Source: Xanthomonas maliensis (GTDB lineage Bacteria; Pseudomonadota; Gammaproteobacteria; Xanthomonadales; Xanthomonadaceae). Taken from it: 55,737 bases of DNA. Both the position numbers and the translations under genes were made by a program. The stretch covers positions 1-55,737 of the forward strand of contig NZ_NSET01000002.1 of NCBI RefSeq assembly GCF_009192945.1, read 5' to 3'. Below are positions 1 through 55,737 of this stretch, piece after piece. The first letter of the stretch is position 1; each line of letters opens with the position of its first letter. The notes under the pieces are model-generated. The model searched no databases. It saw only the letters and a program-made list of their open reading frames with translations, and was not told the origin of the DNA.

Positions 1-170
1 GGGGGCTTGCAGCTAGGTGTTGGGTCGGGGACTTGGGCAATGGGTGGCCTGTCGTTGTGGGCCATCTTGCGATTGCACGGGATCGGGCCGTTTTTCATTT
101 TGTGGCAGTACCAAAGCGCGGGTCCCGCTTGGGGCCTGCCAAACCCCGCGGCTGTCGCTGCGCCGCTGGC
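1..170. other. No gene recognised at left edge
   Basis: This stretch lies downstream of the broken ccdB reading frames. It contains open frames on both strands, but none resembles a known protein and none has a convincing ribosome-binding site. The first five bases are a G run at the window edge. Confidence 0.5.
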
Positions 171-459
171 TCAAGGGAGGAGGTGCGGGTGCTTTTTCGC
201 GCGCCTTGCGTCCGCTGCGATCGATGCGACACAGCCAGCGGCACGGAGGTCATTTCCAAGGGCTGCAGGATGACGCTGTGACCTGCCACCGTGAGTTCCG
301 GAGTAACGCGGGATGGAGTGGGAGCGTGCTTGGATTTTTGGATCAGCGGGATGACCACGCGGCACGGGGCGCGTCGAAAATTTTCGATTGGACGACGACC
401 ACGTAGGGGATGTTCTTGTTTTGGCCGACATTGGCGTTGACATCGAACTGAGCGATCAC
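171..459 (-). pseudogene. ccdB: ccdB-like toxin, broken by two frameshifts
   Basis: CcdB toxins poison DNA gyrase and are neutralised by CcdA. The expected protein is spread over three frames. A GTG at 459 overlaps the ccdA stop (GTGA) and starts VIAQFDVNANVGQNKNIPYV, then VVVQSKIFDAP, before running into a stop. A second frame continues with RVVIPLIQKSKHAPTPSRV and VILQPLEMTSVPLA, the family's central blocks. A third frame holds VASIAADARR and stops at 171. Two single-base-type shifts, near 370 and near 215, are needed to join them. The coupled start and the block order identify the family; as written, no full toxin can be made. Sequencing error is possible, but two independent shifts favour real decay. 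Confidence 0.8.
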
Positions 460-707
460 AGCGTGGAGAGCCCGTCGGCAAAGGAGCCGTGCGCCTTGGT
501 GAAGGTCGTCCATTCGCTCGCGGCGCGCTGCAGCTCCAGTGTCCTTGCACTATGGCTGTCACGTTCTTTAGTGACGTATTCGGCCAGCAACTCTTCCACC
601 TTTGCGGGCAAGGTGCCCGCCATCGCGCGCGCCTGCGCGGCAAGGTCCGAATTGATCGTCGGGTTCAGCTGCTTCGTTTGCGCCGAGACATCGTAATAGC
701 GGGACAT
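456..707 (-). CDS. ccdA: CcdA-family antitoxin
   Basis: This 83-residue protein has the two-part plan of CcdA antitoxins. The N-terminal half would form the ribbon-helix-helix DNA-binding dimer (NPTINSDLAAQARAM and following). The C-terminal half would be the disordered toxin-binding arm, ending in HGSFADGLSTL with a Trp upstream (EWTTFTKAHG); a W...HGSFAD..STL ending is the family hallmark. Its stop overlaps the ccdB start by four bases. Three 11-bp repeats stand just upstream of its ATG and probably serve as its own operator. Because the toxin frame is broken, it is probably an orphan antitoxin that can still repress its promoter. Confidence 0.88.
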   Translation of the reverse strand: MSRYYDVSAQTKQLNPTINSDLAAQARAMAGTLPAKVEELLAEYVTKERDSHSARTLELQRAASEWTTFTKAHGSFADGLSTL

Positions 708-723
708 GCGTCAGGCTCCGGAT

Positions 724-756
724 CGCTATGTACACGCTATGCGCACGCTATGCGTC
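724..756 (-). promoter_or_regulatory. Three tandem 11-bp operator-like repeats upstream of ccdA
   Basis: On the plus strand the units read CGCTATGTACA, CGCTATGCGCA and CGCTATGCGTC, head to tail with exact 11-bp spacing (about one helical turn). They end 17 bases upstream of the ccdA ATG. Helical phasing suits cooperative binding by a ribbon-helix-helix antitoxin such as CcdA. Binding is inferred; the repeat is directly visible. Confidence 0.7.
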
Positions 757-758
757 AA

Positions 759-1526
759 TCAGTGCGCGCCCGCGAGTTGAAGGACGGTTTCGCCGATGAA
801 CAGGCCGTTGGGGCCAAAGCGGCGTTCGTGGATGAAGCCGTGGCCGCGGTGGTCAACCGCCACGACGGTGCTGGCGCGGGTGCCGTAGTGGGGACCGCTG
901 ATGAAGGCGGCAGACAGTAGGTGCTCAGTCGCCGGGTCGACACCGGTCTGAGGCAGCTCGGCATCCTCGGCGGTGGTCAGGTCGGCTAGCGCGGCCCAGA
1001 GTGGACTCAGGTCGTCGCTGCCGCTGTTGCACCAGGTGGTCAGGGCCTGGGTCAAAGCGCGGGTCTTCGGCCACGGCGCATCGAGTGGGCCATTGGACAT
1101 GCCGTGGATGCCCGGCGGCAGGCGTCGGGCCAGGGGTGGGTGATTGCTCAGATGTTGGCAATGGTCGGCATCGCAGACCAGCAGGTTGAAGGGCGGGAAG
1201 GCGTCGGCCACTTCCGCCAGCGTCTGCGCATAGGCAGCCGCCGGCTCGTTGCTGGCGAGGTAGTCTGCGATCAGGTGGCCGCGCGAGCGTCCCGAGGCGC
1301 TGGCCAGTGGGTCGCGCACATTGGTGACCACTGCCACACGGCCATCGCGGCCCGCACCGACCCAGCTACCGCCCGAACGCAGATCGCGACCGGCCAGGAC
1401 GCCCTCGGCCGGCGGCGGCCAGTGGGCCAACGGCGCGGTTGGGCGGTCGTGGAACTCATCGCGGTTGCCGGCCAACAGCAGGCGCCAACGCGGGTGGGAC
1501 TGCCAGGCAAGGGCGACCAGACACAT
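759..1526 (-). CDS. NRDE family protein (TANGO2-like)
   Basis: The 255-residue product begins MCLVALAW and carries AGNRDEFHDRP, the Asn-Arg-Asp-Glu signature that names the NRDE/TANGO2 family, followed by GRDLRSGGSWVG and VTNVRDP. Cys2 directly after the start is the position of the proposed N-terminal nucleophile in related Ntn-like folds. I chose the ATG at 1526 because the family begins at MCL; an upstream ATG at 1613 would add 29 unrelated residues. The biochemical role is unknown in bacteria; eukaryotic TANGO2 is linked to haem or lipid handling. It lies upstream of ccdA on the same strand with a short gap, and diverges from mraZ. Confidence 0.85.
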   Translation of the reverse strand: MCLVALAWQSHPRWRLLLAGNRDEFHDRPTAPLAHWPPPAEGVLAGRDLRSGGSWVGAGRDGRVAVVTNVRDPLASASGRSRGHLIADYLASNEPAAAYAQTLAEVADAFPPFNLLVCDADHCQHLSNHPPLARRLPPGIHGMSNGPLDAPWPKTRALTQALTTWCNSGSDDLSPLWAALADLTTAEDAELPQTGVDPATEHLLSAAFISGPHYGTRASTVVAVDHRGHGFIHERRFGPNGLFIGETVLQLAGAH

Positions 1527-1661
1527 TCGGTCATTGTCCCGGTTTTGCGCATTGAGTGCAGCGGACGCGTCCGGCGTGAAGTGGGATGGAGGTCGCGCTG
1601 ACGCGGCCTTCACCCCCCTGAATTTCCGTTCAATCTCAAAATCTGAGACGAAACAGCAACT

Positions 1662-1670
1662 TGTGGATAA
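1662..1670 (-). promoter_or_regulatory. Perfect-consensus DnaA box upstream of mraZ
   Basis: The plus strand reads TGTGGATAA, the exact complement of the consensus DnaA box TTATCCACA. It lies 180 bases before the mraZ start, in an AT-rich stretch between NRDE and the mraZ promoter. A single 9-mer could occur by chance, so function is inferred. Confidence 0.45.
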
Positions 1671-1740
1671 GCTTTGAACAAGTCTCTAAAGAGTGCCGCA
1701 ACTCATTGATGTGAATAGCAAATAGGGGCCTCAAAAGTTG

Positions 1741-1768
1741 TTGACAACCTTTGACGCGCTGCTAAGGT
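1741..1768 (+). promoter_or_regulatory. Candidate mraZ (dcw) promoter
   Basis: TTGACA at 1741-1746 is a perfect -35 hexamer. The best -10 candidate, TAAGGT at 1763-1768, is 16 bases downstream and only weakly matches. The promoter would fire directly into the 10-bp-spaced GG repeats, as expected of the MraZ-autoregulated dcw promoter. Confidence 0.5.
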
Positions 1769-1812
1769 GGGCATCGGAGGGAAAACCAGGCTTTTTGTGG
1801 TTTTTCGTGGTT
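1768..1812 (+). promoter_or_regulatory. MraZ-binding repeat array (10-bp period)
   Basis: A (T/A)GG triplet recurs at exactly 10-bp intervals: 1768 TGGGC, 1778 AGGGA, 1788 AGGCT, 1798 TGGTT and 1808 TGGTT. In other bacteria MraZ binds several TGGGN boxes separated by 5 bases upstream of mraZ and represses the operon. The spacing here is exact, although the last three boxes are degenerate. The array ends 38 bases before the mraZ GTG. Confidence 0.7.
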
Positions 1813-1849
1813 CAATGATTCCCCAGGCGGGTTTTCGAGGTTGCATTCG

Positions 1850-2296
1850 GTGTTTCAGGGCGAGACGGCCATCACGGTGGACGACAAAGGGCGCATGGCG
1901 GTTCCGACCGCGTATCGCGACCTGGTCGCGCGCGTCAGTGAAAATCGCCTGGTCCTCACCTACAACCCGTTCGAGGCCGGGTGCCTGTGGCTGTATGCCG
2001 AGAAGGAATGGGAGCGGGTGCGCGACGACGTGATGTCCAAGCCCAATACCCAGCGGGTGGTCCGCACGCTGCAGCAGAAGCTGGTCGGCTCCTCGGCGGT
2101 GTTGGAGCTGGACGCCAATGGGCGCCTGAGCATTCCGGCCAGCCATCGCAACGCGGTTGGCATCGAGAAGAAGGCCGTGCTGCTGGGCATGGGCGACAAA
2201 TTCGAACTATGGAGCGAGCAGGCGCATCGCGCATTGATCCAGCAGACGCTGTCTGACGGGGATCTGGGCGATGAGTTGCTCGATCTCAGGTTGTGA
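1850..2296 (+). CDS. mraZ: Transcriptional regulator MraZ
   Basis: MraZ (148 residues) is a SpoVT/AbrB-fold regulator that forms a ring and represses the dcw operon from repeats in its own promoter. It shows the two tandem AbrB-like halves with their DxxGR motifs: [14 protein letters not shown] near residue 10 and [14 protein letters not shown] near residue 86. I start at GTG 1850 because this gives MFQGETA, the normal family N-terminus; TTG 1841 is in frame but adds three residues. A weak purine stretch (CGAGG, 1836-1840) precedes it. The stop overlaps the rsmH GTG by four bases (GTGA), so translation is coupled. Confidence 0.96.
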
Positions 2297-3309
2297 GCCG
2301 GGGTGCCCGGATGCGCGGTGAAGCGCAGCCCGGTCACCCGGTGTCGCAGCCGCCGGCGGCCCATGTGCCGGTGCTGTACACGCAGGTTCTCGAAGGCCTG
2401 CAGGTGATCGATAACGGAACGTATCTCGATGGCACGTTTGGGCGTGGCGGGCACGCACGTGGCGTGCTGCAACAGCTTGGCCCGGGAGGTCGACTGCTGG
2501 TGATGGACAAGGATCCCGAGGCGATCGCGGTGGCCGAACAGCAGTTCGGTGGCGATGTGCGCGTGTCCATCCATCGCGGCAGCTTCGCTGGCCTGGGGCA
2601 GGTGGCTGCCGCCGCCAGCGTGGACGGTCTGCTGCTCGACTTGGGCGTTTCCTCGCCGCAGCTGGACGTGGCTGGCCGTGGCTTCAGCTTCGGCAAGGAC
2701 GGTCCGCTGGACATGCGCATGGACCCGGAAGCCGGACAGAGTGCGGCCGAGTGGCTGGCGCAGGCCGGCGAGCGCGAGATCGCCGATGTGCTGTGGACCT
2801 ATGGCGAAGAACGCCAGAGCCGCCGCATTGCCCGCGCCATCGTCGCCCGCCGCGCCGAGCAGCCGCTGCTGCGCACCGCCCAACTGGCCGAGCTGATCGC
2901 CTCGGTGATGCCGCGCGGCGACAGCAAGACCCATCCGGCCACCCGCAGCTTCCAGGCCATCCGCATCCATATCAACCGCGAACTCGCCGATCTGGAGACC
3001 GGTCTGGACGCGGCGCTGAGCGCGCTCAAACCCGGTGGTCGGCTGGCAGTGATCAGTTTCCACTCGCTGGAGGACCGTATCGTCAAGCAGTTCATGGCGC
3101 GCCACGCCAAGGCACCGCCGAGCAATCGCCGGCTGCCCGAAGCCCAGACCTTCGTGCCGACCCTGCGACTGGTCAGCGGTGCGATCAAGGCCGACGACGC
3201 CGAGCTGGACGCCAATCCGCGCGCGCGTAGCGCGGTATTGCGGGTGGCTGAAAAGCTGGCGGGACCCGGGACCCAGGTCCCGAACACGCTCCTGCGGAGC
3301 GCGTCATGA
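2293..3309 (+). CDS. rsmH: 16S rRNA m4C1402 methyltransferase RsmH (MraW)
   Basis: RsmH transfers a methyl group from SAM to N4 of C1402 in 16S rRNA. The protein shows [13 protein letters not shown] near the N-terminus, the SAM loop [27 protein letters not shown], and the late block [13 protein letters not shown], all typical of the family. Start is GTG 2293, coupled to the mraZ stop; ATG 2311 is an alternative. The last 20 or so codons ([16 protein letters not shown]) are encoded by a GGGACCC repeat at 3260-3282 and look like an added tail. The gene ends in ATGA shared with ftsL. Confidence 0.96.
3260..3282 (+). repeat. GGGACCC heptamer array at rsmH 3' end
   Basis: Two direct copies of GGGACCC are followed by an inverted half (AGGTCCCG), giving a small palindromic island inside the last codons of rsmH. 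It is the first of the heptamer islands dispersed through the dcw cluster. Confidence 0.75.
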
Positions 3310-3569
3310 GCCGCCTGCTGCTCATCGTGCTGTTGGCCTGCACGATTGCCTCGGCGATCGGGGTGGTCTACATGCGCCATATGCATCGCAAGCTGTTCGT
3401 GCAGTTGTCCAAGCTCGAACACACCCGCGACGAGCTCAACATCGAATTCGGCCGGCTGCAGCTGGAGCAGGCGACCTGGGCGGAGAGCAACCGCGTCGAT
3501 CAGGTGGCGCGCCAGCGCATCGGGATGAAATTCCCCGAGACCAACGACATCGTCGTGGTGCGGCCATGA
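3306..3569 (+). CDS. ftsL: Cell division protein FtsL
   Basis: FtsL (87 residues) is a bitopic inner-membrane protein that joins FtsB and FtsQ and activates FtsW/FtsI. It has one N-terminal membrane helix ([20 protein letters not shown], residues 4-23), then a periplasmic coiled-coil-like segment rich in Leu, Glu and Arg ([20 protein letters not shown]). It ends with a short conserved tail ([15 protein letters not shown]). The start overlaps the rsmH stop (ATGA). Its stop overlaps another ATG (ATGA at 3566) that opens the repeat-encoded micro-ORF, so ftsL is not directly coupled to ftsI. Confidence 0.94.
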
Positions 3570-3781
3570 CAAAACGGCAGGACAGCCGTTTTGCACGGCG
3601 CAGCCGCCCGCAGGGTGGCGCACAGGGAAGTGCGGCTATGACAAAACGGCAGGACAGCCGTTTTGCACGGCGCAGCCGCCCGCAGGGTGGCGCACAGGGA
3701 GGTGCGGCTATGACAAAACAGCAGGACAGCCGTTTTGCACGGCGCAGCCGCCCGCAGGGTGGCGCACAGGGAGGTGCCAGG
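3566..3781 (+). repeat. Three tandem 72-bp repeats with internal hairpins
   Basis: Units begin at 3566, 3638 and 3710 with exact 72-bp period and only a few substitutions. Each carries the inverted repeat AAAACGGC-AGGACA-GCCGTTTT (8-bp stem, 6-base loop). The third unit has one change in the left arm (AAAACAGC). A flanking GCGGCT/AGCCGC pair can extend the structure. The transcript between ftsL and ftsI would therefore contain three successive stem-loops. Confidence 0.95.
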
Positions 3782-3784
3782 TGA
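3566..3784 (+). CDS. 72-residue repeat micro-ORF coupled between ftsL and ftsI
   Basis: An ATG at 3566 overlaps the ftsL stop (ATGA), and the frame runs through three 24-codon tandem repeats to a TGA at 3782-3784 that overlaps the ftsI GTG (GTGA). The product would be three near-identical copies of [20 protein letters not shown] plus a short Gly/Ala/Ser linker. It is strongly basic, with many Arg, and has no membrane segment or signal peptide. I recognise no family. The repeat is exactly 72 bp (divisible by three), so copy-number changes keep the frame and the coupling. In lineages with one copy this may be read as the N-terminus of FtsI, but here a stop separates them. Whether a stable peptide accumulates is unknown. 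Confidence 0.6.
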   Translation: MTKRQDSRFARRSRPQGGAQGSAAMTKRQDSRFARRSRPQGGAQGGAAMTKQQDSRFARRSRPQGGAQGGAR

Positions 3785-5649
3785 AGGCCGGCCGCAACCG
3801 CCCTCGCAGCAACTTCAACCTGCGCGGTCGCCTGACCCTGGTCGGCGTGGCGCTGGGGCTGTGCTCGGTCACGCTGATCGGGCGCGCGGCTTATGTGCAG
3901 TTGGTCAATCGCGATTTCTATCAGCGCCAGGGCGAGGCGCGCTATCTGCGCGAACTGCCGATCGCCACCTCGCGCGGCATGATTACCGATCGCAATGGCG
4001 AGCCGTTGGCGGTGTCCACGCCGGTCGAATCGATCTGGGTCAATCCGCAGGAACTGTTGCGCAACCAGGACCGCATTCCCGAGTTGGCCAAGGCGCTCGG
4101 ACAGCCGCTCGACGAGTTGAACGCCAAGCTGGCGCAGAAGGCCGGCAAGGAATTCATGTATTTGCAGCGCCGCATCAACCCGGACAAGGCGCATGCGATC
4201 GTCGACCTGAAAATTCCTGGCGTGTTCTCGCAGCGCGAATTCCGTCGCTTCTATCCGCAAGGCGAGGCGATGGCCCACGTGCTGGGCTTCACCAACATCG
4301 ACGACCGTGGTCAGGAAGGACTGGAGCTGGCGTTCGACGAATGGCTGCGCGGCAAGCCGGGCTCCAAGAAAGTGGTGCGCGATGCGCGCGGCGCGATCGT
4401 CGAGAGCGTGGACCTCATCCATCCGGCACAGCCGGGCAAGGACCTGACGCTGAGCATCGACCGTCGCATCCAGTTCCTGGCCTACAAGGAACTGCGCAAT
4501 GCGTTGGTCGAAAACAACGCGGCCGGTGGTTCGATCGTGGTGATGGATGTGGCCACCGGCGAAGTGCTGGCGATGGTCAACCTGCCGACCTACAACCCGA
4601 ATGCGGTCACCGGCATCAACCCATCGGCACGCCGCAACCGCGCGGTGACCGATCTGGTGGAGCCGGGTTCGACGATGAAGCCGTTGACCGTAGCCACGGC
4701 GCTGACGGCCGGCGTGGTGACCAAGGACACCATCATCGACACCAACCCCGGCTTCATGACGCTGGGGCGTTTCACCATTCGCGACGTGCCACGCAACAAC
4801 GGCGTGCTCAACGTGACCGGGGTGATCACCCGCAGCTCCAACATCGGCGCGGCCAAGATCGCCGCCAAGGTGCCGGACCAGACCTTCTATCAGTCGATCC
4901 AGAAGTTCGGCTACGGCAGTGCGCCGCACAGCGGCTTCCCCGGCGAGTCCAGCGGTGTGGTGCTGTCGCCGGCGCGCTGGAGCGGTACCTCCAAGACCAC
5001 GATGTCCTACGGCTACGGCTTGTCGGTAACCCCGCTGCAGATCGCCCAGGCCTATTCGGCGCTCGGCAATGGCGGCAAGTTGATCCAGCCGACCTTCGTG
5101 CGCGGCCAGCATAACGAGTCGCGCCAGGTCGTCAGCCCGGAAGTGGCGCGGCAGGTCATCGACATGATGGAAACGGTGGTGACCCAGGGCGGCGCCAAGG
5201 GCGCGGCGATTCTGGGGTATCACGTGGCCGGCAAGACCGGCACCGCGCGCAAGAACGGCGCCAGCGGCTACGAACGCGGGCATTACAACGCGCTGTTCGC
5301 GGGCCTGGTACCGGCCACGCGCCCGCGCTTTGCCACGGTCATCGTGATCAACGATCCGCAGGGCAAGGTGTACTACGGCGGCCTGGTGTCGGCGCCGGTC
5401 TTCCATCGCGTGATGGAAGGCGCGCTGCGGCTGATGGACGTGCCGCCGGATGACATCCAGTCGTGGCTCGCAGCACAAGCGGCCGGCAAGACCGGTCAGC
5501 CGGTCGTCAAGCCGCAGCCGGCCGACCTGGATCCGGCCTTGGTGCCGGACCCGGTGGACGAAGTGTCGGCCGGTATTCCGACCGCACTGGCACCTGCGCT
5601 ACCCGCCGCGCCAGCGCAGCCCGCACCCGTGCAGGAGCGCCGCCAGTGA
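3781..5649 (+). CDS. ftsI: Peptidoglycan D,D-transpeptidase FtsI (PBP3)
   Basis: FtsI cross-links septal peptidoglycan with FtsW at the division site. The 622-residue product has a basic cytoplasmic start, one membrane helix (about residues 18-40) and a PBP dimerisation domain. The transpeptidase domain follows with all three catalytic motifs: STMK at 297-300 (nucleophile Ser297), SSN at 352-354 and KTG at 485-487. The tail after about residue 560 is rich in Pro, Ala and Val and is probably flexible. The start is GTG 3781 within GTGA, coupled to the micro-ORF stop. The end overlaps the murE GTG. Confidence 0.96.
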
Positions 5650-7129
5650 GCCGCACCCTGGCACTCTCGCAGCTGTTGCCGGACGTGGCGCTGACGCACG
5701 ACGTCCAGGTGTCCGGCCTGGTGATGGACAGCCGTGCGCTGCAGCCCGGCGATGCCTTTGTGGCGATCGCCGGCTTTGGCGCGCATGGTCTGCGTTTTGC
5801 TGCACAGGCGCGGACCCAGGGCGCGAGCGCGATCCTGTTCGAACCGCCGGCACCGGCCGATCTGCCAGCACCGGCCGATGCGATCGCCGTGCCTGGCCTG
5901 CGCGCGCGCCTGGGTGCGATGGCCGACCAGTTTCACGGCCATCCCTCGCAGACCTTGCGCATGGTCGGGGTCACCGGTACCAACGGCAAGACCTCTACCG
6001 TGCAGCTAATGGCGCAAGCCTTGACCCTGCTCGGCGAGCCGGCTGGCACCATCGGCACCTTGGGCGTGGGCCTGTACGGGGCCGCGGTGCCGACCGGTTT
6101 CACCACACCGTTGGTCTTGCAGACCCACGCCTTGCTCGCGCAGCTGCGCGATGCCGGCGCCCGCGCAGTGGCGATGGAAGTCAGCTCGCATGCGCTCGAC
6201 CAAGGGCGCGTGGATGCGGTGCGCTTCGACGTGGCGGTGTTCACCAATCTCACCCGTGATCATCTCGACTATCACGGCGACATGGCCCAGTACGGCGCGG
6301 CCAAGGCCAAGCTGTTCGTGCGTGCCGGCCTGCAGGCGGCGGTGATCAATCTCGACGACGCCTTCGGCCGCGAGTTGCTGGGCCTGATGGATCCGGGCGT
6401 GCGCGTCATCGGTGTCAGCTCGCGTGCCCAGGCCGGTGCAATGGTGCAGGCACAGGATCTTCAGCTCGACCAGCAAGGGATTGCGTTCGCGCTGCATCTC
6501 GGCCAGCACGTGCATCCGGTACGCTCGCCTTTGCTGGGACGTTTCAACGTGGACAACCTGTTGGCCGTGGCCGGCGCGTTGTTTGCGCTGGGCCATCCGC
6601 CGGCGCAGATCGCCGACGTGCTTGGCCAGTTGCAGCCGATCCATGGCCGCATGAACCGGCTCGGCGGCGCCTATGGCGCCCCACTGGTGGTGGTCGACTA
6701 TGCCCACACGCCCGACGCGCTGGAACAGGCGTTGGCGAGTCTGCGCGCGCACGCGCAGGACCGGCTGATCTGCGTGTTCGGCTGCGGTGGCGAACGCGAT
6801 AGCGGCAAGCGCCCGCAGATGGCGGCGATTGCCGAGGTCAATGCCGATGTGGTCATCGTCACCGACGACAATCCGCGTGGCGAGGATGGCGATGCCATCG
6901 TCGCCGACATCCGGCGTGGCTTTGCCCGCCCCGATGCGGCGATCGTGCAGCGCGACCGTGCGGCGGCGATCCTTCAGGCCATCAGCATGGCCGGTGCCGA
7001 CGACATCGTGCTGATCGCCGGCAAGGGTCATGAGCCTTACCAGGAAGTGGCCGGCGTGCGCCATGCCTTCGACGACACGGCCATTGCCGCGCAGGCGCTG
7101 CTGCCGCGGACCGGGCTGGGAGTGCGCGT

Positions 7130-7133
<4 letters not shown>
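5646..7133 (+). CDS. murE: UDP-MurNAc-L-Ala-D-Glu:meso-DAP ligase MurE
   Basis: MurE adds meso-diaminopimelate to UDP-MurNAc-dipeptide using ATP. In this 495-residue protein the P-loop is GTNGKTS at residues 111-117. The family's DDNPR motif is at 407-411, and its DNPR signature indicates meso-DAP rather than lysine specificity. I take GTG 5646 as start because it lies in GTGA with the ftsI stop and gives the usual [11 protein letters not shown] beginning; longer in-frame starts read through ftsI coding sequence. It ends in ATGA with murF. Confidence 0.96.
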
Positions 7134-9763
<2,630 letters not shown>

Positions 9764-9764
<1 letters not shown>

Positions 9765-11107
9765 TGAACGACATGTCTCGCCAAGCCACCCGACTGGATG
9801 CCATCGGCGGCCGCTACGATCCCTGGTTGCTCGGCGCCGCGGCCACGCTCGCCTCGCTGGGCGTGGTGATGGTGGCGTCCAGCTCGATCGAGCTGACCGA
9901 TAGCCCGTTCTACTACCTGACCCGCCATCTGTTGTTCCTGGGCATCGGCGTGGGCCTGGCGTTCTGGGCGATGCGCACCGAGCTCAAGACCATCGAGCAA
10001 TACAACCAGATCCTGCTGCTGGCCTGCTTCGCCTTGCTGGTGGTGGTGTTCGTGCCGGGCCTGGGCAGCAGCGTCAACGGGGCGCGACGCTGGATCAATC
10101 TGGGCGTGTCCAAGTTCCAGACCGTCGAAGCGGTCAAGGTGCTGTATATCGTCTGGCTGTCCAGCTATCTGGTGCGCTTTCGCGACGAGGTCAATGCGAC
10201 CTGGCCAGCAATGCTCAAGCCGCTCGGTGTGGCGGTGGCGCTGGTCGGTCTGCTGCTGCTGCAGCCGGACTTCGGCTCCTCGACGCTGCTGCTGGCGATC
10301 ACCGCCGGCATGCTGGTGCTGGGCGGCGTGAACCTGCCGCGGATGTCGATGCCGATCGTGATCGGCCTGCCGGTGTTTGCATTCATCGCCATCCTCGAGC
10401 CGTATCGGTTGCGTCGCATCACCTCGTTCCTGGACCCGTGGGCCGACCAGCTCGGCTCGGGCTACCAGCTGTCCAATGCACTGATGGCCGTCGGCCGTGG
10501 CGAATGGACGGGCGTGGGCCTGGGCGCTTCGGTGCAGAAGCTCAACTACCTGCCTGAGGCGCATACCGACTTCATCTTCTCGGTGATCGCCGAAGAACTC
10601 GGCTTCGTCGGGGTCTGCGGCGTGGTCGCGCTGTATGCGCTGCTGGTCGGCCGTGCGTTTTGGCTGGGCATGCGCTGCGTGGAAATGAAGCGCCATTTCT
10701 CCGGCTACATCGCCTTCGGCATCGGCCTGTGGATCAGCCTGCAGAGCTTCGTCTCGGTGGGCGTGAACCTGGGAATCCTGCCCACCAAGGGTCTGACCTT
10801 GCCGCTGATTTCTTCCGGCGGCTCGTCGGTGCTGATGACCTGCGTGGCGATGGGGCTGCTGCTGCGCGTCTCCTACGAAATGGATCGCGCCGAACGTCTG
10901 CGTAGCAAGCTGTCGCCGCAGGGCGTGGCGGCCACCGCACCCGCCGAGCCGGCTGCGGTGGCCGAGCCGGCACCGGCTGCGCCGGCACGTGCACCGCAAC
11001 GCGAGCCGGCCATCGCGTCGGTCTCGGTGGCGCCTGCCTCGGCGGTGTTGCGTGGTACCAGCCGGATGCAGCCGCGGGTGGAACCGACCTTCGGGAGGAT
11101 GGCATGA
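9764..11107 (+). CDS. ftsW: Septal peptidoglycan glycosyltransferase FtsW
   Basis: FtsW is the SEDS-family polymerase of the septum, paired with FtsI. The 447-residue protein has about ten membrane helices. It carries SEDS blocks such as [24 protein letters not shown], the [19 protein letters not shown] segment, and [13 protein letters not shown] near the last helices. The final 70 residues are an Ala/Pro/Glu-rich cytoplasmic tail that I cannot assign. I start at ATG 9764, which shares one base with the mraY stop; the frame is open far upstream but only inside mraY. It ends in ATGA with murG. Confidence 0.96.
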
Positions 11108-12432
11108 GTCTGTCTGCGCATCCCTCGCAAGCGTCGGCGCATCCGGTTGCGGGCGCGCGACCGGTGATGATTCTGGCCGGTGGGACCGGCGGCCATATCT
11201 TCCCTGGCCTGGCCGTCGCCAAGGTGCTGCGCGCGCGGGGCGTACCGGTCACCTGGCTGGGTGCCGAGGGCGCGATGGAAACGCGGCTGGTACCGCCACA
11301 GGGCATTGCGATCGACACCTTGGCCATTACCGGCCTGCGTGGCAAGGGCGTGTTGAAGCTGCTGGGCGCGCCGGTCCGGGTGGCGCGCGCGGTGCGCGCG
11401 GCCGGCTTTGTGTTGCGCCAGCGCCAGCCGCGCGCAGTGGTCAGCTTCGGCGGCTTTGCGGCCGGCCCCGGCGGGCTGGCGGCACGCTTGCTCGGCTTGC
11501 CGCTGTTGGTGCACGAACAGAATCGCGCTCCAGGCATGACCAACAAGGTGTTGTCGCGTTTCGCGCGTCGCGTGCTGACCGGCTTCCCGGGCAGCTTCGC
11601 CGGTGAGGAAGCGGTGGGCAATCCGGTGCGCGCTGAAATTGCCGCATTGCCGGCGCCGGCAGTGCGGTTGAGCGGCCGTGGCGGTCCGGTGCGGCTGCTG
11701 GTGCTCGGTGGGAGCCAGGGCGCTCGTGCGCTCAATCAGGCTGTCCCTGCTGCGCTGGCCGCCCTCGGCCATCCGGCAGTGGAGGTGCGTCACCAGTGCG
11801 GTGAGAAGCTGCGCGCCGAAGCCGAACGCTCGTATGCCGATGCCGGCGTCAGCGCCAGCGTCGAAGCCTTTATCGCGGACATGGCGGCGGCGTATGCCTG
11901 GGCTGACCTGGTGGTGTGCCGCGCCGGTGCATCCACCCTGGCCGAGTTGTGCGCGGCCGGTGTCGGCAGCGTGCTGGTTCCGTTCGCTGCCGCGGTGGAC
12001 GACCACCAGACCCGGAATGCCGAGTATCTGGTCGGCGCCAACGCCGCGGTGCTGCTCAAGCAGGACGACAGCTTGGCGGTGCGTCTGCAGCAGGTCTTGC
12101 AGACCTTGCTCGCCGATCCTGTGCGCCGGCTGGCGATGGCAGAGGCCGCGCGCACGCTCGCCAAGCCGGATGCGGCCGAACATATCGCCGACATCATTCT
12201 GGAAGAAGCCGGGACTCGGGACCCGGGACCCGGAACCCGGGAAGAGCAACAGCAAAGGAGAGCCGTGAACCGCGATGCGGATGCCGGTGTACGCGGGACG
12301 CACGATCAACAGCGGATGGGCATGCACGTCGACCAACCTCAGGGGCAGGCGCAGCGCGCCGCCGTTTCGCTTTTCCCGGGGCCCGGGTCCCGGGTCCCGC
12401 GTCCCGGCCTTTCCCCCGGAGGTGCCCAATGA
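11104..12432 (+). CDS. murG: Lipid II synthase MurG, with repeat-encoded C-terminal extension
   Basis: MurG transfers GlcNAc from UDP-GlcNAc to lipid I on the inner face of the membrane. The GT-B protein shows the N-terminal [15 protein letters not shown] loop, [38 protein letters not shown] and the C-terminal nucleotide-binding block [15 protein letters not shown]. The ordinary enzyme ends near residue 370 ([12 protein letters not shown]). The remaining 70 residues come from a heptamer-bounded repeat (12211-12407) and read through in frame until the murC start (ATGA). The extension is low-complexity and probably dispensable. Confidence 0.95.
12211..12407 (+). repeat. Heptamer-bounded repeat element at murG/murC junction
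   Basis: The left end (12211-12240) holds degenerate and perfect GGGACCC copies followed by GAAGAGCAACAGCAAAGG. The right end (12375-12407) holds the inverted heptamer GGGTCCC array. The same plan (GGGACCC array, then GA-AGAGCAACAGC, then an inverted array) appears in murF and between ftsA and ftsZ, which suggests one mobile or amplified repeat family. Confidence 0.85.
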
Positions 12433-13862
12433 TCCGTCGTCTGCAGGACAGCGGCGATCTGGTGCGGGCGTTCCCACGCGTGCACTTCGTCGGCATCGGC
12501 GGCACCGGCATGAGCGGTATCGCCGAAGTCATGCTGACGCTGGGCTATGAAGTCTCCGGTTCGGACAACGCGGACAATGCGGCCACGCGCCGGCTGGCCA
12601 AGCTCGGTGCACGCGTGATGCGTGGGCACTCGGCAGCCAACGTGCTCGGCACTGATTGCGTGGTAGTGTCCAGCGCCATTCGCGAGGACAATCCGGAACT
12701 GATGGAAGCGCGCAGCCAGCGCATTCCGATCATGCCGCGCGCAGCGATGCTGGCCGAGTTGATGCGCTTCCGTCGCGGCATCGCAGTGGCCGGCACCCAT
12801 GGCAAGACCACCACCACCAGCTTGGCCGCGGCCGTGCTGAGCGAAGGTGGACTGGATCCGACCTTCGTCATCGGCGGACAACTGCTGGCCGCCGGTGCCA
12901 ACGCCAAGCTCGGTGGCGGCCAATGGCTGGTGGCCGAGGCCGACGAAAGCGATGGCAGCTTCCTGCGCTTGAATCCGTTGATGGCGGTCATCACCAACAT
13001 CGATGCCGATCATCTGGAAAACTACGGCAACGACTTTGCCCGCGTGCAGGCCGCCTTCGCCGAGTTCCTGCAGCGCTTGCCGTTCTACGGCCTGGCGGTG
13101 CTGTGCATCGACGATCCGGAAGTCGCTGCGCTGGCGGGCAAGACACCGCGCCACGTGATGACCTATGGCATGAGCGAGACCGCCGACGTGCGCGCCGAGG
13201 ACGTGGTGCAGGATGGGCCGCGCATGCGCTTCACCCTGCGCCTGCCCGAAGGCACCACCACGCCGGTGACGCTGGCCTTGCCGGGACGACACAATGTGCT
13301 CAATGCGCTGGCCGCTGCCGCGATTGGCTGGCAGCTGGGCGTGGCGCCAGAGACCATCGCGCGCGCGCTGGAAAACTTCGCCGGCATCGGGCGCCGATTC
13401 AATGACCTGGGTGAAGTCATCACCGCTAGCGGTGCGCGCGTGCGCGTGGTCGACGACTATGGCCACCATCCGCGCGAGCTGGAAGCGGTGTTCGCCGCTG
13501 CCCGTGGCGGCTGGCCGGACAAGCGCCTGGTGGTGGCCTTCCAGCCGCATCGCTATAGCCGGACCCGCGACCAGTTCGACGCATTCGCTGCCGTGCTCAG
13601 CACCGTCGATGCACTGGTGTTGAGCGAAGTTTATCCGGCCGGTGAAGCGCCGATTCCAGGCGCCGATTCGCGTGCCCTGGCGCGTGCCATTCGCGCGCGC
13701 GGTCGCAGCGAGCCGGTGGTCGTCGGGCAGGTGAACGGCCTGCCGGACGTATTGCCGGACGTGCTGCAGGATGGCGACCTGCTGCTGATGATGGGCGCGG
13801 GCGATATCGGCTACATGGCACAGCACATCATCAGTCATGGATTTTCCGGAGGTGAAGCATGA
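12429..13862 (+). CDS. murC: UDP-MurNAc:L-alanine ligase MurC
   Basis: MurC adds L-alanine to UDP-MurNAc, the first step of the stem peptide. The 477-residue protein begins [15 protein letters not shown], then the Rossmann start [16 protein letters not shown]. The P-loop GTHGKTTTT is at residues 122-130, followed by [19 protein letters not shown] and the late [12 protein letters not shown] 12429 is chosen because it lies in ATGA with murG and fits the family N-terminus, although the frame is open upstream. It overlaps ddl by four bases. Confidence 0.97.
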
Positions 13863-14842
13863 GCGCTTCAGCGGTCGGGACCCGGGACCCGGGACCCGGC
13901 TTTGACAAACGCACCCGCGATCCGTCTGCATTCGGTCGCGTTGCCGTGCTGCTCGGCGGCACCTCGTCCGAGCGTGAGGTGTCGTTGAATTCCGGCCGCA
14001 ATGTGTTGGACGCGCTGCGCGCGCGCGGTGTCGATGCGCAGCCGGTGGACGGCATTCCGGCATTGGCGAAGGCGCTTGTCGCCCAGCAGTTCGATCGCGT
14101 CTTCAACGTGCTGCACGGCCACAACGGCGGCGGTGAGGACGGCATCGTACAGGGGCTGATGGAAGCCTTCGGCATTCCGTATACCGGTTCGGACGTGCTC
14201 GGCTCGGCGCTGAGCATGGACAAGATCCGCACCAAGCAGGTGTGGTTGTCGCTGGGCCTGAGCACGCCGCGCTATGCGCGGCTGGCTGCCGGTGCCAGCG
14301 CCAGCGAGATCCACGCGGCTGCCCAGCAGATCGGCCTGCCGGTGATCGTCAAGCCGGCCAATGAAGGCTCCAGCGTCGGGGTCAGCCGGGTGTTCGACCA
14401 GGATCAACTGGAAGAAGCGGTGGCCTTGGCGGCGCGCTATGACGGCGCGTTGCTGATGGAGCAACTGATCGACGGCGACGAACTCACCGTGGCCGTGCTC
14501 GGCGAGACCGCACTGCCGTCGATCCGCATCGTGCCCAACGGGCAGTGGTACGACTACAACGCCAAATACGTCGCCGAGGACACTCAATACCTGTGTCCTG
14601 GCCTGGAAGGCGAGGCCGAAACGCAGATCGGCGCCTTGGCGCTGGCCGCGTTCCGCGCCGCCGGCTGCCGTGGCTGGGGACGCGTGGACGTCATGCGCGA
14701 CCGCGCCAGCGGTCAGTTGTATCTGCTGGAGGTCAACACCGCACCTGGCATGACCAGCCATTCGCTGGTGCCCAAGGCGGCGCGCCAGCTCGGTATCGAT
14801 TTCGAGCAACTGGTGTGGCGTGTGCTGGAGCAGACGCTATGA
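13859..14842 (+). CDS. ddl: D-alanine:D-alanine ligase
   Basis: Ddl joins two D-alanines with ATP for MurF. The 327-residue ATP-grasp enzyme shows [55 protein letters not shown] and [20 protein letters not shown], in family order. The first 25 residues ([20 protein letters not shown]) are unlike the usual start and are encoded by a GGGACCC array. The true core begins at about Phe25-Gly26. The start ATG overlaps the murC stop. Its own stop overlaps an ATG (14839) that opens a 31-codon ORF rather than ftsQ itself. Confidence 0.95.
13876..13900 (+). repeat. GGGACCC heptamer array in ddl 5' end
   Basis: Three perfect tandem copies of GGGACCC lie inside the first ddl codons and encode TRDPGPG. 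No inverted partner is seen nearby. Confidence 0.8.
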
Positions 14843-14934
14843 CGCTGGTGATGGCAGTGATGTCGGGACTCGGGACCCGGGACCCGGGTCCCGACGCGCA
14901 CGACGCGCACGACGCGCACGGAGCGCGCCCTTGA
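14839..14934 (+). CDS. 31-residue micro-ORF coupled between ddl and ftsQ
   Basis: ATG 14839 overlaps the ddl stop (ATGA). The frame begins [19 protein letters not shown], continues with the DAH repeat and ends at TGA 14932-14934, which overlaps the TTG proposed for ftsQ (TTGA). Nearly all of it is encoded by repeats: the heptamer array and three GACGCGCAC 9-mers. It resembles the ftsL/ftsI situation, where a repeat expansion at a junction leaves a small coupled frame. Product stability is unknown; its likely role is to carry ribosomes to ftsQ. Confidence 0.45.
14864..14920 (+). repeat. Heptamer array plus GACGCGCAC triplication before ftsQ
   Basis: GGGACTC and GGGACCC copies followed by an inverted GGGTCCC half (14864-14894) form a palindrome. 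They run into three tandem GACGCGCAC 9-mers (about 14893-14919). Confidence 0.8.
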
Positions 14935-15779
14935 ACGCGACCCTGCGCATCCTGGCCTGGGTGATCGCGTTGGCGCTGGTGGCGCTGCCGGTGGTCGCCG
15001 TGCTCAACGGCTGGGTCGGCGCCGAGCGCTGGCCGTTGGCCAGGTTGCGCGTGTCCGGCGACTTCAAGCGGGTGTCGGCCGAGCAGTTGCGCGCGGTGGT
15101 GTTGCCGTACGCGCGGGCGGGCTTCTTCGCGGTCAAGCTGCAGGATGCACAGGACGCCATCGCACGCTTGCCATGGGTCGAGCACGCGCAGGTCCGCAAG
15201 CGTTGGCCCGACGTGCTGGAAGTGCATGTCGTCGAACACCGGCCGTTTGCGCGCTGGGGCAGCGATCGCATGTTGTCCGAACAAGGACGCTTGTTCCGTA
15301 CGCCGCCGCTGCTGAAGGATTTCAAGCTGCCGCAGCTGGGCGGGCCGGACAGCCGCACGCATGAAGTGGTGGCCTTGTACAACGAGTCGCGCGCGCTGTT
15401 CGCGCCCACCGGCCTGGATGTGGAGCGGCTGGAGATGGATGCGCGCGGCAGTTGGTCGCTGAGCCTGAGCAACGGCCTGCAGATCGTCATTGGCCGTGAC
15501 GATGCGCGTGCGCGCCTGCAACGCTTCGCGCGAGTGTTGCCGCAACTGGCCGATCCGCAACGCCCGATCGCGCGCGCCGACCTGCGTTATACCAATGGGT
15601 TCACCGTGACTCGCTCGGCGGTGGAGAGCAGGGACCCGGGACCCGGGACGCGGGACTCGAAGCACGCTCACGCTCCCCAGGCAGCTCGAATCAACCACGC
15701 CACGCCGGCTGAAACGGTCGCTTCGCTTTTCCAGGCTCCGGCTTCCCTCACCTCCCCTCTTCGCAGTCCCCGCACATGA
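14931..15779 (+). CDS. ftsQ: Cell division protein FtsQ
   Basis: FtsQ links FtsB/FtsL to the divisome from the periplasm. The 282-residue product starts (M)[20 protein letters not shown], one membrane helix, followed by a POTRA domain (RLRVSGDFKRVSAEQLRAVV) and the FtsQ beta domain (DVLEVHVVEHRPFARWG, DARGSWSLSLSNG). I prefer TTG 14931, which couples to the 31-codon ORF and gives the usual start. An in-frame ATG at 14820 would add 37 Arg-rich repeat-encoded residues before the membrane helix. The last 50 residues, from a heptamer element at 15630, look like an acquired tail. It ends in ATGA with ftsA. Confidence 0.92.
   Translation: MNATLRILAWVIALALVALPVVAVLNGWVGAERWPLARLRVSGDFKRVSAEQLRAVVLPYARAGFFAVKLQDAQDAIARLPWVEHAQVRKRWPDVLEVHVVEHRPFARWGSDRMLSEQGRLFRTPPLLKDFKLPQLGGPDSRTHEVVALYNESRALFAPTGLDVERLEMDARGSWSLSLSNGLQIVIGRDDARARLQRFARVLPQLADPQRPIARADLRYTNGFTVTRSAVESRDPGPGTRDSKHAHAPQAARINHATPAETVASLFQAPASLTSPLRSPRT
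15630..15660 (+). repeat. GGGACCC heptamer array in ftsQ 3' end
   Basis: GGGACCC copies followed by the degenerate GGGACGC and GGGACTC encode [10 protein letters not shown] near the FtsQ C-terminus. The sequence downstream (CGCTTCGCTTTTCC near 15720) resembles that before the right arm at murG (CGTTTCGCTTTTCC), hinting at a fourth, decayed bounded element. Confidence 0.75.
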
Positions 15780-17011
15780 ACCGCAAAGGCGACAAATCCC
15801 TCATCGTTGGACTGGACATCGGCACCTCCAAGGTCGTCGCGCTGGTCGGCGAGTATTCGCCCGGCAACCCGATCGAGGTGATCGGGATCGGTTCGCATGA
15901 ATCGCGCGGTCTCAAGCGCGGCGTGGTGGTGGATATCGAATCCACGGTGCAGTCGATCCAGCGCGCGGTGGAGGAAGCCGAGCTGATGGCTGGTTGCGAG
16001 ATCCGCTCGGTGTACGCGTCGATCTCCGGCAATCACGTGCAGTGCAAGAACTCGCCCGGCATCGTGCCGATCCGCGACGGCGAAGTGACCTGGAGCGATC
16101 TGGAACGGGTGCTGGACGCTGCCAAGGCGGTGGCGATCCCGGCCGACCAGCGCATCCTGCACGCGATCCCACGCGAATACGTGCTGGACGACTCGCAGGA
16201 AGGCATTCGCAACCCGGTCGGTATGACCGGCGTACGCCTGGAGGTGCATGCCCATCTGGTGGTGTGTGCGCAGTCGGCTGCGGCCAACATCAGCAAGTGC
16301 GTGCAGAAGTGTGGCCTGCAGGTCGACGACCTGGTGCTGTCCTCGCTGGCCTCCTCGGTGGCCGTGTTGACCGCCGACGAGCGCGAATTGGGCGTGGTGC
16401 TGGTGGACATCGGCGCCGGTACCACCGATCTTGCGGTCTACGTGCAGGGCGCGATCTGCCACACCGCCTCGTTGCCGATCGCCGGCGACCACGTCACGAA
16501 CGACATCGCGCATATGTTGCGCACGCCGACCCCCGAGGCCGAGCAGATCAAGGTGCGCTACGCCTGTGCGTTGGCGCAGCTGGCCACCGCCGAGGAAAGC
16601 ATCCAGGTGCCGTCGGTTGGCGACCGTCCGCCGCGTCGCATGCCGCGGCATGCGCTGGCCCAGGCGGTGCAGGGCCGCTATGAGGAAATCTTCGAAATGG
16701 TGCAGGCCGAGCTGCGGCGTTCCGGTTTCGAGGAACTGGTGCGTGCCGGCATGGTGCTCACCGGCGGCGCCTCAAAGATGGAAGGCGTGGTCGAGCTGGC
16801 CGAGGAAATGCTGCAGATGCCGGTGCGGGTGGGGATTCCCCAGCATGTCACCGGCCTGGGCGAAGTGGTGGGAAATCCGGTGCACGCCTCCGGCGTGGGC
16901 CTGTTGCTGATGGGCAGCCAGATCGAACATCCGCGACGGCCGTCGATTCCGACCGGACGTGCGGGCAGCTTGTTCAAGAAATTGCGCAACTGGTATCGCG
17001 GCGAGTTTTGA
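15776..17011 (+). CDS. ftsA: Cell division protein FtsA
   Basis: FtsA is the actin-like protein that tethers FtsZ to the membrane. The 411-residue protein shows the phosphate-1 motif VGLDIGTSKVVALVGE near residue 12, the SHS2/1C domain (MAGCEIRSVYASISGNHV), and the second phosphate loop VDIGAGTTDLAVY. The late nucleotide block is GMVLTGGASKMEGV. It ends in an amphipathic helix, SLFKKLRNWYRGEF, that would bind the membrane. It overlaps the ftsQ stop (ATGA). Its own stop is followed within two bases by a heptamer array. Confidence 0.97.
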   Translation: MNRKGDKSLIVGLDIGTSKVVALVGEYSPGNPIEVIGIGSHESRGLKRGVVVDIESTVQSIQRAVEEAELMAGCEIRSVYASISGNHVQCKNSPGIVPIRDGEVTWSDLERVLDAAKAVAIPADQRILHAIPREYVLDDSQEGIRNPVGMTGVRLEVHAHLVVCAQSAAANISKCVQKCGLQVDDLVLSSLASSVAVLTADERELGVVLVDIGAGTTDLAVYVQGAICHTASLPIAGDHVTNDIAHMLRTPTPEAEQIKVRYACALAQLATAEESIQVPSVGDRPPRRMPRHALAQAVQGRYEEIFEMVQAELRRSGFEELVRAGMVLTGGASKMEGVVELAEEMLQMPVRVGIPQHVTGLGEVVGNPVHASGVGLLLMGSQIEHPRRPSIPTGRAGSLFKKLRNWYRGEF

Positions 17012-17012
17012 A

Positions 17013-17211
17013 GCCGGGACCCGGGACCCGGGACCCGGAAGAGCTAGAGAGCAAGAGCAGAGAGCGGAAGGTTGGTAGGAAGGCAGATTAGATGCGGTAG
17101 GTCGTGGGCGTTACGCAATATCCATAAGAAAAATTTTGCCGGTCCGCGTTGCGGGCCGGGAGCCGGGAGATCGCTTCCCGGGTCCCGGGTCCCAAGCCGC
17201 GGATCCCGGCT
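17013..17211 (+). repeat. Heptamer-bounded repeat element between ftsA and ftsZ
   Basis: The left array (17013-17038) has three perfect GGGACCC copies, then GAAGAGCTAGAGAGCAAGAG. The right array (17176-17211) is inverted (GGGTCCCGGGTCCC, then a degenerate copy). The element fills nearly the whole 220-base ftsA-ftsZ gap, so any ftsZ promoter must lie within it or upstream in ftsA. The A-rich stretch CCATAAGAAAAATTTT near 17122 is the most promoter-like part. Confidence 0.85.
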
Positions 17212-17231
17212 TCATACAAGAGGACACTGAC

Positions 17232-18467
17232 ATGGCACATTTCGAACTGATTGAAAAAATGGCTCCCAACGCGGTCATCAAGGTCGTCGGCGTCGGCGGC
17301 GGTGGTGGTAACGCGGTGGCACACATGGTCAACACCAATGTCGACGGCGTGGAGTTCATCACCGCCAACACCGACTCGCAGGCGATCAAGAACTGTGGCG
17401 CCAAGCTGCAGCTGCAGTTGGGCACCAACGTGACCAAGGGTCTGGGCGCAGGCGCCAATCCGGAGGTCGGCCGTCAGGCCGCGCTGGAAGATCGCGAGCG
17501 CATCATGGACGCGCTGCAGGGTGCAGACATGGTGTTCATCACCGCCGGCATGGGCGGCGGCACCGGCACCGGCGCCGCACCGGTGGTGGCGCAGCTGGCC
17601 AAGGAAATGGGCATCCTGACCGTGGCCGTGGTCACCAAGCCGTTCCCGTTCGAAGGCCGCCGCCGCATGCAGGTGGCGCTGAAGGGCATCGAAGAGTTGA
17701 GCCAGCACTGCGACTCGTTGATCACCATCCCCAACGAAAAGCTGATCACTGTGCTGGGCCGCAATGCCACCATGATCCAGGCCTTCCGCGCCGCCAACGA
17801 CGTGCTGCAGGGCGCGGTGCAGGGAATTGCCGATCTGATCGTGCGCCCCGGCCTGATCAACGTCGACTTCGCCGACGTGCGCACCGTGATGTCGGAAATG
17901 GGCCTGGCGATGATGGGTACCGGTTCGGCACGCGGCGATGATCGCGCCCAGGCCGCTGCCGAAGCCGCCATCCAGAACCCGCTGCTGGACGATGTGAACC
18001 TGGCCGGTGCCAACGGCATCCTGGTCAACATCACCGCCGGCCCGGACTTCACCATGTCCGAGTTCGACGAGATCGGCCGCACCATCGACGGCTTCGCCTC
18101 CGAAGACGCCACCGTGGTGGTCGGCACCGTGCTGGATCCGGACATGCAGGACGAAGTGCGCGTGACCGTGGTCGCCACCGGGCTGAATCGCGCTGCGCCG
18201 CGTGCGGCCCAGCGTCCGGACCAGCGCGCGCCGATCAAGCTGGTGCGCAATGCCACCACCGGCCAGCCGGAGTTCGCCGATTTCGATACCGGAACCGGCG
18301 ATGCAGTGTCCAAGGCGGTTGGCGGCAGCATGGGCCTGGGCCTGCGGCGCCCCAGCAGCGACTCGGCCGGTGCCAGTGCGAGCGCCTCCAGCTCGGCTCC
18401 GGCCGCGGCCGACCTGCCCAACGACTACCTGGATATCCCGGCGTTCTTGCGCCGCCAGGCAGACTGA
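17232..18467 (+). CDS. ftsZ: Cell division GTPase FtsZ
   Basis: FtsZ polymerises into the division ring. The 411-residue protein begins [20 protein letters not shown], then [10 protein letters not shown]. It has the tubulin signature [13 protein letters not shown] near residue 107, [11 protein letters not shown] and the T7-type catalytic loop. The C-terminal peptide [14 protein letters not shown] binds FtsA and ZipA-like partners. ATG 17232 is preceded by AAGAGGACA, a fair ribosome-binding site. Longer in-frame starts fall in the repeat element. It is the last gene before a strong hairpin. Confidence 0.98.
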
Positions 18468-18505
18468 TCCGCGTCAACGGCGTCGCTTGTCGGCGCCGCG
18501 TCTTA

Positions 18506-18574
18506 CGCCGGAGCGTGCTCCGGCGCCATGTCATGTCTCTTTCTGCCGGGTCGGTCCACGACCCGGCAGCTTTT
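18506..18574 (+). terminator. Hairpin and terminator after ftsZ
   Basis: An 8-bp hairpin, CGCCGGAG-CGTG-CTCCGGCG (18506-18525), is followed by TGCCGGGTCG-GTCCA-CGACCCGGCA (18544-18568) and then GCTTTT. The second is a convincing intrinsic terminator that closes the dcw transcript before lpxC. Confidence 0.85.
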
Positions 18575-18695
18575 GCGACCGCATGACGACGGCGTTACAC
18601 CTGCCGTCACGCAGTATTTGTTAAGATTCGGCTAATCTCACCGATCTAGACAGTCGGTTCAGCGTCTGTCTGCTTTGTTCCTCCAGACTTCGCCC

Positions 18696-19610
18696 ATGAC
18701 CCAGCAACGCACTCTCAAGAACACCATCCGTGCCACCGGCGTCGGCCTGCACAGTGGCGACAAGGTCTATATGACATTGCGCCCGGCCCCGGTCGACCAC
18801 GGCATCGTGTTCCGTCGAGTGGACCTGGAGCCGGTGGTCGAGGTACCCGCCGATGCCGAACTGGTCACCGAGACCACCTTGTGCACCGGCCTGACCTGCA
18901 ACGGCGCCAAGATCCAGACCGTCGAGCATTTGATGTCCGCGCTGGCCGGGCTGGGCGTGGATAACGTCATTGTCGAGTTGTCCTCGGCAGAGCTGCCGAT
19001 CATGGATGGCTCGTCTGGTCCGTTCGTGTTCCTGCTGCAGTCGGCCGGCATCGTCGAGCAGGCCAAGCCGAAGCGCTTCATCCGCATCCTGCGCCCGGTC
19101 GAAGTGCGCGATGGCGACAAGATCGCCCGATTCGAGCCCTACGAGGGTTACAAGCTCGGTTTCACCATCGAGTTCAACCACCCGATGATCCCGGCGCAGC
19201 AGTCGCGGCAGGAGATCGATTTCTCCACTGCGGCCTACGTCAAGGAAATCTCCCGCGCCCGCACCTTCGGTTTCATGCGCGACCTTGAATACATGCGCGA
19301 GCGCAATCTGGGCCTGGGCGGCTCGATGGACAACGCCATCGTGCTGGATGAGTTCCGGGTGCTCAACGAAGACGGCCTGCGCTATACCAACGAGTTCGTC
19401 CGGCACAAGATTCTCGATGCCATCGGCGACCTCTACCTGGCCGGTGGTGCCATCCTCGGTGCCTACGAGGGTTTCAAGTCCGGCCATGCCCTCAACAACA
19501 AGCTGGTCCGGGCCCTGCTCGCCGACCAGGCTGCTTGGGAGTGGGTCAGCTTTCCTCAGGGCAGCGTCCAACAGCCTCCGGTCACCTACGCCAGTCCTGT
19601 CTACGCCTGA
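18696..19610 (+). CDS. lpxC: UDP-3-O-acyl-GlcNAc deacetylase LpxC
   Basis: LpxC commits precursors to lipid A in the cytoplasm and is a zinc enzyme. The 304-residue protein shows [16 protein letters not shown] with the first zinc His, [26 protein letters not shown], and [16 protein letters not shown] with the second His and the zinc Asp. [13 protein letters not shown] carries the catalytic His. I start at [15 protein letters not shown] (ATG 18696), the usual N-terminus; ATG 18675 is in frame. It lies after the ftsZ terminator and so probably has its own promoter in 18575-18690. Confidence 0.97.
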
Positions 19611-19652
19611 TGTCGGGGATTTCCCTGGCTGGGGTCGGGACTGTGAACTCTA

Positions 19653-19675
19653 TCGGACTTTTGGTCCGACTTTAA
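19653..19675 (+). terminator. Candidate lpxC terminator
   Basis: TCGGAC-TTTTG-GTCCGA (6-bp stem) is followed by CTTTAA, 43 bases after the lpxC stop. The stem is short and the T tract weak. Confidence 0.4.
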
Positions 19676-19795
19676 CCTGATCTTAATACTTCCCTAACTC
19701 CTCGACGGGACTTGCCCGCTAGGATGCGTCGGGTCGTGTGCGGCACTTCGCATTTTCTTCACGCACCGGCGGCCGCCTTTGGGCGGATCAGGGCT

Positions 19796-20242
19796 TCACC
19801 GTTTGCTCGGTGGGATGTCCTGCAAGGAGGCCAGTGCGTCACGCAGCCCTTGGCGAGTGGCGTCGGAAACAGGCAGTGACCGGTCCCGGTTCTGCTGCAT
19901 TGGGGAATGCAGCGGGGTGGTCGCGGTCTTGACGGTCACCTGGGTGGCCTTCAGCCCGATGGATCGGGCGGCAGTGAGGATCTGTGCTTCGGCAAGCCGC
20001 ACCTTGGCATGCCAGACCGGAGACTCGACAAGAAAAACGAGCTGTTCTCCTCGCACATTGGCCAGCCGGCACCGGCTGGACAGCTGCGGCGGCAACAGGG
20101 GGCGCAACTGCCGGTCCAGCGCGTCGAGCCAAAGGGCGCGACGTACGGGATCGCCGGCTCTATCGCTCAGCAGCGCCTCGGCGGCCTGCTGCGGGGTGGA
20201 AGGGGCGCGTGCGCTGGACTTGGGCTTGGACATGACACTCAT
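19796..20242 (-). CDS. DciA-like DUF721 protein
   Basis: The 148-residue product belongs to the DUF721 family, whose best-known member, DciA, helps load the replicative helicase DnaB in bacteria lacking DnaC. The N-terminal part (QAAEALLSDRAGDPVRRALW) leads into the core LLPPQLSSRCRLANVRGEQLVFLVESPVWHAKVR, a KH-like fold with the usual 'VWAxxLR' region. The C-terminal part is variable and polar. The ATG at 20242 abuts the ATG of the divergent M23 gene; ATG 20233 (MSKPKSS) is an alternative start. The lpxC-DUF721-M23-secA order is common in related gammaproteobacteria. Confidence 0.85.
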   Translation of the reverse strand: MSVMSKPKSSARAPSTPQQAAEALLSDRAGDPVRRALWLDALDRQLRPLLPPQLSSRCRLANVRGEQLVFLVESPVWHAKVRLAEAQILTAARSIGLKATQVTVKTATTPLHSPMQQNRDRSLPVSDATRQGLRDALASLQDIPPSKR

Positions 20243-21184
20243 ATGGCGTTGAAGAAAGTCGTAATCAAATCGCGTGAAACCCGTTCCGAGCGGTGGACCC
20301 GGCAGTTCCAGGGGTTCGCTGCGGAGCGACCGATGGTGGTGCTGGGCGCCGTCCTCGGCGTCGGCATGCTGATCGGTGCCGGCGCCAGTACCGCGACCGG
20401 CATGGTGACCAATTCCGCCCTGCAGGCCAAGGTCGATGCGCAACAGGCTGAACTGACGCGCGCGCAGCGTGCCTCGCAGGCGCAGGTCAATGCGCTGGCG
20501 GCACGGCTGGGCGAGCTGCAGGCGCAGGCCACCCGGCTGAACGCGCTGGGCGAACGCCTGACCCAGATGGGCAAGTTGAAGGACGGCGAGTTCGACTTCG
20601 ACGAGCCGGTCGGCGTCGGTGGCGGCGACGAGCCGGTCAGCGACATGCCGGTGAAGGATCTGAAAGAGAATCTGAACCAGGTGGAGCGACAGTTCTCCGC
20701 TTCCGGCCAGCAGCTGGACGTACTGGCGTCGTTGATGTTCGACCATCAGCTGGAACAGAACGCGATGCCCTCCAGAGCGCCGATCCGCAACACCTACATC
20801 ACCTCCGGCTTCGGCGGCCGCGCCGATCCCTTCGATGGCGGTTCTGCCTTCCACAAGGGCGTGGATTTCCACGCCAACGTGGGCGATCCGGTGTTGTCGG
20901 TCGCCGACGGCGTGGTCAGCTACGCCGGCGTGCGCGGCGGCTACGGCAACGTGGTGGAAGTGGATCATGGCAATGGCTACGTCACCCGCTACGCGCACAA
21001 TTCGCGCCTGGTGGTGAAGGTCGGAGACCTGGTGCGGGCCGGGCAGCAGATCGCCAAGGCCGGTTCCAGCGGGCGCTCCACCGGTGCGCACGTCCATTTC
21101 GAAGTCTGGGTCGACGGCAAGGTGGTCAATCCGCGCAAGTTCCTCGACGACACGACCCCGGTGGGGCGTCGCGGGCGCGGCTGA
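20243..21184 (+). CDS. M23 family metallopeptidase (LytM domain)
   Basis: The 313-residue protein has an N-terminal cytoplasmic segment and a membrane anchor ([20 protein letters not shown], about 32-51). A coiled coil of Gln, Ala and Leu follows (about 65-110), and then a C-terminal M23 domain. The zinc-binding motif HxxxD is seen in [16 protein letters not shown], and the second HxH in [12 protein letters not shown]. Both are intact, so it could cut peptidoglycan cross-links in the periplasm. It diverges from DUF721 with no gap (CATATG), and secA follows on the same strand. I see no strong ribosome-binding site before ATG 20243, so the start is not certain. Confidence 0.9.
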
Positions 21185-21230
21185 GCAGGCGGGGGCGGCG
21201 GCGCTTGATTCGTGCCGGCCCGCCCCAAGC

Positions 21231-21272
21231 TACAATAGGGTGTTGCCATCGACAGGGCGCAGTGCGCCCTGT
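21231..21272 (+). promoter_or_regulatory. Candidate secA promoter -10 and leader hairpin
   Basis: TACAAT at 21231-21236 is a good -10 hexamer; TTGATT at 21205 could be the -35 but the spacing is long (20). Sixteen bases later the near-perfect palindrome ACAGGGCGCA-G-TGCGCCCTGT (21252-21272) would fold as a leader hairpin about 70 bases before the secA ATG. It is followed by TTCGTTTA, so a terminator or attenuator role is possible. Confidence 0.4.
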
Positions 21273-21342
21273 TTCGTTTACGGCGGTCGGGTCTGTGGGG
21301 ACCGGCGTCGGTCAAACCGTTCCTTTTCAACCGGTTTCTTCA

Positions 21343-24062
<2,720 letters not shown>

Positions 24063-24081
<19 letters not shown>

Positions 24082-24150
24082 TGCTGAGCTGACCGTGGAG
24101 CAGCCCGCTTTGCGGGCTGCTCACCCGCTATCCGCGTTGCGGATAGCGGG
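24063..24150 (+). terminator. Three consecutive perfect hairpins at secA 3' end
   Basis: Hairpin 1 has arms CCACGGTCAGCTCA and TGAGCTGACCGTGG (24063-24076/24085-24098, 14 bp) and encloses the secA stop codon. Hairpin 2 is GAGCAGCCCGC-TTT-GCGGGCTGCTC (24098-24122). Hairpin 3 is CCCGCTATCCGC-GTT-GCGGATAGCGGG (24124-24150). None has a T tract, so Rho-independent termination is uncertain; they could protect the 3' end or act as a transcription barrier. Confidence 0.65.
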
Positions 24151-24443
24151 CTCACGGTGCCGCTTCCGATCCCTCGCGCCTTCGGCGCGCTCCCCTTGCC
24201 AAGGGGGATTCTTGTGGTCGTAGATGGCCGCCTCAGCAATGCGATGGTGGCTTGAGCAATATCGATTGATGGTTGGAGTCGTCGAGACGCTGAGCTGACC
24301 GGGGTGCCGCCGCCGTGCGGGCGGCGCATCGATTTGGTCGACGCGCGCCGACGGCCGCCTTTGCGAATGTGCCCTGTCCCCATCGCGACTGCAGGCCTCG
24401 ACCCGATTGCGCTGAGCCGCTCACTCGCGGCACTCTTGCGCCC
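24151..24443. other. Gap between secA hairpins and the Nudix gene
   Basis: No gene is seen. It holds a UUCG-type hairpin (CGCGCC-TTC-GGCGCG near 24175) and a second copy of GCTGAGCTGACCG at about 24290, which also occurs at 24084 in hairpin 1. No clear promoter for the Nudix gene could be picked out. Confidence 0.5.
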
Positions 24444-25391
24444 ATGCCCGACTCCCTTCGATCCATCCACGTCGTTGCCGGCGTGATCACCGACGCCCGC
24501 GGTCGTATCTTGCTGACCCGTCGTACCGAAACGCGCGATATGCCTGGCCTGTGGGAGTTTCCTGGAGGCAAACGCGAGGCTGGTGAGACCTCCGAGCAGG
24601 CGCTGGTGCGCGAACTCAACGAAGAGCTCGGCATCGACGCGCAGGTCGGCGAGTGGATCATGGATGTGCCGCAGCTGTATCCGGACAAACGTCTGCGGCT
24701 GGAAGTGCGCCACATCACGAGCTGGAAAGGGAGCCCGCGCGGTCGCGAAGGGCAGGCGATGACCTGGGTCGCCGCCGACAAGCTCGGACGCTATTCGATG
24801 CCGCCGGCCGATGTGCCGGTAGTCGGCGTACTGCGCCAGCCAGACCGCTATCTGATCACGCCCGAGCCATCGGATCCGCAGGCCTGGCTGGACGGGCTGG
24901 AGCGTGCGTTGCAGGGGGGGATCGCCCGCATCCAGCTGCGCGCCCCGTCGCTGCCGCCGGCGCATTGGCGGGCGCTGGTGCAGCAAGCGTTGGCATTACG
25001 GGGACGCCAGCGCGCGCAGTTGTTGCTCAACCGCGATATCGCCCAGGCCGCTGCGCTGGGCGTGGGCGTGCATCTGGGCGCCGAGCAACTGGCCGCATTA
25101 TCCGAGCGACCGCTGCCGGCAGACCTGCCGGTGGCCGCGTCCTGCCACACCGTGGAGGAGCTGCGGCAGGCCCAGCGCCTGGGCTGCGACTTCGCAGTGC
25201 TGGGGCCGGTGCGCGAGACCGCGTCCCATCCCGGCGCTGCGACGCTGGGCTGGGAGGGCTTCGAGCAGTTGCGCGAGCAAGTGGCACTGCCGATCTACGC
25301 GCTCGGTGGCATGACCGAGGCGGACCTGCAGGAGGCGCGCAAGCATGGCGCCCAGGGGATCGCCGCAATCCGCGGGTTGTGGCCGGATTGA
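24444..25391 (+). CDS. Nudix hydrolase fused to a ThiE/TenI-like domain (MutT-type)
   Basis: The 315-residue product joins two domains. Residues 1-130 form a Nudix hydrolase with an intact box (Gly42, Glu48, Arg56-Glu57, Glu60-Glu61, Gly63). The type is MutT/8-oxo-dGTPase-like, cleansing oxidised nucleotides. Residues 140-315 form a TIM-barrel domain related to thiamine-phosphate synthase/TenI (RIQLRAPSL, LLNRDIAQAAALGVGVHLG, FAVLGPVRETASHPG, YALGGM). The typical ThiE pyrophosphate residues are altered, so thiamine synthesis by this half is doubtful. This fusion is widespread in Pseudomonas and Xanthomonas. ATG 24444 (MPDSLRSIHVVAGVI) fits the Nudix start. Confidence 0.88.
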   Translation: MPDSLRSIHVVAGVITDARGRILLTRRTETRDMPGLWEFPGGKREAGETSEQALVRELNEELGIDAQVGEWIMDVPQLYPDKRLRLEVRHITSWKGSPRGREGQAMTWVAADKLGRYSMPPADVPVVGVLRQPDRYLITPEPSDPQAWLDGLERALQGGIARIQLRAPSLPPAHWRALVQQALALRGRQRAQLLLNRDIAQAAALGVGVHLGAEQLAALSERPLPADLPVAASCHTVEELRQAQRLGCDFAVLGPVRETASHPGAATLGWEGFEQLREQVALPIYALGGMTEADLQEARKHGAQGIAAIRGLWPD

Positions 25392-25725
25392 GGATTGGCA
25401 TCGCGGGCCGGGGTCGATGTGCGCGGGACACAGGGCAGGGCCTGGCAGCGCCGGGACTGGGACGACACTTCCGTCTCTCTCTGCATCCCACAGGTCAGTG
25501 GTCGGTCGCCAGTGACCGACCCAGCGACTGCGTGACGACCTGCCCATACGGCCATGAGCGGGTTGCTCGAGACGCCGCTGCCCGCGCGGACGTGCCCAGC
25601 GTCGATGCGCTTGCTGAGGACGGATGCCGCATCGCGTCGGCGCTCGCGATCGCAGCTGGCGGTACGTCCGTCGCTGCACAACGCCTGCGACTGGCGCTGC
25701 ATCATGCGCACCGCCGCAGCGTTGC
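25392..25725. other. Convergent gap with hairpin
   Basis: This lies between the Nudix gene and the minus-strand secreted-protein gene. The hairpin GGTCGGTC-GCCAGT-GACCGACC (25500-25521) is the only clear structure and probably terminates one or both converging transcripts. Open frames here lack family similarity. Confidence 0.5.
25500..25521. terminator. Candidate terminator hairpin
   Basis: 8-bp perfect stem, 6-base loop, about 110 bases after the Nudix gene stop; no T tract. Confidence 0.4.
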
Positions 25726-26298
25726 TCAGAAGGTCACCCAGAAGCAGTTGTACTGGCGGCGCAGCCGCAGCACGCTGCGCGTCGGCGTGCCGTTGGCCAA
25801 GGTCTGCTCCAGTCGCAGCCCCCACGGACGTGGACGTGCCGATGCACTGACGACAGGGGCGACAGCCGCGTCGACGCTTTCGCTGGCCAGGCCATCCGAG
25901 CCCTGGTCCTGCGGATACAATGGCGCGATATCCAGCAATGGCCGTTGCGCGATGCCCTCCAGGCGGCCCAGGACCTGATTGGCTGCGGCATCGGACTGCC
26001 CGCCCCAGAGATACAGGCTGGACAGCCGATTGACATCGCGATTGTCGATGGCGCCGTGCAGCAGGCTCACCAGTTCGCTCAGCCGCCGCGGGCAGCCATA
26101 GCGCGACAGCGTGGCGCCGCCTTGCGGGTCGCCCTGTGGGCGTGGTGCCGGCGGCAGCCGCGTGCTGGCCCCGACGTCCTCGCAGCGGCGATCGGTAAAC
26201 ACGGTCAGCCCCTCGGGTGAAACGCAGCGGCGGATCTCCTGCGCGTGCAAGCCAGGCCAGCACCCGAGCGATAACAACAGCGGTAACAGACGACGCAT
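25726..26298 (-). CDS. Secreted hypothetical protein
   Basis: The 190-residue protein has a clear signal peptide (MRRLLPLLLSLGCWPGLHA, cut before Gln). The first part of the mature chain, EIRRCVSPEGLTVFTDRRCEDVG, looks like a short DUF4124-type module with two Cys. The rest contains SRYGCPRRLSELVSLLHGAI and a C-terminal RRQYNCFWVTF with one further Cys, suggesting periplasmic disulfides. I cannot assign a function. It lies just downstream of metF on the same strand (43-base gap) and may be co-transcribed. Confidence 0.75.
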   Translation of the reverse strand: MRRLLPLLLSLGCWPGLHAQEIRRCVSPEGLTVFTDRRCEDVGASTRLPPAPRPQGDPQGGATLSRYGCPRRLSELVSLLHGAIDNRDVNRLSSLYLWGGQSDAAANQVLGRLEGIAQRPLLDIAPLYPQDQGSDGLASESVDAAVAPVVSASARPRPWGLRLEQTLANGTPTRSVLRLRRQYNCFWVTF

Positions 26299-26341
26299 CG
26301 GTGCAGCGTAGCCGGCGGCGCGTGAACTGGCGAGGCCGTCG

Positions 26342-27169
26342 TCAGCGACCGATCAGCTGCAGCACCTGGGTGGTCGGCTTGGCCAGGTTGAGCGTGTAGA
26401 AATGCAGGCCCGGCGCACCGCCGGCGATCAGCCGTTCGCATAGTCCGGCCACGACCTCGGCACCGAATGCCCGTACCGACTCGGCATCGTCGCCGTAGGC
26501 CTGCATGCGCTTGCTGATCCAGCGGGGGATCTCCGCGCCGCATTGCTCGGAGAAGCGCCGCAATTGTGAAAAGTTGGAGATCGGCATGATGCCGGGCACG
26601 ATCGGGACCTGCACCCCTAGCCGTTGCACGGCATCGCAAAAATGGAAGTAGGCGTCGGCGTTATAAAAGTATTGGGTGATCGCCGCGTCGGCGCCAGCGT
26701 CGACCTTGGCCTTGAAGTAGCGCAGATCGCTGAGCGCATCGACTGCCTGCGGATGCGTTTCCGGATAGGCGCCGACCTCGATGTGGAAGGCATCGCCGTG
26801 CTCGGCACGGATGAAGGCGATCAGCTCGGAGGCGTAGCGCAGATCGCCCGGATGGCCCATGCCCGATGGCAGGTCGCCGCGCAGGGCGACGATGCGGGTG
26901 CAGCCGATCGCCCGGTAGAGCTTGAGCAGTTCGCGGATCTCCTGCCGGCTGCCACCGACGCAAGACAGATGTGGTGCTGCCTCCAAGCCGTGCCTCTGTT
27001 TGAGATGGCGCACCGTCTCGGAGGTGTAGCTGAGCGTGGAGCCGCCCGCGCCGAAAGTGCAGGAGACATAATCGGGCCGGTAAGACTGCAGCCGGTTGGC
27101 TGTGCGATCCAGTTGTGCGCGCTGTTCGTCGGTCTTGGGAGGGTAGAACTCAAAGCTGAGAGGCGTCAT
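26342..27169 (-). CDS. metF: 5,10-methylenetetrahydrofolate reductase
   Basis: MetF reduces 5,10-methylene-THF to 5-methyl-THF with FAD and NADH, feeding methionine synthesis. The 275-residue TIM-barrel protein begins MTPLSFEFYPPKTDEQRAQL, with Glu7 in the expected catalytic position. It shows YVSCTFGAGGSTL, RIVALRGDLPSG (FAD region), FHIEVGAYPETHPQA, KVDAGADAAITQYFYNADAY and PIVPGIMPISNFSQLRRF. Length and order are normal. A long palindrome sits 30 bases upstream of the ATG. Function links to ahcY, 16 kb away, in the methyl cycle. Confidence 0.96.
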   Translation of the reverse strand: MTPLSFEFYPPKTDEQRAQLDRTANRLQSYRPDYVSCTFGAGGSTLSYTSETVRHLKQRHGLEAAPHLSCVGGSRQEIRELLKLYRAIGCTRIVALRGDLPSGMGHPGDLRYASELIAFIRAEHGDAFHIEVGAYPETHPQAVDALSDLRYFKAKVDAGADAAITQYFYNADAYFHFCDAVQRLGVQVPIVPGIMPISNFSQLRRFSEQCGAEIPRWISKRMQAYGDDAESVRAFGAEVVAGLCERLIAGGAPGLHFYTLNLAKPTTQVLQLIGR

Positions 27170-27200
27170 CGCGACAGATCCGGCGGAACGTGCGCGAATA

Positions 27201-27228
27201 ATATCGCTTCATCGCGATGAATGCATAT
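27201..27228 (-). promoter_or_regulatory. Palindromic operator candidate upstream of metF
   Basis: TTCATCGCGATGAA (27208-27221) is a perfect 14-bp palindrome. It extends outward to ATAT on both sides (27201-27228; 11 of 14 positions symmetric). It stands about 30 bases before the metF ATG. A methyl-cycle regulator (for example a SahR- or MetR-type protein) could bind, but the spacing does not match the classical MetR TGAA-N5-TTCA site. Confidence 0.5.
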
Positions 27229-27416
27229 TTAGTTGCGGCTGTGCTGCATCCGGCGCTGTCCGCGCGGAAAGCAGCCGCGAGCGCCGCAACGCGCATGGCC
27301 GCCGCAGCGCTGCCCGACGGCGCCGACAGGGCGCGACGGCCGAGACCGACGTACTGCCGACCCACTGCACGACCCTGCATGCTGCGGGTATTTCGCTGCG
27401 ACTCGCGCCAGGCGCT

Positions 27417-28712
27417 CTAGGGCGTGGCCTGCACCCGGAACGGTAGATTGGCATAGCCGGCGCGACCGGCATCGTCGTGTACCTCGACGAATAGCCGATA
27501 GTGTCCTGGTCCAGGTGTGGTCAAGCGGGCAATGCCGCCCTCAACCGACTGCAGGCCGACCGCCAGCAATGTCGGCACGGCCTCCGGATCGCCGCCGATG
27601 CTGCGCGCGGTACTTTCCTGGCGCACCTGCCAGCGATAGCGCAGCGGGCCGCTGCCGCTGGCCTGCACGCGCGCCTCGACGCTGACGCCAGGCACCAGGG
27701 TGACGCTGTCCAGCGCCTGCTGGCCCGCCAACGTCAAACCGGTCACGTCCGGCGCGCGCGTGCGCGGCCACTGTCCGCTCCACACGGCCTGCAAGGCATC
27801 CACGCTGGGCGTGGCCTGCCCGGTCGGCAGCAGCAGGCCATACCAGGTGGGTGTGCGTTCCTGCTTGTCGCCCCACAGGAACACGAACGAGCCCAGGCTT
27901 TGACGCGTGTCCGCGGCGATGGCGTGGCGATAACGCCGTTCCAGCAATTGCGCCTTGCGACGGCTGTCGTCCTCGATCGGTGCGCCCCAGTCGGTGCGAG
28001 GCGATTCCCAGTGGCCGGTCGGCCCCCACTCGGTCACCACGTAGGGGCCCTGCCACTGACTGTCGCGCAGCTTCTGCGGGAGTCGTTCGATGTCGCCGTA
28101 GAGCTGCACCGCGATCAGGTCCAGCGCCGGCGCGCGGCTGGCGAGCTGGGCGATCAGTGCCCGATCGAATCCGGCCAGGGTGGTGGTCACCGGATGGTCT
28201 GGATCGATGGCATGGATGGCCTGGGCAATCGCGCCCACCGCGTTCCAGACCTTGGGATTGCGATAGTCCAGATTCAATTCGTTGCCCACCAACCACATCA
28301 GGACAGCGGGATGGCCGGCCCATTGGCGGACCTGGGCGAGGATGCGTTGTTGCTGGTGTTGCACGGCGACGGCATCGTCATAGTCGAAGCCATGGCGTTC
28401 GTTGCCGACCTCGATGCCCACGGCCACCATCAGGCCATTGCGTTGGGCGGTATCGAGCAGGGCGCGTTGACGTTTTGGATCGGCATCGATGCGCCAGGTA
28501 CGCACGGCGTTGCCGCCACGCGCGGCCAGCACATCCATGCGGCCGTCGCCCAGACCAGCGCCCTTGATCAGGAACGGTTGGCCATCCACCAGCAGGCGAT
28601 AGCCGGCCGGCGTGTCGACGATGCGGACCTGGGCGGCCGATGCCGCCGCAGTGACCGCTGCCAGGGTGAGTGCCACCAAGATGCGTAGGCAGCAGCGCGC
28701 GCGCGAGCTCAT
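27417..28712 (-). CDS. Secreted GH2-like glycoside hydrolase
   Basis: The 431-residue protein has a signal peptide (ILVALTLAAVTAAASAA, cut before Gln). The first domain (VRIVDTPAGYRLLVDGQPFLIKG and GGNAVRTWRID) leads into a TIM barrel typical of the GH2/GH5 clan. Candidate acid/base Glu is in LMWLVGNELN and candidate nucleophile Glu in YVVTEWGPTGHW, about 95 residues later, as expected of clan GH-A. The last 100 residues form a beta-rich, Ig-like domain. The substrate is unknown; a plant polysaccharide is likely. I start at MSSRARCCLR (ATG 28712); an upstream start adds 75 unlikely residues. Confidence 0.85.
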   Translation of the reverse strand: MSSRARCCLRILVALTLAAVTAAASAAQVRIVDTPAGYRLLVDGQPFLIKGAGLGDGRMDVLAARGGNAVRTWRIDADPKRQRALLDTAQRNGLMVAVGIEVGNERHGFDYDDAVAVQHQQQRILAQVRQWAGHPAVLMWLVGNELNLDYRNPKVWNAVGAIAQAIHAIDPDHPVTTTLAGFDRALIAQLASRAPALDLIAVQLYGDIERLPQKLRDSQWQGPYVVTEWGPTGHWESPRTDWGAPIEDDSRRKAQLLERRYRHAIAADTRQSLGSFVFLWGDKQERTPTWYGLLLPTGQATPSVDALQAVWSGQWPRTRAPDVTGLTLAGQQALDSVTLVPGVSVEARVQASGSGPLRYRWQVRQESTARSIGGDPEAVPTLLAVGLQSVEGGIARLTTPGPGHYRLFVEVHDDAGRAGYANLPFRVQATP

Positions 28713-28879
28713 GCGATGTCCTTGAGTGCAGGGCGTGTGGTCGCGAGCATAGAGCAGGGCGCCAGTGCCGGCGTCATGGCGGCGGCGACCGGACCATCGC
28801 CGGGCTCGCTTGCTGGCAGACCCGCGGGCCGTGCACGCGTTAAGCTGGGCGCACCCCACGCCACAGACCGGAGCGCGAC

Positions 28880-29113
28880 ATGCAAGAGCAGGAAATGGAC
28901 GTAATCGCCGAATCGTTGGGCCGCATCTGGGTCGCACTGGCGCGCAGCGTGGGCGACCTGGCGCTGGCCTTGGCCGAGCAGCCCGGCGTCGATGGCGACA
29001 AGTTGCTGCGGGACTTCAGTGCACGGCTGCCGTCCGGTCAGGACGATGGCACCTCCAAGGTGTTCGAGGCGATCCGCCAGTACCTTGGCCAGGACGCGAG
29101 CGCCGAGGAGTGA
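28880..29113 (+). CDS. Small conserved hypothetical protein
   Basis: The 77-residue acidic protein begins MQEQEMDVIAESLGRIWVAL and is mostly helical, with a Leu/Ala-rich middle (GDLALALAEQPG). It has no signal, no Cys and no metal motif. GGAG stands 8 bases before ATG 28880; ATG 28895 is an alternative. It diverges from the glycosidase gene. I do not recognise a function. Confidence 0.6.
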   Translation: MQEQEMDVIAESLGRIWVALARSVGDLALALAEQPGVDGDKLLRDFSARLPSGQDDGTSKVFEAIRQYLGQDASAEE

Positions 29114-29394
29114 GCGATCGCTGATCGGACACGCCTGCGGCGTCCGTACAGGCGGGAGCGCTCGTCGCTGTCCGCTGCGCGCGCCGCAGGTGTCGCTGCC
29201 GCACGTGTGCAGTGATCGCCGGCGGGCGAGCAGCGGTCGCTGCGTTGCCGGACGGGTGTGATCTGCAATGCGCTCGCGCGTTGCGACTGCGATGGCAGCG
29301 ACAAGTCGTGATGGCTTGCCAACGGCGAGATTGCCGGCCGCAAGGCGTTGACGTCGGCAGCCCTACACTACGTGCCCCACTACGGAGCGCGCGC

Positions 29395-30372
29395 ATGTCC
29401 GAGACCACGATGACCGCCATCGCCATTCGCGATGGCAAGGGTGATGCCGACGCCTTGCACGCCACCACCTTGCCGCGGCCACGTGCCGGCGATGGGCAGG
29501 TGCTGATCCGCGTGCATGCGGCCGGGGTCAATCGCCCCGATCTGTTGCAGCGTGCCGGCCGCTATCCGCCACCGCCAGGCGCGCCGCAGACCTTGGGACT
29601 GGAGGTGGCGGGCGAGATCGTCGAGCCGGCCGGTCGCTGGAAGGTGGGCGATCGCGTCTGCGCATTGCTGGGTGGCGGCGGTTACGCCGAATACGCCGTG
29701 GTCGATGCCCGCCATGTCCTGCCGGTTCCGCCCGGGATGGACCTGGTACACGCCGCCGCGCTGCCGGAAACGGTGTTCACCGCCTATGCGAACCTGTTCG
29801 AACACGGCAGGTTGGCAGCCGGCGAATGGTTGCTGCTGCATGGTGCCACGTCCGGAATCGGCGTCACCGCCATCCAGTTGGCCAAGGCGGCGGGTGCGCA
29901 TGTGCTGGCCACGGCACGCTCAGAGCAGAAGGCTGCACAGGCGCGCGCCCTGGGTGCGGACGTGGCGATCGATTCGCGCAGCACCGCGTTCGTGGAAGTG
30001 GCCAAGGCGCACGGCGGGGTCGATGTCGCGCTCGATATGGTGGGCGCGGCGGTGTTTGCGCAGACGCTGGAGGCGCTGAATCCGCATGGACGCATCGTCT
30101 ATATCGCCTCGCAGGCCGGGGCTACGCTGGAAGTGCCGATTCCGCTGCTGATGCGCAAGCAGGCGGTCATCACCGGCTCGACCCTGCGCCCACGCACCGC
30201 GGATGAGAAAGCACGGCTGGCGGCGGAAGTGGAGCGGGTGGTGTGGCCGTGGATCGCCGACGGCAAGCTGCGCGTGTTGGTCGACAAGCGCTTCCCGCTG
30301 GCCGAGGCTGCCGCGGCCCATCGTTACCTGGAGCAGGGGAGCCACCTGGGCAAGGTGGTGCTGGAGATGTAG
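29395..30372 (+). CDS. NAD(P)H quinone oxidoreductase, PIG3 family
   Basis: The 325-residue zinc-independent MDR-superfamily enzyme shows VHAAGVNRPDLLQRAGRYPPPPGAP, the hallmark start of the PIG3/TP53I3 quinone-oxidoreductase group. The Rossmann loop HGATSGIGVTAIQLAKAAGA and the late STLRPRTADEKARLAAEVE are also typical. It would reduce quinones with NADPH in the cytoplasm. ATG 29395 (MSETTMTAIAI) is chosen. A start at 29404 is also possible, and a longer frame from 29212 reads intergenic sequence. Confidence 0.92.
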   Translation: MSETTMTAIAIRDGKGDADALHATTLPRPRAGDGQVLIRVHAAGVNRPDLLQRAGRYPPPPGAPQTLGLEVAGEIVEPAGRWKVGDRVCALLGGGGYAEYAVVDARHVLPVPPGMDLVHAAALPETVFTAYANLFEHGRLAAGEWLLLHGATSGIGVTAIQLAKAAGAHVLATARSEQKAAQARALGADVAIDSRSTAFVEVAKAHGGVDVALDMVGAAVFAQTLEALNPHGRIVYIASQAGATLEVPIPLLMRKQAVITGSTLRPRTADEKARLAAEVERVVWPWIADGKLRVLVDKRFPLAEAAAAHRYLEQGSHLGKVVLEM

Positions 30373-30530
30373 GCGCAGCTGTCGCACAGGCACCAGGTTG
30401 CTGGCGCCTGGCGTTGGTATGCGGCGGGTCGGGTGCGGCAAGGCGGCGCAGATCTTGAAGCGCACAGCTTGTTGGGATCGCTTCTCGAGCGCCGGCTTCG
30501 CAGTGTTGCGACCAAAACTTATACCGCCTC

Positions 30531-32342
30531 GTGAAGAATCCGCAGCCTCTTCACACACAGCAACGGGCGGTAAACGAAATGATGACGCGTTCTTTTGGTC
30601 AGGCCATGCTGGCCTCGGCCATCGCACTGGGTCTGGCCAGCGGCGTGCAGGCGGCCGAATCGGCGACCCCAGCGCAAGCGGCCAGCGGCGCCGCTGCCCT
30701 GGCACCGGAGCGCGTGCTGCAGGTTGGCTTTGTCCTCAAGCCGAAAGTCGCCATGACCCAGCAACACGCGGCAGTCGAGCAGTGGCTGGTCCGCGATGCC
30801 GGTGATCCGCTGCTGCGTGGCCAACTGGCCCAGGCCTCGGTCGCGGCGGCGAGCGACATTGCGCAGGTCAAGGCATACCTGAGTCGTTATGGCATCACCG
30901 ATGTGCGTCCGGCCACCGATGGCCGCTTGCTGCAGGTCCGCGCAACGGCGGCGGCGTTGCAGGCGGCCCTGGGCACCCAGCTGCATGCCGTGAGCACCGA
31001 CGGCCGCGTCGGCGTTGCCGCGGCGCAGGGCGCAGTCGCCGTGCCCGCCGGCTTGCAGACGGTCGTGCAAGGTGTGATCGGCCTGGACGGCACTGCCGGT
31101 GCCAAGGTGACCCCGCACGGAGCGCCGCTGAGCGCCGCCCGCAACGCCCTGTTGAGCAGCAGTGCCGTCATGGCCTCCAACAGCGGCGGCACCGAAGTCG
31201 TGCGCCACAGCATCGAGGAGCTCAATAGCGCCTATGGCGCCGATACGCTGGCACCGGCCAGCGATATCGTCGGTGCGGTCATCGCTGCCGGTAATCTGGA
31301 AAATACCCTCGCGCGGCTGCAGAGCTTCCAGGCCCTGCATGGCCTCCACACCCCGGTCACGGTGGTGACCGTGGGCGACCCCGGCGCACCGGGTTACCAG
31401 TCCAATGCCGCCAGCAAGGATTCCGAAGTCGAGTGGGACATGGATACCCAATTGCTGGTCGGTAGCTCCGGCGGGTTGAAGCGTCTGATCATCTACAACA
31501 TCCCGGACTTCTCCTGGAAGAGCATCATCGACGGCATGGCCCGCGCCGCCGACGACAACCTGGCCCGCGTGGTCAGCATGTCGATCTATGGGCAGGAAAT
31601 CCAGGTCAACGACGCGGTCTTCCAGGCCATGGACGCCAGCCTGACCAAGGCAGTGCAGCAGGGCCAGAACTTCGTGATCTGCAGTGGCGACGACGGCGTG
31701 TATCTACCGCTGAGCGCACGCGCCAACGCGCCGTATTACGACAGCCTGATGGCGCGCCCGGACCTGCGCCAGGTGGGCTGGCCGGCGTCGCATCGCTACG
31801 CCATCGCCGTTGGCGCCACCGAACTGTCGACCCAGGTCGGCAATCCCGGCCGTTACGCCTCCGAGCGGGTCTGGAACGCCGGTGTCGGCCGTCAGCTCAG
31901 CCAGGGCGGCGTCAGCAAGATCGCCTACGCGCCGCAGTGGCAGCGCACCCTGCTGCCTGGCCAGACCGCGTTCGGCTACCGTGCCGTGCCCGATGTCAGC
32001 TTCAACGGCTCGTTCTACAGCAGTGCGCAGATCCGCGGCACCGATGCGCAGGGCAACGAGGCTGCCTGGTATGTGTGGGGCACCAGTGCCGCTACGCCGA
32101 CCTTCGCCGGCTATATCGCCCGGCTGTTGCAGTCGCATCCCAACCTGGGCTTTGTCGCACCGCAGATCTATCAGTACGCGAGCCAGCGCAGCGATGCGCA
32201 GCGCCAGCACGATGTAGTCGTCGGCAGCAATGGCCTCTACAACGACGGCTATATGGCCAACTATGGCTGGGATTTCGCATCGGGCTGGGGCAGCATGAAC
32301 ATCGGCGACTTCGATCGCTTCCTGACGCGTACCTTTCCGTGA
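30531..32342 (+). CDS. Secreted sedolisin-family (S53) serine-carboxyl protease
   Basis: The 603-residue preproprotein has a signal peptide (QAMLASAIALGLASGVQA), a propeptide of about 200 residues (pro-kumamolisin type, RYGITDVRPATDGR) and an S53 catalytic domain. The triad is visible: Glu301 and Asp305 in EVEWDMD, and Ser519 in GTSAATP. The oxyanion Asp387 lies in SGDDGVY. These proteases work at acid pH; xanthomonalisin of Xanthomonas is the relative. Met18 (MTRSFGQAM) is a plausible alternative start nearer the signal. The GC-rich hairpin after the stop would terminate it. Confidence 0.94.
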   Translation: MKNPQPLHTQQRAVNEMMTRSFGQAMLASAIALGLASGVQAAESATPAQAASGAAALAPERVLQVGFVLKPKVAMTQQHAAVEQWLVRDAGDPLLRGQLAQASVAAASDIAQVKAYLSRYGITDVRPATDGRLLQVRATAAALQAALGTQLHAVSTDGRVGVAAAQGAVAVPAGLQTVVQGVIGLDGTAGAKVTPHGAPLSAARNALLSSSAVMASNSGGTEVVRHSIEELNSAYGADTLAPASDIVGAVIAAGNLENTLARLQSFQALHGLHTPVTVVTVGDPGAPGYQSNAASKDSEVEWDMDTQLLVGSSGGLKRLIIYNIPDFSWKSIIDGMARAADDNLARVVSMSIYGQEIQVNDAVFQAMDASLTKAVQQGQNFVICSGDDGVYLPLSARANAPYYDSLMARPDLRQVGWPASHRYAIAVGATELSTQVGNPGRYASERVWNAGVGRQLSQGGVSKIAYAPQWQRTLLPGQTAFGYRAVPDVSFNGSFYSSAQIRGTDAQGNEAAWYVWGTSAATPTFAGYIARLLQSHPNLGFVAPQIYQYASQRSDAQRQHDVVVGSNGLYNDGYMANYGWDFASGWGSMNIGDFDRFLTRTFP

Positions 32343-32348
32343 GGCACT

Positions 32349-32379
32349 GGTCCGGGTCGTCACGGCGACGGCCCGGACC
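32349..32379 (+). terminator. Candidate terminator after sedolisin gene
   Basis: GGTCCGGG/CCCGGACC arms, extended by CGTC/GACG with one G-U wobble, give a 13-bp stem with a 5-base loop right after the stop. There is no T tract. Confidence 0.55.
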
Positions 32380-32656
32380 CTGCGGCAGCAGTGTTACCCG
32401 TATAGGGGATATCGGCCTGCAGCGTGGCAGGCCTTCTGCAGCCTCCGCTGTCGATGGCGACCTTGCGCATGCTGGGTGCCCGATCGTCCGAGACAGGTAT
32501 AGCAAAACTCTTGAGAGCGATGTCTCGTCGTGGCCCGCGCGCTGACCGTACACTGCGGCCGCGCAGCGTCATGGCCCGCGCCGCGCATCGGCCGCATCGA
32601 CCTGTCTTGATCAGGTCGCGGTGCGTTCGGCGACGACGGTGCCCCCTCTTGTGAGC
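32380..32656. other. Gap before the Gfo/Idh/MocA gene
   Basis: No gene is supported. The region probably carries the promoter of the following gene, but no convincing -35/-10 pair was found. Confidence 0.4.
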
Positions 32657-33601
32657 ATGGGTTCGATGAAGCATCCAGATGCATTGCGTATCGCGCTGGT
32701 CGGGATCGGCAAGATTGCCCGTGATCAGCATGTCCCGACGATCGCTGCACGCGCGGACGTGGAGCTGGTGGCCACCGTCAGTCGCCATGGCACCGTGGAA
32801 GGTGTGCCGGGGTATCAGACCCTGGATGCCGCGTTTGCCGCGCATCCGCAGATTCAGGCGGTGGTGCTGTGCACGCCACCGGTTGGTCGCCATGCGCTGG
32901 CCCAGGTCGCGTTGGCGGCAGGACGCCATGTGTTCTTGGAAAAGCCACCGGCGGCCACGTTGACCGAGATCGGCGACCTGCAGCGCCTGGCGGCTGATGC
33001 GCAGCGCAGCCTGTTCGCCAGCTGGCATTCGCGCTACGCCGCCGGCGTGGCCACCGCACGCCGCTGGTTGGTCGGTAAGCAGGTGCAGGCCGTCCATATC
33101 GCCTGGAAAGAAGACATCCGCCAGTGGCATCCAGGCCAGGACTGGATTCTTGCGCCCGGTGGCATGGGCGTGTTCGATCCAGGCATCAACGCATTGTCCA
33201 TCGTCACTCACCTGCTGCCGATGCCCTTCGCGCTGCGCGAGGCGGTGTTGCAGGTGCCGCAGAATCGTCAGGCACCGTTGGCCGCACGGTTGGCGTTCGC
33301 CACCGCCGACGGCGTGGCGGTGACGGCCGAGTTCGACTTTCTGCAGACCGGTCGGCAGCGCTGGGATATCGTGGTAGACACCAGCGACGGGCAGCTGCTG
33401 CTCAGTGACGGCGGTGCCCACCTGCAGATCGACGGACAGCCGCAGCCGCTGGCCGAGACCAGCGAATACGACGGGCTGTACGCACGCTTCGTGGAGCTGG
33501 TGAACAGCCGCATGTCCGACGTCGATGTGGCGCCATTCGTCCATGTGGCTGACGCGTTCCTGCTTGGGGAGCGCGAGCAGGTCGCGCCGTTTTCCTGGTG
33601 A
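32657..33601 (+). CDS. Gfo/Idh/MocA family sugar dehydrogenase (D-galactose 1-dehydrogenase-like)
   Basis: The 314-residue protein has the Rossmann start LRIALVGIGKIARDQHVPTI and the family EKP motif in GRHVFLEKPPAATL (Lys predicted catalytic). The C-terminal alpha/beta domain contains GVFDPGINALSIVTHLLP, in place of the usual DxxxH. The closest group I recognise is bacterial D-galactose 1-dehydrogenase, which oxidises galactose or fucose to the lactone with NAD(P). Start is uncertain: ATG 32657 (MGSMKHPDAL) or ATG 32666. The next gene, an amylase, converges, so it is likely monocistronic. Confidence 0.82.
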   Translation: MGSMKHPDALRIALVGIGKIARDQHVPTIAARADVELVATVSRHGTVEGVPGYQTLDAAFAAHPQIQAVVLCTPPVGRHALAQVALAAGRHVFLEKPPAATLTEIGDLQRLAADAQRSLFASWHSRYAAGVATARRWLVGKQVQAVHIAWKEDIRQWHPGQDWILAPGGMGVFDPGINALSIVTHLLPMPFALREAVLQVPQNRQAPLAARLAFATADGVAVTAEFDFLQTGRQRWDIVVDTSDGQLLLSDGGAHLQIDGQPQPLAETSEYDGLYARFVELVNSRMSDVDVAPFVHVADAFLLGEREQVAPFSW

Positions 33602-33666
33602 GTCTTGCCGCCGCGATGACACCGCGGCGGTGACCCGCGCGGCAGCGATGCCGCGCTGCCACGGTG

Positions 33667-33711
33667 GTGCCCGCAACGCCGACGGGACACACCAGCCGAC
33701 GTTGCGGGCAC
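33667..33711. terminator. Convergent terminator hairpin
   Basis: GTGCCCGCAACG (33667-33678) and CGTTGCGGGCAC (33700-33711) form a perfect 12-bp stem with a 21-base loop between the converging Gfo/Idh/MocA and amylase genes. A second stem, CCGCCGCG/CGCGGCGG, lies near 33608-33630. Confidence 0.6.
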
Positions 33712-33750
33712 TGCGATCGCGCACACGCGGCGCTTGCGATGGCTGGCCTC

Positions 33751-35178
33751 TCAGCGGCGCCACATCCGCGCACCGCGCGCTGGCAGCGTAAAGGTGTAGG
33801 AGCTGCTGGTGATGCGGACCACGTTGCCCGATCCCAGCGCGTCGACGTAATCGGCATTCCAGTACAGCACGCTATTGTTCATGCCGACCGTGGTGGTGAC
33901 TGGATTGCCGCACTTGTTGATGCCGACGATGCCCAGGCTGCCGCGACGGAACAGCACATGGCAGGCGCTGGACGACAACACCTGCATGTCCGTGCCCTGC
34001 ACGCCGTTGTGGAAGCCGATCATTCGCCGCAGGTCATCACGCTTGTAGGCATCCACCCAACGGTTGTCACCGCTTTCGTTGTTGTCGGTATAGACCATCG
34101 GCATGCCGCCGTTGCGGCCGAGCAGGTAGGCATAGGCCAGGGTTTCATCGACCGGGTCGAGGATCGCGTAGCGGAAGCCGGCATTGTTGGGAATATCGTG
34201 GGTGACGGCGAAGGTCACCGCGCGATTTCCGGGCAAAGCCTGGCCGGCGCCGGCGGGATCGACCAACTGCTGCAGGCTGGCGCCGATCGCGAAGGCGTTG
34301 CGGATGGCATTGAACAGCGGGAAGTCATAAGCGGCCTGCGGGGTGGATTGCAGATAGGGAGCCAGGAACTGGTCGTAGTCGTTGTTGCCGCTACCGCCAC
34401 CGGTGATCACTTCGCCGAACACATAGGTGCCCGAGCGGATGCCGGCATCGAAAACACGATTGAGGTGGTCGAAGGTCATGTGCTTGGCGGCATCCACCCG
34501 GAAGCCGGTCACGCCCAGGCCCTTGAGTGCCTGCAGATAGGCGCGCTGCTGCTGCACGACCCAGTCGTTGCCGACCAGATCCGGCAGGCCGGGATCGCCA
34601 TTGCCGCCACAGATGCGGTAGGTGCGGACCTGGTAGGCATCGTTGTAGTCGGTGATGCATTGCGCCGGGCCGAAGTCGCTGGCGCTGAGAAAATTGGAGG
34701 ACAGTGTGCCGAACAGGCGCAAGCTATCGTAGCGACCGGGATTGGCCGCGTACTGCGCCAGCACGGCGCTACCCGGGTAGTTCAGGTCCGAGCGCGTTGC
34801 CGCCTCGTTGGCCATGTGGTTGAACACCACGTCGGCATAGGTTTCCACGCCGTTGTTGGCCAGGGCCTGCACCATGCGCGAAAAGGCCGCGGTGTCGCCA
34901 AGCGGATTGTCGATCAGGCGGATGTCCTGCGGCTGATAACGCGCCCACCAGGCGCTGCCCTGCGAGCGGTAGGCCGGCGCGACCAAGACTTTGCGGTAGC
35001 CGGCATCGGCAATCTCCTTGGCGCGTGCTTCCACCGTGGCATACGGCCAGTTGAAGGCGTGCAGGATGACATCGGCCTGGGCGTTGGCGGTGGCCAGCAG
35101 CAGGATGCAGATGCAGAGCATGAATCGCTGTGTGTACCGTCGCAGCAGGTGCGTGGGATGAGCAGACAGGTCGCGCAT
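33751..35178 (-). CDS. Secreted GH13 alpha-amylase
   Basis: The 475-residue protein has an N-terminal signal (FMLCICILLLATANAQA, cut before Asp) and a GH13 barrel. It shows the family regions: VYADVVFNH-type (ETYADVVFNHMANEA), GFRVDAAKHM with the nucleophile Asp, YVFGEVITGG with the acid/base Glu, and FAVTHDIPNN with the transition-state Asp. A C-terminal beta domain ends the chain (YTFTLPARGARMW). It would cut starch outside the cell. I start at ATG 35178; the M at MLCICILLL is an alternative nearer the signal. It stands alone, converging on Gfo/Idh/MocA. Confidence 0.93.
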   Translation of the reverse strand: MRDLSAHPTHLLRRYTQRFMLCICILLLATANAQADVILHAFNWPYATVEARAKEIADAGYRKVLVAPAYRSQGSAWWARYQPQDIRLIDNPLGDTAAFSRMVQALANNGVETYADVVFNHMANEAATRSDLNYPGSAVLAQYAANPGRYDSLRLFGTLSSNFLSASDFGPAQCITDYNDAYQVRTYRICGGNGDPGLPDLVGNDWVVQQQRAYLQALKGLGVTGFRVDAAKHMTFDHLNRVFDAGIRSGTYVFGEVITGGGSGNNDYDQFLAPYLQSTPQAAYDFPLFNAIRNAFAIGASLQQLVDPAGAGQALPGNRAVTFAVTHDIPNNAGFRYAILDPVDETLAYAYLLGRNGGMPMVYTDNNESGDNRWVDAYKRDDLRRMIGFHNGVQGTDMQVLSSSACHVLFRRGSLGIVGINKCGNPVTTTVGMNNSVLYWNADYVDALGSGNVVRITSSSYTFTLPARGARMWRR

Positions 35179-35583
35179 GGATGGATCTCCAATGGAGTCA
35201 ACAGGTGGCGTCGTAGGGAAACGGCGCGGCAGGCGGCGGATGGGATGAGTCGATGCGAACGTGCGCCACGGACTGGCGGCGCGCGCTGATGCTAAGCGCG
35301 CATCGCGGCGCAGCATCGTGTTGCTGCATACGTATTCAACGCCCAGCCCGCGCAAACCGTGGGGACGGTCGTGCGACGGGCGCGCCGTCGATCGCAGTCC
35401 TGGTGACGGCGCGATGCGCGGAAGCGAGCCGTGTGAGACGGTCTGTACAGGGTGTCACATCGCCGGCGTGGTGCTGCGCAGCGGGGGATCGGCCGACAGG
35501 CAGGGGCGCTGCGTCGCAGCCAGGCAGCGGCGTGCGCGGCGGGTCGCTACACTGTGCACTCATTCCCACGCTCGGTTCGACGC
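35179..35583. other. Divergent intergenic region, amylase / DUF2058 genes
   Basis: No gene is supported. The 405 bases hold the promoters of two divergent genes. The palindrome ATACGTAT near 35329 and several GC-rich inverted stretches are present, but no regulator site could be assigned. Confidence 0.4.
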
Positions 35584-36129
35584 ATGCGCAATCCTCTGCA
35601 GGAACAATTGCTCAAGGCGGGCCTGGTCAAGAAGGCCCAGGTGGACAAGGTGGCGCGCGAACAGACCCGCCAGCGCCATGCCAAGGCGGCGCCGGCGGCT
35701 GTCGACCCGGACAAGATCGATACCGCGCGGCTACAGGCCGAGCGTGCCGAGCGCGATCGCGCCCTGGCCGAAGAACGCAATGCGCAGCAGCGGCGGCAGG
35801 AGCTGCAGGCGCAGATCCGTCAGATCATCGAGACCACGCAAGTCCGAGCCGAGGGCGAGATCGACTATCGCTTCAACGATGGCAAGGTGATCCGCAGCAT
35901 CCTGGTCACTGCTGCACTACGCAGCCAGTTGGCCAGCGGCGCGCTGGTGATTGCGCGGCTCGGCGACCACTTCGCGTTGGTGCCTCGGTCCGCGGCGGAA
36001 AAGCTCTACAGCCGCGACCCCGGCGTCATCGTCCTCGACCATGGACGCAGCGCGGACACGGCGTCGGGCGGCAATGATGACGATGCCTACTACAGTCAAT
36101 TCAAGGTGCCGGACGATCTGATCTGGTGA
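35584..36129 (+). CDS. DUF2058 family protein (YaiL-like)
   Basis: The 181-residue protein matches the DUF2058 plan. It starts MRNPLQEQLLKAGLVKKAQV, followed by a highly charged helix of Arg, Ala and Gln that would form a coiled coil (about 40-85). A compact C-terminal domain follows (IDYRFNDGKVIRSILV, and HFALVPRSAAEKLYSRDPG). It has no signal peptide. The family is nucleoprotein- or polysome-associated in E. coli (YaiL) but has no settled function. The Asp-rich end may be disordered. Confidence 0.85.
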   Translation: MRNPLQEQLLKAGLVKKAQVDKVAREQTRQRHAKAAPAAVDPDKIDTARLQAERAERDRALAEERNAQQRRQELQAQIRQIIETTQVRAEGEIDYRFNDGKVIRSILVTAALRSQLASGALVIARLGDHFALVPRSAAEKLYSRDPGVIVLDHGRSADTASGGNDDDAYYSQFKVPDDLIW

Positions 36130-36317
36130 GGGTGCGCCTGGTCGGTCGTGCGCTGCGGCCGGTGGGACGTCACCGGCTGGCGATGGCGCAGCCGAGGCTC
36201 ATTGAAGCCGGTGCGGCGTCGAGCGGCATCCGCCCCGTGACCGCTCGAAAACGCGTGTTGGCCACAGCGATTGCTGGGCCTGCGTTACCCTAGCGCCTTG
36301 CCGACAGTTGCGTTGCC

Positions 36318-36890
36318 ATGTCCATCGTCCTGACCGATTTCGCCCTGACCCGCCTGTTTCCGCGCGAACCGCGCCGCAATACCATCCAGGACTGCACGCC
36401 GGAGCAGTTCGTTGCCCATCTCAACACGCAGCCGCCGCTCAAGGTTCTACCCGGCTATGCGCCATTCTGCCAACTGCACGTGCATCGCAACTGGACCTCC
36501 ACCCGCTGCCTGACGGTGCCGATCAGCGACGACAATCGCGCGCAGTTGCGTTCTGGCTACGAAGCGCGCAACGCACGCGAATTGCCGGTACTGGTGCGCT
36601 GGTTCGAGGGCATCGAATCGCCGGTAGCGACGTATCTATTGCCCATCCTCTACAGCCGCGCGCAGCTGGCCAAGGAGGGCACGCCGATCGATGCCGAATG
36701 GGGCGTGGTCGGCTGCCTGTACACCGCCGAACCGGAAGAGTTGCCGATGGCGCCGATCACCATGTTGCGCAATGCATTGGGCGTGGACGAGGGCGGTTCC
36801 GGTGTGCCGCTGGATCGCCAGGCTTACCGCCGCAGCGTGGCATTCTGGGAGCGCAATGCCAACTGGCGACCGTCGTCGCCATTGGGCTAG
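36318..36890 (+). CDS. DUF3228 family protein
   Basis: The 190-residue protein begins MSIVLTDFALTRLFPREPRR and contains CTPEQFVAHLNTQPP, GYAPFCQLHVHRNWTSTRC, PVLVRWFEGIESPVATYLLP and WGVVGCLYTAEPEELPMAPITMLRNALG. These match the DUF3228 family in length and order. It is cytoplasmic with no known catalytic motif; the function is not known. It converges on the sulfotransferase genes with a 97-base gap. Confidence 0.8.
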   Translation: MSIVLTDFALTRLFPREPRRNTIQDCTPEQFVAHLNTQPPLKVLPGYAPFCQLHVHRNWTSTRCLTVPISDDNRAQLRSGYEARNARELPVLVRWFEGIESPVATYLLPILYSRAQLAKEGTPIDAEWGVVGCLYTAEPEELPMAPITMLRNALGVDEGGSGVPLDRQAYRRSVAFWERNANWRPSSPLG

Positions 36891-36987
36891 TCACCCGGCT
36901 GGAACCCAGGTTGCGCCTGCGCGTGACCTGGCCGCAGAGGCTCATCGCGTGTGGGCGCTGGAGATCATGCGCGCATTACTGGCGTTG

Positions 36988-37659
36988 TTACGGGATGGCC
37001 AGTCGGTCCAGGTAGGCGCGTAGCTGTTGTTCGCGTGCGGCGGGATCGGACGCGAGCGCGGGTGGTTGCGCTGCGGTTGCGCGCGCATGCACGCGCGGGT
37101 ACGGGTGCGCCGGCACCGGGCAGTGCAAGAAAGCGCATAGCCGATCCCATCCTTCGTCTGCGCTCAGGATCAGCAAGCGCTCCGCTGGAAGGCTGTCGAT
37201 GACATGCTGGTTCCAGCGCTGGAAATAGTCGCGCATGAATCCGCGATCGTCGATGTGCGTGCCCAGGTCGCGGCGGATGAACTGGCTGAGCGCGCGGCCA
37301 TCGGGGCCGAACAGTCCGGGCACCTCGGGCGAGGTTGAAAAGATCGTACTGCGCACCGAGTCGAACCAGTCGTCCGGATCGCGGACGGTCAGGATGACCT
37401 TGGCGTGCGGATAGCGCGTGGCCAGCGCAGGCCAGAAACAGCAGCCCGGATAGTCGGTGGTTGCGGCGTAGCCGGCAAAGATCGCCTCCCAGTCGGGAGT
37501 GCCCTGGATGGCGCGATTCCATAGCGGCAGTGCCTGACGCAGGTTGGCGGCCAGTTCCATCGCGTGATAACACGGGCCAAACCCCAGTTGCTCCAGCGCG
37601 ACCTTCAACGAGAGCGTGCCGGTTCGCCCAAGCCCGGCGCCGATCACGCGCAAGCTCAT
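36988..37659 (-). CDS. Sulfotransferase family protein (second)
   Basis: The 223-residue protein begins MSLRVIGAGLGRTGTLSLKV, a PAPS-binding 5'-phosphosulfate loop (GLGRTGT) of the P-loop sulfotransferase group. The 3'-phosphate part follows in KVILTVRDPDDWFDSV (RDP) with downstream Ser. It has no membrane segment. It would move sulfate from PAPS to a hydroxyl, here plausibly a Tyr phenol. ATG 37659 overlaps the stop of the upstream sulfotransferase (ATGA), so it is the last gene of the P450 operon. The acceptor is inferred from the operon only. Confidence 0.85.
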   Translation of the reverse strand: MSLRVIGAGLGRTGTLSLKVALEQLGFGPCYHAMELAANLRQALPLWNRAIQGTPDWEAIFAGYAATTDYPGCCFWPALATRYPHAKVILTVRDPDDWFDSVRSTIFSTSPEVPGLFGPDGRALSQFIRRDLGTHIDDRGFMRDYFQRWNQHVIDSLPAERLLILSADEGWDRLCAFLHCPVPAHPYPRVHARATAAQPPALASDPAAREQQLRAYLDRLAIP

Positions 37660-38570
37660 GGCGATCCTCCGCCTGCGTGGGCCAGCCAGCGTGCCGCCTC
37701 CTCGCCCAACTCCTGGCGCGCCCGTTCGTCGTAAGCGGCGCACAGCGGGGCTGGCAGCCGCTCGCGCCAGCGGCCGTGGCGGCCCTGGTTGAAGAAGGCC
37801 TTGCCGCCGTCGCGCCAGAGACCGGCGCCATGCGGCACATAGCGTGCGGCGTGCTGCCGCATGTAGTCGAAGCCGCAGTGCGTCAGGATGGCGTCCCAGT
37901 GCGCGGTGGCGACTTGGATGCCAAGAAAGTCGGCGATGCGCCGCGCATGGCCCGGCAGGTCCGCGACCAGATCGGCGTAGTGCAGCACCAGGACATTGGA
38001 GGCTGCGCGGCGTCCATACCAGGAGCGAACGTTCTCCCAGAATGGCCAGAACGGCGCGCCATCCTGCTGTAGCCAGCGCGCGACGTAATCGGGGATGTCC
38101 AGGTCCGGAGGCGGGACCACGCGCAGCGGCTTGCCATCGGACCCGGCGGTCTCCAGGCGTGCCTGCGCATCGCGACTGAGCGCGCATTGATGGTCGTATA
38201 GGCTTAGCGCGATATCGCGACCATCGCGGCCGATGTACAGATACTTGGTTTCGCTGCGGAACGGCAGCGCATCGGCGGGCAGGTGGGTCTTCATCACCCG
38301 CCGGTGAGTCTGTGCAGCCAACAGCGCCTGCTTGCCGGCCTTGTCCGGATAGACGCCATCCACCCACGGCGAGATCGCCGCAACCTCGACGTCTGCACGC
38401 CCGCCGAAGATCAGTTGCACAACGAGCTGTTGCAGCCACGTTGTCCCCGCCTTCGCATAACTGGCAATCACGATATCGTCGCTGCGGGCATCGATGCCAT
38501 CCCACACAGAAGGATCGAAGAACCGGTTGCTATAGGGGCGCGCTGGCGCCGGTGGTGTCGCATCACGCAT
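37656..38570 (-). CDS. Sulfotransferase domain protein (first)
   Basis: The 304-residue protein is a Sulfotransfer_1-type enzyme. It has the PAPS loop YAKAGTTWLQQLVVQL near residue 35, KTHLPAD, the 3'-phosphate motif KYLYIGRDGRDIALSLYDH, and the late GAGLWRDGGKAFFNQGRHGRW (RKGxxGDWK-like) that closes on PAPS. It is a soluble, cytosolic type resembling aryl/flavonol sulfotransferases, so a phenolic acceptor is reasonable. The start at ATG 38570 (MRDATPPAP) overlaps the P450 stop by 8 bases; ATG 38576 is also possible. It precedes the second sulfotransferase with ATGA coupling. Confidence 0.88.
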   Translation of the reverse strand: MRDATPPAPARPYSNRFFDPSVWDGIDARSDDIVIASYAKAGTTWLQQLVVQLIFGGRADVEVAAISPWVDGVYPDKAGKQALLAAQTHRRVMKTHLPADALPFRSETKYLYIGRDGRDIALSLYDHQCALSRDAQARLETAGSDGKPLRVVPPPDLDIPDYVARWLQQDGAPFWPFWENVRSWYGRRAASNVLVLHYADLVADLPGHARRIADFLGIQVATAHWDAILTHCGFDYMRQHAARYVPHGAGLWRDGGKAFFNQGRHGRWRERLPAPLCAAYDERARQELGEEAARWLAHAGGGSP

Positions 38571-39954
38571 GCGCATCCTTCGACGATGTCGGTACGGTCG
38601 TGGGTGTTGTTTGCATCGCCGCGGCGGTAGCGGGGCGCGGCCGCAGGTGGAGGCGGACGTCCAGCGGACGGAGCACCAAGGCGGGAAACGCGGACGGTCG
38701 TGCACCGGCGGCCAGTTGCAAGGTGACCGCGCGCAGCATCCAGGCCACCACCACCGTCATCTGGGTGATGGCCAGTGCACTGCCGATGCAACTGCGCGGT
38801 CCTGCGCCGAACGGGAAATAGCTGTAGCGCATGGTGGCGTTGGGCGCGGCGGCATGCCAGCGCTGCGGCATGAATCGATCGGGGTCGACATGGTGGCGTG
38901 GATCGCGCTGTGCGATCCAAGGGCTGACGATCAGTTGCGTGCCCACCGGGACATCGAAGCCGCCCAGGACTGTGTCCTGTTGCGCGATTCGTGCGGTCAT
39001 CCAGGCCGGCGGATAAAGGCGTAGCGCCTCCTTGACGCAGGCCTTGCTCAGTTGCAAATGCTGCAGTCTGTCCTCGCCGAAGGGTTCGTCGGGCGATGGC
39101 AGCACGGCATGCGCCTCGTCGGCCACCGCTTGCGCCATGTCCGGGTGCCGGGCCAGCAGCAACAGCGTCCAACTCAGCCCGGCGGACATCGGCTCCAGGG
39201 CAGACATCAGCATCGCGGCCAGCTCGTCGCGGCACCAGCGGCTTTGGCCATGCGGGTCATGCGCCAGCAGGCGATCCAATAGCGCATCACCGCCGTTAGG
39301 CATTGATCTGCGCTGCGCGATGATGCGATCCAGGGCCGCGTCGAGGCTGCGGTGTGCGCGCCGCAGACGCCAGTGAGCCAGCGACGGCCACCAGGATGGC
39401 CGACCGCTGCGATGACGGGTCTGACGCATGATGGCGTCCACCATCGGGATCAAACCGGCAAGCTGCGGCGCAAGCGCAGGGTCTCCCAGCAGAAAGCCAG
39501 CGCCGAGCTCTGCGCACAGGTCGTTGATCGCGATGCGCATGTCGACGGCGTCAGCGTGGCCGCTCAGCCGTTGCAGCAGCGATTGCGTGGCAGCTGCAGC
39601 TTGAATCGCATGCTCGCGCACCAGTGCTGATCGAAATGCTGGCTGCAACAACTGGCGCTGATCGCGCCACTGCTTGCCGCTGCAGTTCATCATCGAGGCG
39701 GGAAAGGCCGCACGGCGGCTGTCGAACGCGGGGTCGTGCTTGCTGAAACGCAGGCCGGTATCGCTGAGAATTTCGTCGATCAGCGCTGGTGCGGCAACGA
39801 CATAGGTGGCCGCAGCGATCTTGACGACCTCGCCGTGGTCGCGGACGCAGGCCCGCAGGAAGGTCAGTGGATCGTCACGGAATGCGACGCGATTTCCGAG
39901 CGCCCAATGCCCGCTTGGGCCGGGAGGAACACGTTGTTGGCTTTCGGCGCGCAT
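38563..39954 (-). CDS. Cytochrome P450, proposed peptide cross-linking enzyme
   Basis: The 463-residue soluble P450 carries ExxR at Glu309-Arg312 (KEALRLYPP) and the haem loop FPFGAGPRSCIG with axial Cys389. The I-helix is unusual: the usual acid-alcohol pair (E/D-T) reads SALEPMS (Glu254-Pro255), so the oxygen-activating Thr is absent. Some P450s that couple phenols by radical chemistry rather than hydroxylate differ here too. It lies directly after a 27-codon peptide gene ending YIYTY and before two sulfotransferase genes. By analogy with cittilin biosynthesis I propose that it forms biaryl or aryl-ether links between Tyr side chains. A role in small-molecule oxidation cannot be excluded from sequence alone. 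Confidence 0.85.
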   Translation of the reverse strand: MRAESQQRVPPGPSGHWALGNRVAFRDDPLTFLRACVRDHGEVVKIAAATYVVAAPALIDEILSDTGLRFSKHDPAFDSRRAAFPASMMNCSGKQWRDQRQLLQPAFRSALVREHAIQAAAATQSLLQRLSGHADAVDMRIAINDLCAELGAGFLLGDPALAPQLAGLIPMVDAIMRQTRHRSGRPSWWPSLAHWRLRRAHRSLDAALDRIIAQRRSMPNGGDALLDRLLAHDPHGQSRWCRDELAAMLMSALEPMSAGLSWTLLLLARHPDMAQAVADEAHAVLPSPDEPFGEDRLQHLQLSKACVKEALRLYPPAWMTARIAQQDTVLGGFDVPVGTQLIVSPWIAQRDPRHHVDPDRFMPQRWHAAAPNATMRYSYFPFGAGPRSCIGSALAITQMTVVVAWMLRAVTLQLAAGARPSAFPALVLRPLDVRLHLRPRPATAAAMQTTPTTVPTSSKDAHA

Positions 39955-40033
39955 GGAGACCTCGCCAAGAATGTATCCGCAGGGCCGGGCTCACGCGCTG
40001 AGCAAGGTCGCGCTGTGCGCGTTTGCGAGGGAC

Positions 40034-40065
40034 GACGCGGAGCAGGGGGATGCCCTCTCCGCGTC
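40034..40065 (-). terminator. Hairpin between precursor gene and P450 gene (attenuator candidate)
   Basis: GACGCGGAG (40034-40042) and CTCCGCGTC (40057-40065) form a perfect 9-bp stem, extended inward by GGG/CCC. It stands 10 bases after the precursor stop and 80 before the P450 ATG and has no T tract. Such a leaky terminator is common in RiPP clusters and keeps precursor transcripts in excess over enzyme transcripts. Confidence 0.6.
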
Positions 40066-40075
40066 GCAAGCTAGC

Positions 40076-40159
40076 TCAGTAGGTATAGATGTAGCCGAGC
40101 TTGCGGGCGCCAAACACCTGCATCCAACGGCGGAGTGTGGTCATCAGGCCAGTCATCAT
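40076..40159 (-). CDS. Putative 27-residue RiPP precursor ending in YIYTY
   Basis: This short gene is directly readable on the minus strand: ATG 40159, stop TGA 40078-40076. AGGAG stands 8 bases upstream, the strongest ribosome-binding site in the neighbourhood. Residues 1-22 form an amphipathic, basic leader-like part (MMTGLMTTLRRWMQVFG, then ARKLG). The last five residues are Tyr-Ile-Tyr-Thr-Tyr. Cittilin of Myxococcus xanthus comes from a 27-residue precursor with a C-terminal Tyr-Ile-Tyr-Tyr core next to a P450 and a methyltransferase gene. The length, the core (one Thr added) and the P450 neighbour all agree. ATG 40156 is an alternative start. No similarity search was possible; the identification rests on these features. 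Confidence 0.75.
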   Translation of the reverse strand: MMTGLMTTLRRWMQVFGARKLGYIYTY

Positions 40160-40178
40160 CGGTATATCTCCTGTTAAT

Positions 40179-40213
40179 AGAAGTCCCCTTCGGTATGACC
40201 GAAAGGGACTTCT
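40179..40213 (-). promoter_or_regulatory. Leader hairpin next to the precursor ribosome-binding site
   Basis: AGAAGTCCC/GGGACTTCT (9 bp), one mismatch, then TTCGGT/ACCGAA (6 bp) with a 3-base loop. It ends 7 bases upstream of the AGGAG of the precursor gene and would sit in its 5' leader. It could stabilise the small mRNA or control its translation. A second inverted pair, GGCGAT-N10-ATCGCC (40227-40248), is a weaker operator candidate. Confidence 0.6.
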
Positions 40214-40407
40214 ACCTTGCCGCGCAGGCGATGACATCCGCAATCGCCGGTCTGTCCGGTATTGCGAAGCTACGTATCGATTTGCGATGAAGCTTCCGCA
40301 GAAGTTATGCGCGGAATCAGGATGAGGGCTGCACTGCGCAGCATATGGATGTCACCTGTCGTAATGCGCGTGATAGCGTTTGGCAACCGAGTGGAACGAG
40401 AAAGCCA

Positions 40408-41184
40408 ATGGCAGTCGGACTGCACTACGATCGGTTCGCCGCGTTCTACGATGCCTGGCACGATCGCTGGCCGGAGAGTGCCAAAGCCGAGTGCGTCCAG
40501 GCATTGGCCGTCCTGGCACAGGGCCGGGCCGCGCTCGAACTCGGAATCGGCACCGGACGGATCGCCTTACCGTTGTCCCGCTGTGGTGTGCCGGTGGTCG
40601 GGATCGATAACGCGCCTGCAATGCTGCAGCGCTTGCGTGCCAAGCCGGGTAGCGAGGTGCTACAGCTGGTCTGCGCCAATTTTGCCGATATGCCGCTCGC
40701 CGGTTCCTTCGGCTTGATCTATTCCAGCATGTCGTTCGGTTATCTGCTGACGCAGGCCGAGCAACTGCGGTGCCTGATCAACGTCGCCGGTTGCCTGGCC
40801 AGCGACGGCGTGCTCGCGATCCAGACGGCGGTGCCGGCGGGTGAGGCATTCGAGGCGGGGGGCAAGGTCAGCCAGGTACTGGATGTTCCCACCGAGGACG
40901 GCGAGGGTGCTGCCGTGATGCTGGTCTGCTCGCAGTCCGATCCGGTGCAGCAGCGCATCGATCAGCGGATCGTGGTGCTTGGCGAGGACGGAACGCGGAT
41001 CTTCAACGAGCGCAGGCGCTATGTCTGGCCTTCCGAGCTGGATCTGATGGCGCAGATCGCGGGGTTGCGGCTGCGTGCGCGATGGAGCGATTGGGCCGGG
41101 CAGCCCTATACGGCGCGCAGTCGCACCCAGATCTCCCTCTATGAGCCTGCGCCGACGGTCGGCCGGGCGGTGCGCATGAGCTGA
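40408..41184 (+). CDS. Class I SAM-dependent methyltransferase
   Basis: The 258-residue protein begins MAVGLHYDRFAAFYDAWHDR, typical of small-molecule methyltransferases. Motif I is RAALELGIGTGRIALPLSRC, motif II acidic Asp is in VVGIDNAP, and motif IV/VI are FGLIYSSMSFGYLLT and LASDGVLAIQT. The acceptor is not known. It diverges from the precursor/P450 operon across a shared 248-base region, which fits membership of the same cluster; the cittilin cluster also encodes a methyltransferase. A start at ATG 40345 is possible but adds 21 atypical residues. Confidence 0.85.
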   Translation: MAVGLHYDRFAAFYDAWHDRWPESAKAECVQALAVLAQGRAALELGIGTGRIALPLSRCGVPVVGIDNAPAMLQRLRAKPGSEVLQLVCANFADMPLAGSFGLIYSSMSFGYLLTQAEQLRCLINVAGCLASDGVLAIQTAVPAGEAFEAGGKVSQVLDVPTEDGEGAAVMLVCSQSDPVQQRIDQRIVVLGEDGTRIFNERRRYVWPSELDLMAQIAGLRLRARWSDWAGQPYTARSRTQISLYEPAPTVGRAVRMS

Positions 41185-41334
41185 GCACACTGGCGGTAGC
41201 GAACGGTGGGCAACCATGTGCACAGTGGGTACCGGAATGCAGAGAGTGCCTTTGGCGGCGCAATTGGCGCTTCGGGCGACCGGTCGGCCATCGACAGCGC
41301 AGGCGGCGGCGCATCGCGCGCCGCCCAGGTCGAT

Positions 41335-41583
41335 TCAGATCTCGGCGAGGATCTGCGCGCGGCGCTGGTGATATTCCTCGTCGGAGATCAGCTGCTGTGC
41401 TTTGAGCGTGTCCAGCTCCGCCAGCCTGGCCTGGGTAGGGGACGGCGCAGCCGTGGGACGCGAGCTGCCGGGCGATGGGCCAGCGGTACGCCGGGCAGAC
41501 CACACGATGGCAGCGATCACACCGCCAATGCTGGCGAGAAAGCCCAAGACGATGATCCAATGCCAGATGCTGAAGCCGCCCAT
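41335..41583 (-). CDS. Small SHOCT-domain membrane protein
   Basis: The 82-residue protein has one N-terminal membrane helix (WHWIIVLGFLASIGGVIAAI), a Pro/Ser-rich linker, and a C-terminal SHOCT motif (RLAELDTLKAQQLISDEEYH, then RRAQILAEI). SHOCT domains are short and occur in oligomerising or peptide-binding proteins. Function is unknown. It lies 150 bases from the methyltransferase gene in convergent orientation. Confidence 0.8.
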   Translation of the reverse strand: MGGFSIWHWIIVLGFLASIGGVIAAIVWSARRTAGPSPGSSRPTAAPSPTQARLAELDTLKAQQLISDEEYHQRRAQILAEI

Positions 41584-42183
41584 GCGTTGTCCTTGTGCCG
41601 GGAGTGGAAAGTCAGTGGGCAGACCTGTCTGCGCAGGTCGCCGGGCGACGTCGGTCGCCTTGCCCGAACGCTCGCAAGCCTAGCACTGGCCGCCCGCGAA
41701 GGGTCGCTACAGCTCGCTGCGCGCCGAAGGTCTTCGGCGGTCAATCGGCGTGTCTGTGCTGCATGATTGTGTAAGGCGCGTCGGGATGGCGTACCGCGTT
41801 GCGACGTTTTGCCGATCGTGGTCGGCTGTTTCACAGGAGCAGGTAGGCGGCATGCAGCGCGGCCCAACCGCGCCCTAACAGATGCCGATCGGCCGATGAC
41901 AGCGCTTCGCGATGCACTTGGGGGTAGGGCACTAGGGCGTACCCCTGGATCGCGGTGCCTACCGACGCAGCGCGCACTTTTGGCCGCGCAGCAGGCAAAC
42001 GGATGGCCTGTTTCGATCATGCGCGTGCCACTAGAGCGTTTCGTGCGGCAGTTGATCGCAGAACACGTGCGGGTGGATTCGACGAACGCACTGCGGATCT
42101 GCGCAATGCTGCCAGCATGCGCTTGGCGTGGTGATACCACTGCAGCGAATCGGCAGAAATCGCCGCGGGTGGCACTTCGGTTT
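41584..42183. other. 600-base gap with no supported gene
   Basis: Long open frames on the minus strand here have Cys/Arg/Ser-rich, non-globular composition and no ribosome-binding sites, so I do not call them. The sequence CTAGAGCGTTTCGTGCGG near 42034 resembles the CTAGAGC end of the dispersed repeats at 42939 and 47522 and may be a decayed copy. Confidence 0.45.
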
Positions 42184-42483
42184 TCAGGTGTCACGTGTAT
42201 AGCCCGCCTCTCGCTGTGCGCGGAGTGCCATCACGACGACCGTGTCGGTCACATCCACGTCGCGATACAACGCCACGTACCCGTGCGAACCGCGGCCCAT
42301 CACCAGTTCGCGCTGTTCTCCATGGACCGGTCGGCCGATCAATGGATTGCTTCTCAGCACGTCGAGCGCGCTGACGATTTCCTCGGCTCTTTCTTCAGCA
42401 TGTTCGCTTTCGTGCTCGCGCAAATACGCGGCGATCCGCTCCAGATCCTCGATCACGCCGAAGCCAAGGCCGATGCGCGTCAC
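42184..42483 (-). CDS. ParE/RelE-superfamily toxin
   Basis: The 99-residue protein starts at GTG 42483 ((M)TRIGLGFGVIEDLERI). It shows the ParE/RelE fold landmarks: LERIAAYLREHESEHAEERA helix hairpin, ALDVLRSNPLIGRPVHG, RELVMGRGSHGYVALYRD, VVVMALRAQREAGYT. Members inhibit gyrase (ParE) or cut mRNA (RelE). The RPV...R..V..YV.LYR.. pattern leans to ParE. The antitoxin stop is one base upstream of the GTG. Confidence 0.88.
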   Translation of the reverse strand: MTRIGLGFGVIEDLERIAAYLREHESEHAEERAEEIVSALDVLRSNPLIGRPVHGEQRELVMGRGSHGYVALYRDVDVTDTVVVMALRAQREAGYTRDT

Positions 42484-42484
42484 C

Positions 42485-42769
42485 TCAGTCTTCCAGCTTG
42501 CGCGCCACCGGTCGCTTGGCAGGCTTTCCTACGACCAGTGCCTGGAAATAGCTGCGCGCCTCGTTCCACGGAATGGTCTCGCCTGTCTCCAAGAACTCGG
42601 CCCAGCGCTGGTCGGCCTGGGCGTGGAAGTCGGCCCGTCGCTCGGCCAGCGCGGCCTTCTCGGCAATGGCTTCCAGGATGAAGTTGTGCGACGTGGTGCC
42701 GGCCGCTTCGGCCGCCTTGGCGACGCGAGCCTTGAGTGCGTCCGGTAGGCGGATGGTGGTGGTACTCAC
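42485..42769 (-). CDS. Ribbon-helix-helix antitoxin (ParD/CopG type)
   Basis: The 94-residue protein starts MSTTTIRLPDALKARVAKAA, a ribbon-helix-helix DNA-binding segment, followed by TTSHNFILEAIAEKAALAER and a C-terminal arm rich in Trp, Arg and Glu that would bind the toxin (DQRWAEFLETGETIPWNEA). It pairs with the downstream ParE/RelE-like toxin. Its stop is one base from the toxin start. Autoregulation at its upstream region is expected. Confidence 0.88.
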   Translation of the reverse strand: MSTTTIRLPDALKARVAKAAEAAGTTSHNFILEAIAEKAALAERRADFHAQADQRWAEFLETGETIPWNEARSYFQALVVGKPAKRPVARKLED

Positions 42770-42938
42770 GCGAGGCTCCCATCAGGGGTTGAGTTCAATG
42801 TAGCACATATGTGTTACGGGCGAACGGGCCAGTCAGGAGCTCAGGTCAGTCGGCCAGACGGCTGATCGGAGAAGGGGCCACGCAGAAATGTCAGGGAGTC
42901 GACGGGTGGATGTCGACCTGAGCGCGGTTTATGCAGTC

Positions 42939-43077
42939 TGAGATGCGTTGGCCGTCAGCGTGCGGAGCGGGTGCTTCGTGGCGCCGTCGTCGCTGGCGCA
43001 AAGACAAGCCGCACGTCTTGATCTCCACGCGCCACAGTGCGCTTCACACTCACCTCAACGGACATGACACGCTCTAG
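42939..43077 (-). repeat. Dispersed palindromic repeat, copy A
   Basis: On the minus strand it begins CTAGAGCGTGTCATGTCC, then GTTGAGGTG, and ends GCTGACGGCCAACGCATCTCA. It shares long stretches (GTGGCGCG, GCACCCGCTCCGCAC, CCAACGCATCTCA) with copy B at 47522-47772. The 509-base region between the antitoxin gene and ahcY otherwise holds only the ahcY terminator and no gene. Confidence 0.75.
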
Positions 43078-43214
43078 CCTATTAGCCTGGATATCCAGTG
43101 CCTGCAGCTTGGCAACTGTTCGCTGTCGCAGGCGCTGTTTGGAGCAGTACTCCCTGCGGCTCAATGGACAGCGTCGATGGTAGAGCCATTCGAGGTGCAC
43201 TCGGTTCGCTGATC

Positions 43215-43256
43215 GCACACAAGAACGGGCGCCTCGCGGCGCCCGTTCTTGTGTGC
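43215..43256. terminator. ahcY terminator
   Basis: Perfect 19-bp stem, GCACACAAGAACGGGCGCC and its complement, with loop TCGC, 22 bases after the ahcY stop. On the minus strand it is followed by a weak T-containing run. It is the strongest hairpin in this part of the window and could work in both directions. Confidence 0.85.
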
Positions 43257-43278
43257 ATGACGATGTATTGCCAGTGGA

Positions 43279-44721
<1,443 letters not shown>

Positions 44722-44757
44722 GCGATGGCTCCGGTAGGCAGGCGAATGTCTGCAATT

Positions 44758-44858
44758 CCGGGCGCCGTTGAACGGTAAGGCCTGTCGAGCCTGGCCGTGC
44801 CTGCAGGATGCAGGCGGCAGATCACTCTGCCGTACCGGTCGCAGCGCCCCTCGACGAG
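44758..44858 (-). promoter_or_regulatory. S-adenosylhomocysteine (SAH) riboswitch
   Basis: The minus-strand leader of ahcY shows the SAH riboswitch core. GTCGAGGGGCGCTGCGACC opens it. The P1 partner GGCTCGAC pairs with GTCGAG (44784-44789 with 44850-44855). The conserved AACGGCGCCC at the 3' side forms the pseudoknot with GGGCGC (44760-44765 with 44844-44849). A variable hairpin with CTGCATCCTGCAGG lies between. SAH riboswitches activate ahcY when SAH accumulates. The match includes the conserved sequence blocks, so this is a strong call by eye. Confidence 0.9.
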
Positions 44859-44865
44859 GCATTCG

Positions 44866-44871
44866 ATTATA
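44866..44871 (-). promoter_or_regulatory. ahcY promoter -10
   Basis: TATAAT on the minus strand, perfect consensus, 8 bases upstream of the predicted riboswitch 5' end, as expected for the start point. No good -35 is seen at 17 bases. Confidence 0.65.
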
Positions 44872-44981
44872 TCGACGCCGCTGCCGTGCGGCATGAATTG
44901 CCGCCGACCCCAACCAAAGGCAGGGGGGCAGGGGCGCGGACGCTGCTATGGTCGCCGGCGGGATCGCAACCAGGGAATGCC

Positions 44982-47486
44982 ATGCAGGCACGGTCGGGGA
45001 CGCCACGCGGGTGGCGGCAGTACATGGTCGGGGTGATGGGGGTCGCGGCGGTGCTGCTGCCGCTGTGGGCGATCGCAGCCAATCCAGAGGTCGCTGCCGA
45101 GGGCGCGGGGTATCGGCTGCCCTCGCCGGCCTTGCAGGCCGTGGTCGATGCGCCGCGTGCGCCGCTGCTGCGGCTGTCGCCGCGGCGCGACCTGGCCGCC
45201 GTGGTGCAACTCCCCGCGCTGCCGGATATTGCCGAGGTGGCGCAGCCTGAGCTCAAGCTGGCCGGCCTGCGGCTGCATCCGGGGACCCATGCGGCCAGTC
45301 GCTTTTCCTTCGCCAGCACGCTGTCGCTGCTGACCGTGACCGATGGCAGCGAGCGGCAGCTGGCCGGCTTGCCCACGCCGTTGTCGCTGGCCGACCTGGC
45401 CTGGTCGCCAGACCAGCGCTATGTCGCCTTCCGGCGCGAGGACGCGGCCAGCGGCGCCAACGAGCTGTGGCTGGTGGATGTGGCCACCGGCCAGGCGCGC
45501 CGGCTGCTGTCCGGCCTGAACACGGTCGTCGATGACGCGCTGCAGTGGCTGCCCGACAGCAGCGGCTTGTTGCTGCAGCAACAGCTTCCCGGTCAGGCGC
45601 CCGCGCCGGCGACGGTGCCACAGGGGCCGGCGATCCAGCAAACCGCTGTCGGTGCCGGCGTGCGCGCGATCCGCACCTATCAGGATTTGCTGCGCAACGA
45701 GAGCGATGCACAGCTGTTCGAGCACTACGCCAGCGCGCAGCCGGTGCTGCTCGATCTTGCCGGCCAGGTCCGTCGTTTGGGCAGCCCCGGTATCTACCTG
45801 CGCTTGTCGCTCTCGCCGGATGGGCGCTATGTGCTGAGCGAGCGCATCGAGCGCCCGTTCTCCTACCTGGTGCCGGCCGAGGCGTTCCCGCGGCGGGTAC
45901 AGGTGCTGGACCTGCAGGGCAAGCTGGTACGCGAGATCGCGCGCCTGCCGCTGGTGGAGGGGTTGCCGACCGGCAACGACGCCGTGCCCACCGGGGTGCG
46001 CGAGATCGACTGGCGCCAGGATGCGCCGGCGACGCTGGTCTGGGCCGAGGCGCAGGACGGGGGCGATCCGGCCCGCGAGGTTGCCGTGCGCGATGTCGTA
46101 CGCATACAGGCGGCACCGTTCACGCGCGCGCCGGTGACGCTGGCGCGGCTGGCCAGTCGTTACCAGGGCGTGCTGTGGGGCCGCGGCGACCTGGCCATCG
46201 TCACCGAAGCCTGGTGGAAGACCCGCCGCACCAAGCAATGGCGCATCGCGCCGGAGCATCCCGAGCGCGCCGCGGAATTGCTGTGGGACCGTTCGTCGCA
46301 GGATCGCTACAGCGATCCCGGAACCCCGGCCCTGTGGACCGACGAGCGCGGACACCAGCGCCTGCATATCGGTAGCGATGGCAACAGCCTGTTCCTGCTG
46401 GGCAAGGGCGCCTCGCCCGAGGGCGACCGGCCATTCGTCGATCGCTTCGATCTGCGCAGCAAGCAGGCCACCCGGCTGTTCCATTCGCAGGCGCCGACCT
46501 ATTCGGCACCGATCGCGCTGCTGGACGCGCAGGCCTCGCAGATCCTGCTCAGCCGCGAATCGCCGGAAGAGCCGGCCAACTACCTCGTGCAGACAGTGGG
46601 GCAGTCGGCAACTGCGCCGCGCGCCCTCACCCATATCACGCACCCGCTGCCGCAGCTGCGCGGCGTGCGCAAGGAGCAGATCCGCTACAAGCGTGCCGAT
46701 GGCCTGGACCTCACCGCCACCTTGCTGTTGCCGCCAGGCTACGACCCCAAGCGCGACGGCCCGCGGCCGCTGCTGATGTGGGCCTATCCGGGTGAGTTCA
46801 AGAGCGCCGATGCCGCCGGGCAGGTGACCGATTCGCCGTACCGCTTCAATGCAATCAGCTTCTGGGGGCCACAGGCATTTCTCGCGCTGGGCTATGTGGT
46901 GCTCAACAATCCGAGCATGCCGATCGTCGGCGAAGGCGTGGCCGAACCCAACGATACCTATCTGCCGCAGTTGATCGCCGATGCGCAGGCGGCGGTGGAT
47001 GAAGTGGTGCGGCGAGGCGTCACCGATCGTGAGCACATCGCCATCGGTGGTCATTCCTATGGCGCCTTCATGACCGCCAACCTGCTGGCGCACACGCGCC
47101 TGTTCAAGGCCGGCATCGCCCGCAGTGGCGCCTACAACCGCAGCCTGACGCCGTTCGGCTTCCAGGCCGAAGAGCGCAACTACTGGCAGGCGCAGGCGGT
47201 GTATCAGGCGATGGCCCCGTTCAACTATGCCGACAAGATCAAGGATCCGCTGCTGCTGATCCACGGCCAGGACGACAACAACAGCGGCACCTTCCCGATC
47301 CAGAGCGAACGCCTGTTTGCCGCGATCAAGGGCCTGGGCGGCACCGCGCGGCTGGTGATGCTGCCCAACGAAGCGCATGCCTACCGTGCACGGCAATCGG
47401 TGATGCAGATGCTGGCCGAAAGCGAGCAATGGTTGCAGACCTATCTTGGGACACCGCCGCCGCCGGCCGATACGCCAGCATCGTGA
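44982..47486 (+). CDS. Secreted S9-family prolyl oligopeptidase-like peptidase
   Basis: The 834-residue protein has a signal ([20 protein letters not shown]), a beta-propeller-like N-terminal part with repeated WSPD/SPDGRYV motifs (about 60-550), and a C-terminal alpha/beta-hydrolase domain. The triad is Ser692 in GGHSYGAF, Asp in GQDDNN (764-765) and His799 in NEAHAY. It would release dipeptides or cleave after Pro or Glu, acting on small peptides in the periplasm. It diverges from ahcY. In Myxococcus a prolyl endopeptidase outside the cluster removes the cittilin leader, so it is a weak candidate for that task here. Confidence 0.9.
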
Positions 47487-47521
47487 GCAACCGTGCGGGC
47501 GTGCCGGCCGCCGTCGCGCGC

Positions 47522-47772
47522 GTGATGGACGTTGAGGTGTGTGCGAAGCGTCCTGTGGCGCGTCGGGACAAGGCGTGCGTGGGCCGGCTGAGCAAAGCGT
47601 GCAACGCGGTCTCGGCGCGCCACAGGATGCATCCCCGAGGGTTGGCCGTCAGTGGCACGGTGCATGCGCCGCGCCGCTTGCCTTGGCGCCAGCCAAGCCA
47701 GCGCCACCCAGCACCCGCTCCGCACCGCTGACCGCCAACGCATCTCATCTCAACGTGCAGAACATGCTCTAG
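47522..47772 (+). repeat. Dispersed palindromic repeat, copy B
   Basis: Left end GTGATGGACGTTGAGGTG, right end CATCTCAACGTGCAGAACATGCTCTAG is an inverted version of the copy A start. Internal inverted pairs CCTGTGGCGCG/CGCGCCACAGG and GTTGGCC/GGCCAAC-like make it strongly palindromic. It occupies most of the 461-base gap between the S9 gene and ppc, which has no gene. Confidence 0.75.
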
Positions 47773-47947
47773 GCGGCACGTCACGCCGGTGTACGGCCTT
47801 CCATGCGCGCTGCGGCCGCATGCCATGCCTGTGGCGTGCGGTGGCTGGCAGCGATCGTTCGCGATGAAACTGTCGCCTTGGCGCAATCGTCTAATCCTTT
47901 TGGGTTAGTCTTCGACGACTTTGCGCTGGAGAAGGTGTGCGTTTCCG

Positions 47948-50662
47948 ATGAACGAGTACCGCAGCAGTCTTGTGTTCGCTACGCCCGATTTGCCCCTGCG
48001 CGACGACGTCCGTCGCCTGGGCGCGCTGGTCGGTGACCTGCTCGCCGAGCAGGTGTCTGCGGAATTCTTCGAAGAGATCGAGCACATCCGCACCGCGGCG
48101 ATCGCCCGCCGCGAAAGCGCCGCGCCGCCTGCGACCTTGAGCGAATCGCTGAGCGGGCGCACGCCGCACGCGGCCGAAGCGCTGGTGCGCGCCTTCAGCA
48201 CCTATTTCCAGGTGGTCAATATCGCCGAGCGCGTGCATCGCATCCGTCGCCGTCGCGACTACCAGCGCAGCGGCACCGACACTCCGCAACCGGACGGCTT
48301 GTACGATGCGGTGCGCCGGCTCAAGGCGCAGGGTGTGAGCCTGGAGGAGCTGGCGCAGTGGCTGCCGCGGATCGATGTGGAGCCGGTATTCACTGCGCAC
48401 CCCACCGAGGCGGTGCGGCGTGCGCTGCTGGAGAAGGAACAATTGATGGTGGCCAGCCTGGTCGAGAACCTCGACGGCCTGCGTACCCCGCACGAACGCG
48501 CCACCGATGCGGCGCGCTTCCGCATGGCGTTGACTGCGTCCTGGCAGACCGCCGATTCCTCGCCGGTGCGCCCCAGCGTGGACGACGAACGCGAGCATGT
48601 CGGTTTCTATCTGATCCAGGTGCTGTACCGGATCGTGCCGGCGATGTACGAAACGCTCGAACACGCCATCGCCGAGACCTATGGCAGCACGCTGGCGTTG
48701 CCGCGCCTGTTGCGTTTCGGGACCTGGGTGGGCGGCGACATGGACGGCAATCCCAACGTGGATGCCGGCACCATCACGGCGACCTTGAACGCACAGCGAC
48801 AGGTGGTGCTGGAGCGCTACCGGAAGGAACTGTGGGAGTTGGCCAGCCTGCTCAGCCAATCGACCACCTTGGTGCCGGTGAGCGCGGAGCTGCAGCAGCG
48901 GCTGGAGCAGTATCGCGCGCTGCTGCCGGACGCGGCCGCGCGCTCGCGACCGCGTCACGGCGACATGCCGTACCGCTTGCTCAACGACCTGATGCGCGCG
49001 CGCCTGCAGGCCACGTTGGATGATGCGCACGGCGCTTACACCGCACCGAGCGAGCTAGAGGACGACCTGCAGCTGATTCTGGACAGCCTGCAGGCGAATC
49101 GTGGCCTGCACGCCGGCTGGTTCGCGGTGCGGCGATTGCTGTGGCGGGTACGCAGCTTCGGCTTCCACCTGGCGCGCCTGGACGTGCGTCAGGAGTCGAG
49201 CGTGCATGCACGTGCGGTGGCTGCGGCGCTGGGCCAGCGGGAGGAAGACACGCAGGACCCGGCGCAGCGGGCGCAGGCATTGGGACCCTACGCGGCGGGC
49301 GAGCAGATCCTGCCGCAGGTCGAGGATGCCGACAGTGCGCGACTGGATGCGGTGTTCGCTGCGCTGGCCGATGCACGCCAGCGCCACGGCGCCGATGCGT
49401 TGGGCAGCTACATCATCTCGATGGCGCACAACCGCGCCGATGTGCTGACGGTGCTGGCGCTGGCCCGTCGCGGCGGGCTGGTCGACGACACCGGCGCGGT
49501 GCCGCTGGATATCGTGCCGCTGTTCGAGACGGTGGACGACCTGCGCGGGGGCACCGGCACCGTGCAGGACCTGCTGGCCGACCCGGTGTACCGCAGCCAT
49601 CTGGCGGCACGTGGCGACGTGCAGATGGTGATGCTGGGGTATTCGGACAGCGGCAAGGATGGCGGTATCGCCGCCTCGCGCTGGGGATTGCAGCGCGCGC
49701 AGGTAGAGCTGCTGGAGGCGGCCGCCGAGCTGGGGATTCGCCTGACCTTCTTCCACGGGCGAGGTGGCTCGATCGTGCGCGGTGGCGGCAAGACCACGCG
49801 CGCGCTGGAGGCGGCACCGCGGGGCAGCGTGGATGGTCGGCTGCGGGTGACCGAGCAGGGCGAGGTGATCCATCGCAAATACGGCATCCGTGCGTTGGCG
49901 CTGCGGTCGCTGGAGCAGATGACCGGCGCGGTGCTGCTGTCGAGCCTGCGGCCACGCGCACCGGAGCCGCGCGAGGCGCAGTGGCGGCCGGTGATGGACC
50001 TGGTGGCCGAACACAGCACGCGGGCTTACCGCGGCTTTGTCGCTGCGCCGGACTTCATGCAGTACTTCCGCTTGGCCACGCCGATCGACGTGATCGAGCG
50101 CATGACCCTGGGTTCGCGGCCATCGCGCCGCCTGGGCCAGGATGCGGCACTGTCCAACTTGCGCGCCATCCCTTGGGTGTTCGCCTGGAGCCAGGCGCGC
50201 GCGGTGATTCCCGGCTGGTACGGCGTAGGCAGCGGCCTGCAGGCCGCAGTCGATGCCGGCCACGAGGAGCGCCTGCGCGAGATGGCGGCCGACTGGCCGT
50301 TCTTCCGCACCTTCCTGGACGACATCGCAATGGTGTTGTCCAAGGGCGACCTGGCCATCGCCGAGTTGTTCTCGCGCTTGTCCGGGCCGCTGCACGAGGC
50401 GTTCTTCCCGCGCATCCGCGACGAGTTGGCGTTGACCAAGGGCTGGGTGAAGGCGCTGACCGGGCAGCAGTCGTTGTTGCAGCACGACCCGCGGCTGGCG
50501 TTGTCGATCCGTCTGCGCAATCCGTACATCGACCCGATCAGCGTGCTGCAGGTGGACCTGCTGCAGCGGTGGCGTGCCACCGACGGCGAAGACGAGGATC
50601 TGCTGCGGGCCTTGGTGGCCTGCGTCAATGGGGTCTCGCAAGGGCTGCAGAACACCGGCTGA
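47948..50662 (+). CDS. ppc: Phosphoenolpyruvate carboxylase
   Basis: Ppc makes oxaloacetate from PEP and bicarbonate, refilling the citrate cycle. The 904-residue protein begins [20 protein letters not shown]. It shows both signatures: [20 protein letters not shown] (catalytic His) and [13 protein letters not shown], then [14 protein letters not shown]. It ends [12 protein letters not shown], the conserved NTG terminus. ATG 47948 is preferred; an in-frame ATG at 47921 adds nine residues. It precedes the TetR-type operon by 80 bases on the same strand. Confidence 0.97.
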
Positions 50663-50706
50663 GTCGCCGTTCATCGGCTGGAGCGGGCAAGGTGCAAGCG
50701 GGCTCT

Positions 50707-50738
50707 GGCATTATCGGACAAAGTTGTCCGATAATGCC
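50707..50738 (+). promoter_or_regulatory. Perfect palindromic operator before the TetR-type gene
   Basis: GGCATTATCGGACAA and its exact complement TTGTCCGATAATGCC, two-base centre, three bases before the ATG at 50742. Thirty of 32 positions are symmetric by pairing. A TetR-family protein would bind it to repress its own three-gene operon; by position, repression would block initiation or early elongation. Confidence 0.8.
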
Positions 50739-50741
50739 GCC

Positions 50742-51314
50742 ATGATGACCTCTCGCCCCGATGCGGCGCTGCGCCGCCGGCAAATCCTCGATGCCGCCGA
50801 CGAAGTCTTCAGCGAGCACGGCGTCAACGCCCCGCTGGAACTGGTGGTTGCGCGCGCCGGCCTCGGCCGCGCCACCTTGTATCGCAATTTCCCCGACCGC
50901 CTGGCGCTGATGATCGCGCTACTGGAGCGCGGACTGGACGGGCTGGAGCGGCTGGTGGCCGATCTGGGCGACCGGCCGGACGGACTGGCGGTGTTGGTCC
51001 ACGACGTTGCCGAGCACGTCGCCCAATCCGCGCCGCTGGTGGACTTCTGGCGTTCGCTGGAACGCGCGCACCCGGCGGTGGAGGCTGCCGATCGTCGTCT
51101 GCTTTCGATCTTTCTGCCACTCGTGCGGCGGGCGCAGGCGGCAGGACTGTGCCGTCCCGACCTCGACGACGAGCAGATCCTGCTGGTGATCGACATGCTG
51201 GGCAGCTGCCTGCGCGGCAATGACGAGGCCGAACGCAAGCGGTTGGCGCGGCGCTCGGCCAGTCTGCTGCTGCAAGCGCTCGGAATGTCCGCAACGCCCG
51301 GCGACCAGCGATGA
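50742..51314 (+). CDS. TetR-family transcriptional regulator
   Basis: The 190-residue protein has an N-terminal TetR HTH: ALRRRQILDAADEVFSEHG, then VVARAGLGRATLYRNFPDRL (about 10-55). The C-terminal helical domain is a ligand sensor. ATG 50742 stands directly after the palindrome, and ATG 50745 is a second start. It is coupled by ATGA to the DUF4105 gene. The ligand is unknown; the operon suggests an envelope-lipid signal. Confidence 0.88.
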   Translation: MMTSRPDAALRRRQILDAADEVFSEHGVNAPLELVVARAGLGRATLYRNFPDRLALMIALLERGLDGLERLVADLGDRPDGLAVLVHDVAEHVAQSAPLVDFWRSLERAHPAVEAADRRLLSIFLPLVRRAQAAGLCRPDLDDEQILLVIDMLGSCLRGNDEAERKRLARRSASLLLQALGMSATPGDQR

Positions 51315-52330
51315 CACGCCTTGGCGTGGGCCGTTGGGCACTGCGCGCGGCGGTGTTGGCGGCGGCGGTGTGGGGTGGGCTATTGATCCACTTCGCGTTG
51401 AGCGGCAACGCGCTGGTACGCGGCGGCTGGGTCCTTTCCTGGTGCGCGATGGGCGTGGTCGCACTGTGGGGTTTGCGCCGTGGCCGCGAGAACTGGGCGC
51501 TGGTGGGCATCTTCGCTGCCGCCTTTATGGTGCTGGCGGGTGCCTGGTGGATGATGCAGCCCCGCCAGGACCGCGACTGGGCCGACGATGTCGCCCAACG
51601 CCTGCAACCGGAAGTGCACGGCCACCTTGTCACCCTGCACAACGTCCGCAATTTCGACTGGCTTAGTCAAAACGACTACAGCCCGCGCTGGGAAACCCGC
51701 CAATACGATCTGGATCGGCTGGTCAGCGCCGATCTGGCGCTGTCGTACTGGATGGGGCCGGCGATCGCCCACACGCTGGTGTCGTTCGGCTTCGACGATG
51801 GCTCGCGGGTGGTGTTTTCGCTGGAAATCCGCAAGGAGCGTGGTGAGCAGTTCTCCGCGTTGGGCGGTTTCTTCCGGAGTTTTGAAGAAACCCTGGTTGC
51901 CGCCGACGAGCGCGACATCTTTCGCGTGCGCACCAATGTGCGTGGCGAGGATATGTATCTGTATCGGCTGGCCATCCCCAAGGCGGGCCTGCGCCGCATG
52001 TTCATGGGCTACGTGGACCTGGCCAGCAAGCTGGATCGCGCGCCGGCGTACTACAACACGCTGACCAGCAATTGCACGACGATCGTGTTCGCGCTGGTGC
52101 GGCAGCTGCAACCGAACCTGCCGCTGGATCACCGGCTGCTGCTGTCCGGCTACGCCGCCGAGTATGCCTACGACCACGGTGGCCTACTGCCTGGCTACGA
52201 CTTTGCCACGCTGAAAGAACGCGGCCGTATCACCGCGCGCGCCATCGCCGCTGATCGCGCCGCCGATTTCTCCACCCGCATCCGTGTCGGCATGCCGCAG
52301 ACACCAGGGCCGGTGAGCGCGGCGCCATGA
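51311..52330 (+). CDS. DUF4105 (Lnb N-terminal periplasmic domain) membrane protein
   Basis: The 339-residue protein has three N-terminal membrane helices (about 10-35, 40-60, 65-80), then a periplasmic domain of the DUF4105/Lnb family: VTLHNVRNFDWLSQNDYSPRWETR, LSYWMGPAIAHTLVSFGFDDGS, RKERGEQFSALGGFFRSFEE, and YYNTLTSNCTTIVFALVRQL with its conserved Asn-Cys. The family includes lipoprotein intramolecular transacylase (Lit/Lnb) relatives, which act on membrane lipids or lipoprotein N-termini. The Cys in TSNCTT is a candidate nucleophile. ATGA couples it to TetR and to the lipoprotein gene. Confidence 0.85.
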   Translation: MTRLGVGRWALRAAVLAAAVWGGLLIHFALSGNALVRGGWVLSWCAMGVVALWGLRRGRENWALVGIFAAAFMVLAGAWWMMQPRQDRDWADDVAQRLQPEVHGHLVTLHNVRNFDWLSQNDYSPRWETRQYDLDRLVSADLALSYWMGPAIAHTLVSFGFDDGSRVVFSLEIRKERGEQFSALGGFFRSFEETLVAADERDIFRVRTNVRGEDMYLYRLAIPKAGLRRMFMGYVDLASKLDRAPAYYNTLTSNCTTIVFALVRQLQPNLPLDHRLLLSGYAAEYAYDHGGLLPGYDFATLKERGRITARAIAADRAADFSTRIRVGMPQTPGPVSAAP

Positions 52331-54309
52331 GGCGGCGCGGCAGGGCGTTTGCATGCGCGGTCGCCGTTGTCGCCATGTTGCTGGTCGCTGGCTGCGCCAT
52401 GGTGACGGTGCGCTCGCAGACCGGTAGCGACTATGTCGCGCTGACGCGCGGCGATGTACTCAGCACCGGCACGCTCAGCCAGGCCAGCAGCGAGACCTTG
52501 CAGGTCGCAGGACTGGCACCGGTGACTTGTCGCGCCGATGTGCCGTCCTGCTTGCAGCAACTCCAGGCCACTGCCGGTATCGAGGTGGAGCGACGACTGG
52601 CCACCCAGGCCGAGCTGTGGACGGCCTATGCGCTGGCGCTGCGTGATCATAGGTCGGCACAGATCAGCGATGCGGCAACCGAGGCGTGGTTGGAGGCCGC
52701 GCGCAGTAGCTACGCCTATTTGTTCTTCACCGCACGCGCGCCCAGCATGCGGGCGTTCGAAAACCGCCAGACGCAGGTGCGGGACTACTACAACTACGCC
52801 GTGCAGCAAGTGGTCGTGCAGTTGTTCGTCCGGGGGCAGCAGGCTCGCGATACCACGCCTGTCCCCATCGTGCTGGGGCACTGGCAGGTCGCCATTGACA
52901 TGTCGGCGTATCGGTTGCCGGGTGGCGGCAAGCTTCCGCGCGCGATTTTCGCCGCCCCGGATCTGCGCTTCCATGGCCTGCGCAGCACCTATCGGCGCGA
53001 TGGCTTCGGCGCCGAGCTGGTGGCTGAGGTCGACCCGCAGGTGGTCGGCGATCCGGCTGGGATGGCCGCGGAGCGCAGCGCGGCAAAGAGCGACGCGCAG
53101 GACGCGTCGTCGCCGATCTTCAGCGAGCTGCCGTACGCACCGACCACGGTCTTGCTGCGTTTCGACGGCGCTACCCTGGATGCAGTGCTGCGAACCACGC
53201 GGGTGACGGTGGTGCCGTACGACCCGTATCGTCAGCAAGACCTGGTGCTGCACGGTCAACAGGTGCCATTGGCCGCCAACTTCACCGCCGCCTACGGGCT
53301 GTGGTTGGCCAAATCTGGATTCGTTTCGCAATCGCTGCGCTCGATGCTGGGCCGCGCGCGCGGCATCGAGCGTCCGCATCTGTATTTGATGCAGCCCTTC
53401 GACCCAAACCGGCGGGTGCTGTTGATGCTGCATGGCCTGGCCAGTAGTCCGGAGGCCTGGGTCAATGTGGCCAACGAGGTAATGGGAGACCAGGCGCTGC
53501 GCCAGCACTACCAGATCTGGCAGGTCTATTACCCGACCAATGCGCCCATTGCGCTCAATCGCGCGCAGATCCAGGCGCTGGTGGAGGACACCCTGCAGCA
53601 CTTCGATCCTGCCGGGACGTCGGCGGCATCGCAGCACATGGCGCTGATCGGCCACAGCATGGGCGGCGTGATCGGTCGCCTGCTGGTGTCGGCGTCGGGC
53701 GAACGGCTCTGGGACAGCCTGATGGCCGACTACCGGCTCGATGCTGCGCGCGATGCCCGCGTGCGCGCCAAGCTGGCACCGTTGCTGCACTTTGCACCGC
53801 TGCCCCAGGTGGACCGGGCGATCTTCATCGCCGCACCGCATCGTGGCACCCCGACCGCCGATGGACGGCTGGTTCGTCTGCTGGGACGGCTGGTCCGCCT
53901 GCCGATCGCGTTTCTGGACAATTTCGACGCGGTGATGCAGGACCTGGCCGACGGCGCCGTCAAGGACAATGCGCCGGCCGGCCATCGGACGCGCCGCCTG
54001 CTGCCGCCGACCGGCCTGGACAATCTGCGCGATACCGATCCCTTCATGCGCGCCAGCAGCGAGCTGCCGATCTCGCCGCTGGTGCGGTATCACACCATCG
54101 TCGGGCGCGAGAATCCGGCGGTCCCGCTGGTCGACTCCAGCGATGGTCTGGTGCCTTACCGCAGTGCCCATCTGCAGGGTGCGGCATCCGAGTTGGTGGT
54201 GACCTCGCGCCATAGCGTGCAGGAAACGCCGCAGGCGATCCTGGAGATCCGCCGCATCCTGCACCTGCAACAACGCAGCGAGCAGGCGAGCGGCGCTGGC
54301 ACGCACTAG
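52327..54309 (+). CDS. Lipoprotein with alpha/beta-hydrolase (lipase-like) domain
   Basis: The 660-residue protein has a lipobox signal (VVAMLLVAGC), giving a lipid-modified Cys. A long N-terminal region of unknown type (about 25-330) precedes an alpha/beta-hydrolase domain: RRVLLMLHGLASSPEAW, the nucleophile elbow ALIGHSMGGVIGRLL, a candidate acid in the SDGLVPY region and His in TSRHSVQETPQ. It is probably an envelope lipase or esterase acting with the DUF4105 protein. It is the last gene of the TetR operon (ATGA start). Confidence 0.88.
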   Translation: MRRRGRAFACAVAVVAMLLVAGCAMVTVRSQTGSDYVALTRGDVLSTGTLSQASSETLQVAGLAPVTCRADVPSCLQQLQATAGIEVERRLATQAELWTAYALALRDHRSAQISDAATEAWLEAARSSYAYLFFTARAPSMRAFENRQTQVRDYYNYAVQQVVVQLFVRGQQARDTTPVPIVLGHWQVAIDMSAYRLPGGGKLPRAIFAAPDLRFHGLRSTYRRDGFGAELVAEVDPQVVGDPAGMAAERSAAKSDAQDASSPIFSELPYAPTTVLLRFDGATLDAVLRTTRVTVVPYDPYRQQDLVLHGQQVPLAANFTAAYGLWLAKSGFVSQSLRSMLGRARGIERPHLYLMQPFDPNRRVLLMLHGLASSPEAWVNVANEVMGDQALRQHYQIWQVYYPTNAPIALNRAQIQALVEDTLQHFDPAGTSAASQHMALIGHSMGGVIGRLLVSASGERLWDSLMADYRLDAARDARVRAKLAPLLHFAPLPQVDRAIFIAAPHRGTPTADGRLVRLLGRLVRLPIAFLDNFDAVMQDLADGAVKDNAPAGHRTRRLLPPTGLDNLRDTDPFMRASSELPISPLVRYHTIVGRENPAVPLVDSSDGLVPYRSAHLQGAASELVVTSRHSVQETPQAILEIRRILHLQQRSEQASGAGTH

Positions 54310-54785
54310 GTCGCGGGCGCTGAATCTGCGCAGCTGGGCGCCAAGCCAGGCATCCGCTGCAGCCCAATGCGCCCTCAATGTTGGCAACCGGCGCGTCCCG
54401 GATCGGCCATCGAGGGCAGCCCCCACCGCAGCAACGCGGATGCGCGCGGGCCGTCCCTGACCGAACGCGAAGGAATGCGAGCGGACGCGAAGGGAAGTGT
54501 GCCCATCTACGCATGGGGCGCCTAGCCAATCGCTATAGCCGACGCGCAGGCGCTGCAGCAGCGAAGCGACCATACGCCAGCGACTATGCGGAATTGTGCA
54601 TCGCAGCACGGGTGGATTCACCTAAAAAACAGGTGTCACGGAACTGACATCGATGCTCACCACCATGCGCGGCGTTTTCACCCAAGTGTGACGCAATCGG
54701 CCGTTTCGATTGCGGTCGCGCTCCCTCTCCACCGGACGCATGCGTGGCACTCTCTGCGCATGCGTTGCCGCAAATTGGTATCCGC
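54310..54785. other. Gap before the TonB receptor gene
   Basis: No gene is seen. The latter half is AT-richer and includes the short inverted repeat CACCT-AAAAAAC-AGGTG near 54620. It probably holds the receptor promoter and any operator, but none could be assigned. Confidence 0.45.
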
Positions 54786-55737
54786 ATGCTCGTCCGCCGT
54801 TCGCAACCGCTTCCCTCGCGTCTTTCGCTGGCCGTGTGCCTCTCGCTGTCCGTGTTGTGCGGCCAGGCCGCAGCCCAATCCACCCCGGACACCGCGCCGG
54901 CCAGTGGGTCTTCGTCATTGACGACACTCGACAAGGTGACCGTGGCGGCGACACGCTACAACGCCACCGACATGCAGATGGCGGCAACCAACACCGTCAA
55001 CGTGCTGTCGGCCGACGATCTCAAGACCACTGCCGTGCACAACGTCGCCGAGGCGCTGGGATTGATGCCGGGTGTCAACGTGATCAACACCGGGCAATCG
55101 TATTTTGGCGGCATCGATGGCGCCGCACGTGGCGAGGGCATGTTCTCTTCGGTGCGCGGCCTCAATGCCGAGTACAACGTCAATCTGGTCAATGGCGTCA
55201 ACGTCGCGCAGGGCATGCCCTACAGCCGTGGCGTGCAACTGAGCCTGCTGCCGCCCTCCGGGCTGCAGACCATCGCCTTGAGCAAAACCTCCACCGCCGA
55301 TATGGATGGCGATGCGATCGGTGGCACCATCGATTACCGTACGCCGAGCGCGTTCGATTCGCAGGATCGACAGGGCGGCAGCATCCTGCTGAGTGGGCGC
55401 ATGGAGAGTCGCGCACGCGACTACGGCGATTCCGGGCTGGGCGGCGGGGCTGCTGGCGATTGGCATGCGCGCTTTGGTGCGGATGGTCAGTTCGGCATCG
55501 CGCTCAGTGCCTATTACGACGAGCGTCGCTTCGTGAACAGCGAAGTGGCTGGCGCCGCAGCGGCACGCAACGACGGATCGTGGAAATTCGCGCGGGCCGA
55601 TGCCAGCGGCAAACTGGCAGCGGGCGTCGACCCACAGCAGGTGCTGCAGAGCACCGGCGTCAATATTGGCTACTCGCAGGGCGACACCCGCCGTTACGGC
55701 GGCAATGTCGCGCTGGACTGGCGGGGGGGGCCCCCCC
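54786..55737 (+). CDS. TonB-dependent receptor (partial, runs off window)
   Basis: The frame from ATG 54786 stays open to the window edge (317 codons). It starts MLVRRSQPLPSRLSLAVCLS, a signal peptide ending at CGQAAA-Q. The start of the mature chain is low-complexity, then comes a TonB-box-like LDKVTVAATR. The plug domain contains DLKTTAVHNVAEALGLMPGV, SVRGLNAEYNVNLVNGV, and IALSKTSTADMDGDAIGGTIDY; the beta barrel then begins. The 'MDGDAIGGTI' plug type is common in Xanthomonas receptors. Substrate is unknown. The C-terminus is missing because of the window end. Confidence 0.9.
   Translation, partial: MLVRRSQPLPSRLSLAVCLSLSVLCGQAAAQSTPDTAPASGSSSLTTLDKVTVAATRYNATDMQMAATNTVNVLSADDLKTTAVHNVAEALGLMPGVNVINTGQSYFGGIDGAARGEGMFSSVRGLNAEYNVNLVNGVNVAQGMPYSRGVQLSLLPPSGLQTIALSKTSTADMDGDAIGGTIDYRTPSAFDSQDRQGGSILLSGRMESRARDYGDSGLGGGAAGDWHARFGADGQFGIALSAYYDERRFVNSEVAGAAAARNDGSWKFARADASGKLAAGVDPQQVLQSTGVNIGYSQGDTRRYGGNVALDWRGGPP
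55723..55737. other. G8C7 run at window end
   Basis: The last 15 bases are eight G then seven C, a self-complementary run unlike coding sequence around it. It is likely an assembly or trimming artefact and should not be read as the receptor's sequence. Confidence 0.7.

What the first reader, a model, noticed from the sequence alone, without database searches (positions are those of the whole stretch)
36988..41184. Cittilin-like RiPP cluster: 27-residue YIYTY precursor, P450, two sulfotransferases, divergent methyltransferase
A 27-codon gene with a strong ribosome-binding site ends in YIYTY and precedes a P450 gene and two sulfotransferase genes on the minus strand. A class I methyltransferase diverges from it. 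Established knowledge: cittilin of Myxococcus xanthus comes from a 27-residue precursor with a C-terminal YIYY core, a P450 that makes biaryl and aryl-ether links, and a methyltransferase. The shared length, core, P450 and methyltransferase are hard to explain by chance. The added sulfotransferases and the extra Thr in the core would make a new branch. I know of no characterised Xanthomonas counterpart. Product and activity are inferred.
Basis: partly seen in the sequence, partly recalled or inferred. Interest (0 to 1): 0.95.

Follow-up and report, generated by a model that had tools for sequence, protein, structure and literature searches.

The report
Bacterial mimic of plant hormone phytosulfokine
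A Xanthomonas genome carries a tiny gene whose product ends in YIYTY beside a P450 gene, two sulfotransferase genes and a methyltransferase gene, and sister species carry at the same spot, without the P450, a gene that mostly ends in YIYTQ, the exact sequence of the plant growth hormone phytosulfokine, so this cluster is predicted to make a sulfated, likely cross-linked mimic of that hormone.

Summary
In detail: a 26-27-codon gene ending in YIYTY, a P450, two sulfotransferases and a divergent methyltransferase. The P450 clade joins the cittilin-type P450s (100/100), so "cittilin-like" is partly right but misses the main point. The plant hormone PSK is disulfated YIYTQ. In 12 of 12 Xanthomonadaceae genomes with this P450 (of 395 searched) the precursor ends in Tyr, nine in YIYTY. 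Ten others carry both sulfotransferases and methyltransferase matches at the same site without the P450; their precursors end YIYTQ (8), YIYTN (1), YIYIP (1). Agrobacterium vitis plasmids carry the full set (P450 35%, methyltransferase 49%, sulfotransferases 51-57% identity) with a diverged leader and the same YIYTY. Best reading: a self-sulfating bacterial phytosulfokine pathway, as exact hormone sequence or as a P450-modified YIYTY form (this window). Sulfation, cross-link, export and receptor action are inferred. Two of the 12 P450 clusters have broken genes. Bacterial PSK-like sequences were listed by others (Yuan 2021, not readable here); ten paper searches and the passages opened tie none to such enzymes.

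The parts
40076..40159 (-). precursor peptide gene, 27 codons from the first ATG or 26 from the second (40156); core YIYTY = last five codons 40079-40093
   Evidence: homologues
40178..40214 (-). 17-bp hairpin just upstream of the precursor's ribosome-binding site; no counterpart seen in the aligned relatives
40032..40067 (-). predicted stem-loop between precursor and P450; a stem-loop is also predicted here in the other 11 Xanthomonas P450 clusters and 5 of 5 fetched A. vitis plasmids
38563..39954 (-). cytochrome P450, 463 aa, predicted cross-linking enzyme; I-helix LEP, haem motif FGAGPRSCIG
37656..38570 (-). sulfotransferase ST1 (Sulfotransfer_1), 304 aa, motifs SYAKAGTTW, KTHLP, GRDGRDI, NQGRHGRW (roles recalled)
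36988..37659 (-). sulfotransferase ST4 (Sulfotransfer_4), 223 aa, motifs GAGLGRTGT, TVRDPDDWF (roles recalled)
40345..41184 (+). class I SAM methyltransferase, divergent; nearest NCBIfam model is the daptide RiPP methyltransferase, far below cut-off
   Evidence: matches in relatives

Best explanation
The locus encodes a 26-27-residue precursor whose last five residues, YIYTY, are predicted to be cross-linked by the P450, likely sulfated on Tyr by the two sulfotransferases and likely methylated by the divergent methyltransferase, then cut free to give a likely mimic of the plant hormone phytosulfokine (disulfated YIYTQ). Shown by sequence: the precursor, its conserved core, the enzyme set, the fixed chromosomal site, and the sister clusters that lack the P450 and mostly end in exact YIYTQ. 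Inferred: that the enzymes act on this core; that Tyr1 and Tyr3 carry sulfate as in PSK; that the P450 joins Tyr5 to another Tyr (in these genomes Tyr5 is present whenever the P450 is, and absent whenever it is not); that a peptidase and exporter encoded elsewhere release the product; and that it acts through the plant PSK receptor PSKR1 on growth and immunity, as PSK itself does.
For: Ten of ten P450-less Xanthomonadaceae clusters have a precursor beside ST4, ST1 and a methyltransferase match: YIYTQ 8, YIYTN 1, YIYIP 1. Twelve of twelve P450 clusters end in Tyr: YIYTY 9, YIYSY 1, YIYIY 1, FTYIY 1. Both kinds lie between ahcY and the DUF3228 gene (11 of 11 other P450 clusters; 8 of 10 P450-less ones show both flanks, the other two only ahcY because the loci are short). 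A. vitis plasmids: same four enzymes, diverged leader, identical YIYTY in 5 of 5 fetched of 6 records. Core codons change mostly silently: P450 group (11 of its 12; G282 left out) core 30 silent/19 replacing versus leader 152/291 over 55 pairs; YIYTQ group (5 of its 8) core 8/0 versus leader 27/30 over 10 pairs. PSK is disulfated YIYTQ (abstract in listing, PMC11004253), is called the only known plant hormone with two sulfotyrosines, which give about 40-fold higher receptor affinity (passages of PMC9372746), and Arabidopsis PSK6 is YIYTH (passages of PMC11534595), so the last residue varies in plants too. The one P450 cluster with Phe for the first Tyr (G282, FTYIY) lacks ST1 and the methyltransferase.
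Against: No product, sulfation or plant response has been measured. The window ends in Tyr, not Gln, and a cross-link could spoil receptor fit. The cittilin core YIYY already shares YIY, so for the window alone the likeness to PSK beyond cittilin is one Thr; the case rests on the sister YIYTQ clusters. Core variants YIYIY, YIYIP and FTYIY stray from PSK. I noticed no peptidase or exporter gene in the cluster and did not run a signal-peptide predictor. By sequence the nearest solved relatives of ST1 are SULT-type small-molecule sulfotransferases; neither is shown to act on peptides. The methyltransferase has no counterpart in what I read of plant PSK making. Either form is in only 22 of 395 family genomes, and clusters decay: in G011 ST1, ST4 and methyltransferase are interrupted, in G027 P450 and methyltransferase. 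PSK receptors do not only favour bacteria: a review lists OsPSKR1 for leaf streak resistance in rice (PMC11534595). The Tyr5-P450 link has few independent origins (two Xanthomonas clades and A. vitis), so the Fisher value of 1.5e-6 overstates it.
Confidence: 0.7

Rival explanations
1. A sulfated cittilin-type RiPP whose target is bacterial or microbial; the likeness to phytosulfokine is inherited from the cittilin YIY core and means nothing for plants.
For: P450 joins the cittilin-type P450s at 100/100; cittilin-type loci have 27-aa precursors ending APYIYY; 17 of 277 biarylitide clusters encode sulfotransferases (passage of PMC13417212), so sulfation need not mean hormone mimicry.
Against: Exact YIYTQ in 8 of 10 P450-less sister clusters with two sulfotransferases; Thr4 kept in most Xanthomonas cores and in A. 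vitis although leaders diverge.
Confidence: 0.17
2. The YIYTQ form is a phytosulfokine agonist but the P450-modified YIYTY form in this window is an antagonist or a receptor-evading decoy at the same plant receptor.
For: Two alternative forms at one chromosomal site; Tyr5 and P450 go together.
Against: No binding data; the simplest reading is that both forms act alike.
Confidence: 0.1
3. Chance short ORF next to an unrelated catabolic P450 and sulfotransferase operon.
For: Short ORFs are common; P450s and sulfotransferases are broad families.
Against: 12 of 12 and 10 of 10 conservation of the frame; specificity in 5,309 ORFs; recurrence on A. vitis plasmids.
Confidence: 0.01

Closest known systems
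Phytosulfokine (PSK), plant disulfated pentapeptide hormone
   Same: YIYT core; Tyr at positions 1 and 3; sister clusters mostly have exact YIYTQ; two sulfotransferases beside the gene
   Different: Fifth residue Tyr here; bacterial precursor of 26-27 aa instead of 77-109 aa in Arabidopsis (table passage); P450 and methyltransferase added; sulfation not shown
Cittilin / CitA-CitB and methyltransferase of myxobacteria
   Same: Short precursor with C-terminal YIY core, P450 of a joined clade, methyltransferase
   Different: YIYTY not YIYY; two sulfotransferases; I-helix LEP not xET; leader ends LG not AP; methyltransferase hardly similar (one weak match, 31% over 61 aa, E 0.03, in one of five loci)
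RaxX-RaxST-RaxB of Xanthomonas (PSY mimic)
   Same: Xanthomonas peptide with its own sulfotransferase that copies a plant tyrosine-sulfated hormone (passages of PMC8618561 and PMC9372746)
   Different: Different hormone and precursor; no P450 named in the rax set; no dedicated peptidase-exporter noticed here; RaxST was not compared by sequence
Cittilin-type RiPPs shandoamide, syrinamides, citreamide
   Same: P450-modified RiPPs described as cittilin-type (passages of PMC12352619 and PMC12299652)
   Different: Made by heterologous expression in S. albus; original paper not readable here, precursor sequences not compared
Xanthomonas atropopeptides
   Same: P450-modified RiPPs predicted from Xanthomonas (passages of PMC11450843)
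   Different: Cores xWxxYx or xWxxWx; the core here has no Trp

Membership tests
Phytosulfokine-type peptide | Core YIYTQ (or the plant variant YIYTH) | tested here: not met
   Window core is YIYTY; met in 8 of 10 sister P450-less clusters
Phytosulfokine-type peptide | Sulfate on Tyr1 and Tyr3 | not testable with these tools
   Two sulfotransferase genes with expected motifs present; no product data
Phytosulfokine-type peptide | Perception by PSKR1 | not testable with these tools
   needs plant assay
Cittilin family | P450 in the CitB-type clade | tested here: met
   Careful tree, joined group 100/100 against 26 other P450s, though in a separate subclade with LEP I-helix; the M. xanthus CitB itself was not identified by name
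Cittilin family | 27-aa precursor ending in YIYY | tested here: not met
   26-27 aa ending in YIYTY; yardstick loci end APYIYY (5 of 6 myxobacterial, 1 PYHYY; plus Nocardiopsis); YIYY core of CitA recalled and from the finding
Cittilin family | Biaryl plus aryl-ether cross-links | not testable with these tools
   needs product structure
Atropopeptides | xWxxWx or xWxxYx core | tested here: not met
   No Trp in the core (motif from PMC11450843 passages)
Biarylitides | Five-residue precursor peptide | tested here: not met
   26-27 codons (definition from PMC13417212 abstract)
RaxX/PSY mimics | PSY-like sequence as printed in the table of PMC8618561 | tested here: not met
   Precursor shows no such stretch by eye (table passage)

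The most novel reading that the evidence does not exclude
Plant-associated bacteria of several groups (Xanthomonas, Agrobacterium vitis and, by enzyme kinship only, Burkholderiales and Pseudomonas) own a self-contained pathway for the plant hormone phytosulfokine: in some Xanthomonas the exact disulfated YIYTQ, and in others, including this window, a P450-stapled YIYTY version of the hormone, the first cross-linked form of a plant peptide hormone.
Probability: 0.6. Interest if true: 0.96.

Novelty: new variant of a known kind. Interest (0 to 1): 0.9.

Why it matters
PSK signalling through PSKR1 promotes growth, and Arabidopsis pskr1 mutants show enhanced immunity to Pseudomonas syringae DC3000 (passages of PMC11534595). 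In the passages seen of a May 2026 review, the table of microbial mimics of plant signal peptides has RaxX as its bacterial row, and its PSK row is a fungus that makes the host release PSK (PMC13157962). A bacterial pathway that makes and sulfates PSK itself would be a second, independent case of Xanthomonas hormone mimicry, would explain two sulfotransferases in one small cluster, and would give a natural stapled hormone as a tool for receptor work. It turns an annotation of 'P450 plus sulfotransferases' into a testable host-signalling hypothesis.

Tried and rejected
Plain cittilin membership: rejected on core, I-helix motif and sulfotransferases. HrpX (PIP) box in the 500 nt ending at the precursor's stop codon (motif recalled): none in the 12 P450 clusters; of 10 P450-less loci, seven have a match on the other strand about 270-300 nt before the stop codon, near the end of ST4, two (L181, L182) have one inside the precursor gene, one has none; not taken as evidence. 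Sigma-70 promoter scan of 39900-40450: none. SHOCT-domain gene beside the methyltransferase: no match in the relatives. Fold of the P450 (mean pLDDT 79.5) and Foldseek against PDB: ordinary P450 fold, best hit CYP184A1, 26% identity, nothing specific. NCBIfam: ApyO (RiPP P450) and daptide methyltransferase models match far below cut-off. Viral scan: no relative. Class-wide search with the Trinickia P450: 4 of 369 genomes, the window's own and three at 34-38% identity, in which no such ORF was found upstream. Of 19 myxobacterial P450 loci scanned, the six nearest to P0153 had a cittilin-type precursor and the other 13 none. Burkholderiales-type genomes (order of G500, chosen by a recalled rRNA probe): 0 of 399, and 0 of 4 in another family, at E<=1e-80, so the precursors of Trinickia, Robbsia and Paracidovorax remain unread; their P450 and ST1 kinship rests on protein lists. 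In four cases the longest-contig lengths of a P450 and an ST1 are equal (6853, 13125, 6071, 3376), which suggests linkage. The first tblastn for ST4 used a wrong frame and was redone. A shell loop failed and was redone.
Full report
What is there. On the minus strand of the window a 27-codon ORF (40159-40076; 26 codons if the second ATG is the start) encodes MMTGLMTTLRRWMQVFGARKLGYIYTY behind a good ribosome-binding site. Downstream lie a P450 (39954-38563), a Sulfotransfer_1 protein ST1 (38570-37656) and a Sulfotransfer_4 protein ST4 (37659-36988), with 8-nt and 4-nt overlaps; a class I methyltransferase (40345-41184) diverges.

Conservation beside the P450. Of 395 Xanthomonadaceae genomes searched, 12, the window's own included, have this P450 at E<=1e-60. 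All 12 have, 121-186 nt before the P450 match, a precursor ending in Tyr: YIYTY in 9, YIYSY (G239), YIYIY (G008), FTYIY (G282). In the ten distinct sequences M1, W11, Q13, L20, G21 and the third and fifth core residues, both Tyr, are invariant. Codon changes in the core are mostly silent, those in the leader mostly replacing (30/19 against 152/291 silent/replacing, 55 pairs of 11 genomes, the divergent G282 left out). The 11 other clusters sit between ahcY and the DUF3228 gene, as the window's does; 10 of the 11 match ST1, ST4 and methyltransferase; G282 has only ST4, inverted. Not all are intact: in G011 ST1 has an internal stop and ST4 and methyltransferase match in pieces; in X. phaseoli ATCC 49119 (G027, L010/L100) the P450 and the methyltransferase match in pieces. 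Small overruns past the P450's own stop in G008, G011 and G012 are at its poorly conserved end.

The sister form without P450. A search with an X. arboricola ST1 found it in 21 of 395 genomes: 11 of the 12 above plus 10 without the P450. The 10 have ST4, precursor, ST1 and a methyltransferase match and no P450 match at E<=1e-3 in the loci held; ST1 and ST4 frames are open in all ten, the methyltransferase in nine, broken in G019. Eight show both flanking genes ahcY and DUF3228, two (short loci) only ahcY. Their precursors, for example MKIVKTMLSLVFSKILKMFGPRKVAYIYTQ, end YIYTQ in 8, YIYTN in G004 and YIYIP in G019. The ST1 of G019 has zero branch length to one named X. fragariae. YIYTQ is exactly phytosulfokine, a disulfated pentapeptide (abstract in the listing, PMC11004253). 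I recognised the likeness from memory when I saw the A. vitis core and then checked it in the papers.

Agrobacterium vitis. Six plasmid records carry a P450 34-35% identical. Five were opened. Each has, shortly before the P450 (110-111 nt in the two read out, behind AAAGGAG), MKKFLAVFIGASKLNRRKPRYIYTY, then P450, methyltransferase and the two sulfotransferases; identities of the S4 proteins to the window's are 34.7, 48.6, 57.1 (ST4) and 51.4% (ST1). The leader is hardly alike, the core is the same.

Kinship of the P450. A careful IQ-TREE of 60 rows puts Xanthomonas (7), Burkholderiales/Pseudomonas and unnamed relatives (9) and A. vitis (2) in one clade (100/100), and this together with 16 cittilin-type P450s in one group (100/100) against 26 other P450s. 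The cittilin-type rows are tied to cittilin by DNA: of the six myxobacterial loci nearest to the P450 named Myxococcus hansupus, five have a 27-aa ORF ending APYIYY and one ends PYHYY, and a Nocardiopsis locus ends APYIYY. Cittilin's 27-residue precursor and CitB are described in PMC8708641 (passages); the M. xanthus gene itself was not compared by name. In the I-helix all 18 rows of the window's clade read LEP where all 42 other rows have Thr after the acid position. So this is a separate branch next to the cittilin enzymes. The five myxobacterial loci with wide flanks give no sulfotransferase match better than E 0.1. ST1 of Xanthomonas (both forms), A. vitis, Trinickia, Robbsia and Paracidovorax fall in one group of 35 rows, apart from ten other sulfotransferases and two unassigned rows (100, quick tree); in that tree the label 'no P450' for two unnamed rows (P0252, P0260) was my guess.

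How it most likely works. The precursor may be made in excess over the P450: a stem-loop is predicted after its stop codon in 12 of 12 Xanthomonas P450 clusters and 5 of 5 A. vitis plasmids, but also at many of the other loci folded, so this is weak. The P450 joins two Tyr of the core. Tyr5 is the likely partner: it is there in 12 of 12 genomes with P450 and 0 of 10 without (Fisher 1.5e-6, inflated by kinship). The sulfotransferases then make the product PSK-like; PSK is described as the only known plant hormone with two sulfotyrosines, worth about 40-fold in receptor affinity (passages of PMC9372746). The methyltransferase may methylate the N-terminus, by analogy with myxarylin (passages of PMC8708641) and the weak daptide-type match. 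A peptidase cuts before YIYTY and an unknown exporter releases it. In the plant it would act on PSKR1, whose loss raises immunity to Pseudomonas syringae in Arabidopsis; against a simple reading, the same review lists rice OsPSKR1 for leaf streak resistance (passages of PMC11534595).

What is known. Fungal and 'Proteobacteria sp.' PSK homologues with YIYTQ are listed, receptor unknown, in a table of PMC8618561 citing Yuan et al. 2021 (passages); that paper was not held, so it may already include the Xanthomonas YIYTQ precursors. RaxX is the known sulfated Xanthomonas hormone mimic. Ten paper searches were run; in their listings, and in the passages opened of eleven papers, nothing ties phytosulfokine to a bacterial P450 or sulfotransferase cluster; most listed papers were not opened. 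YIYTY occurred in one paper, on drug design by its title. The library lacks most subscription journals, among them the original cittilin and cittilin-type papers.

Verdict. The cluster is real, conserved and most likely a phytosulfokine-mimic RiPP pathway in a P450-modified form. The chemistry and the plant target are untested.

Noticed in passing
L010 8001-9358; L100 9299-10656: In X. phaseoli pv. phaseoli ATCC 49119 the P450 is split over two frames and the methyltransferase matches in pieces, while precursor, ST1 and ST4 frames remain.
   Followed up: partly
L097 (G011): Precursor and P450 remain but ST1 has an internal stop and ST4 and methyltransferase match in pieces: a decaying cluster.
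   Followed up: partly
L105 (G282): Cluster with core FTYIY lacks ST1 and the methyltransferase and carries ST4 inverted; a missing first Tyr goes with a missing sulfotransferase.
   Followed up: partly
L015 7807-9236: Nocardiopsis sp. FIRDI 009 has a cittilin-type P450 with a 27-codon GTG-started precursor ending APYIYY.
   Followed up: partly
L122 (G834): A myxobacterial cittilin-type precursor ends PYHYY instead of PYIYY; its P450 is 100% identical to one named Myxococcus hansupus.
   Followed up: no
L152, L153, L178-L180: A. vitis clusters are followed by a phytanoyl-CoA dioxygenase gene and some have IS6 or IS66 transposase genes nearby, on large plasmids, two of them typed as conjugative.
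   Followed up: no
window 40178-40214: A 17-bp hairpin directly upstream of the precursor's ribosome-binding site, not seen in the aligned relatives.
   Followed up: partly
window 42184-42769: ParE-like toxin gene with a ribbon-helix-helix antitoxin-like gene between ahcY and the cluster.
   Followed up: no
P0257, P0266, P0268 (protein list): ST1 relatives in Brenneria, Sphingobium and Gynuella fall in the same ST1 group; their neighbourhoods may hold further PSK-like genes.
   Followed up: no
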